From positions 806,001 through 870,000 of the forward strand of contig JAPEHQ010000011.1 in NCBI GenBank assembly GCA_027405735.1: a DNA stretch of 64,000 nucleotides. The letters run 5' to 3'. This DNA comes from Mucor racemosus (taxonomy: Eukaryota > Mucoromycota > Mucoromycetes > Mucorales > Mucoraceae). Shown piece after piece: positions 1 through 64,000 of this stretch (positions within the stretch are counted from its first letter, which is position 1; every line of letters begins with the position of its first letter). The notes under the pieces were generated by a model. It did not search any database. It was not told the origin of the DNA and saw only the letters and a list, made by a program, of their open reading frames with translations. The position numbers and the translations under genes are program-made.

Positions 1-1373
1 TAAATTACTAATATCATTTTCCAGTAAGTTATCAAACAAAATGTCAATTCCATAAAAATAATTGCGAGCAGAAATATATATAGATCCGTTTTTAGTTTTT
101 TCAAAAAAATTAATTTTTCAAGGAGTAGTGAAGATTTGAAGGTGTACTCTTGTTTTTTGACCCCAACCCCCACCCAAAAATCGCGGTTTTGAGCGATTTT
201 CATAACAAAATCGTAAAAACCTCTTATTGAAATTAGTTTGATTGGATACAGATTTTTAAGAGCTACAAATAACAATTAATTGTCTACAGACTATCACTAT
301 AGCATCTGTCGAATAAATTCGGAAAAACCGATAATTTTTTCTTCCAACTTTGGTTTTTACAGCTTAAATATGAAAAATTGAAACTTCGAGCTTTAATATC
401 TCTGCAAAAAATTAAGATATCCAAAGACTTTTTTATAATAAAACTTGTTTTAAAATTCTCTTTAACATATCTGAGTTTGAAAAATCTGGGCATCTTTTTT
501 TTTATTTCATTTTTTTAACATTTTCGTAAAAGATTCCAAAATATTTGTTAAATTGCGCAGAATTTTTTTACATTCATATCATCAACCTCGTTGAGCTCTC
601 TAAGTCCCAATTTAAATTTCTTCAAAATATTGATTTTTCGTGGAGATATCCTCAAAAATGTGTACAAAGAGATACCTTCGCTTCTTACTTCAATTTCCCT
701 TGTGTATGCACCCATCCCAAATTCTGAATTTGAAAAAAAAATCGACAAAAATCTTGTTTTCTCTATAAATAATGTAGCTAAAATTTTTAACAATAGTTAG
801 GTCGATAGATGATCTTACTGTACATCATCCCAATTACTTACATTTGAAACATGTTCATGAAAAGTAATGTATATCTTCAAAAAACCTCCAAAATTTCAAT
901 CACATTTTATGCAAAATTTAATGTGTAGAATTTAAAAATATACCAAAAATATTTAATTCCCTAGTCCAACTAGCTTTATAATCCATGAATCTTGCGAATG
1001 AAGCCATTTCTATTACGTTGAATTTCGAAAATGAAATACTGCTGATAGTGCTTATGCTCTGCATAAAATAATTTACAAATTCGAGAAGCTTTTAAGTTCA
1101 TTTGATTTTAGTAACGATATAGAGTTGTTATTGATTTCTGAAAAATTGTTGGAATTTCAAGCCATTAATAAAGTACATGAAATAATTTGATTGTAACTCA
1201 TTTTAAATGAAATTGCGCCAGCTTAAAATGAAGACGACAACGAACCTAATTCAGCTTTGAAAGTTAATAAAAAGGTTGTAAAATGCTCAAAATTATCATA
1301 TTATTTATTGATGTTCTTTATAAAATTAGAGGTTCACATGCAAGAGAGAAATCCAATTCATATATATATAAAA
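1..1373. repeat. Gene-free region with diverged dispersed repeat (copy A)
   Basis: No convincing gene is visible. Roughly 250-950 is recognisably the reverse complement of 14280-15090: the two share a block around 590-800 that on the minus strand reads like ISPRKINILKK followed by RELNEVDDM. A third, more diverged relative lies at about 33390-33860 in the same orientation as this copy. Reading frames across the copies are broken, so I treat this as an old non-coding or decayed mobile-element family. Boundaries are approximate and no terminal repeats or target duplications were found. Confidence 0.55.
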
Positions 1374-4300
1374 TTAAACTCTTCGATTTCTTCTTCCTCC
1401 TGTCATCCTTGAAGTTCCATTGCCACTTCCAGTACCACTTGATATATTGTCATTATTACTGGAGTTGTTGGATGGAGTTAAACCTAAACTTGCCATGCCA
1501 CTACGAATACCACCCGATCCAACATTGTTTGTATTGGATGTTGTAGATGAGATACCTAATCCTTTATTCTCATGTGAAGGAGTTGTTTGTTGCGGTGGTG
1601 TTTGTTGCTGAGTAGGTGAAGCATCGCCATACATTAATCTTGGTCTTCTTGACCTACCAGTGTTACTTGATAACATGTTGGCTGAACTAGCATTCGCTGA
1701 ACTTGCTGTGGTAGTTCGGGGTGTACTTTGTAGTGCTATTTTATATAATGCATCAGTAAAATCAACTTAAAAACATTGTATAAACAGATCAAAAAGCTAA
1801 AAATACATACATTGTCTTCTCTGTTTCTCATGTCTAAATTGTACTGATTTGAAATGAGTCAAAAGGTCACCGTATTTAATTGTATTGATTTCTTCAGTTT
1901 TTGTACTGTTAGATTTGCTGCTTTTTTTATCAGTAGATGTACTAGTAACTGTTGATGCAGCGACAGGAGAAGCCTTTGGAAGAACATGAAGAAAGCCAAG
2001 TGATGAGACACTACTTAATCTGTTTCGTAATGTTGAGAAGGCCGAGGATTGAGGTAATAACATTAAGATTCCATATAAACATTTGAATAAATAAGGATAT
2101 TTTTCCGGTTCTAACAATTGAAGACGTAAATCTGATTCAATTTGAGTGAAATTGTGTCTTCAATTCATTGAATGTAAAAAACTTACAGGTGAATACTGGC
2201 GATTCTAATAATTGAACAAGCTTGTCTACTTGTATCAACATATTTACTGTAATCTCTAATTCAGCACTGTTTTACATAAATAACTTATTAGTAATGTATT
2301 ATTTAGCAATTCAAGCGACGTACAATATCTGAAGCATATTAGCAGCATGTTCATAAACTTGAGATAACAAACATAAAGAGAATGCAGACACAGCATTGTG
2401 ACACCATGAGCGATACAATGCATTAAACAATCGTTGATTATCTCTGTGCTCCAAGTTTCTCAATCGTTTTCTTAAATCAGTCAATTCAGACGAGGTAATT
2501 AAAATGATATTCAAATTCTGAATCATAATGCTAGCAAATTCCAAATCTTCATCCTGTTCCAAAATATCAGCAATAGCACAATAGATGCGCTCTGGATCCA
2601 AACTCATGCACAACTGTCTAATAATTAAACTTCCTCTTGTTTCCAACAACCTTCTATCTGTGCTAAATAAAGACAATAAAGACATGATAAAGCTTCTAAA
2701 ATAATCATGATCCGAGTAGGACGAGATTTGTGCTAGCAACTGTAAATCACGACGGACAACATCCTCCGAGGGATCCGAAAGTGTCTTGAGAAGTGCAGGG
2801 AATGTGCCATCATCTGAAGCCAAGATTTTGTTGGGCGCCTTCTTGTGAAGCATCAATAACCAATCAAGACTTGCAACTCGAGTTTCTTCATTTTGATTGA
2901 GAAATTGTAATCTTAAATTAGCTACTGTAGCTTGATAATCAAATGGATCCGCTGCCGCTGCCGCCGCCGCCGCTGCATGTGTTGTATTGTTGGTAGATGA
3001 AAGCATAAGCGATTTCTTTTTCGAACCACTATCACCAGATGGATCACTTTTACTTGCAGCTGGTTCAGGCGGTATTGCATGTATAGGTGTTTCTAATACA
3101 AGACGTTGCAAATTTTGGTTGGTTTCAAGAGCAATGACTCGAATAGGTGTAACTGGATGCGCAAGAGATGGTAAAACTGCTTTAATAATCTCGGGGGTAT
3201 ATTGAATAATCACATTTTGAGCAATTTCAATGAACGCATTGATCCATAATAATGCTGTTTTTTGAATATCTTCCTCTGAAGATGAAAGATGAGGCACAAG
3301 GATTTCCACAATCTTGCCATATTGTACAATAACACCTTGACCAGGAACATAGGTTCCTTTTCCATGGCCATCATTTTCTGAATCTACAGATGATTTTTCG
3401 TCTTGCTCATCATCCTCATCACCTTTATCATCAATATTATTTACTACTTTTTCATTTTCTTCTTCTGCTACTGTTGCAGTTTCTCCTGGTTTCGTTTCTT
3501 CTTCTTTTTCTTCTTCTGTTGTAGCAATATTTTCCTTCTCTGTAGTAGCAAAAACAGTAGCAGCTGGTTTCTTGCTTTTCTCTTTCTTTAATAGTGCTTG
3601 TTGTTGTTTTTGCTGTTGCTGCTTGATCTGTAAAGCACGAGCAGCAGCAGCCTCTTTGATTTCATTCAAGAAATCTTGCAGCAAACCACTTGCAGCTACT
3701 CGGACATCTTCACTCACATCATTCAAACATCTAATCAGGCCATCCAAGAATTCAGGCAAGAATGAAATCAATTCAAGATCAGGAATAGAATCTAGAACAC
3801 ACATCCAAGAAACTAAAAATTGTCTGGCAGCTGAATTGCGGACATAAATACGTTGGCTGAGCAAAGGTATAAATCGTGGCAATGAAAATGCTGTATTGCG
3901 AGGTAATGAAGAAGGTGTATCTAATTTATCGCCACCAGCTTCAATTGAATTGTAAGGTTCGCCGTAAGGTGACACATAGGTTGTTGATAACTCTGATACA
4001 ATGTCTTTGATTAGTCGATCAAGTAATTCCGCACCATTCTTTACACTAATTTCCGAATCTGCAGAGAGCTATGGACTTATTAATAACTATTTTTTCAAGG
4101 TGAATCTTATGCTTAAACTGTACCTTGCATAATGCGTCAAATATACTATTGAAATAGCGCAATACTTCGCCTTTTGCTACTTTGGCAATATTGTACATAC
4201 TCTCACAAGCATAATAACGCACTTTTTGATCTTGATTACTAAAGCACGAGAGAATAGGTGGAACAATAATGTCGAGATATCTTGAAACACCCTAAATTTT

Positions 4301-4652
4301 GATATTTAATACAAGCTATATCGCAAAACTGATTGATAAAAACTTACAGGACCAAGTGCTATAGATGTCGCGGCCAACCCAATCAAGCCACCGTATCGAG
4401 CATAAGGATTATTAGAATACACAAACTCTTGTACAAGAGCATCTACTATTTGAGTGATTCTCTCATTGGAATCTTCATTTTCACGTACAAGTCTAAAAAT
4501 GTGAAATAATGTGAGCATTTTTTAATAAATCTGTTGTCATGGCAATATCTGGAAACTCACCTCTCAATTTCCAGGGCAGCAGCCTTTCTTTTATCATAGA
4601 TTTTATCTGTTAACCCTTTGATTAAACTCGGTGAAAATATACTCGCTTCCAT
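1374..4652 (-). CDS. VAC14: VAC14-like scaffold of the PI3P 5-kinase complex
   Basis: Reconstructed from seven exons: 4652-4561, 4492-4348, 4291-4124, 4068-2324, 2266-2187, 2131-1811 and 1765-1374 (2943 nt, 980 aa). The family scaffolds the Fab1/PIKfyve and Fig4 enzymes that make and remove PI(3,5)P2 on vacuolar and endosomal membranes. The N-terminus (LIKGLTDKIYDKRKAAALEI) matches the family start, followed by HEAT-type repeats. The conserved C-terminal Fig4-binding region includes LETRGSLIIRQLC, SSELTDLRKRLRNLE and ALYRSWCHNAVSAFSLCLL. A Lys/Gln/Glu-rich low-complexity insert lies around residues 215-310, and the last 130 residues are Ser/Asn/Thr-rich; together these probably explain why it is longer than yeast or human Vac14. 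The start is the only ATG giving the family N-terminus. Confidence 0.93.
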
Positions 4653-5702
4653 GATTTATTTGAAAAAAGGGGGGGAAGGGTGAGGGCGGGTTGGTGTTGG
4701 AAGAAAGAAGATAAAAACTCAACAAAAACTTTTTTTTCTTGGTGTGTGATACATAGAACAAGAAACACTTCCCCTCATGACGTATTTTGTAAAAAAAAGA
4801 ACGATGGAAATTGGTCGTACAACATTTGTTTATGCATGTTTGATGAGATGTAATGTAGGTCTGATGTTTTTTTGTTTTGTTTCCTGTATACACATTTTAA
4901 TGCAAAATGCTTTGAATCTACTGTTATTTCCTAACGGGATCTGTAATAAAGACGTTGCCAGGATCCGAGAAAGGTAGTTTTAATGTCTATTTAATGTTTC
5001 TCGATATTTCAATGTCTAGTAAAAGCAGTATTTTCCACCGTAAGATGAAAAATACATTTAAAATGTGATATGAGAAAACAGGCTTTCAAATGCTGAAGGT
5101 TAGAGGCGCATGCATGCAAATCTATAATTACACAATTAAATTACATACATTCAAATTGATTGCATTGTTTATTTGATATAACGGTACTTGATATGTATGT
5201 TTCGATAATATCGTGATACTTTTTAAAATAACACTCTTATATCGCACATCCAAGTATCCAGCTCACATACGGAGTTTGGGTAAAAGTGCGGATATTAGCG
5301 ACACCTCTTACAAAAAATGCAAATAATCGTTTAAAAATGAAGTATACCACTAAATAAAAATATACACATGTATTTCATATGTTACCTTAACTGGAAACAA
5401 AAATAAATAGAGGATACACATTGTTTCACGCCGTTGAGAAATCTTTTAAAACTATTCAAGCTTCGAAAATCAATGAACTTAGTAAATCAGAATGCCTAAA
5501 AAGATATATTTTAAAAGTTTTTTCAAAAGTATCAAATGATTGCAAAAGATTTTTGGTTTAATTCTAATGTAGCTCACCCATCATAATATTATATTATATT
5601 TTTTTTTTATTCATACAATACGGTATATCGCCGAAAAAGCTCACACAAAGTAAACCATTGTATGCTGATATTGAAAATGTACTACCTGTAAAAATCAAAT
5701 GT
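4653..5702. other. Intergenic, no gene recognised
   Basis: This is the upstream region of VAC14 and the downstream region of the first NmrA-like gene. It is AT-rich with a G-rich tract just upstream of VAC14 (about 4665-4700). Short open frames here show no protein-like composition and no splice-supported extension. Confidence 0.5.
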
Positions 5703-6584
5703 TTATTGAATACGATGCTTATTAGCTGTTAAATACGCTTCTAAAGTCTCTGGCTCTCTACCCAAGAGAATTTCAATTGATGGTGTTACCCTAGCAAGAT
5801 CCATAGTCTCTAAATTATCACACAAATCAAGAGCTAAAATATGAGGGAAATTTCTCATTTCCATGATTTTGTTATATTTAGCAGTTGCCGAGACTTGAAT
5901 GTAAGGGATTTGTTTGTCGACAACTTTTGAAAGGATTTCAGCACGCTGATTTGATGTAAGCACTTGACCGGTTAGATTATAAACAGCATCTGCATGTTTA
6001 CATACATCCTCTCTTAAAACTATAGCAGCTACAGCGCCAATGTCGTTGGGAGAAATCCAACCTAAAGGTCTATCTGGTTCAGCGTTGTCATAGATACCAC
6101 CATCTTGAATAGGTCGGCCATGAGCAGCCATGTTAGACATAAAACGAGCAGGTCTCAATGCAACCATGTATCCTCGATTAGGGAGATCAAAAATAGCCTT
6201 TTCGCCATAATATTGAAATGATCCAATATGACTTTCACGCCATCCCATATTGACAGCCCACGAAGAAATGTCAACAATTTGCTTTACACCTGCTGCATAA
6301 GCGTATCTTGCAATGGTTTCTTTAGTTTTGGCAAAGTTGGCGCCTTCCGTACACAAAAGAAAGAGGCGAGTATGGCCTTTGATGCCTTCTTGAATTGGAT
6401 CGAGATTGTTGTAATCGCCTTGAACAATATGAACTAAATCGCCACCATGTGGAAATAGGGATTTTACTTTGTCCTCATTTCGCGAAAATAAAGTTACAGA
6501 AATACGATTGTCAAGAAGATCGTTAACAACTTTAGTACCAATGTTACCAGTACCACCAATAATGAATATACGTTCAAAAGACAT
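5703..6584 (-). CDS. NmrA-like NAD(P)-binding protein, paralogue 1
   Basis: Single-exon gene, 293 aa. The N-terminal Rossmann motif GGTGNIGTKVV, close to the first residue, is the dinucleotide-binding loop of atypical short-chain dehydrogenases of the NmrA/NAD(P)-binding class. Members act as redox sensors or as reductases; the substrate cannot be told from sequence. Further family-like segments are TLFSRNEDKV, VQGDYNNLD, VDISSWAVNMG and LRPARFMSN. It lies about 500 bp downstream of a full-length paralogue of identical length on the same strand, so the pair is a tandem duplication. It has no introns, unlike most multi-domain genes nearby. Catalytic activity is not established: the classical SDR YxxxK motif is not evident at its usual place. 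Confidence 0.85.
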   Translation of the reverse strand: MSFERIFIIGGTGNIGTKVVNDLLDNRISVTLFSRNEDKVKSLFPHGGDLVHIVQGDYNNLDPIQEGIKGHTRLFLLCTEGANFAKTKETIARYAYAAGVKQIVDISSWAVNMGWRESHIGSFQYYGEKAIFDLPNRGYMVALRPARFMSNMAAHGRPIQDGGIYDNAEPDRPLGWISPNDIGAVAAIVLREDVCKHADAVYNLTGQVLTSNQRAEILSKVVDKQIPYIQVSATAKYNKIMEMRNFPHILALDLCDNLETMDLARVTPSIEILLGREPETLEAYLTANKHRIQ

Positions 6585-7097
6585 TTTAAATATTATAAAG
6601 AAATAGTCAAATCACTCGCCCGTCAGGCATTTATAGTTTTTCATAAAATAGATGAAACCGGCAATATTTTCTATATTTTTTCGCTTTCGACATATATTAT
6701 GCATTGCGTATACCACTTCCAAATTAGGAGTATGGCGAAAGTGCGCACCTCGCAGAGCTTAAATTTCGGTCCTGGCTTGCCGTTCCACAGTTTGATCAGA
6801 ACTTTATATAGCAGTAAATGAGCATATTTCATTGCTAATGTTATTTATTTTAATATATACCACATTTTATGCATTAAATGTTTATAAAAATAGAAAAACA
6901 GCTATATTATATTTCGTCGTTAATGCTGCAATTTTATTTTCTAGATACTGAATTACCTAACAAGATTAAATTAGTTTCAAGGCGATCGCATTGATCATCT
7001 TTTAAAAAACAATTACAGTTGAATATCAAATTTTAAGGTTCGAGTAAAGACGATTTATTTAATTAAATTTGCACGATGATTAAATTAAACTAGTAAC
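6585..7097. other. Intergenic between tandem NmrA-like genes
   Basis: About 510 bp, AT-rich. It holds the promoter of paralogue 1 and the 3' region of paralogue 2. No other gene or repeat is seen. Confidence 0.5.
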
Positions 7098-7979
7098 TTA
7101 TTTGAGGCTGTCCTTGTTGGCAGTAAGATATTCTTCAAGAGTTTCAGGCTTTCTGTTGAGCAAAATCTCAATTGAAGGGGTAACTTTAGCATCATCACAC
7201 CCATCCAAATTATCACAGAAATCTATTGCAATCACATGATTGAACACACCACTAGCCATAATTTGCTTGTATTTTTGAGCAGGGGCAATCTTGGTATACT
7301 TGATTTCCTTACCAATAACACGAGAGAAGATAGCAGCACGTTCAGCAGAAGTAACAACATCACCAGTCAAATTATAAACGGCTTCACCATGCTTTTTGAC
7401 ATCTTCACGCAAAATGACAGCAGCAACAGCACCGATATCGTTAGTAGAGATGAAACCTTGAGGCTGATCGGGGTCAGCAGTATCAAAGATACAATTAGTA
7501 GCAACTGGGTTAGTCATATGCAAATGGTTAGACATGAAACGACCAGGACGAAGAGTGACCATATTGGCACGGTTAGGAATATCAAAGATGGCCCTTTCAC
7601 CATAGTAATGCTCAGATCCAATGGAGCTAGTTCTCCAACCAATGTTCACGGTGAAAGAAGAAAGGTCCACAACTTGTTGAACACCTGCTTCATAAGCATA
7701 AGTAGCAATTGTTCTCTTTGTGTTTGCGAAATCAGTGAAATCACCAATTAATAAAAAGAGACGAGTATGACCCTTGATACCTTCCTTGATGGGAGATAAA
7801 TCCTTGTAATCACCTTGAACTACATTGACAAGGTCTTTACCATGAGAGAATAACGAAGCAACCTTTTCGGGACTACGAGCATACAAGGTAACTGGGATCT
7901 TGTTGTCGAGAAGATCATTTACAGTCTTGATACCAATGTTACCAGTACCGCCGATGATGAAAACGCGTTCAGAAGACAT
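7098..7979 (-). CDS. NmrA-like NAD(P)-binding protein, paralogue 2
   Basis: Single-exon gene, 293 aa, the same length as its downstream neighbour and alignable end to end. It has the same Rossmann loop (IIGGTGNIGIKTV), the conserved VQGDYKDLSPI and LRPGRFMSN segments, and the same C-terminal pattern (VTPSIEILLNRKPETLEEYL). It is predicted to be a soluble NAD(P)-binding oxidoreductase or redox sensor of the NmrA-like family. Codon use looks more biased (CC- and TC-ending codons) than in paralogue 1, suggesting higher expression, but this is only an impression. The start ATG sits just downstream of an A/T-rich leader, and a TATA-like tttttatata lies about 60 bp upstream. Confidence 0.86.
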   Translation of the reverse strand: MSSERVFIIGGTGNIGIKTVNDLLDNKIPVTLYARSPEKVASLFSHGKDLVNVVQGDYKDLSPIKEGIKGHTRLFLLIGDFTDFANTKRTIATYAYEAGVQQVVDLSSFTVNIGWRTSSIGSEHYYGERAIFDIPNRANMVTLRPGRFMSNHLHMTNPVATNCIFDTADPDQPQGFISTNDIGAVAAVILREDVKKHGEAVYNLTGDVVTSAERAAIFSRVIGKEIKYTKIAPAQKYKQIMASGVFNHVIAIDFCDNLDGCDDAKVTPSIEILLNRKPETLEEYLTANKDSLK

Positions 7980-9045
7980 ATTTATTTATTTAAAGTTAAA
8001 AATATAATTTTGGGGAACTTGAAGATTTTGAGTTCCTTTTTATATACTATTACTTCTTGCTGGAGCTGAAACAGCATTGACAATTTTTGATGATGAATTA
8101 AGGTATTTCTTAAAAAGGCATTGAATATAAACGTAACAACGTGTGAAGCAACAAATAACTGTTTTAGGAAATGGATAGGCTCAGTCAGGGTAAATATTTG
8201 CATTATACTGTACCAAATATTGCCTTTTTGAGGATTTGGAAATGGATACACGTAAGCCCGAGAATGCGCGAAGGTAGCCGGTAACAGGGAAATAAGCCCT
8301 ATTGATTTTTCGTAGTACTTTTATTTGCAAATCACCTATTTACTTGTATCAAATATAATTAATAAACATTCTCCATATAAGGAGGAGGAGTATCATTTAT
8401 CGATCAACTATGGATGAACATTGTAAACATTATTGTTTCTAAAACGTGCAAAACCCCATATGCCATGTGGAATATATATACTTCTTTCAGGGCAAATTAA
8501 ACTGCTCGAATAATGAACTTATCTATGGTTTCATACAGTCTCCTGCTTAAAAATCGTCTATTTGAATATACAACAAAAAAGACTAATATTTTTTTATAAA
8601 CTGAAATCAAATAGAAGGTACAAGTACTATACATGTTTTTCCTATTGTTTATTTGGAAATAAATTATTAACTGTTAATGTTAGGGCACGTTATAATATCT
8701 TTCTCGAACAAAAAAAGCGTCCAGGACTTAATCATTTTGTTCCATTATTATCTACGTTATAATCAATGCTTTTTAGGTCTAAAGTCGATATCTACTACCT
8801 GGAGAAAAACTAGTGATTATAGAAATATGCATAGTATTCACTTGACTTGTTAATCTATTAAGTTTCTAAAAAATATTTGTTACTGTTTGATGACCAACAG
8901 CCAAGAAGAGGAAAACAAGGTGTTGTCTTGCATTATATCACTACCAACTATCAAAGGTACACTATAATAATTACTTATTAGTAGCTTGTTATTACTAATT
9001 GATTTACTAATAAATCAATTTTTATAGGTCAAAAGTCAAAAGTAG

Positions 9046-9156
9046 GTTTGTTCTGGTAAAGCATTGAATAACTTGGCTTGGGACAAAGAGGGTAAAAAGG
9101 TGGCAATAATAATAGGTCCCAGTGATGGCCATGTTTATGTTTATGATGTTGGAGGG
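9046..9156 (+). pseudogene. Captured exon resembling dynein intermediate-chain WD40 blade
   Basis: Between an AG acceptor and a GTAAG donor the sequence reads SGKALNNLAWDKEGKKVA, then GPSDGHVYVYDVGG. This is the pattern of the C-terminal WD40 region of cytoplasmic dynein intermediate chains (basis: family knowledge, no search run). The flanks are non-coding repeat sequence and the rest of the gene is absent, so it is a gene fragment carried by the repeat. A related copy at 43680-43866 has the cleaner ending YDIGE. Confidence 0.7.
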
Positions 9157-9859
9157 GTAAGACTAAAACTTAATGTAAATCACCTCTAGCGCAAGTAAGA
9201 CTATGTTATCATCAAATAAACTACCACACAATATTAGCATGTATAAATATTTAAAGTAACAAGCTTGAATCAAGTGGGTACAGCATCATTAATTCTTGAA
9301 AAAGTTCTCAAGTATTATAAAATCTCTTATTTTTAAGACTTACAAGGCTTATAAGCGGAATATTAATTTCGAAAATTATTCTTGTCCAGATCATCAATTT
9401 TGACATTTTTTAATTTTTTTTTTTCTGATTTTGCAAATCTAGAGTTAATTATACTACCAACTATAAAAACAAAAAGTATACACATATACAGAATTTAGCG
9501 CTCTATTTGCTCAATAAAAAATAATAAACTTTTCCATTACAAAATATCACATGAAAATCCTTTAATCAAAAAACCGTTTTTGGGCCAAAAATGCCAAGTT
9601 TCATTACTTAACATTTAATATTAAGCTTTTATAAAATGTGTATTAGTCATGGCTACAATTTTCTCTCACAATGTAGTATGTTTAAACGTTGGTTTTGGTA
9701 TCAAAATTTGATTTTTCTGTTTTTTGATAAAAATCATGAGTGTTGGTAAGGACAAAATGAGTCCCGAAAATGTCCGCTACAAAGTCTGAATTTTCAGACT
9801 GTACGTGGTTAAATACAAGAAAATTTTTAAAAAAAACCGCTGCTTTATTTAAAACTTAG

Positions 9860-10179
9860 TGTAGTAAACTACATATACCAAGTTTGTTTAGTAATCAAAT
9901 TGATCTTAGTCAACATCTAAGATCTAATAACTTTAAATCACACAAAGCTTTAAAATATCAAATTGTACCACTGGTACTCCCAAACTAGGAACTAAACCAT
10001 GAAGATCTTGCTTCAAGATCTTATTACTGTATTATTAATAGAATTAGAAAATAGTATATATATCACAAAGGCTATGGTAACCCATAAACCTTTGCTTTTA
10101 CTTTATATCTGAAATAAATATCAAAGAGTTATAATTGTAGTCGCAACGCTTTTTTTGTTTAATTACTATTTTTGTAGCA
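9860..10179. mobile_element. Solo LTR, 320 bp, nested in left arm
   Basis: The insertion begins TG (tgtagtaaac) and ends CA (tttgtagca) and is flanked by the 5-bp direct repeat cttag at 9855-9859 and 10180-10184. The right arm and the 44.5-kb copy both have the uninterrupted site aaaacttagatat, proving an insertion. A TATA-like stretch (gtatatatat) and an AATAAA-like signal inside fit an LTR. No retrotransposon coding region is next to it, so it is a solo LTR left by LTR-LTR recombination, or a short LTR-like element. Confidence 0.85.
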
Positions 10180-10309
10180 CTTAGATATATACCATAGTAT
10201 AAGAGACTTAGCCGTTCAGTCTCGCTATGCTCAATTACGGCGTCGTTCTACGGGCTCGTTTTTGCAATTTTTTAATGAATCTATAATATGACAGACGGTT
10301 TTTCTGGTA

Positions 10310-11578
10310 TAAAATGCATGTTCATTAGGGCCGACCTATGCTGCACAAGATGATTTGGTTGTGCCGCCCAGGTGGGCTGTACACTATAAACTGAGCTGCT
10401 GTGCCCACTGAATAATATGGTTAAAAAGATAACAATATGCACATGGTCACAACAAGAGAAACTGCACACGAGTACAACGCTAACCCTAGTATGTGCAGAA
10501 TTATATATTCTGTCCATGTGCATAACAACATTAATAACATGTGTGCATGATAAGAAATCTGACCATGAGCATAATAATGCGCTGATCGTATGGGCACAAA
10601 TTGGTTTGTATATGAGCATCGTGTCGTTCTCAAAATCCCATTGCATTTTTTTTACTGGGCTGGATTTTTAAATTATATTTGTTTTTATTAATATAAATTA
10701 TAGACAACACAATTCAATACATTGTTGATGTAGAGCAATACATGCAAGGACCAATATATTTACAATTATCATCATTTGTAAATATGCTTATAGCTATAAC
10801 TGTTTACAGCAACAATGGTTTTTGCTCGAGTATAAACTGAAATAACATTTGTACTGCTTAAATTTATATGCAAGCCAAATCTAAGATTATAGATGTCACT
10901 TTATCACACATAAAATTTAAACAAATTAACCTTCTTTAAACTTATAATTTTAGTTTACGATTGTCAGATGTAAAAAGATTTGTTTCCAGTATACAGTAGC
11001 TACGATCAAAACTATGGTTATTAGACAAAACATTAGATTATTCTTTTTTTTTGTCTTTCTATATCATTTGAAATTTTATCACTTTTCTGGAACATTTCGT
11101 GGGTTTGTAGCCAGTTCTAGCTTTTCATTGATTAGATATAAATATCATTATTGTCTTCGATTTGATCTGGTAATCAAGAAATACGCCCAACAATACAGTA
11201 GTAAATAATAATGATATTCGATCCTAAAATGCGGTTTAATAAAAATATCAGTCTCTAATATAACGACTGCTACCTATATTAAAAAAATTAGTCCCTTATT
11301 ATGTTAGAATGCGTATTCAGATACAAGAAAAGAATATCAGCTTGATATTCTGATATGCCGTATCAAACGGTGAATTATATCCTTGAAATATGAAAACAAA
11401 AAGGGAGAAACAATACACGTAGAAAAAGATTTTGAAGGCTTTGCATTATTTAGTAGCGCAATTAAAACCCTACTAAATTGCTCATTTCAGCCAATGTAAA
11501 AGCAGCATTACAGCGCCTGAACTATAAACTAAGCAAAATAGGCAATATTTGTTACTATAATAGAAACATAAAATTCTC
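10310..11578. other. Unique spacer between the inverted arms
   Basis: A 1269-bp segment between the arms. It holds open frames of up to about 120 codons on either strand, rich in Cys, His and Ser, without recognisable motifs. No transposase signature was found. It is not recognisably similar to the corresponding spacer at about 44.7-45.3 kb. Confidence 0.55.
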
Positions 11579-12989
11579 TACCAGAAAAACCGTCTGTCAT
11601 ATTATAGATTCATTAAAAAATTGCAAAAACGAGCCCGTAGAACGACGCCGTAATTGAGCATAGCGAGACTGAACGGCTAAGTCTCTTATACTATGATATA
11701 TATCTAAGTTTTAAATAAAGCAGCGGTTTTTTTTAAAAATTTTCTTGTATTTAACCACGTACAGTCTGAAAATTCAGACTTTGTAGCGGACATTTTCGGG
11801 ACTCATTTTGTCCTTACCAACACTCATGATTTTTATCAAAAAACAGAAAAATCAAATTTTGATACCAAAACCAACGTTTAAACATACTACATTGTGAGAG
11901 AAAATTGTAGCCATGACTAATACACATTTTATAAAAGCTTAATATTAAATGTTAAGTAATGAAACTTGGCATTTTTGGCCCAAAAACGGTTTTTTGATTA
12001 AAGGATTTTCATGTGATATTTTGTAATGGAAAAGTTTATTATTTTTTATTGAGCAAATAGAGCGCTAAATTCTGTATATGTGTATACTTTTTGTTTTTAT
12101 AGTTGGTAGTATAATTAACTCTAGATTTGCAAAATCAGAAAAAAAAAATTAAAAAATGTCAAAATTGATGATCTGGACAAGAATAATTTTCGAAATTAAT
12201 ATTCCGCTTATAAGCCTTGTAAGTCTTAAAAATAAGAGATTTTATAATACTTGAGAACTTTTTCAAGAATTAATGATGCTGTACCCACTTGATTCAAGCT
12301 TGTTACTTTAAATATTTATACATGCTAATATTGTGTGGTAGTTTATTTGATGATAACATAGTCTTACTTGCGCTAGAGGTGATTTACATTAAGTTTTAGT
12401 CTTACCCCTCCAACATCATAAACATAAACATGGCCATCACTGGGACCTATTATTATTGCCACCTTTTTACCCTCTTTGTCCCAAGCCAAGTTATTCAATG
12501 CTTTACCAGAACAAACCTACTTTTGACTTTTGACCTATAAAAATTGATTTATTAGTAAATCAATTAGTAATAACAAGCTACTAATAAGTAATTATTATAG
12601 TGTACCTTTGATAGTTGGTAGTGATATAATGCAAGACAACACCTTGTTTTCCTCTTCTTGGCTGTTGGTCATCAAACAGTAACAAATATTTTTTAGAAAC
12701 TTAATAGATTAACAAGTCAAGTGAATACTATGCATATTTCTATAATCACTAGTTTTTCTCCAGGTAGTAGATATCGACTTTAGACCTAAAAAGCATTGAT
12801 TATAACGTAGATAATAATGAAACAAAATGATTAAGTCCTGGACGCTTTTTTTGTTCGAGAAAGATATTATAACGTGCCCTAACATTAACAGTTAATAATT
12901 TATTTCCAAATAAACAATAGGGAAAACATGTACTTGTACCTGCTATTTGATTTCAGTTTATAAAAAAAATATTAGTCTTTTTTGTTGTA
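11579..12989 (-). repeat. Right arm of the inverted-repeat element
   Basis: Near-perfect reverse complement of 8569-10309 without the solo LTR: the empty LTR target site lies at about 11697-11715. It carries the mirror copy of the captured exon at 12516-12406 (minus strand). Differences from the left arm are a few small indels and substitutions, for example near 12930. Confidence 0.9.
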
Positions 12990-14279
12990 GTTTTAAACGT
13001 AAATAAAAGAGCTGAGGAAAGAGTAAGGAAGAAAAAATATTTTGTATGTTACAAACAGGAATTTACAAAGGCATAAATACTTTTAGTGTTGCCAAACAGG
13101 TTGTTGTCATTGTTCCCATTTGGTCCCTGAAAGAAGAACATGGGCAGAGCTCTTTCAAACCCCAAATTTCAAGTTAATATATCTCGTCAATAAGGCAATT
13201 CTGTTGAATCAGAGTAGCTCGCATCTGCTTTAAAACATTCAAATTATCTTCGCTATTGATTATATTATGATTGATGTACTTTAGTAAATTGATTAAAAAA
13301 CTTTGGCCTCATTGCTCTGCTCATCTTGGGCTGCCCGATCTGCATAAAAGTTTTTATTCTACTCATCTGTGCAGATCACTATGCCCATGGGAAGAATAAT
13401 AGTTTGGCCGTAGTGATCTCAGCGATTAATCAATCAAGTAGTTATCAAACCAACGTCCAAGCATATTTAGCGCAGCATTCAAACAAGGCAAATCACAAAC
13501 TCCGCAAACACGGTTAAATTATGATTGATCAATATCAATTCATAGATTACTATCAAACAGATCTAATGGTTTAATAGTGCCTTATTAAATTACATCTCAG
13601 GATTTCAATGTCTAATCAATATAAAGAGCCATACTTTTATATCTAAAAAATAAAAGATATCTTGTTTTTATTATATTTGGGAGTTGCACCGTAACTGTCA
13701 GTGATCTATCAGGATTAGGAATAACCGAATTACCGACTTAGGACATCTGTCAAACCGTGATGTTTAACATGCAAATCAGACAATAATGCTGCATTTTATA
13801 CGTCTATCATCATCATGCTGCTATTAAATGATAGAAACACGATTCCACTGTCTTCATGCAATATCCGTATGCTTATTCTTTTAGGTGAAACAATCATTGG
13901 TTTGTTTGTGATTTAAAGTCTATATTGAGCTTCTTGATTTACATAATCAAGACGATCTTTTAATGTCTGTTTTTGACATGTTTGTTAGTGATCCGCATAC
14001 AGCAATTCTTACTTTGGTTGATGTGTTTCTTCAGTTTATTTTATGAATCAATTTGTTTTGTTTATGATTCGGTCTATATTATTATATGTTACATTGCTAA
14101 TACTTTCTGTATATACTGTTAAATTTATGTTATCTCTATTTGAATTATTAGAGCATGGTTTTATGTGAGATAGCATTTAATTTTTTATATGGGAAAATAG
14201 TAGTATCTTATTAGTTCAGCACAATAAAATTGCTCCAACTGAAAGCTACTTTGTCGTTTTTGTTTTAGCGAAAAGTATT
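12990..14279. repeat. Gene-poor region with blocks shared with 43-46 kb
   Basis: No gene is recognised. Block X (about 13700-13880) matches about 45985-46160, including acatctgtcaaacc(g/a)tgatgtt. Block Y (about 13920-14230) more weakly matches about 43090-43400, including ttgattta..tgatcaag-type and tttgaatt..atggt-type segments. At this locus X and Y are adjacent; at the second locus they are separated and in the opposite order. Confidence 0.6.
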
Positions 14280-15260
14280 AATTTTTTGTCGAGATAATCA
14301 AAATAATAGTACACAATGCAGCTTGGGAATCTACGATAACTGAGTTCCAAAATCGATCAGAAAATGATTCAAAAAATAAAATCATTAAATAGTTCATGAA
14401 CTGCAAAGCAAGTAGACCTAGCATATTAAATAGTTTTTGTACAGTTTTAGATTCTGCATACACCTAAATAAAATTCAGACAAATATTTCACATTAAATTT
14501 TGCATAAATTTTGATTGAAATTTTGAAGGTTTTTTGAAGATACATGTCACTTTTTAAAAGTATATTTTAAATATAAATAATGGAGATAATGTCCAGCAAA
14601 ATTATCTATCAATCGAGCTATTGCGAAGCCTTCTAGCTGCATTTTTTGCAGAGAAAACAAGATTTTTGTCAATTTTTTTTCAAATTCAGAATTCGGGACG
14701 AGGGTATATAAGGGAAAAATTGAAGCTAGAAACGAAGATATCTCTTTGTACACATTTTTGAGGATATCTCCTCGAAAAATTAATATTTTAAAGAAAACTA
14801 AATTGCGTCAGAGAGAACTCAACGAGGTTGATGACATGAGTATACAAAAAATGCTGGTCAATTTAATGAATACTTTGAAATCTACTACAAAAATGTCAAA
14901 AAAAAGGAAAAAAATAAAGGTGCTCCAAATTTTTTTATACTGAAATATGTAATAAAGCACTTTAAAACAAGTTAGTTTTATTATTAGAAAGTGTTAGTAT
15001 AGCTTAATTTTTCGCATAGATATGAAAGCTCAAACTTTTTAATTTTTAATAGTGAAATATGTGTAAAAACTGAAACACTAGCTCTAAAATAGTTATACCA
15101 ACTGCAAAAGATAGGATATTTCTGGATACTCATTTTCGGATTAAAGTTGATCATCTCAGATACATTGAAATATAATTTTTTCTTGGTGTTATTTAGTGAA
15201 AAAAAAAGTTGAGCAGGGATGAAAGTGAGACCCTGTTTTCAAGGAGAAAGCAGTGAATTT
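14280..15260. repeat. Dispersed repeat, copy B
   Basis: Inverted relative of the repeat at about 250-950. The best conserved part is 14620-14860 (plus strand reads TFLRISPRKINILKK, RELNEVDDM). Stop codons break any long frame. No terminal repeats were identified. Confidence 0.55.
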
Positions 15261-16459
15261 TACCCGTTTTTGAAACTTTCGTGAGGTATAGAATAAATTT
15301 AGGGATAGGTAGCATAATACGATCAATTCATATTTGTTCAGCAGTGTCTACGGTATATCCTAAAAAAGTGTTTAGTATGAGATTAGTTATAGAAAACAGG
15401 GGACGCTCCGATTTGAAGATGAGCAGCTTTTGAGAATCAGGTTTTTTAAAATTTTACGTTTCTCAAATTATACCAATTAGTTTCAAGGACCAAGATGCCA
15501 AAAAAAAAAAAAAAATCGGTGCAACAAAGGCATCGATCCGCATGAAAGTTTAAAGAAATTCTCTTAAGAAAAGATACATTATTCCAAAAGGAGTTTATAA
15601 TTTCTTGCGTCCATTTGTTTTCATCATCTGTTTTTGAGCCACCATGTATAATGCAGAAACGACATATTTACAATATGTACACATTCAGCATTAAATAAAT
15701 GAAATGGGAGAGAAAATTTACCTGACCACCCTTATATTTTCATCATAGTATCAACAAAAAAAGTTGTTTATTTATTTTGAACGTATAACATATGTAGGCT
15801 ATTAAATGAAATCTCGAGTTATTTCAATCGAGAACCATTATTACATACATTAAAAAACATGTTTTTTCTTCTCAATTGATGAAAATGATGATGATCTCTA
15901 TTGATTGCGATTTAGACTTTGATATTATGATGAGATTATTTTGCTACTTTCTTTGAATTGCGTATATAATCTATATAATATTATCCACATGGAGAATCAA
16001 AATGAAAAAAAAAAAAGTTAACTAATTAAACATTTAACAAATTATGTGCGTAGGGTGATTTAGTACACATAAAAAATACTATTGAAACGTATGTTTGTAG
16101 TACATGTATTTCGAGATTCAAATCGGATGTTTGTTAAATACAGGTAATCCCTCAGTAACAAGATCATTTCATTTTTTTTTTTCGATCGATGACGACAGGC
16201 AAATAATTCAATTTTGCTTTCCTCCCCCCTTAAATTGTGCTTTTGATCGGATATCTTTTAAATCAAAATGAGCCTTTATTTTTCGTAAAGCAAGATGACT
16301 AATTTTAAAGTTTCATTGTATCGTTATTGTTGTTTCAGAGCGAAATATGTACATAAATTTACAAAGAAAAGAATTTTAGAATGTTATCTAGATTCTTTTT
16401 GAAAAGATCCCAAGAAATTATGTTGAATTGATTTATACATTGACAATATTAATAGGTTT

Positions 16460-16498
<39 letters not shown>

Positions 16499-17021
16499 CA
16501 TATAATAGCTATGCATTAATTTTTTTTCTCGAGAATAGAAAAGAAATGATCATAGATCATATTATGTAGTGAATCATCCTCATGTTACCTTTGAGGGGGG
16601 ATAGTGTATATACACAAAACTGACTTTTTGACAGAGGTAGTTGACAAGCATTAAAAAAGAAGCAAGAGAGAGAGAGAGAGAGAAAGAGAGAAAGATGATA
16701 TGCAGACAAAAAGAAAACAACCCTGATATAGACTAGTATATGTTGCGGCCCTTTATGTAACTCCTTTTAACGCAGTAGTTGACCTTTATCCCCCTTTCTT
16801 TTGACAGCCTATACTTGAGTTTATTAAGCGGTAAGGCCCTAAGGAGCCTTTTTTTTATAAATATAATAATTGTTTAATATTATTACCGTGTAAAGAAGAA
16901 TGCTGATATACACATGTACATTTGTATCCCTTTGAATTCTATTATATATAAATATGATTCGATTTTCTGATATTTTTCTTCGTTTCTTCTTTTTTACCTC
17001 ATCAGTTTTTTGCTTGCAAAA
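15261..17021. other. Intergenic, no gene recognised
   Basis: AT-rich sequence with a 34-bp poly(T) at 16462-16495 and a GA-rich microsatellite at 16665-16693. The last few hundred bases are the likely promoter of the Myb-like gene, with TATA-like tattatatataaatatg near 16940-16955. Nothing else is recognised. Confidence 0.5.
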
Positions 17022-17570
17022 ATGGATATTAAAAATTTACTCTGTCATACTACACAACATTATAACGAACAACAATATGAAAAGCAGGCCTTTGAATATT
17101 GTCCTTCATCGCCATCTTCGTGGTCTAGTGCATCATCTAAGTCATCTATTTATTCACCCATTTTATCGCCTATCACTCCTTCTACGACTAGTACTCCTAC
17201 AGATACATTACGAAAGAAACAGCATCAAACACGAACGCCATGGACAGCATCCGAAGATTACTTACTAGAAAAAGGTTATTTGCAAGGTTTATCCTGGGCA
17301 ATGATATCTGCAAAATATTTACCTCATCGATCTCGTGGTTGCTGTTGGGGTAGATTCAAGACATTACAAGCGAAATGTACAGAAAAGAAGAATTGGACAA
17401 AATCCGAAGACCGAGCGTTACTAGGTGCTATTAAGAAGCATACTCGACTTTTCAAGCAAGCTTGGAGATCAGTTGCATTTGATTTAAGCGAGAGAGATTG
17501 GAGAGAATGTGAGATCAGATCCGCTCGTATATCAGGCTTAATAGTACAACAACAACGACAACAAGATTAA
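17022..17570 (+). CDS. Myb/SANT-like DNA-binding protein
   Basis: Single exon, 182 aa from the ATG in aaaaATGGat; an in-frame TTG a few codons upstream is not used here. The N-terminal third is Ser/Pro/Thr-rich. The middle reads TPWTASEDYLLEKGYLQGLS then SRGCCWGRFKTL, which is a Myb-like repeat (W..EDYLL.....G.SW..I...). A second similar repeat follows, starting NWTKSEDRALLGAI with W at the third helix. Two tandem Myb-like repeats predict a nuclear DNA-binding protein; the target is unknown. Family assignment rests on the spaced tryptophans and the acidic ED after the first W. Confidence 0.72.
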   Translation: MDIKNLLCHTTQHYNEQQYEKQAFEYCPSSPSSWSSASSKSSIYSPILSPITPSTTSTPTDTLRKKQHQTRTPWTASEDYLLEKGYLQGLSWAMISAKYLPHRSRGCCWGRFKTLQAKCTEKKNWTKSEDRALLGAIKKHTRLFKQAWRSVAFDLSERDWRECEIRSARISGLIVQQQRQQD

Positions 17571-18051
17571 CTGTATATATAAAAATATTCATTTTTTGCA
17601 AGCGAAAAATGCATGTATGTATTTGATTGTTTACAATCGAATATTATATATTACCAACGTATATTATTTTCTCCCCCTTTTTTTTTTCTCTTTCTCCCCA
17701 TCTACCTTTTACTATATTTATAACGTTTCGTTTCTTTCTCCTTCTCCTTAGAATCGTACAAGTTGACAAATTAACAAACCACAAAAAAACTTATTTTTTT
17801 TTTTTTACATGCAAATCTCTCTTTTTTATTCTTTTTGAAAAGCAAAAAAAAAAAGAAAAACAGAGATGATATGATATAATATAATTTAATTTATATGATA
17901 ATAATAATAACTTAGTATAGCAACAATAATATTACACTCGTTCAAACCTAAATAAAATAGCAAGCTTATTTTACATACATATTACATTTCAATTCTCGGT
18001 AATTTTGGCATCGTAGAGTTAGATTCAATTAAAATCATCCCGATATCAAAT
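17571..18051. other. Intergenic, promoter of the hybrid histidine kinase
   Basis: About 480 bp of T-rich then A-rich sequence between two plus-strand genes. Poly(T) and poly(A) runs at 17800-17860 are typical of promoter regions in AT-rich fungi. No gene is recognised. Confidence 0.5.
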
Positions 18052-21000
18052 ATGAAGGATTTACTTGCTCCTTTTTTTTGTGTATATAACTTTTTAATGA
18101 ACTTGTTTGGGAGCTATTTCATAGTCATCACGTTTATCATTTTAGGAGGTGTAGTACACTGTATCAATAAACTTCAAGATGAATTGTCTGAATTTACTTT
18201 ACCTACATGTGATTTAACAACGCCAATAATATCTAAAAAAAGAAGACGCATTTCCTTCATTTCGCATGAATCTGCTATCGCCACTTTTTTTCATAACCCA
18301 GAACAAGGTTCACGGGATGCTGCAAACCTTGTTGATGTTGATATTGAATGGAACCGTTATTTGATGAAATCAGAATCAAAAATAGTTCAAGATATTCATG
18401 ATGCAGTCAACAGTGTAAGCATAATTTTTTATTTGTATCGATCACACAGGACTAAAAATGAATCAAACAGGGAATCGATGGAATTATTGCTTCTATTCCA
18501 AGTGATAATGTATTTGAAGCAATAAAATATGCATTATCTAAAAATGTACCTGTCATTGTGTTTAATTCAGGTCTCGATTATGCAAGAAAGCTTGGCTTAA
18601 CTCGAGTATTACAAGATGATATTGAAGCAGGCAATATGTTGGGTGAAGAATTATACAAAGCTAATTTCTCAAAACCATTAACAGTTCAATTGTCATCTCT
18701 TGATGATGATACAAGTGAACGTAGAAGATTAGGCATTCAACAAGCCATAGGACATGATCCTGCATTATTGAAAGTATTTGAAGCATCGAATGTAAGCGCA
18801 ATGAATACGCCAGTACAGTTTGTGCGTGATGCTTTCCTTTCAAATCCAGGTGCCTACGATTCGATTATATCGCTTGGTGGATCAGTAGGTCTTTTTATCT
18901 TGAGATGCATGCATCTTTTTTACTTGGGCTACATTACTAATACTCCCAGATATTATAGTCATGCGCTGATATTGTTGCAACTTCAGTATTAAGTTTGAAA
19001 CATAGTTTTGCTCCTATGAATATTGCATCTGCTTTCTTTGATGTTGGTGGAGAAAATGTATCTGCTTTATTTCGATTAGAAAAAAATACTTTTGCAGTAA
19101 CTCAATTACCATATTATCAAACTGCTTTACCCATATTTTACATGTATTTAAGAGTAAGAGATTCAGAATGATACACATATTTGTCTAAAACTAAATACTT
19201 TAAAAGTTATTAACAGGCGAAGATGTATATAAAAATCAAACAATCAAAACAGGTCCTAATCTTATCACCAATGCAACACTATCATATTTCATGCAAAATG
19301 AAGCAAATTCGTTAATTTCAATCAATGATAAATCAGGATCTATAGGAGCACTTGTTCCAAATACCCGAGGAGATACATACAATGCTGCAATGATGGCAGG
19401 CGTAAATAATCTTGCAAAAAAGCTCAATTGGACAGTGTATAATCCTAAAGAGGTGTGTTAAATGATCTAATATTTTACATTTGCTATTCACTAATGTAAA
19501 TACATTAGGAAGGACTACTAGTATCATCACAAAAAATGGAAAAAGATTTAGATTTTTTCGTAAACAAAGGTGTAGATGGTATACTCATGCAATCCAGTAG
19601 CAATAAGATTTTAGAATATGCTTCAAACGCTATTAATAGAGCCGAGAGTCCAATGAGTGCTGTTGCAGTAGGCTCGTTTTTTGAAAAATACAATAGAACA
19701 TACCCGTAATGTACATAAAAAAAAACATTGTTATGTCTGAATCACCTGTTTTACTTACCCTATTACCACAGAAACCTTTCCAATGTAGCACTTGATATGA
19801 TAGAATTGTCTAAATCCATCGCTGAAAGAGTAGTAATTGATGGCAATTCTAGGCCTGTATGCATCACAGAGAGATCTACGGAAGTTTCTAGTCCATTTTG
19901 TCAGTATTTTTACGAAGCATTTCAAGAATTGCACGGTAATAATGCTATACCAAAATCAAATCAAGTAGTTCAATCTGTTAATGTTTCGTATCCTGGTGCC
20001 ATGGAAAATGAATTTATGGCAATTATTCGAAGGTTATACGAAGATGGTTCATACGAACCCGATAGTTTTATTACATTTTCAGAATATGTATTTGAAATTA
20101 TCAATAGTGTGAGCTTTTTTACATTTGTATAATACGTGTCTACTTTTTATTAACAAGTATTTATCAGCGAATTCTAAAAGGGTATTTAGATAATAGTACA
20201 GTGTCTGTGTACACAGCAGGCGAGTTATTTGATCAAAATCAAGCATATCTAGAAGGCCGAGTTAAAGGACTATGGACCACCAACATGTTTTCAATTGGCT
20301 TCATGTCATTACTTCATATAGTACTCAATAGAATGATAGATTTTCCATCTTGGGAAGGTGCATTGATCTCAATACCTCGTATTGAAAATATCTGTGATCC
20401 AGGCACATATCATTCTAATTTTACAACAACTGCATATTGCCAAGACTATGGCAATACACAAAAATCTATTCAATGTATACCATGCCCTGAAAATATGTAC
20501 ACTGACTTGCCTGACCAAGACCAATGTAAGACTTGTGCATTTGGTTATTTCTCATTACCAGGATCAACAACATGTACAACTTGCTATGATAAATTTGACA
20601 ATACTACCAGTAGTAATGTTATCAATAATAGCTGTTTAGCATACATTGATAATCAAGCATCTGAAAAACGTCAATTATACATGTCAATATTTATACCCAT
20701 TGGTATTGTTTTATTGTTGGTTGCAGCTGCTTTCTTGTATAAATTTTTAAGAAAACGTTGGTTGATACAACGTGCTTCAGGAAGTGATGAAGATTGGTTG
20801 CTTTCCTTTAACGAGCTTGTCAAACCACCTATTCATAGGCTAGAAAGCAATGCCACTACTGCTGGCGCTGGTGCTATTCAAAAGTCATCGTTATCGAGAT
20901 CGGAATTGCCTTTACAAAGTAGATCAAGCACTCCTGTCATGAATGCAAATAATTGGAATTCTTCTAATGAACTACAAGAAGGAGGAATCGTTGTAAAAAA

Positions 21001-24000
21001 CAAAACTACATGCACTGGTATCGATGGAACAATAACACCTCCATATTATCATTCAAGATCTGACCCTGATCTACATGTCAATGAGATCCATCATAACCAA
21101 AGAGGAGCAAAAGGAGGAGGCATCGGAGGAGGAATCAGAGGAGTGAAAGAAGAAGCAAGAGTAGGAACACCACCATTATCATCAGCATCATTAAAAACAG
21201 CATCATCGGCATCAGGAATAGTAGAAGGATCATTACTTAGTAATAATAATAATAATAATCGAAAATCAGGAGCTATCACGGCAGCTACGACATCGGCAAC
21301 AGCAGCTCTAACAGCAATTGCATCTAGTAATAAACTTGACAATAGATCAATCACGGGAAAACCTGAATTTATACACGCCCTTGGGTTCCAGTAAGGTCTT
21401 TTTTTTTTTTTTCTTGTACATCGTATCATCTTACCCACTCTTTTGTTTATAGTCGTAATTTACCTGTCTATATTAAACAAATTGGTCATAAAAAAGTACG
21501 AGTAGACAGTGAATTACGTAAAGAAGTATCCTTGATGAAGAATGCTAGACATTCAAAATTAACTGAATTTATTGGATTAATCTTGGAACCACAGCGAACC
21601 TTTATTGTTGAAGGTAATCTATATACCTTTAATTTGATAGAAATAACTCACACCCAATCTTCTCAAATAGAGTACTGTTCAAAGGGGTCTTTGACGGATG
21701 TCTTAGCTAACCCTGATATCGATCTAGCGTGGATATTTCGTTTCACTTTGATTAATGATTTAATTAGTGGTAAAATATAATATAATATAATATAACATAA
21801 TAATTCAATCCCTAGAAAAAAATCTCCCTGACGAATTTCTTCTGTTTATTAGGGATGAGGTTTTTACATCGATCGAAATTCCAATATCACGGATGCTTAA
21901 CGTCAGATTGTTGCATGGTAACTGGTAGATGGGAACTAAAGATATCAAATTATGGTTTGAGACAACTACGACATTCTCAGGTTGTGGATACAATGGGTCA
22001 TTCTCCAAATCTCAAAAGAAAAAACAGTTTATTTAAAAAGGATGCTGTATTGTCAGATGAGATTGCTCATGTATTAAGATCAACCGAGACACTTTTATGG
22101 CTTGCTCCTGAATCTGTAGTTACTACTCCACTAAATGTGTATTTAACATATCCAAGTAAACAAGCCGATGTATATAGGTAACTTTTCAATATAAAAGTAA
22201 GGGAATACATAATAACCTTGCATTTATTAGCGCTGGAATCATTATAAATGAAATTCTGACAAGGGAAAAACCTTATGCAAATAAAAAATTAAGCCCTGAA
22301 TTTATCTTTCAACAAGTATGCACCATCGATCTCAGACCTCATATGCAGCCACCAGGAAAAGACGATTTTACACAAGGAATGAACTCTATTGTTTCCGATT
22401 GTTTGCAACAATCTCCATATGCTCGTCCATCATTTACAACAATAGGGGTATATACATATAAAACTTCTTTATCTACATAGTAATAGTCTAATTCATTTTT
22501 ATAGACTCGTGTAGAAGAATTAGACCCTTACTTTTATGGCTCTGATTCTATGATTGATAATATGGCAGTTTTGGTAATCTATATTCTGCATTTTTATCGA
22601 TCCCTTGTTTACGTAAATGCTTTGATATTTAGCTCGAAAAATATGCAAATAATATGGAAATCCTAGTTAAAAAACGTACTGCAAATCTACAACAGAGAAC
22701 ACTAGAGTTAGAGGAAGAAAGAACAAGAACAGAAACTCTATTAAAAGGTATTATTTAACCTAGAAAGGAGACATCTGTATGTATTACTAAATCACATTCA
22801 TAGATCTGAAAACTGCAAAAGAGGTGGCTGAAGCGGCTGCTGCATCAAAACAAAGCTTTTTGGCAAATATGTCGCATGAAATTCGTACCCCTATGAATGC
22901 AGTTATTGGCATGTCGAGAAGCTTAATGGAAAGCGATTTACCACCAGATCTATATGATTGTGCTGAGACTATAGAATCCTCTGGTATGTTTAATCAAAAA
23001 TATGCAACATTAACTATTTGCTGAAATATTTATGCTATAGGTAATCATTTAATGGCTCTGATTGATGACATTTTGGATTATTCAAAGATCGAATCTGGAA
23101 AACTAGCATTAGAAAGAAGCAATTTAGATTTGGTTTGTATAATAACATTTTCAAAACTCGGTAAAAATTAACACCCTTTCTGAAAATGTATATACAGACT
23201 TATGCGATTGAAAGTGCCATCAAGTTGATTTCAACAAATTATCTCAGTAAGGGCATTGTATTATGGTATACAATTGCCCCTGATTTGCCAGTTCATGTAT
23301 TGGGTGATCTTGTGCGATTGAGACAAATTCTTTTAAATTTGTATGTATTGTCGTTGGAAATTGTATCGAGTATGCATTATTAATTTTAACATAGACTTTC
23401 AAATGCCTTTAAATTCACAAAAGAAGGTTATGTTTGCATATCGGTAACGCCTTTCCAGAATAGCAGTATAACTCATCCTGATGCAGCTATTATGAATGAT
23501 GCTTCTACACCTTTCGGCAGTAGTCCTAGTATCAGGGAAGACAATTATGATCCTAATGCCATGGTATCCTACTTGTTTTCTGTAAAAGATACAGGCATTG
23601 GAATACCTGTAGAAAAAATAAACAAACTGTTCAAATCGTTCTCGCAGGTAGATGCTTCAACAACTCGTAATTTTGGAGGAACAGGTATTTGGTTTTAGTT
23701 CATTTCGCTCATCTTTCTTTACTCAATTTTAACATAGGACTTGGCTTGGCTATCAGTAGAAAGCTATGTAAAATTATGGGCGGTGACATGTGGGTAGAAT
23801 CAGAAGAGGGAAAAGGTTCTACATTCTTTTTTAAAGTAGATTTACAGAAGCAAATTGAATCAAACACCTATAGAGAAGAAAATCATTTATTTGAACTGTC
23901 AATTGCATGTCCTCGGCCGCTTCTCATAGCAGAAAGTGAGACGATTAGATTAAAATGGGTCTCATTATTACACAATATCGGTATAGCAGAGGCAATTATC

Positions 24001-25122
24001 ATGACTACCAGTGAGGCAGAGACGCATTTCTCTACCATCAAAAACAAAAAACAAATAGACTTTTCCATTATTATTATAGACATTGATTTTAACTCAATTG
24101 ACATGACAGTCAGTAGTACAAGCGTCTTGGACAATTTAGAGAAATACTACAGCCGTATCAAGCATATACCAACTTTATGTGTCAATGACATTCGTTTAAA
24201 GAGACGACCCAAGAACCAACAGATGAGTGAAAATGATTTATCCGCATCTTGTATTCAACATCCTGTCGGATCTCTTGATCCGGCTCCTACACCAAATGAT
24301 GAAAAGATAGATCCATTTGCTTCTACATCGACGCACCTTAATACAACTACAGCTACAAGATTAGACATGACTGAAATGCAAAACACACATCTACATGCAA
24401 CCATTATAAAACCTTTTAAAAACTCTAGACTCATCAGTATTTTGCATGATTTGTTAAATTATGAAAAATCGCCCACGTTCAAAAAAAGGCGAATACCATC
24501 CGTTGGATCTATCAGCATTCATTCGATGAACCGCCGTGGTAGTTTACAACAACAACAACAACAACAACAGCAACAACATCATCATCATAGACTGATATCA
24601 TCACCAGGATCAAGCAAAAATAGTCATAGAACAAGCAATAGCAATCATGAAGATGTCAATGCTCTTGAAGAAATGACCACAAATAACTCCTCTGAATCAG
24701 GATCTACTGATAATTTAGCAAATATAAAAACTCTTATAGTCGATGATAACGCAATCAACCTCAAAGTATTATCAAGAATGCTGACACAGATTGGTATACG
24801 GCCCCAATCCGCCAACAATGGTAGAGAAGCGTTTGAAATCATTGCCAAGGAACCATTTGATTTAGTGTTTATGGATATTTGGATGCCTGAAATGAACGGC
24901 TTAGAAGCATCAGAAAAGATTCGAAAAGAAGTAGCTACTTCGGATACACAACCTTATATCATTGCATTAACTGCTTGTGTCATGCCAGGTGATAGAGAGA
25001 AATGTATTAAAGCAGGTATGAATGGATACGTCAGTAAGCCCATTCGAAAAGAAGAGCTAGAAGCATCAATTCATACATTTACACAAACAGTTATGACCGC
25101 TACAACCACTACTTTAGAATGA
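18052..25122 (+). CDS. Hybrid histidine kinase with receptor-guanylate-cyclase-like pseudokinase
   Basis: Reconstructed from 18 exons: 18052-18414, 18471-18884, 18959-19153, 19207-19452, 19509-19705, 19772-20108, 20168-21390, 21453-21613, 21671-21769, 21853-22177, 22231-22447, 22505-22573, 22633-22747, 22804-22983, 23041-23132, 23198-23340, 23395-23684, 23738-25122 (6051 nt, 2016 aa). Order: N-terminal membrane segment (about 20-42); two periplasmic-binding-like modules (about 65-320 and 360-650; [25 protein letters not shown]); Cys-rich stalk from residue 660; TM about 757-778; pseudokinase about 990-1270, with [10 protein letters not shown] and SNYGL where active kinases have HRD and DFG; linker helix [13 protein letters not shown]; HisKA with His1345 ([15 protein letters not shown]); HATPase with N, G1 and G2 boxes ([29 protein letters not shown]); a degenerate receiver; polyQ near 1826; a true receiver with Asp1935 ([11 protein letters not shown]) and Lys in VSKPI. 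It likely senses an external ligand and feeds a His-to-Asp phosphorelay at the plasma membrane. Confidence 0.9.
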
Positions 25123-25263
25123 GGGGGGGGGGTCTCAATGTGCTTCTAGTAGTTGAATGGATTGATATGCATAAGTCACGGTAATGCAACAAAAGAAAAG
25201 CATTGCGCGTCGTTTCCTCGCCTTTTTATACCCTAATCCTTTTATCTTTATAATAAAAAAATA

Positions 25264-28196
25264 ATGACATATCCTCCATTTAAATTAGAATCAACTCTTT
25301 CAAATCATGAACAAGATGTAATATAAAACATACTATACAAATATCCTTCAAGGTATTAACTATGTAATCATTTTTCAGGTCAGAGCTGTAGCTGCCATGT
25401 CAAATGATGTGATTATTTCAGCTGCTCGTGATAAAACTGTACGTTCTTGGTCTCGTACTAGTCCAAACACCTTTTCGCCTCACAATATTTATTTGGGTCA
25501 TGGTCATTTTGTGAATGCATTAGCATTGATTAAGCCAAACCAAAATTATCCTGAAGGTTAGTATTTGTGGTTACCATGGCAACGACATTACTGAAAAATA
25601 TACATAGGTTTAATTGTATCTGGTGGATCTGATAAATTCATTAATGTCTATGATCCTAATCAACCCGCTGAACCTAGATTTACATTGATTGGTCATAGCG
25701 AAAATGTTAGTGCTTTAGCAACAACGCCTTCTGGTCACATTGTTTCTGGTTCTTGGGACAAGTAAAGTTCAATATTTTTTGATTCGAATTTATATACAGT
25801 TATTAACAAAATGTTTGACAACGAAATAGTAAAGCAATTGTGTGGAAAGAATTTCAACAATCTTATGTTCTTGAAGGTCATACTGCCTCTGTTTGGGCTG
25901 TTTTGGCAATTGAAGATGATTTAATCTTGACAGGTATGTTCGAAATCATTGTTTCCATGGCTCATTTTTTTTTACTCATGTTGAAATAGCTTCCGCTGAT
26001 AAATCAATTCGTTTGTGGAAAAATGGAAAGTTGGTACATGTATATCAGGGTCATACAGAAGCTGTTAGAGGTCTTGCATTGGTTCCTGGAATTGGATTTG
26101 TATCATGCTCCAACGATGGGTAAGGTTATAAAATCAAATAACACAAAATTTACACTAAATCTTTTTGTTGTAGAACTTTGAGAGTTTGGACATTGGAAGG
26201 AGAATGCGTTCAGCAATTAGACGGCCATACATCATTTGTATACTCTGTCGACGTTTTAAGCACAGGCGAATTTGTATCTTCAGGTGAAGATCGTACTGTT
26301 CGTATTTGGAAGGATGGACAAAATATTCAAACTCTTCAACAACCATGTATTTCAGTTTGGACAGTAGCTGTATTACCCAATGATGATATTGTCGTAGGTG
26401 GTAGTGATGCTACTGTTCGAGTTTTCACTCGTGATGCTGAGCGTATGGCTGTTGCCGAAGCACAGAAGGAATTTGATGAATTATTAGCAAGCCAAGCTAT
26501 TCCTTCGTAAGTATATTTACTTACAAAAATGTTGCAATATATTGACATTTTGTATATAGTAATCAAATTGGTGATGTAGAGAAAGATAAATTACCAGGAC
26601 CTGAGGCTTTACAACAAGCTGGTAAAAAGGAAGGACAAGTGATTATGGTGAATATGGGCGCTACAGTGGAAGCTCATCAATGGAGTGCACAAAGTGAAAG
26701 CTGGCAAAAGATTGGTGAGGTTGTTGGTAGTAATAAATCAAAAGCAACTTTTGAAGGAAAAGAGTACGATTATGTATTTGATATTGACGTTGGTGCTGGT
26801 CCCAATGGCAACCTTAAACTTCCTTATAATGTCTCGGGTTAGTTTATTCAAAATGTGTTCTGATTTGCAAAAACTCATAGATTTAAAATAGAAAATCCTT
26901 ACGATGCTGCACAAAAGTTTTTATCAAAATATCAACTCGATCAATCTTTCTTGGATCAGGTTGCTGATTTCATTATTAAAAACGCAGAAGGTGTTAATTT
27001 AGGTGGTGGATATCAAGATCCTTTTACTGGTGGAAATAGATACACTCCTCAATCAAGTCAACCTACTATCGGTCAAGCTTATATGGATCCCTTTACTGGT
27101 GGTGGATCTTATCGTCCTGGCGCTTCAAATTCCACATCTGCCTCTGGTGCCTCTACTTATTCTGATCCCTTCACCGGTGGTGGATCTTATAGACCTGCTG
27201 GTAGCGCCCCTGTTATTCCGGCAGCAGCAGCCCCATCGCCCACGCAACAACTCAAGGTTTTACCTATCGTATGTACATTTTAACTAAAAGCAACCTACAG
27301 TTTCTAACAATTTCTAACAGAAATCTTACTTGACCTTGAAACAAGCTAACCCCGAAGCCGTTGTAAACAAAATCCGTTCTCTAAACGACGAAATATCAGC
27401 CGATATAAAACTTTCAGAAGAAGAGCTCGCATCTTTGACCACTTCTGCCTCATTTTTAAAGAACCCTACAGCTGCAGGGATCAATGCCGCCGGTGGTGAT
27501 TCTGGTCTCCTTGCCGTCATCAAGATGGCTACCCACTGGCCTCAAGAAAAGCGATTCCCTGCACTTGATTTAATCCGTTTATTCGCACTTTATGCACCCG
27601 AGGAATTAGCATCTGCTGTACCTGAAGGAAATGTAGCTGCACTTTTAATGAAAGCCGGTGGTTTATCTGCCAACGAAGCTGTGCCTCTTAATGAAACTAA
27701 TGCCATGTTGGCTTATCGTGGTTTAGCTAATCTTTTCAATCAAGAAGCAGGTCGTCAATTGATTTGGGAAAAACGTAATATTATTGCTGATATCATGTCG
27801 GTTGAAATCACTGGAAAATTCAAAGGAAAAAACGCTCGTTTAGCACAAAGTACTTTGGCTGTTAACTTTGCTGTTTTACTTGCTAGTAAAAAAGAAGGTG
27901 AAACCGAGCTTGGCTTTACTGGAACTTTGGTAGAATTGTTGAAAGATGAGCAAGATGATGAGAATTTGTATAGATTTGTCATGGCTTTTGGAACCTTGGT
28001 AAGTTTTTTTTTTTTTATTATTATTTGTCAATAAATATTAATATCAAACAATGAATAGATCTGTCAGTCAAGCGCTTGTCGTGAAGTTGGAAATATCATG
28101 GAAGCTAAAACTGAAATTAGACGCATTCAATCCCAAAAAGCTGGTCAAGATCGTATGCAAAAGGCTACTGCTGAGATTCTTCAGATTTTAGCATAG
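25264..28196 (+). CDS. DOA1: DOA1/UFD3 (PLAA) ubiquitin-binding Cdc48 cofactor
   Basis: Reconstructed from ten exons: 25264-25317, 25379-25556, 25608-25761, 25830-25933, 25990-26119, 26174-26506, 26560-26837, 26892-27268, 27321-27998, 28059-28196 (2424 nt, 807 aa). The family binds ubiquitin and Cdc48/p97 and acts in ubiquitin recycling and endosomal and mitochondrial protein turnover. The first half is a WD40 propeller (VSGGSDKFINVYD, LTASADKSIRLWKNGK, SSGEDRTVRIWKDGQ). Next comes the PFU domain (KDKLPGPEALQQ, EGKEYDYVFDIDVG). A linker with three DPFTGG(G)-type repeats is followed by the C-terminal PUL domain (KSYLTLKQANPE to the stop). Length is close to human PLAA. The start lies 141 bp after the kinase stop, so its promoter is very compact or embedded in the upstream gene's 3' end. 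Confidence 0.93.
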
Positions 28197-28740
28197 ATAA
28201 TTATTCAGCTTTTTACTCTTAATATTCAAATAAACCCTTTTAATGACTAAAATTGAGAAAGTATATGTGCATATTAATGTACAAACATATACAATGTAGA
28301 TTACAGCATCTTTAACAGCCATCATATGCAAATTGATACAAGTGCAACCTCGTTCTTTGCCTTCGATTTATTTGCTTTTGCAAAAAGTTCCACTTGGCGC
28401 CAACAAATCGCATTTTTTTTTTCCATGAAGCTGGCAGCTTACTACCGGATATACACAGATAATATGAGCTCTTTTGAATGATTATTTATGTTTACTTAGA
28501 ATCGCTCATAAATCAAGCAGCCTGGAATTAAAACCAAAATCATTAATCAATAATGAATCAAGTACCTCATTCATATGAAATTTACTGAAAAATTCATTGT
28601 TTAAATTACACAATCATGACATATCATTGATTTAATCAAGAAAATGTTTTTATAATTACAATACATGGCTACAAGATGTACATATTTATTATATAAAGTT
28701 ATTATTATTATGATACAATTTTTTATGTGTTTTTTTATGT
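28197..28740. other. Intergenic between convergent genes
   Basis: About 540 bp holding the 3' ends of DOA1 and the PAK kinase. It is AT-rich with AATAAA-like signals on both strands. No gene is seen. Confidence 0.5.
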
Positions 28741-31478
28741 TTATAATTCATGCGCTTTTCGAAGATCTCGGCTTGCTTTAATTAGAGGAATCAAAGTTTT
28801 GACATTTTCGCCTCTTTTCAAGAAGGGATTCTCTAATAATGTCTTGGCACTTGGCCTTTCTACGCTGTCTACAGTCAATGATTGCTTTAAAAAGTCTTTT
28901 AGTTTATCTGATAATTCGTCAGGGTGTTGTAAAGATGGTGTTCCATTTGTTGCGATTAAATATAAGGCTCTCAAAGGATTTTCATGCAAATATGGGGGTT
29001 CGCCTTCAATCATTTCAATCACCATGATACCTAATGACCATATATCAATCTTGGGTCCATATTCTTTTCTGGTAACAACTTCAGGTGCCATCTAAAATAT
29101 CTTGTTTAATATAAACCCATTTTCTCGTGCAAAACAATAGAATACTTTACCCAATATGGTGTACCAACCATTGTTGTTCTTGATTCTTCATCATTTAATC
29201 TTGCACAAAAACCAAAATCAGCTACAGAAAGAAGATGTTAGCATGCCAAATATTACCCCATAGCAAAAAAAAAAAAAAAAAAAAACCTACTTAATTTAAC
29301 ATGGCCATTCAATCCCAAAAGCACATTGTCAGATTTGATATCACGATGAATAATACCAAGTGAATGTAAATGATCAATTCCCTCTAATGTTTCTCTACAA
29401 ACCGTAGCAATTTGACTTTCTGTCATCATACTTGTAGTAACAACATCTGTCAAGCTTCCACCCTCCATATATTCCATCACTACCCACAATTCATTAGATA
29501 CCAAAAAGGAATCAATAAAATTCACAATATTCTTATGCTGAGCTTCCCGCATGACCAAAATTTCATTGATGATCACTTCCTTTCGTGATTGTTGTGCTAA
29601 ATTCATTTGCTTGATTGCGACAGACATGTTGGTATCTACTGATTGAGCTGTATAAACACCACCAGAAGCACTAAATATATATGCTTCATTAGTGTATAGA
29701 TTCTTTGTCGTCTTCTATTATAAACTTACCCTTGGCCAATCTTGATCATATTTCGATAAAGCTTTGTCGGATCAGCATCCGTACAAATGGCTTGAAGATC
29801 TGCAATCACTTGAGCATCCTTTAACGCTTCTTTTTGTTGTCTCTGTTCCCTACGAAGTTGTCTTGTCTTGTCTTGCTGTGATGTATCCATAGCTGGATCA
29901 AGTGGAGCTGCTGAGGGTGCAATATAAACAGATGATAGCACACGAGGTGGTTTATTGGATCGTGGTGGCGGCGTTGGAGTCTTTGTAAGCGCCGCTGCCA
30001 TATCATCCGTTGTTGTTGTTGTTGATGCTGTTGCTTTAGTTGCTTGAATAGGCAATTTTTTCTTTGGTAACACGGGAGGTTTAGTTGACAATGGTGGTTT
30101 AGGAGGAGGTAGCTTTTGTAATTGTGAAGATTTCTCTGGACGAGCTGGTATAGGAGGAGCAGATGATACTGTAAGAGGAGGACTAGGAGGCGTCACTGGA
30201 ATACTGTGTGTAGTAGTAATAGGTGGAGTTGTTGTTGTTGTTGTTGAATTAAGAGATGGAGGTGGCGGTGGAGAAGTATTATTGAGTCGATTGTATTGAT
30301 GATTTATATTGCTTTTATGCTATCAAGAAAAAAAAAAGGGAGTTAACATCAACCAAGTAAAATAAACAAACGACATACTGCAATTGTTGTAGGAGGACGA
30401 GTGGGTACAGGAGGCTTGGTATCTTGAATTTGTTGATTATTACTACTAGAAACAACAACCAATTGAGGTCTTGTTCGTTGAGGCAATGGCGGAGGGCTTG
30501 ACCGAGAAGTATAATTTCTTGGATGAACATTGTCAAACTTTTCCCATACAGTATCCAAAGATTGATCTTTTGAATCCTTATAAAATCCCAATACATCTAA
30601 CACAGCCTATTTTAAATATAAATGATGAGTTTTTCTCCTACGCCTTGATTACACAAAAAAAAAGTAACCTACCTGTGGATTTTGCTGTTGCTCTTTTTTA
30701 GTAATACCACTTTGTTGTAAAAGGATATGCCATTCTCTTGGCATACCTGTAAACTCGCCAGTTTGTGGATTGAAGCCGACATGTGTTACATGAACCATAT
30801 TATATGGAGAGGATATCTTGGCTTTTCCATTGCCATTGTGTTGTGATTTGGCATTTGCACTATTGACAGATGATGCAGTTGAATTTCCTTGTATAGTCCA
30901 TAAATCTTTTTTTAGCGTAATTAGTGAATATTTATATAACAAAATAAATAAACAAACTTACCACTAACACTACCGACTACTTTCCCGAGCATTCCCTTCA
31001 AAGTAGACCCACTTCTTTGAGCTACAATCGGTGATGGAGTTGGAGCAGAATTTAATGAGGATGAAGATGATGGAGTTAAGGCCGTAATTTTCTTGTTATG
31101 ATTATTATTGTTATATCCTGATTTTAATGCCCCATTTCTAATAGGTCTTGGTGGGGTTGCTGGTAAAGGTGGAGGTAAAGAAGCGACCGAAGAAGCTAAA
31201 ACGGGTGGAAGTGGAGGAGGAGAAGGAGGAGATGGTGGTGGAGGGGGAGAAGAAGAATAAGAAGAAGAAGGTTGTACATCAACTTTTTTACTAGGTTTCG
31301 GTGGTAATGGAGGCAAATAGTTATTATTGTTGTTATTAGGCGTATTATTGATTGTTGTTGTTGTCGCTGTTGTTGTTGAATTTGAGGTTTTTAACGTTGG
31401 CTCATTGTCAGATTTACTATTAAATAACTTAATATTTGCGGATACAAGACCTATCGCTGGAGAAGAAGGGGACGACAT
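28741..31478 (-). CDS. Ste20/PAK-type serine/threonine kinase
   Basis: Reconstructed from seven exons: 31478-30962, 30905-30673, 30606-30379, 30319-29730, 29670-29291, 29221-29151, 29091-28741 (2370 nt, 789 aa). A CRIB Rho-GTPase-binding motif lies at about residues 203-232 ([15 protein letters not shown]). Long Pro/Ser/Thr-rich stretches sit on both sides. The kinase domain starts near 515: glycine loop GQGASGGVY, Lys543 in [14 protein letters not shown] with Asp633, DFG at 651-653, activation-loop VGTPYWMAPE. The family acts downstream of Cdc42/Rac in polarity and MAPK signalling. No PH domain is visible before the CRIB motif, so it is Ste20-like rather than Cla4-like. Polyproline segments ([17 protein letters not shown]) are probable SH3 or profilin ligands. 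Confidence 0.93.
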
Positions 31479-31670
31479 CCTTTATTTTCTCCAATATCAT
31501 TGGAAATCCCTTTTGGTTTTATACGAAAAGAAGAAGAAGAAAAAAAAGGAAAAAAGAAGATGTGACGCAGAAGAATATATAATGTCTATATATAAAAAGA
31601 TCATCATCATCATCCCAAACATTTGCACACTTTCAGCGGAGTATTTTATTACATGCTGTTGAATACTAAT

Positions 31671-32788
31671 CTATTTGGCTGCTACTGCTGCTGCAATCCA
31701 TTCTATAAAAGCATGACAATCTCTTTCATATATAGCTCTTGATGTAGCCATCAAGCTTGAAACTATCCAATTATGTGTTGTGTTTTCTTTTCCTTTCAAT
31801 ACAGTTACATTACATTTGTCTCTTTCTTGAAGATTTGAAATGAAAGCTTCAATGCTAGGCTTGAGAATTTCTTGGCTACCATATGCTACATAAAATGGAC
31901 AATGGATTCTAGAAAAGTCTCCATAAACAGGTGATACAAGTGGGTTTTGCAATTGACTAGTACCGGTTACATATCTCGTAATGAAAAAGTCTAGTAATCC
32001 CGTTGATAGTGTATCTTGTACATTGGGATGTTGGGTAGTTGTTAAATCAACCCAAGGTGAGAGTAATGCAGCCCCTGCTGGAAAGGGCAATGGTGGCAAA
32101 TCAGTATGTTTTTTATTTTTCAAATCCTTCAACTGCAATAAAGTTGTAGCTACCAGGTTTCCGCCTGCACTATCACCTGCCAAGATTACCTTGGAAGGAC
32201 TGATACCCAAATCATGAATCAAATATCGATAGCATTCGATAGCCTCATTACAAGCTTTGGGCCATTTATGCTCTGGACTAAGACTATACTCTAATGATAA
32301 GATACTTGTCTGAATGCTGTAATCTTTTTGGAGCTGCTTAATGATGGCTTGAAACGTTTCCATGTGCATATAAGAATATCCTTCAACAAAGCCGCCTCCG
32401 TGAGTATACAAAATAATCAAATCTTGATCCGGGGCAATTTCCTCGGCTTGCTTGACATCTTTTAAATTGGGTGCAATCCAAACGCCTTTCCAGGTTTCTT
32501 TTATAATATTATGAATCCAACCTCTTTCTTGTCCCAAAGGACATGTAGCAAGATATGTCATGCGACGATGAATGAAAAGCGGTGCTAGATGAGAATAACT
32601 GAGAACTATGCGACGTATGAAAAAAGGTATTTGAGGCAAAGAAGCACGAAATGTTTTGAATACTATGTTGTTTTGTTAATAATTAACGTCTTAGATTGAA
32701 GTACAATTGAATGTTTCTTACTCAATTTTCTGCCATTTTTGGTGCCGAAAAATGCAAACAAAAGTGCAAATAGCAGTATATTTAACAT
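31671..32788 (-). CDS. Alpha/beta-hydrolase, HSL-like esterase/lipase family
   Basis: Two exons, 32788-32722 and 32662-31671 (1059 nt, 352 aa). The first exon encodes a hydrophobic N-terminus (LLFALLFAFFG), a likely membrane anchor or signal peptide, so reading only the large exon would miss it. The oxyanion motif THGGGFVEGYSY and the nucleophile elbow GDSAGGNL identify the HSL/fold-3 esterase family. The acid is probably in the segment around YGSQEILKP, and the catalytic His is probably in THNWI near the C-terminus. It is predicted to hydrolyse acyl esters at an internal membrane; the substrate is unknown. It lies 192 bp upstream of the PAK start on the same strand. Confidence 0.88.
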
Positions 32789-35046
32789 GTTTTGTAAAGG
32801 GGTTAATTTGCAGTAATTGGCGTTTCGTGATCAAGAGATAAATGAAAAGTATTAAGCTGTCTCCGCTCGAATCTTTCATTTAAGCTATTTATAAAGAGGC
32901 TCTTTTACAATTTTAACATAAATGGAACGAATTTTTTTATTTTTAAACATACTTTTTTATAGAGATACTAATTGTCTGGTCCTAATATTGCAATAATACA
33001 TGGATTTTTAATTAAGTTTATGAAAGATATTTAACAAAATACCGCTGTTTTTTTTCCACGAATTCAATAATTCGATGGCCGACTTTGTAGTTGAAGCTTT
33101 TATCACGTTTCCATTAGATAAAGCAACATAAAAAAGTTGAGAGTATACCTGACGTATATCAATAAAATATAATAGCAATTTCTACTATATACCGTGCATC
33201 GTCATAGAGAATAAATCCTTTAGAAAAACTACTTTTGCTTTTTACTGCTTGAAAGTCAGATTTTTGATGCGGAATATATCAGTCAGAAATCAAGTCGCAA
33301 TACAAGTTCTATAATGAAAACAACCTATTTTACAATGTTCTACAACATACTTGAGTATCAATAATTTTTTTGTTCTTTTATTTTTTTTCAACATTATATC
33401 ATGAATTCTGGAGAGATTGATATATTTAAAACATACAATTTATGTGTTCATATCATAGCCCTATTTGATATCTATCTGTAGAACTTTTTATTTCTCAAAA
33501 ATCTTGATTTTTGATGGAGAAATTTAAAAAATTTCATAAAAAAGCTGAAGGACCAAATCCTGCAAATTTTCATGAGCAATCACTCAAGGTTTTTTTTCGG
33601 ATTTCAAAAAAATTGAAGAAAAATTCAATTTTCTCCACGAAAAATGTAGCTACAAACGTCAACAATAATGCATCCCGTAGATAATAGTGTGAAGTATTGC
33701 CCAAATGCATTAAATATAAAAAATAACAAAAATTCGATAACATTTGGTAAAAAAACCATCAAAATTTCAAGTGCAATTTACAAAACATTTTGTGAGGAAT
33801 TTATTTCTGAAAATAACGTAATTCAATGCAAAATCAAAAGCTTTATATAAGACATCTGCTATGCTAGTACGACTAAATTTGTAGTTGTTGAAAAAATCCA
33901 CAACTTCATTTTTGAGGTCGTTTTTGGGACCTGAAATCAATCTCGTAGTTCAAACTCAGATGATTGGATCTGCGGCCTCTGAGATATATCCACTGATTTT
34001 TTCCAACAAGAAGTTCAACTTTAGGAAGCCATAACTATTTAAGTTTACATGATGAATATATCTAGTAAAATGATTTCAATTATTCTACTTCTTATAAACT
34101 CATTGATAGCTTGTATGTATTTGTGGATTGCTTAAAAATTGTACGCTCTGATTTCTTAGAAGACTATGTACTAAATGTCTAAAAACTCAGAAAATTATAT
34201 TTATGCATTTTATTTGATTCGGAAAAGCTGGAAACGTTATGTAAATTATGCAAAAGTAGTTTTTAAGGATGCTGTAGTAAAGTTTAATGTATTGCTTTAT
34301 ATTAATTATGAGCTATATGTTTCAATGCAATGTATGTAATATGGATTTCATAAAAATCATCCTGTTCTCCATCATGTTCAATTATAACATTTTGAATCTA
34401 AAACAAGCGATGCATTAATAATTACAACATATCAAGCAATGCGAATATGTACATTCAGAACTATATAGTACACCCTTTGTGGTTAAACGCGATTAGTGCA
34501 TACGTATAGCATATACATTGTTTGAATATTCACCATAGTAGATAAACAACCAGATATAAAAATTGTCTATATATTTATATATATTTAAAAATCAGTTCCC
34601 ACTCGATGATTTATTAATTAATTAATTAAACTATTTACCTCCACATAATCAACGAATAAGCCTTGCAAAAGAATCCACACCATCGAAGAGCAAAATAAGA
34701 CAAGGAGAATCATTTTTGAAACATTGTACCACGTTAATCCTAGAATGTTCCTGATGATCTTGTATTGCTGAAAAAAAGGTTCATGAAAATCTAGAAAAGA
34801 AATGTAAACATAAAAGTGACAATTAAACTATAATGAAGTCTTTATCTGGTTTAATATTGAAGAAGTTTTACTGATTTGCAAACGTATATATGCTAAGCCA
34901 AAAGGCCTGTAAACGTTTGGAAGAAGGTTGTTGTACACACAAAAAAAGTTCAGACCATTATGGTTGAAAAAGGAAATTATATAAAATCATATGAATATAA
35001 TCAAAGAAAATTAAAACCAAATCAAGGAAACATCATCTAATTAAAT
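32789..35046. repeat. Gene-poor region with diverged repeat copy C
   Basis: No gene is recognised. About 33390-33860 resembles the repeat at 540-930 in the same orientation (for example aatgtagctac near 33645 against aatgtagctaa near 772). Similarity is weak and only one block is convincing. The remainder is AT-rich unique sequence. Confidence 0.4.
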
Positions 35047-35928
35047 ATGCAACACAATTCAACAAATCAATCAGCGCAAGAAGAGACAAATATGTTAAAG
35101 TATGATTTAGAGTCTAATTGTAGTGCGCTACTTCTTGCTGTGGCAGGAGAAGAAAATGCAGATCAACAAAAACATGTTCAAAACACCAGTAGCATTGTAT
35201 CACATTTTAAAATATGGCTTAATGTGCTGGTAACTCTCATCTTTTGCGGTATATATACCACCATTACTAAATGTTTTGTACGCATTCTGGAGAAAAAGAC
35301 GTATTGATGTATTGAGTTGTATTTCTGTTGTACATAACCTTTATACTTTCTGTAGCCTTATCTATTTGTTAATGGTAAGCACACTAGCTTTTAACCAGAT
35401 AAAGAAATAATTCACTAATCTGTCAAAGAACTAATGTGCGATTGACCGTGCTGTGCGATTCTACAGTTATTACAGTGGTTTGTTTCAATTTTCTTATTAC
35501 ATTGATCTCAATTAGTACAAAATAGTTTACAATTCGAACCTTTGTCTTTTTTGATATCTCAACAAATGTTACCAGAACAATTAATCATCTGCAAAATGGA
35601 TCAATACAGACGGAAAGGAATATGTACTAGAAAGATCTGAATGGATATGACAATATAATCCATTTTATCGTAAATGCTGTTATATGTCATGCACTGCTTG
35701 AGCTGTCCTTTTAGTGAGTGAATTCATTGCTAAAGTTTTGATGAACCAAAGTAGCTTATTGATTGATGCATATTATTTTTATACGGCAAAACTATGGTGG
35801 TTGTAGTTGTTGTAGGTATGACTATAGTTAGTGCATTTTTATCGAGATATCTACGGCAAAGAATCATAAGGGAAGCAAAGGTGTGGTACAAAGAAAACGA
35901 TTACGTTGGCAAACTATTTCCAAAGTAA
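35047..35928 (+). pseudogene. Probable decayed multi-exon membrane-protein gene
   Basis: A leader frame starts at 35047 (MQHNSTNQSAQEETNMLKYD) and runs into a hydrophobic segment. After a frame change near 35250 the sequence reads RRIDVLSCISVVHNLYTF, and further hydrophobic coding-like pieces follow (for example CFNFLITLISIS near 35480-35525). A final open segment, 35794-35928, begins with a Val-rich helix and ends with basic RYLRQRIIREAKVWYKEN and VGKLFPK before a stop. I could not join the pieces with consensus splice sites and one frame, so it is either broken or a gene whose introns I failed to place. The product family is not recognised. Confidence 0.4.
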
Positions 35929-37050
35929 ATGCCGTTTTTCTACTACTGATAAGGTGCCCAATATATATTAATTTAGTCTGAAATAAAAGGAGATTGTTGT
36001 GGTAGAAGCGTACAAATTGCTAGCTTACGGTTGCACATGTTTACATTAGTTTTTCTCTCATCTATCAATGAAATGTGTATGAGGATCATATCAACAAAAT
36101 TGCACCATAATAAAGAATCTATAAAACCCCTCTTTTTTTTTTTTTTTATTAATTATACTTATTAAAAGCTTATTTACGGGGCTCTGCCTAGTATTATACA
36201 TTTTACACTGATATATCATGGTGACACCAAATGAAACATTTGTTATCGATGATGGTGAAATATATGAAAAAAAAAAATCAATACATGTAAAATGATCAGC
36301 AAGCAATCAATCGATTTAAAACTATGCATCGCTGATTTTCTGGTTTATTTTTTGTTTTGTTTTAGATGGCGTAGTTAAATGTTAATTGTAGTCTCTTTGT
36401 CAGCATAAATTAAGCAAATTTAGTGGGTAAACCCTCTTCAAATGTCTCTATTTTTTTTTTCTGTAAAAAAGCATATTTTCTATTGAATAAATACTTCAAA
36501 AAAAAACACACTTATTAATTGTGTATTCAAAATCAAACTATCTTTTTATGCAACAGCTATTCATTTGTTAATCTATTGTTCAATGTTCCGTCATGTCTGA
36601 TAAGAATGGTGCAAATGATTTATCGGGATCGAGGATTTAGTGAACCATTTAACCGATCTGATTGGGTTCAAACAGAACAATTCTTCGGCATCTTGATTCT
36701 CCGGAATTCAATTCATTTTGTATAGTGGGAAATAAAAACATTTGTATTTAAATGAGACATTAAAAACGACATTATTTGAGGATATACAGATATACGCTCA
36801 TATACTAAATATTATTTAAAAGGTATATTTATGTTTTCTGTCAAAACAGGTATCAACATCAGTGGCTTATTATTGTTACACCCTCCTTGTATCGGAGCAA
36901 CAGAGAAAGAGAATGAGTGAGAGAGTGAGTTAAAGGGGTTCCTTCAAAAAGTCATATAATTAGGTTTGTACACCAGCATTTTTGTTTAAGTTTTTTTGTT
37001 CTTCTTAAACTTTTTTTTTTCTTTTGTATACATATATATATATATCAATC
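35929..37050. other. Intergenic, no gene recognised
   Basis: About 1.1 kb, AT-rich. The last 150 bp is the probable promoter of the isomerase gene, with pyrimidine-rich tracts (about 36985-37025) and a TATA-like tatatatata just before the ATG. Confidence 0.5.
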
Positions 37051-38166
37051 ATGCTTCAAACAACCGAGGATATCATTGATAACGCTTCAAACATTCTAAT
37101 TGAAGAAGCTTTGAGTATAAATGAAGCAGCACAAAGATTGAAAACCAACACAGATTCAAGAAATGGATATCACCAAGCAGTCTATCTCATGTTCAAATCT
37201 TTAGATGCTGGAGGAAAAGTTATTGTTACTGGTGTCGGAAAATCCGGAAAAATTGGTGAAAAGATTGTAGCTACTATGCTATCTACTGGAACATGTGCTA
37301 CATTCTTGCATCCTGTTGAGGCATTACATGGTGATCTTGGTACAGTGCAACCCAATGATGTTGTATTAGCCTTATCATTTTCTGGAAATACAGAGGAATT
37401 ACTAATGTTACTACCTAGTTTGAAGCATCGTAATATTCCTGTCATTGGTCTAGGTGGCAACGCAAAGAGCAAGTTGGCAAGAGAATGTGCTGCATGGATT
37501 GATGGTTATGTTAAGCGTGAAGCTGGCGATATACCTGCTCCTACTTCATCTACTACACTTACATTGGCTTTGGGTGATGCTTTAGCCCTTACACTAGCAA
37601 AATTACGAACATTCACTACTGATGGATTTGCTTTGAATCATCCTGGAGGCTCTTTAGGCAGAAGATTACTATTAAAGGTTAAGGACATCCTTATAGACTC
37701 TTCTAAAGTGGCAACAGTAAATAGAAATACATCATTAGACATTATTATCATGGAAATGACTCAACATCCTAAAGGTTCCGGTGTAATCGTTTTGGACGAT
37801 GAATTGTTACCAGAGCATGTAGATGAAAATATGAGCGGCAATAATTACTTGTTTCCTTCACCGCCTATTTCAGAAACTTCCTCACTTGAAGATTATGACA
37901 TTTCATCTAGATCTAGTAGAATAGCAGGTGTTATTACTCATGGGGACATACATAGAGTCTTGAAATCCGCTACCAAGGAAGGCATTTTTCAAATTTGCGC
38001 AGTAGATATCATGTCTTCAAACCCAGTAGTCTTTCATGATGAAGGTCTAGCTTCAGACGCAGTTACAACCATGAAAGAGAAGAATATTCCTTTATTACCA
38101 GTGCTGAATAGTGACAAAAATTGGGTGGGCGTTATTACGCTAAAAGATCTTCAGGAGTTATTCTAA
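37051..38166 (+). CDS. SIS-CBS sugar-phosphate isomerase (KpsF/GutQ/KdsD type)
   Basis: Single exon, 371 aa, starting at the ATG of MLQTTEDIIDN. The SIS sugar-phosphate-binding domain covers about residues 40-190 (GKVIVTGVGKSGKIGEKI, HPVEALHGDLG, LSFSGNTEEL, the DALA segment). GFALNHPGGSLGRRLLLKV is the hallmark linking segment of the KpsF/GutQ arabinose-5-phosphate isomerases, followed by two CBS repeats. A Ser/Glu-rich insert interrupts the first CBS repeat. In bacteria this enzyme feeds KDO synthesis; fungi do not make LPS, so the substrate here is unknown. It has no introns in an intron-rich neighbourhood. A CT microsatellite follows the stop at once. Confidence 0.9.
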   Translation: MLQTTEDIIDNASNILIEEALSINEAAQRLKTNTDSRNGYHQAVYLMFKSLDAGGKVIVTGVGKSGKIGEKIVATMLSTGTCATFLHPVEALHGDLGTVQPNDVVLALSFSGNTEELLMLLPSLKHRNIPVIGLGGNAKSKLARECAAWIDGYVKREAGDIPAPTSSTTLTLALGDALALTLAKLRTFTTDGFALNHPGGSLGRRLLLKVKDILIDSSKVATVNRNTSLDIIIMEMTQHPKGSGVIVLDDELLPEHVDENMSGNNYLFPSPPISETSSLEDYDISSRSSRIAGVITHGDIHRVLKSATKEGIFQICAVDIMSSNPVVFHDEGLASDAVTTMKEKNIPLLPVLNSDKNWVGVITLKDLQELF

Positions 38167-38170
38167 TCAT

Positions 38171-38194
38171 CTCTCTCTCTCTCTCTCTCTCTCT
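38171..38194. repeat. (CT)12 microsatellite
   Basis: Twelve CT units directly after the isomerase stop codon, in the 3' untranslated region. Confidence 0.95.
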
Positions 38195-38664
38195 ATAATC
38201 AATTAAATTATACTTGTATTTTTATTACCTTTAATATCCATAAAGACACTAACACATTACTCTCTGAAACATAATCGCCTTATAAATAAACCACTTGCAA
38301 TTTTTTAATATTCATTTACACTCGTTGCCTTATTAGTTTACTGCAGCAGCTACCATATTATTTTGCTCAAAAAATTAAAATCGCGCAAAAAGATACATAT
38401 ACATTATTTGAAAACAGAGCTCACTGCTTCATTTTGAGGCTAATTCTAAAATAAAAAATACTAGAATAAACTTGAGGTGTTAACAAATATATCCAAGTAG
38501 CGTAAACTACTTTTATAAAGCACAAAATTGCAAAAAAACTCTTTAAAAACTAATGTTTCAGATAAAATCTACACTTACGACTGTCAAATGTGACTCAATT
38601 GGCGTAGCAAAAGAGTTTGATACTTTACCAAGGTTGTACCTTTGTCTCTAGTCCAACGCAAGCC
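38195..38664. other. Intergenic, promoter of ORC4
   Basis: About 470 bp, AT-rich, between two plus-strand genes. No gene or repeat is recognised. Confidence 0.5.
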
Positions 38665-40176
38665 ATGTCCAAACGATCGATTGAAGAGGTCAGTACATCA
38701 GACGGCAGCTCCCAATTGAACAAAATAGCCAAGATATCGGAACATGAACCATCAGATAGTATTGATATCAATAAAACAAAATCATTATTGCTTGCACGAT
38801 TGAACGGCATAGAGCTTCCTAATCAATTATACGGAGTTGACAAGGAATACAACACATTGCATCGAATTTTGAAACAAACAGTAACTGCAGGTGAAAGTAA
38901 TTCTTGTTTGTTAGTTGGTAATCGAGGTACCGGTAAATCAGCATTAGTCAAAAGCGTATTACGCGATCTCCAGAAATTAGAGAATGAATTTTGTATTGTC
39001 AAACTCAATGGATTAACAGAAACTAATGATCGACTTGCTTTGAATGAAATTTCTCGTCAATTAGTCACTGAACAACAAGATCAAGCAGATCGTACCTTTG
39101 TAAGATCAATCAATAACATATTATGCTATAATCTAAATGTTCATTCTATTAGACTTCATTCGCAGATTCATTCGATTATTTATTATCCTTATTAAAATCG
39201 GGCGACAAATCTTCATTACCAGTGATATTTGTATTAGATGAATTTGATTTATTTGCTCAACATCCCAAGCAAGCGCTTTTATATAACTTGTTTGATGCTG
39301 CGCAAAGTGCTCAAAACCCTATGGCAGTAATTGGATTGACTTGTCGATTAGATACCCTAGATTTATTAGAGAAAAGAGTCAAATCAAGATTTTCGCATAG
39401 ACAAATCTACTTGTTTCCATCATCCAATTTTGGTGAATTCTTGGATATAGCAAAAGGATCACTGTTGTTGCCTGATAATTATAGAGGAAGTAAGGCTTTC
39501 AATCTTGATTTAGAAGAGCTGTTTCAGAACCCTACAGTAAATAGTATCCTTAGACGCATTTTCGATATATCAAAGGATATTAGAATGTTTCAAAAAATAT
39601 GTGTAGGTTTATATTACACTCATACAAGAACGAGCTAACTAACTCAATCATTGACAAAATCTTAGTTTCCACCCATTTGTAAATTGAACGCAACAGCACC
39701 TTTTTTATCTATCGAAGAATTTACAGAGTCAAGTCTTGTCCAAAGAGCTGATTCCAAAACAGAATTATTGAAAGGAATAGCATTATTAGAGTTGATTTTG
39801 ATTATTAGCATGAAGAAATTATTAGAGAAAGATGTTACGACATTCAATTTTCAAATGGTATATGATGAATACAAGGATTTTATGAACAGAACACAAGTAA
39901 ATGGTATGGGGTTCGGTATGAAATTATACAAACGAGCAGTTGCATTAAAGGTATTGTATAAAATATGGAAATGCACGTGCCTTTTACTGACAAAAATCAT
40001 AGGCTTTTGAGAATTTACAGATGTTTGAATTGGTTTGCCCGGTTGATGCTCCCGGAAAATGTCCAAAAGAATATCGCATGACAAAGCTAATGTTGGAACA
40101 AGCTCAAGTAACTGAGGCTGTATTAAAGTATAATTGCTCACAAATGATTAAGAAGTGGGCAACAGGTGCTGCTTAG
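38665..40176 (+). CDS. ORC4: Origin recognition complex subunit 4
   Basis: Reconstructed from four exons: 38665-39099, 39153-39602, 39666-39950, 40003-40176 (1344 nt, 447 aa). An AAA+ subunit of the hexameric ORC that marks replication origins. Walker A is GNRGTGKSAL, Walker B is VIFVLDEFDLF, and a sensor-like GLTCRLDTLDLLEKRVKSRF follows. The C-terminal half carries the family winged-helix region (FELVCPVDAPGKCPKEYRM). Length is close to human ORC4. An upstream in-frame non-ATG extension is rejected because MSKRS is the first ATG. Confidence 0.93.
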
Positions 40177-40303
40177 ATACAAGATGAGTTTTTATCTTTT
40201 TTAGCAAATGTTCTCTTTTGCTACTGTAAAAAAAAAAAAAATTATAGATCACCAAGTTTTCATCAAATCAATAATAAATAAACAATTTTGTAAATATCAT
40301 AAC

Positions 40304-40454
40304 CTATACAATTGTCATGGAGCCAACAGTACCGCTTTCATTTAGGTGTATGATATTGTCAACCTGTAATATATAAATTTACTTGGGTCGATAAAGTGTA
40401 TTAATATAAGCAGCGTTATGTTGAGTTTACTTGTTTCAAGATTTTCTCTGCCGC
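40304..40454 (-). CDS. Last two exons of an unrecognised small gene (partial)
   Basis: Exons 40454-40431 (AAEKILKQ) and 40363-40304 (VDNIIHLNESGTVGSMTIV, stop) are joined in frame across a GTAAAC...ATTACAG intron. The composition is protein-like and both splice sites are good. A possible upstream exon lies at about 40505-40565 (readings such as SSIVPNPKNIVVF), but I could not connect it without a stop. It must be short, since the next gene ends at 40699. The product is unknown. Confidence 0.45.
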
Positions 40455-40698
40455 CTAGAGACAAGGTATAGTACATCAACATTGCTGATATATCAGTTTA
40501 AAACTCGCTAGAATACGACAATATTTTTTGGATTAGGGACAATTGATGAAAACTGTGATTACAGGCATTCTTAAATCAAATACATCCTATAATCTCATTT
40601 AAAAAATCAAGACCAGAAATAATATTTACGTATAATACATGTGAAAACGTTTTTATTTTTATATATTTACAAATGATTTATATTATATGTATATAGCC

Positions 40699-40980
40699 TT
40701 ATTCAGCCTTGTGCTTGTGTTGATGAGCTTCTTCACTTTGCTTATGGGCTTGATCCATTCTTTGAACAGTTTCTCTATCTTCTTCAGCTAATCGCTCATC
40801 CATTTGTTCACCACGAGATTTCTTGGTAGCACCATGAGCAAATTCCTTTTCATGATGTTGTTCTAATTCCTTGACAGTGTCAAACATTTGGCTATGACCT
40901 TCATTTGACTTTTCATAGGGACGACCAGCTTGCAAGGCAGCTTCAGCGTGAGCAATTTGTTGATTTCCAGAGTGAGACAT
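40699..40980 (-). CDS. Small hydrophilin-like protein
   Basis: 93 aa from the ATG of MSHSGNQQIAHAEAALQ. It is almost wholly hydrophilic: rich in Glu, Lys, His and Gln, with few bulky hydrophobics and no predicted fold beyond possible amphipathic helix (ELEQHHEKEF, EEDRETVQRMD), ending QHKHKAE. This resembles LEA-like or hydrophilin stress proteins by composition only. An upstream in-frame extension is hydrophobic and looks like 5' UTR, so the inner ATG is chosen. Confidence 0.7.
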   Translation of the reverse strand: MSHSGNQQIAHAEAALQAGRPYEKSNEGHSQMFDTVKELEQHHEKEFAHGATKKSRGEQMDERLAEEDRETVQRMDQAHKQSEEAHQHKHKAE

Positions 40981-41162
40981 GTTTTGTTTACTTTTTATAA
41001 TTTGATAATAATAAAAAAAAACAACCATGGAAAAACATCCACTATTTATATAGCATTTCAGAAACAAAATCATGCAAAATGGAGTTTTAATGGTTTCGAT
41101 GATGGAATTTTTATTGATGTCATGGGTTAGTAGGAAAGGGTATTTTATACAAGCTAAATTAT

Positions 41163-41673
41163 TTAGATCATTCGGAATTGATGAAAGACAGATTCTTTAT
41201 AAGCTCCTGCCCTATCCTTCATCAAGATATTTCTTACAATTGTAGGTGGATTTAAGTCCAAGTTTCGAGCTCGCTCTATTATAAATGAATCATGTCAATA
41301 TTTAGTATACAATTCTGTAATCAAAACATTTTTACCCCATCTATCTGATCTTTTTATGCCGACACAAGGGCCAAAAGCGTAATTTAAATCAAAAGCCCTT
41401 AAAAGCTTGTCTGTATCGTCTAAATGTTCTTGATGAACTATAATAGTTTCATAATTGTAAAAAGATGATGTAACAATTGATTCATAATAATACCAGCTTA
41501 CTTTCATGTTTTTTGTTTGTAGCATCAGTAGTAACATTAGCTTGCAGCTGTTTGCCAATTTGAATGATACTTTCATCATTGATTGACTTATGATGCTGTG
41601 GTTGTTTCTTTATGTTACGACGATTTCTAGGCAAATTAAGCGTCGATTGATCTTGCTGTTTTTTAGGAGGCAT
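41163..41673 (-). CDS. DNA polymerase delta subunit 4 (p12/Cdm1)
   Basis: Reconstructed from three exons: 41673-41502, 41437-41336, 41275-41163 (387 nt, 128 aa). The smallest, non-essential-type subunit of replicative polymerase delta. The diagnostic C-terminal half reads LLRAFDLNYAFGPCVGIKRS then DRWERARNLDLNPP, spanning the second intron, which supports the splice model. The basic N-terminus (MPPKKQQDQSTLNLPRNRR) is disordered and could hold a degenerate PCNA-binding motif. Without the second intron the frame ends early after DRWGKN and loses the conserved tail. Confidence 0.9.
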
Positions 41674-42189
41674 GGGATAATGTATGAAAAAAGAAGAGAA
41701 GAAAGAAAGTTATATGTCGATTTTCAGTCATTAGAGGAATTAATATTGATCAGATGTTTTTTTTTTTTTTTTTTTTTTTTTTTTCGGTCTTAATGGCCAT
41801 GTTTTACCATACCCTGTTGATACCCTGATTTTCGCGCTACTATTCAAAGACGAAATTCTGTAACAAATGTTAAAATATGATACAATTATTTATTTATAAA
41901 CTGAGCAATACTACAACTGTTTCAATAAGTGTGAAAAGCCAATTACGAAGGACCGTAACTTCCAACGATTTCAGCTTCTACTGCGATTTTGTAACTTGTT
42001 CAGATAATGTTTTAATGATGTTGTTACTTTCTGCTTGGTATTTCCAATATCGATCTAAAACTTTATATTAATGATTTTCTCGGAGGACCTATCGACCTTT
42101 TTAAGTTTCTTCCAGATAATGTCAACAATACTGTAATAATATTAAATTTATACAGCGTTTGAAGAAAGCAAAGAATCCAAACACATTTA
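41674..42189. other. Intergenic, no gene recognised
   Basis: Promoter of POLD4, including a T-rich run at 41757-41783. No supported gene is seen on either strand. Confidence 0.5.
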
Positions 42190-42456
42190 TCAGCAATAAA
42201 CGATCTTCATAGGCGCTGCTTCAACGAAAAAGGCACTTTCATCATTTTTAGGGAAAGGTATCACTCTTTCCAGCATTTCGTAATAATGTATGGTTAAATT
42301 TTTGATAAAGGTGATGAACTTGTTGCTTTTAAATTCCTTTGTGATAGAAATAGTATTATCGAAAAGGTCATCCTCCTTGAAGTCCACAATTTGATTGATG
42401 ATATTGGAAGCATTTTGTTGTTGTTTCAATGGCAGTTTTTTATGTTGCGAACACAT
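42190..42456 (-). CDS. Uncertain small open frame, hypothetical
   Basis: An 88-codon frame (MCSQHKKLPLKQQQNASNII ... FPKNDESAFFVEAAPM) with protein-like composition but no recognised family. An adjoining plus-strand frame at 42494-42682 (SEVKQEDTEKTEALLNKISG) looks similarly coding-like. Neither connects to further exons by clear splice sites, and both sit at the edge of a repeat-rich zone, so they may be relics. Confidence 0.3.
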   Translation of the reverse strand: MCSQHKKLPLKQQQNASNIINQIVDFKEDDLFDNTISITKEFKSNKFITFIKNLTIHYYEMLERVIPFPKNDESAFFVEAAPMKIVYC

Positions 42457-43679
42457 GTGAATATCGAATAGTTGAGCTGTTGTTGTTGAGCAGGTGTCAT
42501 TAATACTAGTAGATAATTTGATATCGAAAACAGGTAATTACCTATCTAATGACACATCCAATAAAGCTGAATGCATTGGTAGTGAGGTCAAACAAGAAGA
42601 TACAGAGAAAACAGAAGCACTATTAAACAAAATTTCAGGCGTATATTACATGATTTCAATAAAAAATAGTAATGATTTGTAGTTAAATAGAAATTAATTG
42701 GATTGTGGTTTCTGTTGCAATTTCATAAAGCAAATGATATTTTTAAAAAAGTACTTTTATGCATTTACTTTTTGTTTCATGTAATGTTAAATGCTTGGAA
42801 TTGTTAGAGGAAGATTTCCAAATGTATTTATTTTTTCGTCTTATAAAAGGGATATAAATATGCCCGTGTTCTTAGTATTCAATCTTCAAAATTGAAGTGT
42901 AGTAAAAAAGGGTAAATTTTATAAAAAAAAGCTTAAAAGGAGATACTGTTTAATTCCTTCTTCATTAAAGTATGGATAATCTACAATAAAATGTTATTTA
43001 TATTTCTCTATTTATGATATTTGATTATTGATATTTATCTGATAGTTGTTCTGTCGATTGTCAGTTATTCCGCAATTTTGAATATATTGTTGGGTTTTTG
43101 AGTCCTTGATTTATCTGATCAAGAACGACTCTTAAATTGGTTTTTGACAATCTCGGTTGTCAATCATGCGTTCAGAACAGCCTTTACTTGTTCTATTTGA
43201 TTCGCATGAATTTTTAGGTTTTTTTTATTTATAATTCAACACTCTTGATACCTTTGATACATTAGAATACCCTTGGTTATTTATTGTTTATATTCATAAT
43301 CTCTTATTTGAATTGCATGGTATAGTTTCAAATGAGATGACTTTTAATTCATTATGTGGGGAAATACTACATCGAGGTCAAGATTGATAAAAGGTGCATT
43401 TATTGTGTAGTGGAAATCGCAACAACATTTTGATGGATAGAAATTATAGGATAAAGATGTTGTGTTTGCCTCAGGATCTTTAAAAGGGGTTAAAAGCATA
43501 CTTCATCAAACTTACTTAGATGTTAAATACTTACCACAGGCTATTAGTATCATCTTATTTTTTTTTAATTGCTGTATTATTAAAAATCAAGCTTTTCATA
43601 ACTTATGACAATGATAATGGGATGCTTCTGATTTTAGATTGACATTTATCATAAGGCAGACTGATGATACGTTTGATAC
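42457..43679. repeat. Gene-poor region including repeat block Y
   Basis: About 43090-43400 is a diverged copy of 13920-14230. A TATA-like tataaaagggatataaat at 42841-42860 has no open frame downstream. No gene is recognised apart from the weak frame at 42494-42682. Confidence 0.45.
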
Positions 43680-43866
43680 TACTGTAGATGGAATCAGTCA
43701 ATTTAATTTATGGAATTTGAATGCAAATATCGAGGAATCATTTGTAAGTGTTGCTTAAGTTGGTTCTTCTGGTAAAGCATTGAGTAAATTGGCTTGGGAC
43801 AAAGAGGGTAAAAAGGCGGCAATATGTTCCAGTGATGGCCATGTTTATGTTTATGATATTGGAGAG
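43680..43866 (+). pseudogene. Dynein intermediate-chain fragment, longer copy
   Basis: One frame reads DGISQFNLWNLNANIEESF, then VGSSGKALSKLAWDKEGKKA and SSDGHVYVYDIGE, before a GTACG donor-like site. This matches the WD40 C-terminal region of dynein intermediate chains by pattern. Between the two parts the sequence is gtaagtgttgcttaag, which contains a TAA stop if translated. It may be a shrunken intron, since the arm copies have an intron acceptor at the same point. Confidence 0.7.
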
Positions 43867-44700
43867 GTACGACTAAAACCCAATGTAAACCACCTCTAAC
43901 GCAATAACTATAATGTAAGGCTATATTATTATCAAATAAACTACCACATAATATTAACATGTATAAAGGTTTACAGTAATAAGCTTGAATCAAGTGGGTA
44001 CAGCATCGTAAATTCTTGAAAAAGTTTTCAAATATCATAAAATCTCTTATTTTTAAGATTTTCAAAGCTTATAAGTGAAATATTGATTTTAAAAAATATT
44101 CTTGTCCAGATCATCAATTTTGACATTTTTCAAATTTTTTTTTCTGATTTTGCAAATCTAGGGCTAATTATACTACTAATTATAAAAAAAAAATATACAC
44201 ATTTACAACATTTTGCGCTCTATTGGCTCAATAAAAAATAATAAACATTTTTATTGCAAAATATTATATGAAAATCCTTTAACCAAAAATCCGTTTTTGG
44301 GACAAAAGTACAAATTTTCATTACTTAACATTTAATATTAAGCTTTTATAAAATGTGTATTAGCTATAGCTACAATTTTCTCTCACAATGTAGTATATTT
44401 AAACGTTAATTTTGGTATCAAAATTTGATTTTTCTGTTTTTTGATCAAAATCATGAGTGTTGGTAAGGATAAAATGAGTCCTCGAAAATGTCCGCTACAA
44501 AATCTGAATTTTCAGACCATCCGTGGTTAAATATAAGAAAAGTTTTTTTTAAAAAAAAGTTTATTTAAAACTTAGATATACCATAGTATAAGAGACTTAG
44601 CCGTTCAATCTTGCTATGTTCAATTACGGTGTCACTCCACGGGCTCGCTTTTGCAATTTTTTAATAAATGTATGATATGACACACGGCTTTTCTAGTAGA
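43867..44700 (+). repeat. Diverged copy of the left arm
   Basis: Similar throughout to 9157-10309 in the same orientation, ending at gacacacggcttttctagta against gacagacggtttttctggta. It has the empty solo-LTR site (aaaacttagatatacc, near 44568). It is more diverged than the two 8.5-13 kb arms are from each other. Confidence 0.85.
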
Positions 44701-46470
44701 AAAATGTTGTATTTATTATCTGCTATATCAATCAATCAACTTCATTTTGATTCGATACAGTTGACAATTAAATACCTAAATTACAGTTGAGCCACCAGGT
44801 ATTGCTACAAAAAAATTTCGTACAGGTCGACGAACCATCACAATTCAGATCATTTTTTTGTGTTCATAGATCTAAGCTCTCTCATACATTCATAGATCTC
44901 TGCATGAACCATATCTCCTCTATCTGTTCAATTTAGCTGAAATACATTGGAAGCCAACATTGTACTTGATAAAACACCCTACTTTATTGCGAGTTGCGAG
45001 TCAACGCAACTAATTTGATGCTAGTTTAGCATCAGCAGTTGAATTGGATAAATTTGAGATTAGACGATCCTTTTTAATAGTTTTGCATACCATGAGCTAA
45101 TAATAATGGACCGTTATTATAGATACGCTAATCAAAAATGGTGAGTTAACTCTAATGGACGAGCGAGTCGATGTAGCAGTATAAGCGAAATATTAAAATC
45201 AAATATAGCGATTGAATGAGCAAGAGATGATAAACCATGTAAATTAGTATAATTGAATTATTTCAAGCGTTTTGAACTGAATACGCCTTTACTTTTGACC
45301 TATAAAAATTGATTTATTAGTAAAATTAATTAACAAGTAATGATTATAGTGTGCCTTTGATAGTTGGTAATGGTATACAAGATAACATCTTGTTTTCCTG
45401 TCCTTCGCTATTGGTCATTAAATAGAAACAAATATTTTTTAGAAACTAAATAGATTAACATGAGTTTATTCATTCATTCAGATCAGGTCCCTATCCCAGC
45501 GAATTTCGACCTTAATAACTTCCAGCCTTACATAAGAGTAGATATACATCTCTGACACAATGAATTCAAAGGAAAACTCTTCCACAACCTACTGTATGTC
45601 AAGAAAATTATTACCAAAGTGCACCTATTATAGCTTGCTGGTAACATATCTTAATTTTACTAATTAAAAGCTGTTTTTGAAGGATTTTAGGATAAGTTTT
45701 TTAAAAAAAACAAACTTTCTTCCTCTGCTTGAAAAGAATAAAGCCACCGAAAAATCAATGAATATTGATCTAAATCAACAATAGAAGGGCGTGGCATTTT
45801 TGGGTTAAGGCTTTCTGAGATGAAGAAATCATGATTTAGTTTACATGGTTTTTCGCATTTTAAAGAAAAAGTCGAGATAATTAGATTGGATCTCTCAAAT
45901 TTGAAAGGGATTCATCCTAAAAAAGCGATTTTCTAAGCAGGGATTCCCATTATATTTAATTAATTAATAATAATAATATGTTAATTATTATTGATCTATC
46001 AAAATTAGGTATTACTGGTTTACCAATTTAGAACATCTGTCAAACCATGATGTTTGTAATATGCAAACCAGACAATGCTGCATTCCATGCGTTTATCATC
46101 GTGCTATTATTTAATCATAGAAGAAGCATAATTTCATTATATTCACACAATATTCATATGCTCATTCCAATTATATTATCATTCACATTTATTACAGTGA
46201 TACAGCTAGTATATAAACTGGGAAATTCTATTCAGACAACTAAAATGTGCAAATATATAAATGTAATACTGTACAAAAAAAAAAAAAAATCATGCTCCAT
46301 GTTTTCTGTGGTAGTACATAATTTAAAAACATGCTTTGCAAATATTAGAACCTGTCATTTTATCATTACAAATATTAAGATCAGTGGTTGCAAGAAGCAC
46401 AACAAAAAGATAACATAGGCGAGCCAAAGAGGGGGATTAAAACCCAAGAGGTGTGTATATCACTGAAGAA
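44701..46470. repeat. Rearranged remainder: partial right arm and block X
   Basis: About 45294-45465 matches the right arm (12530-12715) in the inverted orientation, starting cttttgacctataaaaattg. About 45985-46160 matches block X (13700-13880). The spacer 44701-45293 and the stretch 45470-45985 are not recognised elsewhere in the window. No gene is seen. Confidence 0.65.
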
Positions 46471-46486
46471 TTACCTTACCAAGGGC

Positions 46487-46806
46487 GAATATAAAATTTT
46501 AACTGCACTTTTCAAGTAGTACCGACACCAATTTAGAAAATAGAGGGCTAACAAGTTCGAATTCGCTAATTTTAAAGTGCTTTCCATAATCTTTGGCGAT
46601 GTCACTTTGAAAAACAATGCAGGTAATATGAAAAACCTGAAAAATGGCGCTACTGGTGTTCGCATTCAAATTCTGCAAAAAAGAGAAACAGCTGGAGACT
46701 TGATATCCCTTATTGATGAATATATGTCTAAAAAAGCTCAAATACATTCCAAATGTAATTCAAGAGGCTCGAGAAGAAAGATCACGTACGCGGTGTTGAC
46801 GTTTTA
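46487..46806 (+). pseudogene. Decayed open frame of unknown family
   Basis: One frame reads KGEYKILTALFK, stop, YRHQFRK, stop, then FEFANFKVLSIIFGDVTLKN, MKNLKNGATGVRIQILQKRE and a basic tail ending SRRKITYAVLTF. The two internal stops in an otherwise protein-like frame suggest a decayed mobile-element or multigene-family gene. The family is not recognised. Confidence 0.4.
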
Positions 46807-48005
46807 AAAAGTAAAAATTATCACGAACTGGCAAAGATATGCCAACACTACATTGAACATTAATGAACATAGGTTTACCAGCATAGGGCTGGTAAAATTG
46901 TATCGTAAACATTTAGAAAATATCCAAGGATGTGTTAGATATTGTTTTCTTTTTTGCATAAACAATACAAATCATGTAATAGGCTTATTAAACACTTACT
47001 TACATCTGTTGTTGCATAAATTACATGAAAATAAAATACAATAGACAGTATTGATTGTGCTGAAGCTAAAGCTTTTTACAATAAGTGGTTGATCTAACAT
47101 TTATGCAACTTATGCAACCAATACCTCCAGTTTATTTGTGAAATAACCTAAATTGCACCAACTTTAAAGAATTTTTTCAGATACTTTGAGTCGTTTTTTA
47201 AAATGCAAATTAATACAAGCTGTTTCTTGCAACAGACACTACCTTTCTGTATTTTTTTCTTACATTTTTGGGGATATAAAAAAACTACCTCAAAAAGGGC
47301 CTCCGGACCCCTTACAAGTATAGGCAAATTTCGGTAAATTTCGCTCTTTCGAATTTTTTGCGCCAAAAACGAACTTTTCAATAAGGCATTTATTAATCAA
47401 AAATAGTCTAAATTTCTCTATTTTTACGCCTAAATTGTTTAATTTTTCATACCTTAGTCAGAATATTGATATTTTGTCAAAAAACGTGTTTTTCTATTTC
47501 TCAAAATTGTGCATTATTTTGTATGCAAAATATTTAAAAAAATAACATTATTTAATAGCCAAAGTAAATATCTACATATATGTATTAATTTATAATCTTG
47601 GTTTTATTAATATTTTCTCGAGTTATTTGGATAAGTTTGTCAAAAATTTTCAAAATCGCTATATTTGATGAAAAAGTTTTGGAAAATCCAGGCGGCATTT
47701 AAATTTATTTTTCCTCCTCGTCCTCCTCCCATTTTAGCTTGAATAATGCCTATAAATCAGGTATAAAAAGGCTCGTATATCTAAATAATTTAATATAATT
47801 ACAAATTAAACAGCACATCAACATAAATGTATGTCATTTGATGGTTGGCGCACTACATTTCCAGTAAAACAAAAGGAAACATTTAATTCGGCAGGATGTT
47901 TTAAGATCTCCGTTATAAATATGTAAATGTTTACAAAAGCGGGGGGAAGTTTTTAAAGAAAAACATTTGAAGTTTCTCTTACAATTATATATTTTATTTT
48001 AATCA
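46807..48005. repeat. Gene-free region with repeat related to window end
   Basis: About 47220-47325 resembles 63905-64000: both end with a cctcc-ga-ccc-ttacaag pattern after tttgggg. The last 300 bp is the promoter of the beta-ketoacyl synthase gene. No gene is seen. Confidence 0.5.
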
Positions 48006-49509
48006 ATGACACAACGTAGAGTAGTAGTTACTGGATTAGGCCTTGTAAGCCCTTTAGGTGTAGGTGTAAAGACTGTTTGGAAAAATTTGTTGGAAGGTCA
48101 ATGTGGTATCATATCATTAGCTGAACGCGAGGGCTATGAAAAATTACCTGTGAGAATCGCAGCAGAAGTACCCAAAGGTAGTTTTGAAGATGGAAAGTTT
48201 ACAGCAAGTGAATGGCTAGACAAAGGAGTATGTAATATTTGTACATTTTTCTGATTTCAAAACTGATTCATAAATCCTAGGATGATAGAACAATGGCCAA
48301 GTTTTCTCATTTTGCGATCGCAGCAGCTCGTCAAGCTATCAATGATGCACAATGGATACCCGAAACTGATTTGGATAAAGAAAGAACGGTAAAAAAAAAA
48401 GAAAGAAAACTATTGATATACTTGATGAATTGTATCTAACAAAAAAAGAAAGGGTGTTTGCATTGGCTCTGGAATGGGAAGTTTGGAAGATATTGTTGAC
48501 ACATCAACTGCTTATTCATCAGGCGTAAAGTTATAATTCGCATGAATAATGTTAATATGAAACTCTAAATTCCAAAAATTGACAGGGTTATAGAAAAGTA
48601 TCACCCATGTTCGTCCCTAGAATTTTGATCAACATGGCAGCAGGTCATCTTACCATGAAATATGGATTCCAAGTAAGTAAATCCCAAGGTTTATTTCACA
48701 ATACGAGGTATATTGAACCTGTTTAGGGACCCAATCATGCAGTATCCACAGCTTGTACAACAGGTGCTCATGCCATTGGAGACGCAATGCGATTTATTCA
48801 ATACGGCGATGCCGATGTTATGATTGCCGGTGGAACTGAAGCCTCCGTACATCCATTAGCTATTGCAGGTTTTGCACGAGCCAAATCCCTCGCCTCACAA
48901 TACGAAGACAATCCAACCGAAGCCTCACGACCTTTTGACAAGGATAGATCTGGATTTGTTATGGGAGAAGGGTCTGGTGTTGTAGTTTTAGAGGAATATG
49001 AGCATGCTAAAAAGAGAGAAGCTAAAATATATGCAGAATTAAAGGGTTATGGTCTTTCTGGTGATGCTCATCATATGACATCTCCACCAGAAAATGGACA
49101 AGGAGCTATTCGATCCATGCGACGTGCATTACAAGTATCTGGACTCTCACCAGCAGATATAGATTATGTGAATGCACATGCTACAAGCACACCTGCTGGA
49201 GATGTGGCAGAAAATAGAGCTATCAAAACAGTCTTTGATGGTCATTGGGACAATTTAAGTGTGTCTTCCACAAAGGGAGCAACAGGTCATTTATTAGGTG
49301 CTGCTGGAGCTGTAGAAGCTATTTTCTCAATTTTATCTGTAAAAAACAATATTATCCCTCCTACGCTTAACTTGCATAATCCTGCCAATGAAGAATTCAA
49401 TTTGAATTATGTTCCACTTGTCGCTCAAGAAAGACAAGTGAGAGCTGCAATTACAAATAGTTTTGGCTTTGGTGGTACAAATGCTACTTTATGTTTTGCA
49501 AAAGTTTAA
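48006..49509 (+). CDS. Mitochondrial-type 3-oxoacyl-[ACP] synthase (KAS II-like)
   Basis: Reconstructed from five exons: 48006-48227, 48281-48388, 48453-48524, 48586-48672, 48727-49509 (1272 nt, 423 aa). A condensing enzyme of type II fatty-acid synthesis; in fungi the single-domain form (CEM1/OXSM) works in mitochondria and feeds lipoate synthesis. The Cys-His-His triad is Cys173 (STACTTGAH), His314 ([11 protein letters not shown]) and His351 ([12 protein letters not shown]), with the C-terminal glycine-rich [10 protein letters not shown]. The start [11 protein letters not shown] leaves almost no room for a targeting peptide, so mitochondrial import needs an unrecognised N-terminal signal or an upstream exon. 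The stop is 6 bp from the NIPSNAP stop on the other strand. Confidence 0.92.
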
Positions 49510-49515
49510 TTCAAT

Positions 49516-50722
49516 TTATCTCAATGGACTATATGGTAATGGTTTCAATATAAAAGAATTCATGTTATCTACCAAACGCACTACCAAAAATGTACAAATT
49601 AAGAAAATGAATATGATAACAATAAAAAAAAAAAAACGCTATTGTTTCTTACCTGTCTTGTATACTGTTTCTGCCCAACCTTCAGTATTCCATGCATCTT
49701 CTCTTGTTGTTTTTCGTTTTTGCAGATCACTAATCAAAATAAATGTAAGAAGATAAAACTATATACTATACTAAGAACATTTACGGATATGTCCACATAT
49801 GATAAACAGTGTTTAATTCACCCAATTGAGTAAACCAAGCACCAACAGGTTCACAAAACTGGCTTCTACATTCGAGTCCTTTATGCCAATACATTTCCCA
49901 TTCCAATAATCTACCAGGCTTTAAATTGTATTTACGAAGTTCAAAAATACCATTTGTAACCTTTGGAGGTGATGTTTGCCAAAAGTCAAATTCAAGCATG
50001 ATGCCGCTTTCACGAGAAATCAACAATGGTCGAAGATCTTTTATAAATTGAATATGATCAGCGTCATTTTCTAATCTTTCCGAAGTTTGCCTATGGCCGG
50101 GATATCCCTTATATTCCCATATATGAACTTTTTTTTTTTTGTTTGTGTGTGTCAGATGTATGTATATACAAGTTTTAATTTTTATTTATACTTACCAAAT
50201 GAATCTTGCTGTCCAATTTCAACTGACCAACTTCCACATAAATTGACATCGTTCAAAGGATCATTGGCAATTTTTGGGAGATGTTTGGATCTATTTGGCT
50301 GTTTTGTTACAAGATTATTTAATCAACAATCAAGACTATTTCACTTACACTAAATCCTTATATTCATCTACTTTCTCAGGCTTCACTCTATGAACTAGAA
50401 TGAAAACAAATTAATTTATATATTACTACTCACATGTGAAAAAAAAAAAAAACTTACACTGAAGTTCATGCACATATTTTCCTCTTGCTAACATCTTTGA
50501 ATGTGTTTGATTTTCAATTTCTCTAATTTTCTTGGATCCATAGAGAACAGCTTCAATGATTTCATTTGCACGTCCTTGTTTTGGTTCTTCTTTCGATTTA
50601 ATATCTTTTCCTTCGAAAAAAGAGTTTACGATTTGAGTATGAAATAGCCTCACAGTACTACTTGCTTTTTTGCTAATGATAGGTAAATTATAACGTTGAG
50701 ACCGAATAAATCTAGACAACAT
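49516..50722 (-). CDS. NIPSNAP family protein
   Basis: Reconstructed from six exons: 50722-50458, 50394-50349, 50290-50196, 50127-49785, 49729-49653, 49580-49516 (891 nt, 296 aa). The N-terminus is basic and hydroxylated without acidic residues (MLSRFIRSQRYNLPIISKKA), a typical mitochondrial presequence. Family markers are VHELQFHRVKPEKVDEYKDL, HIWEYKGYPGHRQTSERLEN, the second-repeat FELRKYNLKPG and HMWTYPDLQKR. The small last exon gives the conserved end (PLPYSPLR). NIPSNAP proteins are mitochondrial-matrix ferredoxin-like-fold proteins linked in animals to mitophagy; the fungal role is undefined. Confidence 0.9.
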
Positions 50723-51321
50723 TTTCGTTCTATATTGTAAAGAATAAAGAAAAGAAAAGGAAAGAAAAGAAACAATGTAGTCTATTGATTAAATAAATAC
50801 TAAACCATCAAAATCATCATATCGACATAACAAACAAACAGCAGAAGAGTGTTTGATCCGGTCACATCAACAATAACAACATATATTCACACACTCTGTC
50901 ACACTAAAATATCGCATGAAAAAGCTTACTTTATGCATCTTTCAAAATAAAAAATATCCGCATAAACTATATGCTCTTAGTATTCAAATAAACGTAATAT
51001 TTCGTCTTTGGCTCTTATTTTGATATATTTAAAAACTCTTTGAAAAGAAGGCATACCATGTTTAAAAAAAAACGAGTTTTTACAGACCGATAGGCCTTTT
51101 TTTTCAAGAAATTATCAAAAAATAACTATTTTTATGCATTTTTTTCCATATAAAAAATATTAGATCAAACTATATGTATTTGATAATGACCTCATGCAAA
51201 AAAAAAACATATCTAACTAGCAAACATCTCTTGATAATAATATTTAAAAATGTGGTATTTATTTCTAAAAAGCTGTAAATTTTCCAAGCACCGACATTTT
51301 TCGCTTCAAACCACAAACAAT
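50723..51321. other. Intergenic, no gene recognised
   Basis: About 600 bp between two minus-strand genes, containing the NIPSNAP promoter and the 3' end of the mS34-like gene. AT-rich with homopolymer runs. Confidence 0.5.
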
Positions 51322-51806
51322 TCATGCATCGAAAGGTGTCCATTTATATTTAAGACCACCTTTAATTTCTACTGGTTTACCATCCAACATGGTATGTCCT
51401 AGGTGCAATATGTTTAGATTCTGATTTTGTGCACCAATTGTGTTGTATTGTTTTACCTTTCATTACTTGAACACCCCAAGCACGGCCATTTTTACCTTCC
51501 TACATTTTAACATTCTGTCAATATATTAAAGAAAATAATGAATAGATATAATATATATATATTTATATTGACCTCTTTCAGGTTTACTTTGGTAACTTCA
51601 TAGTAACTGTTTTTTAATGTAGGGTTATTGACAAACTTATTTGGGACCTATGACCGAGTCAGTGTGTGTGTACATGTTGCAAACAAATCAAACCAAATCA
51701 AATCAACCCCCCACCCCAAACTTACAATTCTACTTCCAACACCTTCATTGGGAAGAGTACGTAATAATTGAAATAAATTTTTACCACCTTTTGTAACTGC
51801 ACTCAT
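51322..51806 (-). CDS. Mitochondrial small-subunit protein mS34-like
   Basis: Reconstructed from four exons: 51806-51726, 51647-51573, 51499-51457, 51398-51322 (276 nt, 91 aa). The segments NLFQLLRTLPNEGVGSRIV and GKNGRAWGVQVMKG resemble the core of MRPS34/mS34 of the mitochondrial ribosome small subunit; the tail is GGLKYKWTPFDA. It is shorter than animal MRPS34. The second intron has an unusual GTCAAT donor, but frame continuity requires it. Assignment rests on motif similarity only. Confidence 0.7.
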
Positions 51807-51924
51807 GGTTTTTAATGTAATGTAATGAAAAAAAAAGAGAGAGACAAAAAATCCACCCCAACCCACCCTAGTATATCAATTATTATCTAAATCCCGGTGT
51901 AGTAATAAACCAAAAAAAATTTAT

Positions 51925-53064
51925 TTAATTCTGTTTCTTATCTTCAGTTACAACTGTAGGAACTGATGAAGAAGATGAAGGTTTCTTTACCCAACTAGCA
52001 AGATAACCACCCCAAGTAGGTGCAGATGTATCAGATGGTTTCTGAGTTGTCAGATCTGGTGTTGCATTTGCACTATTTCCTTCTTTAATATTGACATACG
52101 ATTGTAAAGAATCATGACTATCCGTACGATCTAATTTGTTATTGTTATCTTCTGCCGCAGTAGTTGTGGTGGTAGTTACAGTAGTAGTACCACTGTTAAT
52201 AGGAGTTGATGCTTCAATTTTAACAGGTGGTGCTGATTGTAATGTTTGTGATGTTGTTTGTAATGATGATGATGATAATGATGAAGGGGTATCTTTGTAT
52301 TGTTGTTGGTATCTATTTGCTGCAGTTGTAATTAATGTGGAGAATAAATTATATGGATTAATAATATATCCTCCTGTTCCATTATCAATTGCTTGTGGTT
52401 GTTCAGCAGGCTTATTTGTCTGCTCAGCAGATAAACTATGAGTTGTTTCTTCATTTTCATGACCCTATATATATATATATACTTGTTATTACTTGTATTG
52501 ATCTACTATAATTATATACATGTAACAAACCTTGAAAACTGTATCTGTAATTACTCTCTTTATGCTTTCAATCAATTGCTTTCCATATAACACAATGGTT
52601 TCCTTTAATTTTGCTTGAATCTCCAAAAGCGCATTATCGATATGCTGTTCATGTGAATGTAAGAAAGGGTCAAGGTATCTTGTATAAAACACAGATGTTC
52701 CCTACAAATTTTTTTATATTTTTAGATATCCAATTTGATAGTATAAAAATCCATTAATTTACTTGAGTTTGAGGCAGAATGAGCCATAATACAATCACTA
52801 ATTTGAGCTCAGTATAGAAAGGAATCCTGTTGATAGATATAAGAAAATGATATTCTCTCTTTCTTTTTTCTCGATAGTTTACCAGAATAAAAATATATCC
52901 GAAAAATATTCAATCGAAAGATAAGTAATTGAAACAATCCAAAAGGTCAAAAGAGATCCAAATTCTTGTTGATTATTGACTTTAATGGCCTTGTAACAAA
53001 TATAAGCAGGATATAATTGCAAAAGACCTAATTTAACACAAAAGTATATAGCAGACGTTATCAT
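51925..53064 (-). CDS. YOP1/REEP (TB2/DP1/HVA22) ER-shaping protein
   Basis: Reconstructed from four exons: 53064-52883, 52826-52763, 52701-52531, 52464-51925 (957 nt, 318 aa). The N-terminal 85 residues hold the TB2/DP1/HVA22 region: LGLLQLYPAYICYKAIK, then LLTFWIVSITYLSIEYF and FYTELKLVIVLWLILPQTQG. This hairpin family bends ER tubules. A helical amphipathic stretch follows (RYLDPFLHSHEQHID ... KLKETIVLYGKQLIE). The long C-terminal tail is Ser/Thr/Gln-rich and disordered, longer than in yeast Yop1, resembling the REEP1-4 subgroup layout. Confidence 0.9.
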
Positions 53065-53684
53065 ATTTTGTTGTTGATAAAAAAAAAAAGAAAAATAAAT
53101 AAAAAAGAGCCTTTTTCTCCTATATGTATTATGCTTTATACAACAACAAAAAAAGCGGCATTTGGTTGGAAATGTTGTATACCTTATTTCACATCAGCCG
53201 GGCTGTCAGCTGAACGAGAAAAAAAGGGGGGAAATGTAGTGGATATAAGCTTTACAAGTAGTACCAATCAATGCCTTGAATGTGAGTTAGTATATATTCG
53301 CACATTACCTGTGAAATATAAATAGGGTTTAAGCAAATATGTCATATAGCACCATTATTTAAAATAATGTGGTCCCTAAAGTCATTTATTATATTCATGA
53401 AAATGTAACATGAGCTAATGATGGCACATTATTACAGCTCCTGAGTAAAAATTGATTAAACTTTATAGCATGAAAAAAAACATATATAGTCTATTAATAT
53501 TGTTGCATACATAAATATACAAAATGTCTCATTAGTAGCTATAGAACCAATCGTAACTGTAATGAAAAATCCTTCATATAATAAATCATTTGTCAAAATG
53601 TAGTGAAAATGTTTCTCGTTATGCATAATTTTTTATTTATTTATTTATTATTATTATTATCATTCAATTCATTCAATTACGCTT
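53065..53684. other. Intergenic, no gene recognised
   Basis: About 620 bp between minus-strand genes, AT-rich. A plus-strand frame here is not protein-like and is ignored. Confidence 0.5.
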
Positions 53685-53954
53685 TTACAAAATAGCATCT
53701 TCCAAGCTTTCATTGCGTTCTTTACAAGAAACAGAAGCAGATTTTTGCAATAAAGAATCAAATACAATAGCAGGATTTTGGTTTATTGCAATTTTCTTTG
53801 CTTCAATGTCAACCCATCTTGTAGCAGAAGCTTCGGGGATGTTTAAAGATGCAGCCTTCATCAATTCAGGTCTCATTTGTTGAATTATCTTTTGAATTAA
53901 AAAGGCATCTTGTTGAATAGTCTTTTGTAAATTGATTGCAGTCGGAAAAGTCAT
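53685..53954 (-). CDS. Hypothetical 89-aa protein
   Basis: Single exon, 89 aa. It is predominantly helical in composition, starting MTFPTAINLQKTIQQDAFLI, with QQMRPELMKAASLNIPEASA in the middle and a Lys/Glu-containing tail. There is no membrane segment or recognised motif. The ATG lies in an AAAAATG context with an A/G-rich leader and a following 140-bp gap to the next gene, so it looks like a real gene. The family is not recognised. Confidence 0.6.
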   Translation of the reverse strand: MTFPTAINLQKTIQQDAFLIQKIIQQMRPELMKAASLNIPEASATRWVDIEAKKIAINQNPAIVFDSLLQKSASVSCKERNESLEDAIL

Positions 53955-54093
53955 TTTTTAGATGAAAGAAAGAAAAAGAGATATTTTTTAATGCAAAATC
54001 TGCATCAAATCGACACCCAATTTATAGGCCTTTTTTTTTCATATCTTATCTTTTATTCCCATTTCAGTATGATATTCACACACACGCTCAAAT

Positions 54094-55670
54094 CTATTTT
54101 ATATAATCGTGGTATAGCTGTTTAGCTGCATCTATCGTTCCGAAAGTGGCACAAAAGATACCCACCATAGCTACTATGAAACAGACAATAGCTTCATAGT
54201 CTGTTTTTTGGTTACGGTACCAATTTAATTTTAACCAAAATATGGAAGGTAACACAAAAGATAAGGTATCTGATAAGATACTTCCAACCAATGCCATGAA
54301 ATCAGAAAAATAAGGTATAAACATTGCGAAAATCCCACAAACTACGACTTGGCCAATACGTACAGTGATTCGCATGAGATTGCTGCTAGTAGCATTTTCT
54401 ATCTTTAACCACGATTCAATTCTCGTGGTAAATACATATAAATAAAACGGAATCACCAAAATTACATGAACTGTAATCACAAACATTGCAACGTTTTGTG
54501 ATGATCCTACAGGTAAACTTTTGTAAACGGGTGATTGAACATGATCACCAAAAACATGGTAGCAAACTAGACCCATTGTAAAGTACATGATGCTAATAAC
54601 ACATGTGGATACCAACAGTACTTTGGGCCATCTTTTTGGTGTGATCATTGAAGCTTCTAAATGTGGGTATATAACATGGCCACAATAAGAAAAACTAAAT
54701 GTGCTAAATGCAATTGGAATATTTTTAAGTATTGCAATGTCATGATGTGCAGCATGAATTTTTTCTGTATAATCTGAAGACATGGAAACAACGCAGACAA
54801 CCAGTAATAAACAAACAGTACATAACGAAGCAAATGTGCTGTTTTTCTGCTTTGTGAGAAACTATATATATATATACAAAATTCATGCAACTTTCACTCA
54901 CCTTAAAAATGAAACATCCTTCATATTCCTCACCAATATAAACGGTACGCCAATCACAATAGCTATAACCCAAATACATGCTCTTCTTCCTAACCAAACG
55001 AATCCATTCTGTACCAATATATCAGAGATATTCTCGCTTGCTATTATCATGTAAATTGTAGGCGTCAAAAACAAGAATGCCTGAGAAAAGATCCATCCAA
55101 TTATTTGCCCTGGTTTACCAAAAGCAGCAAATCCAATGTCTGCATAATCTTTTAATCTCCCACCGCCATTGCACCTAGAATAAAGCATTAATTCAGGTAC
55201 CAAAACAACTGAACGGCCTTACTTTTCTGAATATAGACACTTAATTAAAATGATGCCAGTGAAATGTGACATACAAGCACTTGCAATCAAGTATAATAAA
55301 CCTATCCAACCTGACTGACTTAGAGCATGTGCAATGGCCAATATTCCTGTACCTGCCACCACACAACTAGTATAAAAATGTTTGTATTTATATGTAATCA
55401 TACACGGTAAGTATAAATTTACATGATGCTGGATAATGTATTTGTATTCGATACATTTCTTTTTAAGCCTTCTTGCTCTTCTAATATCTCTTGCTCATTT
55501 ATTGTTGATTCCATTTCAACATATTTAACTGCATTGTCTATTAATGGTGATGGTGGTGGCGGTGGTGATGGCAATTTTATCACCTGCTCTATTGGAATTA
55601 GCTCAATTATATCAACATCTTGTATGTTTTCATCATGATTAAATTTAGTTGGAGCAGATGTTGATCTCAT
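54094..55670 (-). CDS. Amino-acid/auxin permease family transporter (AVT/SLC36-38-like)
   Basis: Reconstructed from four exons: 55670-55423, 55366-55223, 55174-54902, 54838-54094 (1410 nt, 469 aa). A cytosolic acidic/Pro-rich N-terminus (SPPPPPSPL) precedes about ten membrane segments. The first transmembrane motif, VVAGTGILAIAHALSQSGW, is the conserved Gly-rich start of the AAAP superfamily. Later family features are FSFSYCGHVIYPHLEASM and a C-terminal LVGSILSDTLSFVLPSIFWL. It is likely a proton-coupled amino-acid transporter of the vacuolar AVT type; the substrate is not predictable. The fourth exon's acceptor was chosen among several AGs because only it preserves frame. Confidence 0.9.
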
Positions 55671-55822
55671 GGTGAAAAAGATATTAAAAGAAAAAAAAAG
55701 TAAATGATACAGAAATCCCTCAAAAATCAATTTATAATGGTAATAAACTCGGTAAAAAAATTGCCGTTTTATTTATTGTATAGATATATTTTCAATAGAT
55801 AAAATTTAAAAACGAACAACAT

Positions 55823-55824
<2 letters not shown>

Positions 55825-55859
<35 letters not shown>
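55825..55859. repeat. GA microsatellite
   Basis: About 17 GA units upstream of the transporter and downstream of the HMG-box gene, in a purine-rich tract reaching about 55890. Confidence 0.95.
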
Positions 55860-55863
<4 letters not shown>

Positions 55864-55974
55864 GAGAGAGGAAGAGGGGGGTAAAAGGGTATTTTTTACT
55901 ATAAAAGTTTTTCATTATATTTTTTCTTACATTTATTTGAGCTAAAACGAGACCCCCCTTGTTTTTGCTTGGAT

Positions 55975-56621
55975 TTATTTCTTTTTGTGCTTCTTCTTAC
56001 TATCAGAAGAAGATTCATGAGATGATGATTTCTTGGACTTTTTCTTCTCCTTCTTTTCAGAAACGGGCTCAGCGATGGGTTGTTCGGCCTTACGTTTAGT
56101 TGGTGTAGATTCGGCAGGCTCGCCCAAAGTAGCTTTATAAGTCTTTGTTTCCTTATCAAATCTTGCCTTTTCCTTCTCGGCGGCCTTTACAAAAGGTTGC
56201 TTTTCCTTATCAGTTAAAGCGTTCCATTTTTCACCAATAAGCTTAGCAATATCAACAGGACGAACATTAGGATGTTGCTTGACTACATCAGGACGAACAG
56301 ATTGAGAATAAAGCATGTAACTACTCAAGTTTCTTTTAGGAGCATTGGGGTCTCTTTCAGGCTTCTTCTTTTTAGTTTTATCGGTAGTACCCGAGGCGGC
56401 ACCAGCGGAGCCATTGCTTGAAGCGTTGGCCTCTGAACTAGCAGAAGATTCGCTAGAGTTTAATAAAATTTCAGAAAACTCTTTCAAGTTTTTTGTTAAA
56501 TTTTGAATAACTTGATCAATCTAATAATAACAGAATAAAAAATTTAGACTTTTTGTTTGATGAAACCTCAACTTTAAATAAATTTACTTACGCGACTTCT
56601 ATCACTAACTTGTAAAACCAT
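55975..56621 (-). CDS. HMG-box chromatin protein (NHP6/HMGB-like)
   Basis: Two exons, 56621-56592 and 56520-55975 (576 nt, 191 aa). The ten-residue first exon (MVLQVSDRSR) is joined in frame to IDQVIQNLTKNLKEFSEILL. A Ser/Ala-rich stretch and a basic KKKKPERDPNAPKR precede the HMG box at about residues 70-138 (NLSSYMLYSQSVRPDVV, IGEKWNALTDKEKQPF, ARFDKETKTY). The tail alternates Lys- and Ser-rich runs and ends in KKKHKKK. It is a non-sequence-specific DNA-bending protein; the N-terminal helix beyond the box is not in Nhp6 and may mediate dimerisation. Confidence 0.92.
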
Positions 56622-57129
56622 TTTATTGTTTATGGGAAAAAAGAACGAAATAAAAAGGAATCGTTTCCGCCCAAAATTTTAAAAGGAAAAAAAAAATTTG
56701 TTTTCCTTGGGCTGGTTTGCCCTCGTTTGCTGGGCATTTTAGGCCGGGATGATTGGGTTAAAAATAAAATTTTAAGGCGACTTAAAAAAGAAGGGCTTTT
56801 TATTTAGTAGGGGGGGTTCGGGGAAGCGTTGTGTGTAGAGGGAGAGGAGGTGGAGGAGGAGAGGAGGGGATTTGTTGTTGTTTTTTTCTCGGCCGAAAAT
56901 GGAAGGGGGGTTAGGGGCGGATTTCATCTAGATATTCGAGTTTCCGAATTTATTGAGCACACACCTCAAGGAAAGCAACAATATATCAAATAGTGAAACT
57001 GTTTAATATATTAAATGTTTAACAATATATATATATATATAAAACATGATGAGATATTTCATCAGGAAAGATTTCTTTTTCTGATTTCCTTTACGTGTTT
57101 TTCATATAAAAAAATAAAAATTTAAAAGT
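56622..57129. promoter_or_regulatory. Divergent promoter region with G-rich and purine tracts
   Basis: About 500 bp between the divergently transcribed HMG-box and TM-SH3 genes. It contains a G/purine-rich tract (about 56811-56880) far richer in G than its surroundings, and a TATA-like tatatatatataaaac at about 57028-57044 before the SH3 gene. Confidence 0.5.
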
Positions 57130-57927
57130 ATGAGCAGTTCTTTTGCAAATAATCCAATTCAAAGTATCAGTGCATTTTCAATTAAATCAAATGCAGTTAC
57201 CACAGCAACAGAAGCGCCCACTGTAGTGTTGGAAACAACTATTTCTCTTATAGCATCTACCGGCATTTCTTCCGTTATTGTACCACAACAATCCTCTGTT
57301 GCCCCCATCTTCAGTTCCCCGTTAATTTCTACCACATCTACCATGACTTCTACTACATCTACACCTACTAATTCATTATCATCTTATCATAAAGATCTAT
57401 CGCATGGAGCATTAGCAGGCATCATTATTGGTTCGGTGATAGGTGGTTTAATGGTTTCAGGGCTCATTTTTTTTCTAATTTTACGTAAAAAACGATCAAA
57501 AAATCAAGAGAAATCATTATTTCCAATTAGTACAGCTGCCATATCTACCACACCACCACAGCATTTTAGACATTCTTACAGAAATTCTACAATGAGTCAA
57601 AATAGTACTCTTAGATCTCTTCATTCACAAAGAATTACAAATGGATTTACACCGTTTACTGCTGCACCTATCGTAACACCAGATTACTCTGTGCATAGTC
57701 CATCAACATCTATTGTAGATGAAAATCTTTGGCAAAATTCACTTCCAATTGGGATTTTTGCAATCGTTTCATCTTATACACAAACTTTAGATGATGAATT
57801 ATACATTCAACCTGGAGATCAAGTTCAAGTTTATACAAAATATGATGACGGTTGGTGTCTTGGTATTAACATGACAAGAGGTGGTTCAAGAGGTGTATTT
57901 CCTCAACATTGCCTAGACAAGAAATAG
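57130..57927 (+). CDS. Single-pass membrane protein with C-terminal SH3 domain
   Basis: Single exon, 265 aa. Residues 1-90 are Ser/Thr-rich, likely O-glycosylated and extracellular, but no classical signal peptide is seen. A TM segment lies at about 94-118 (ALAGIIIGSVIGGLMVSGLI) followed by a basic stop-transfer (RKKRSK). A disordered cytosolic linker leads to an SH3 domain at about 204-264 (IVSSYTQTLDDELYIQPGD, DDGWCLGIN, GVFPQHCL). The layout resembles yeast Fus1-type or wall-sensor proteins by architecture, not clear homology. A plausible partner is the polyproline-rich PAK kinase at 28741-31478; this is inference only. Confidence 0.88.
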   Translation: MSSSFANNPIQSISAFSIKSNAVTTATEAPTVVLETTISLIASTGISSVIVPQQSSVAPIFSSPLISTTSTMTSTTSTPTNSLSSYHKDLSHGALAGIIIGSVIGGLMVSGLIFFLILRKKRSKNQEKSLFPISTAAISTTPPQHFRHSYRNSTMSQNSTLRSLHSQRITNGFTPFTAAPIVTPDYSVHSPSTSIVDENLWQNSLPIGIFAIVSSYTQTLDDELYIQPGDQVQVYTKYDDGWCLGINMTRGGSRGVFPQHCLDKK

Positions 57928-58494
57928 TATCAAATTATGGTTAAACCCGCGCCCGCGCCAACGGTGGCCCACACTCGTGTACGTCGCGCACGCTTCGCAT
58001 GCGAGGTATTGTATTATGTGGCTATTGCCGCCCTCTTCCTCCTCCTTTTTAATTAAATTTTTAATTTGTGTAATATTCTTTTTATTCTTTCCCTTTTGTC
58101 ATGGACCTGTAATTACATATTTCCTGTAAAAATTATGATTGACAACATATATTCGTTCATATAAAACCCGAATCTAGACAAGCCATTATTCTCAATGTTC
58201 ATTTTTTTATATGACAACTTGCTAAATTTGGGAGATCCATGTTAATCATCTTCTTTTACTTCTATTTTCGAGATAATTGTTTATATTGAATAACAAAGCG
58301 TACAAGAAAAAAAAAAAAAAAAAAAAAAAGTAAGCGAACCAAAAAATCAAGGTACCTTTTCTGGGTAACCTTTTTCGATCTCTTTATATAAAAAGGCATG
58401 CAAGTTTGACATGTTTTTTTTTTATCTTCATCAATTCTCTAGTCTCCCAATTTTTTTTGATAAAAAATTCCCCTTCCCCATCCCTATTTAAAAG
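57928..58494. other. Intergenic with a GC-rich patch and TATA box
   Basis: A roughly 65-bp patch at about 57945-58012 is unusually GC- and CpG-rich for this region (cgtgtacgtcgcgcacg, cgcttcgcatgcgag). A poly(A) run lies at 58309-58329. A TATA-like tttatataaaaaggc near 58383-58397 lies about 100 bp upstream of the next ATG and is its probable core promoter. Confidence 0.6.
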
Positions 58495-59160
58495 ATGAAG
58501 TTTTTATATATTGTTGTTCTTTTTATGGCCATGTTGACATTGGCATCTGCCTTGTCTGATCATGAAAAGCGTCGCCGTCATGAACACAAATATAGAGGTA
58601 AAGGTCGTCGTCATAGATCTTCATTGTCTTCAAGAAGAGCTGCTCAATCTTCCAAGAAATCAAAGAATACTACTACTAAATGGGAAGCTACTACCACTAC
58701 CAAGAAATCAAGAAAGACTACTTCTACCAAGAAATCAACTAAAACTGCTGCTCCTACTACTACTACCACAACAAAGAAATCTTCAACTACTACTCTTACC
58801 ACTAAAAAGGCTTCTCAAACATCCTCTTCCAGTGGTGGCAGTTCAGGTGGCAAATATTCTGGTGAGGGTACTTATTACGATGTTGGACTCGGTTCTTGTG
58901 GTCAAACCGATTCAAATTCACAGTTCGTAGCTGCCTTAAATGCCCCACAAATGAAGAACGGTGATAATCCAAACAATAATCCTCAATGTGGAAAGAAAAT
59001 CAAAGTAACTAATCCTGCCAATGGCAAATCTGTCACTGTTAAACTCGTCGATACATGTCCTCCTTGTGCCAGTGGTGATGTTGATCTTTCTCCAAGCGCT
59101 TTTGCTGCAATTGCTGATATGGATTTGGGTCGTATTCCTATTAAATGGGATTGGGTCTAA
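58495..59160 (+). CDS. Secreted double-psi beta-barrel (expansin/RlpA-like) protein
   Basis: Single exon, 221 aa. The signal peptide is clear (MKFLYIVVLFMAMLTLASAL). A basic segment (HEKRRRHEHKYRGKGRRHR) follows, then a Thr/Lys/Ser-rich linker, then a C-terminal double-psi barrel: GEGTYYDVGLGSCGQTD, AALNAPQM, CGKKIKVTN, VKLVDTCPPCASGDVDLSPS and AFAAI. This is the RlpA-like/expansin-N-terminal family without the carbohydrate-binding expansin C-domain. Four conserved cysteines are present, and the barrel Asp of DTCPPC and Asp of DVDLS are kept. It probably acts in the cell wall; enzymatic activity is not implied. Confidence 0.9.
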   Translation: MKFLYIVVLFMAMLTLASALSDHEKRRRHEHKYRGKGRRHRSSLSSRRAAQSSKKSKNTTTKWEATTTTKKSRKTTSTKKSTKTAAPTTTTTTKKSSTTTLTTKKASQTSSSSGGSSGGKYSGEGTYYDVGLGSCGQTDSNSQFVAALNAPQMKNGDNPNNNPQCGKKIKVTNPANGKSVTVKLVDTCPPCASGDVDLSPSAFAAIADMDLGRIPIKWDWV

Positions 59161-60299
59161 ATCTCTTATTTCTCATTGTGTATAAATAAACATTCTCATT
59201 AACTGGGCTGGTTTTCCCAGTTGTATAAATTTTAAATCATATTTTGTTCCATATTCTATTGTTGTTCGCACTTTTAAAGCTTGTATCTACTAGGCCATTT
59301 TTGATTTTGAAGGGTTTTTTTTCTGGGTTCTATATATAGTTAATCTTTAATAGAACCACGTTTTAATGATTTCTGACATCTGAATTACATCCGGGTGTTT
59401 TTTGTTTTGAAAAAAGAATGGCCTGGGCGTGTAGATGTAAAGGGACCTTCTTGAAAGGTACGTATCAAATGATGACACCTATTTGAAAAAAAAAAAAAAA
59501 AAAAAAAAAAAAAACGTATTTGATCTTCATCAAAATTGGCATATTTTCTAATATAAATTTATTCACGACTAACCTCCCCACACACACACGCACACATTTC
59601 AACAGCACCTTTGTTATATTTATCTGACTAATATTTTTTCTTTGAATGCATCCACAATCGTTTAAAATAGAATGCAGCAACATCAACCGATCAAATTTCA
59701 GGCAAACATTAATTTGACATTTCAATTCCGCTCAGGAGAACACTTTTTTATTGGTCAATTTGGTTTCCCGATAATTTTTTCTATTTTTGGATCGTATTTT
59801 AAATGCCGATACTATTTTACGAAAATCATACATATTATGAAATTTTTTTAAGGAATTTTAAAATGCATTCAAGAGGTAGAAAATAAGACAAAAATATAGC
59901 TTTTAGTGAAATTTAACACATGAACTTCATTTCAGAATTTTTTTTTTTTTGCATAGAAAAGAATCAAATGAGCATCCAGATATAGTAATTGGCCTGGAAT
60001 GATATGAGTGCTGATTATCAAAATACAAAAAACTCCATGTGATACCCAAGATGCTTGTGCTTGTTATATGGTTTTTTGTTGATTCATATATCATGCGATT
60101 GGGTACAATGGAAATTCTTTAATGGTATAATATAAAAATCTCGGGTGTTAATTTAAAATGAGGAAAAAAAGAGACAAAATTTATTGTGAAATTATATATA
60201 TATATATGGAATTGTGTGTGTGTGTAAGTGAATAAGTGATGTATGTACATTGGTTATTATTTATATGTATAAATATATATATAGCATGTAAAGATAATT
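59161..60299. other. Intergenic, no gene recognised
   Basis: About 1.1 kb between the secreted-protein gene and the cyclin gene. It contains a 29-bp poly(A) at 59486-59514 and short AT and GT repeats (about 60195-60225). No convincing gene is seen. Confidence 0.5.
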
Positions 60300-61047
60300 T
60301 CAAGCAGGATGCAAAATTGCTTTCGATTTAGTAGCTGTGGGATTTGTTGTATTATCAACATTATTAACAACAACATTGCTATGAATAGAGGTATTGGGGG
60401 TATCCATGGTATTTTCAGTACAGCGTTTACTAATTGGTTGTTGTGGTAAAATAACATTACAAATGTCCATTTGAATTAAATCACCATACAATGTGATGAA
60501 TGATTGAATTTCTTGTGTGGAAACCCACAAATCGTAGCGAATCAAACCCAAAAAACTTCTTTCCATTCGATTGATATCTTTAGGTGTGTATAAAGAGTTT
60601 GTTAATGCTGATAGGTGTGTGCTAGTCAATCCTGTACCAGTTTCAGAAAGATATTTGGAACTCGTCAAGACAGCCGCTAGAAATAATCGATAAGGTGTAT
60701 CAGGTCCTCCTTTAGCATTGTCTGGTAATTTGGATTTCAATCTCAAGAGATAAATTAATGTAAATAATTTCACTGCACAGGGTAATAATCTTGATGCTCG
60801 AAAAGAGGATCGTTTATTGGTGGCAGTGGTGGTTTTGGAATATAAATCTTGAACGAATTCGTTTAATGGTGGTAATAATTTGCAGTTTTTGCTGATTGAA
60901 CAATTTAATAAATTCTGCGCTGTTAATGTAGTAAAAGCTAGATTTTATATTAGATCGATGTATATAAATTGGCAACAAATAATTAAATTTACCCAGTAAT
61001 GCTTCTGAATTATTTGAAATGACTTGGGTTGTGTTGATAAATGACAT
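60300..61047 (-). CDS. PCL-like cyclin
   Basis: Two exons, 61047-60993 and 60919-60300 (675 nt, 224 aa). The cyclin box is seen in LPPLNEFVQDLYSKTTTATN, LYLLRLKSKL-like helices (FTLIYLLRLKSKL), TPYRLFLAAVLTSSKYLSET and INRMERSFLGLIRYDLWVS. This arrangement matches the Pho85-type (PCL1/2) fungal cyclins. It binds a Pho85-family CDK in cell-cycle or nutrient signalling. The C-terminus is Asn/Thr-rich and disordered. Confidence 0.88.
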
Positions 61048-61382
61048 TTACTGTGTGTTGAATATAAAAAGTATGAAAACATATAAAGAGAAAGAAGGGT
61101 ATATTTATATTGTGAAAAAAAGGGAATTTATAATGATATAAAAGGTAAAAATGCTAGACTGGTTAAACCAATCAAAGTTACATTGCTTATCAATTGAATG
61201 TCTGCTGTGCTGAGCCGGAGGATAGAAAAAGAAGGGTTCATATGAAACCACACAAGACACTTCATTTCTATATTTTTACATAATCAGCTATCCCATATTT
61301 AGGGAGGTGAAATTATTATTACAAACAAATGATATTTTTTATTTTTGAAATTAATAATGTAATATAAAAGTAAATATTAAAT
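61048..61382. other. Intergenic, no gene recognised
   Basis: About 335 bp holding the cyclin promoter and the 3' end of the Sec14-like gene. Nothing further is recognised. Confidence 0.5.
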
Positions 61383-62681
61383 TTAAGCAGTAGTAGTGGA
61401 AGTAGTAGTGGTAGTGGTAGTAGTGGCAGCTGCAGCAGCAGCATCAGTAGCAACAGGGGTAGCATCAACAGCATCAATAGTTGAAGCAGTAGGTTCTTCG
61501 TTCTTTGTAATGCTAGTTGTGGTAATTGGTTCTTCAGTAACTACGGCTGCTTCTTCAGTAACAGCAGGTACGTCAGAAACAGGGGCTACAGCTGCTTCAG
61601 ATGGAGTAATGTCAGCAGATGGAGTTTCTTTTTCTTGCTTGGAAACAATTGGAATTTCTTTTTCTTTAGCGATGGTCTTTTGATAAACCTTGGGCAAATT
61701 AGCTTCATCAATTGAATTGGTCAATGATTGATGGAGTTCATCACTATATAATAATGAGTTAAATTTCAAATTCTAAACAGAAAAAAAAAAAAAAAAAAAA
61801 AAAGAATCTTTCTAAATCATACTTTGAACAAACTACAAATTTCTTGGTAGTTGCTTCAGATAATAATGGACGAACCAATTTAAAGATCAAACTAAAAGCG
61901 AATCAATATTATGAATAAAAACAAGTAAACTGGTATGAATTGTTCTCTTACCTCCCCCAATAAGGAATGTTGACGAAAAATTTAACTGCCTGGTTAAGAA
62001 TTTTTTAGATTAATATTTTCAAGAGTGGATATTGTAGATTAGTTACCAAAAATTCAGGATAATTGTCTTGCATAATCTTGATGATTTCCTTTGTAGCTGC
62101 TTTAGCATTACTTGAACGACCAAAAAAAGAGGCATTGTGATAGTCATGAATAACGACCATGGAATCAGTATTGACAAAATCAATCAATTGAACACCTCTT
62201 TCCATAACTTGAACTCTCCAACGAATAAATTTGTCTTTATCACCAAATACTTTTTCTTGATCAATATCACCATAAAAATTATAACAAACAGGACGACCTT
62301 CTTTGTCTGTCTTGTAAATATAACTAACTGATCCTAAAATACTATCATCAATAGCTTCATCTAAAAGGTTATCTGCTCCGAAATCTTTTCTCCAAATCAA
62401 AGTATCAGTCAACATTTGAGTAGCTTTAGTCAAATCAGAATCTCTGTTTTTTTGATTGATTGTTAGTATATTTCAAAATATCATTCATTTTTCGCTTACC
62501 TGGCTCTGATAAACTTGACTAAAAGAACATCAAGCTTGGGATCGCTTGATTCTTGATCAAGTGCAATATCCCAAAGCTTATATCCTTCAGAAACTTGTGC
62601 TGCTTGCTTGATATCGTTCAAATTAGCCTTTAATTTAGCCACGACTTCCTTTTCAGCTGCAGTAATAGGTTGAATAGCCAT
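61383..62681 (-). CDS. CRAL-TRIO (Sec14-like, SFH5-like) lipid transfer protein
   Basis: Reconstructed from five exons: 62681-62500, 62443-62047, 61989-61952, 61891-61823, 61743-61383 (1047 nt, 348 aa). The N-terminal CRAL-TRIO-N region reads YKLWDIALDQESSD then LLVKFIRARDSDLTKATQML and TLIWRKDF. The lipid-binding domain includes GRPVCYNFYGDID, FIRWRVQVMERGVQLIDF and DNYPEFLAVKFFVNIPYWGS. The C-terminal 100 residues are Ala/Thr/Glu-rich low complexity. The family exchanges phosphatidylinositol between membranes; the order and short N-terminus are most like Sfh5. The last acceptor was chosen because an earlier AG gives an immediate stop. Confidence 0.9.
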
Positions 62682-64000
62682 TATTATTTATTATAAAAAA
62701 AAGAAAACAAAATAAGGAGAATGAGAGAAAGAAAAAAAAACTTTTTTTTTTTTTTTTTTTTTCATATGTGGAAGCTTCTTTTTTTAACAAGTTTAAAGGT
62801 ACCACAAATAGAACGAGTTGTCACACCCGATTAGCATCGTGGTATGCTTTTTTTTCCACAATATAAATAAAATCCATCATGTTTGATAAATTAATTTGAT
62901 GTTTATACACATTTTCATATAATTAACCACATTGGAAAGTAAGAAAAGGTTTTTGCATTAAATATTTTTTCTCTTATCAAAAACAGAAGAAGAAAACCAA
63001 TCAAATGAAAATGTCATTCATATGCCTTGTACACCCTCAAAAGAAAATAATTATTCATCCATGTAGCACTGTATATTTATCAGATCATCTCTTTGTTATA
63101 AGAATTTTCTTGAAATTTATAGTTAAACTTTAATTTAAACAAATAGCGTATACTTTAATTAACAATTATATGCTTGTTAATTAATTACGGAAACATTAGA
63201 ATTGCTGCGTGTTTACTCGCATGGTATATATACGGTATATCACAATTGAACCGATTTGGTACCAACGATAATCAACCGGTAACGATGCGGAGCATATTTT
63301 AACCGGCCAGTTTTAATTCTACAGACCATATCTCCCAATTGTATCCATATTATCTTTTCGTAACTTTTGTAAAATTTAATGAATGAATACATTTTTTTAA
63401 ATAATGAAATACCTATAATGAAATCAAGACACCAATGCACAAACTTTAAATCAATTTTCAATTCAAAGCCTCAAGAAATATGCAACGTTTCAGCGATCAA
63501 ACAAATCAAAATAGTTATGCATTTCTGTCAATAGTAATGGTAAATGCGTTTATCAATTAATTAAAAGTGCTAAAAATAATCGTTATGCCATTCATTGCCG
63601 CGAAAGGATCAAATACAAATCAAAAAAATGCACAAAAACTATCACAACTGCATTCTGAGCTGAAACAGTACACTGTGTTACAGCCACAAAAAAAGACGTT
63701 TTGATATAAAATGCAATATAATTTCGACATTACTTCATACCTGTCTACTAAGAGAATGATTTAAATTATATAAACACAAATATATTATATAATATATACC
63801 TTCAATTAATCAAAAAACTGCTGAAACCATCCAAAACGCGGCATTTTTGAAGGATTGTTTTATACACTTTTTGCATAAATCTGAAGCTCAAAAGGGGTCA
63901 GAACTATTTCTTGGATCACATACCTCCTTGCTATATTTTTATCTCGGATATTTGGGGTGATGAAAAACATGATCAACGTCGACCTCCAGACCCTTACAAG
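62682..64000. repeat. Gene-free end of window, terminates in a dispersed repeat
   Basis: Promoter of the Sec14-like gene (poly(T) at about 62743-62762), then AT-rich sequence without a supported gene. About 63905-64000 resembles 47220-47325 and continues beyond the window. Confidence 0.5.

What the first reader, a model, noticed from the sequence alone, without database searches (positions are those of the whole stretch)
18052..25122. Receptor-guanylate-cyclase chassis carrying a histidine kinase
The cytosolic half follows receptor guanylate cyclases step by step. It has EYCSKGSL and [13 protein letters not shown] kinase-homology segments, HG.L.S..C in place of HRD, NYG in place of DFG, and then a linker helix ([20 protein letters not shown]) of the kind that precedes the cyclase. 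The cyclase position is instead a full HisKA-HATPase-receiver. The outer half has two bacterial-type sugar-binding-protein modules and a Cys-rich stalk. If the reconstruction holds, an animal-style allosteric receptor core drives a two-component output. Continuous frame through 18 exons argues for a single gene.
Basis: partly seen in the sequence, partly recalled or inferred. Interest (0 to 1): 0.92.

Follow-up and report, generated by a model that had tools for sequence, protein, structure and literature searches.

The report
Fungal receptor pseudokinase driving histidine kinase
A Mucor-like fungus has a gene for a cell-surface receptor whose inner half is built like the animal natriuretic-peptide receptor but ends in a bacterial-style histidine kinase instead of a cyclase, a natural part-swap that lets one ask how such receptors pass on their signal.

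Summary
The gene (18 exons, 17 GT-AG introns, 2016 aa) reads as one gene: a predicted Mucor bainieri protein matches it almost end to end (71% over 2034 columns), homologous protein runs across all 17 junctions, and a second copy lies elsewhere in the genome. Order: signal peptide, two sugar-binding-protein modules, Cys-rich stalk, one membrane helix, kinase-homology domain (KHD), signalling helix, HisKA, HATPase, degraded receiver, receiver. KHD plus helix is closest to receptor guanylate cyclases: among solved structures natriuretic receptor 1 (135 bits) and GC-C (80) precede any other kinase (63.5); in two trees family and cyclases join at 100/99 and 99/99. Named relatives are Mucorales and Mortierellales; none of 45 fungal hits lists a cyclase domain. 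In 0 of 68 aligned relatives do both catalytic Asp survive, so it is a pseudokinase. The helix is one heptad longer than in animal cyclases (three in two relatives), as if register mattered. Best reading: an outer ligand signal passes through pseudokinase and coiled coil to a phosphorelay. It is not a receptor guanylate cyclase (no cyclase) but uses its inner chassis. Ligand, activity and direction of the swap are unproven. Ten paper searches listed no description of it; database names are automatic.

The parts
18052..25122 (+). whole gene, 18 exons; coding start at 18052 or 18097
   Evidence: splice reconstruction; relatives
18097..18162 (+). signal peptide (residues 16-37)
   Evidence: hydropathy; start of P0001; coordinates
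18250..19269 (+). sugar-binding-protein module 1 (residues 67-345, exons 1-4)
19333..20380 (+). sugar-binding-protein module 2 (residues ~367-655, exons 4-7)
20393..20650 (+). Cys-rich stalk, nine Cys in residues 660-740
   Evidence: nine Cys invariant in 24 of 24 aligned relatives; window positions
20681..20749 (+). single transmembrane helix (residues 756-778)
   Evidence: hydropathy
20795..20797 (+). juxtamembrane Trp794 of DWLLSFNEL, matched by a W motif at the like place in receptor guanylate cyclases
   Evidence: in 10 of 10 family and 5 of 5 cyclase rows that I chose to print
21454..22513 (+). kinase-homology domain (residues 993-1262): HRD Asp is Cys1093, DFG Asp is Asn1111, VAIK Lys1000 kept
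22535..22746 (+). signalling helix (residues 1270-1320, [25 protein letters not shown]...)
22848..23099 (+). HisKA with phospho-acceptor His1345 (22875-22877)
   Evidence: PF00512
23303..23847 (+). HATPase_c with N, G1 and G2 boxes
   Evidence: PF02518
23908..24471 (+). degraded receiver-like region (residues ~1613-1800), an inference
   Evidence: alternating strand/helix pattern with a disordered insert in the model of P0050; no Pfam match
24733..25071 (+). receiver domain with phospho-acceptor Asp1935 (24874-24876)
   Evidence: PF00072

Best explanation
A type I membrane receptor of Mucorales and Mortierellales in which the inner chassis of a receptor guanylate cyclase (juxtamembrane Trp motif, pseudokinase, signalling helix) is joined within the signalling helix to a hybrid histidine kinase. 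Shown by sequence: the gene, its domains, its kinship and its conservation. Inferred: a small ligand, most likely a monosaccharide or cyclitol, closes module 1 (and perhaps 2) and changes the dimer; the KHD, perhaps holding nucleotide without phosphotransfer, acts as an allosteric gate; the signalling helix carries the change in register to the HisKA dimer; the kinase phosphorylates His1345 and then Asp1935, and the phosphate goes to the HPt protein of this genome and so to a Ypd1-type relay.
For: KHD plus helix: natriuretic receptor 1 E 3e-38, 135 bits, GC-C 80 bits, next kinase CTR1 63.5; the NPR1 alignment is in two pieces, the second running from the kinase end through YANN..ERT. Trees: family plus cyclases 100/99 and 99/99. 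HMM of five RGC helices: 29-41 bits on 9 of 9 chosen family helices; of seven other histidine kinases of this genome five gave a score, 5.8 or less, and two none. ERT-to-LL distance 13 in 6 of 6 cyclases, 20 in 4 and 34 in 2 of 6 family rows, i.e. whole heptads apart. Tyr-to-His distance 59 in 57 of 60 measurable of 74 rows. No row of 68 keeps both the HRD and the DFG Asp. One continuous helix 255-343 in the model of P0050. His, N, G1, G2 and receiver Asp present. One HPt found in the genome. 13 N-glycosylation sequons before the membrane helix.
Against: No transcript, ligand, nucleotide binding or kinase activity was measured. Helix confidence in the model is low (block means about 48-67) and it was a monomer. 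The ERT part of the helix is generic: BarA- and TorS-type models align from about residue 1278-1285 of P0002, though far below their cut-offs, so the second half of the helix may come from the kinase parent. The stretch between the kinase-end RP and YANN is 34 in window and in P0072 but 30-35 across 65 of 66 family rows and 31-34 in cyclases, so it is not a fixed spacing. With a sea-cucumber receptor as query the best single exon in this genome is another kinase (C12:1707733, 76.5 bits); the C6 paralog is second (63.9) and the window exon 20th of 32 (30.3), our genes being split into small exons; on spliced proteins the window scores 107.8 against 78.0 for that partial kinase. Putative ligand residues are only partly kept (Gln of QLPYY 13 of 24).
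Confidence: 0.75

Rival explanations
1. Fungal group X hybrid histidine kinase (N-terminal Ser/Thr kinase-related domain) with a changed sensor; the cyclase likeness is superficial.
For: Three histidine kinase loci of this genome have a kinase-like domain upstream; calling them group X rests on recall of that group's make-up, the domains between were not tested. Holding the family and these three together is not rejected (p-AU 0.105); their branch is long (2.6).
Against: Window KHD scores 6.0-8.5 bits against the three, 83-120 against six receptor cyclases. The free tree puts them outside a 99/99 branch that joins family and cyclases. No GAF domain is listed for the window protein.
Confidence: 0.05
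2. Two or more neighbouring genes joined in silico.
For: Some relatives are annotated as halves, e.g. P0116 (outer half) and P0083 (kinase half), both Circinella umbellata on a contig of 756713 bp. No transcript was seen.
Against: Homologous protein across all 17 junctions; by listed domains 44 of 45 fungal hits carry HisKA together with the KHD in one predicted protein and 34 of 45 a sugar-binding domain too; the C6 copy matches P0015 from residue 18 to 1739 in pieces.
Confidence: 0.05
3. KHD-helix-histidine kinase is the older form: an opisthokont ancestor had it and the animal line replaced the kinase by a cyclase.
For: Family and cyclases are sister clades without polarity in the second tree; signalling helices are most common before histidine kinases (PMC1592074, passages).
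Against: Among named hits only two fungal orders hold it. In the first tree two long cyclase rows, a nematode and an unnamed one, fall nearer the family (86/82), a join the tool warns about.
Confidence: 0.15
4. The KHD is an active kinase in part of the family and the protein is a dual Ser/Thr-His kinase.
For: Taken singly, Asp at the HRD position in 20 of 68, at the DFG position in 23 of 68, VAIK Lys in 40 of 68 rows.
Against: Never together: 0 of 68 rows keep both Asp, and the 20 with HRD Asp all have Arg for the VAIK Lys.
Confidence: 0.03

Closest known systems
Animal receptor guanylate cyclases (natriuretic peptide receptor 1, GC-C, speract receptor, Gyc76C)
   Same: single-pass receptor, juxtamembrane Trp motif, kinase-homology domain with HG.L.S..C, then a signalling helix with DNM..EKYANN.E.LV..RT; the outer ANF_receptor domain is of the same broad PBP type I fold (recalled)
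   Different: no PF00211 cyclase listed for any of 45 fungal hits; outer modules are PF13407/PF00532, two in tandem, with a Cys-rich stalk, not PF01094; helix one heptad longer between ERT and LL
Fungal and bacterial hybrid histidine kinases with a signalling helix (Sln1p, BarA, TorS)
   Same: signalling helix leading into HisKA-HATPase-receiver; BarA and TorS models are the best NCBIfam matches of P0002 and P0007, far below cut-off
   Different: a pseudokinase sits before the helix; in the signalling-helix survey the fungal ones were all of the Sln1p type (PMC1592074, passages)
CUT2 sugar-binding proteins of bacterial ABC transporters (PDB 4ru1, RbsB, GanP)
   Different: tethered receptor part, in tandem with a second module whose best fold match is a LacI-type regulator
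Fungal group X hybrid histidine kinases
   Same: a protein-kinase-like domain and a histidine kinase in one chain (recalled)
   Different: KHD unrelated by score; no receptor half is known to me in that group

Membership tests
Receptor guanylate cyclase | class III cyclase domain PF00211 | tested here: not met
   absent from the window protein and from the listed domains of 45 of 45 fungal hits; the genome's three PF00211 hits lie elsewhere
Receptor guanylate cyclase | kinase-homology domain of the RGC family | tested here: met
   weaker in the exon-wise reciprocal search
Receptor guanylate cyclase | signalling helix following the KHD | tested here: met
Receptor guanylate cyclase | outer ANF_receptor domain PF01094 | tested here: not met
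   PF13407 and PF00532 instead
Hybrid histidine kinase | HisKA, HATPase_c and receiver above curated cut-offs with catalytic residues | tested here: met
Hybrid histidine kinase | HPt partner in the genome | tested here: met
   one PF01627 match found, C10:383496
Hybrid histidine kinase | autokinase and phosphorelay activity | not testable with these tools
   needs purified protein
Group X fungal histidine kinase | kinase-related domain of the group X type | tested here: inconclusive
   6.0-8.5 bits only, free tree places it apart, but the joint clade is not rejected, p-AU 0.105
CUT2 sugar-binding protein | PF13407 sequence and fold match | tested here: met
   module 1:
CUT2 sugar-binding protein | sugar binding | not testable with these tools
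   partly conserved candidate residues only

The most novel reading that the evidence does not exclude
The pseudokinase-signalling helix unit is an output-neutral allosteric module that evolution has coupled to two unrelated dimeric enzymes, a cyclase in animals and a histidine kinase in Mucorales and Mortierellales, with the coupling rule written in whole heptads; the histidine-kinase form may even be the older one.
Probability: 0.4. Interest if true: 0.88.

Novelty: new variant of a known kind. Interest (0 to 1): 0.74.

Why it matters
A survey of 30 fungal proteomes found no RGC-group kinase (PMC2838846, passage) and a later one no receptor-kinase architecture in fungi, hybrid histidine kinases being the nearest (PMC6733946, passage). 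The paper that named the signalling helix stated that only in animal receptor guanylate cyclases does it follow a Ser/Thr-kinase-like domain, and knew fungal examples only of the Sln1p type (PMC1592074, passages). This family lies outside those generalisations and is a natural domain swap at the very element proposed as the common coupler. It offers a way to ask what a KHD does when the enzyme behind it is not a cyclase, with autophosphorylation as the read-out.

Tried and rejected
Split-gene reading: set aside because of junction conservation. Group X origin: set aside by score, not by the AU test. Own-genome kinases as kin: rejected, with four of the nine extracted. Fixed RP-to-YANN spacing, which I first thought equal to the cyclases: not borne out across the family. 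Generic coiled coil only: weakened, but that control holds seven of the eight other HisKA places, three of them near-copies (L003-L005), and no signalling-helix kinase such as Sln1p. Plasmid collection search with P0072: at least the three rows shown match its cyclase end; nothing on this family. The outer-half search gave the query and ten others, Mucorales as far as I recall the genera, so no link of this outer half to another output was found. VIA-align rows for P0050 list tyrosine kinases, RIP kinases and histidine kinases; no receptor cyclase is among the 50 rows shown, which excludes nothing. P0077 and P0046 (plants) gain by having several kinase domains. Paper searches listed nothing that by title or abstract describes this family; Figure 2 of PMC5285503, on 'unprecedented' histidine kinases of early fungi including a Mortierella, could not be seen and may depict a member.

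Full report
What is there. The window is a stretch of a 53.2 Mb, 54-contig genome; the gene's closest listed relatives are Mucor proteins. Splicing 18052-25122 by hand gives 18 exons, 17 GT-AG introns of 53-83 bp, one frame of 2016 codons. Pfam finds, in order, Peripla_BP_4, protein kinase, HisKA, HATPase_c and Response_reg, all above curated cut-offs. A predicted protein from Mucor bainieri (P0002) aligns at 71% over 2034 columns. Homologous protein runs across each of the 17 junctions in three relatives. A second copy lies on contig C6 (L032), matched in pieces by Parasitella P0015 from residue 18 to 1739. These two were the only places in the genome with a Peripla_BP_4 match (exon-wise search, so a lower bound).

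Inner half. Against all PDB sequences the KHD plus helix finds natriuretic receptor 1 first (135 bits), GC-C next (80), then CTR1 (63.5), RIPK1 (62) and B-Raf (52). Against 5.8 billion proteins the best non-fungal relatives are receptor guanylate cyclases: five rows from named animals and one unnamed (P0072-P0076, P0078; E 3.4e-38 to 7.3e-25, 28-31% identity); a plant row with several kinase domains (P0077) comes between the last two, plant, oomycete and other kinases follow, and a further unnamed cyclase (P0099) lies far down. Trees: 44 chosen rows, family plus seven cyclases 100/99; forcing the family with four own-genome kinases rejected, p-AU 1.8e-5. Second tree, six rows dropped and three group-X-like domains added, 41 rows: family plus five cyclases 99/99, family and cyclases each a clade. 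The rows come from the same searches, so the sample of kinases is narrow. In the first tree the cyclases are not one clade, two long rows falling nearer the family. The reciprocal search over the genome is less clean: exon by exon another kinase wins (76.5 bits), the C6 paralog is second and the window exon 20th of 32; on spliced proteins the window leads 107.8 to 78.0.

The coupling element. A juxtamembrane Trp motif (DWLLSFNEL here, LWRISWDDI in medaka) follows the membrane helix in the 15 rows I printed. The helix carries [20 protein letters not shown] model of five cyclase helices scores 29-41 bits on 9 of 9 chosen family helices; of seven other histidine kinases of this genome five scored, at most 5.8. 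The distance from the RP at the kinase end to YANN is 34 in window and in P0072, but 30, 32 or 34 in most of 66 family rows and 31-34 in six cyclases, so it is not fixed. From the T of ERT to the LL pair there are 13 residues in 6 of 6 cyclases and 20 in the window and three other family rows, 34 in P0044 and P0069: exactly one and three heptads more. From Tyr of YANN to the phospho-His there are 59 residues in 57 of 60 rows where both motifs were found, of 74 rows tried; the others are P0044 and P0069 at 73 with LQARTAD repeated, and P0003 at 76, probably a retained intron. The model of P0050 draws one helix from 255 to 343, through YANN to beyond the His, at low to middling confidence. BarA- and TorS-type models also reach into this helix from the kinase side, so the swap point most likely lies inside the helix.

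Distribution. Of 48 hits, 45 are fungal; their genera are Mucorales or Mortierellales (five looked up, the rest recalled; NCBI puts these in the phyla Mucoromycota and Mortierellomycota). By listed domains 44 of 45 have HisKA, 34 of 45 a sugar-binding domain, none a cyclase. Some family rows come from unnamed metagenome sources. Sources name members 'RGC/RGC protein kinase', 'guanylate cyclase', 'Receptor-type guanylate cyclase gcy-13' or 'histidine kinase'. The search needs shared 5-residue words, so other fungal phyla are not excluded.

Pseudokinase status. Window: Lys kept, HRD Asp to Cys, DFG Asp to Asn. Of 68 aligned rows: Lys 40, Arg 25, gap 3; HRD position Asp 20, Cys 15, Arg 14, others 18, gap 1; DFG position Gly 37, Asp 23, Asn 5, Ser 3. 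Jointly, 0 of 68 keep both Asp; 25 keep neither; the 20 with HRD Asp all have Arg for Lys.

How it most likely works. Ligand closes the outer modules, the dimer rearranges, the KHD gates, the helix turns the HisKA dimer on or off, the receiver passes phosphate to the HPt protein (one found). All of this is inference from architecture. The genome has three cyclase-domain hits, none in this gene; L010 looks like a Cyr1-type adenylate cyclase by eye, with a PP2C-like stretch before the cyclase (type name recalled, not tested by profile).

Literature. [quoted passage not shown] PMC5285503: abstract start, passages and section 4, not its Figure 2. Ten searches listed no paper that by title or abstract describes this family; papers outside the held library were not searched.

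Noticed in passing
window 26142-28031 (+), with WD-like frames from about 25371: Downstream lies a Doa1/PLAA-like gene: WD40, PFU and PUL domains.
   Followed up: partly
window 16971-17567 (+): Upstream neighbour has a Myb-type DNA-binding domain.
   Followed up: partly
window 29289-29630 (-): Looks like an exon of an ordinary protein kinase, 27-29% like KHDs of relatives (also a hit).
   Followed up: no
L003, L004, L005 (C1:975052, C16:9171, C16:187030): Three histidine kinase loci with nearly identical sequence before HisKA, apparently recent copies.
   Followed up: no
P0044 and P0069: Members with exactly two extra heptads in the signalling helix against the rest of the family, a natural length-change experiment.
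   Followed up: partly
window 23908-24471 (+): Receiver-like region without a Pfam match between kinase core and true receiver, with a disordered insert in the model of a relative.
   Followed up: no
window 37009-38163 (+): SIS plus CBS domain protein of the sugar-phosphate isomerase kind (kind recalled).
   Followed up: no
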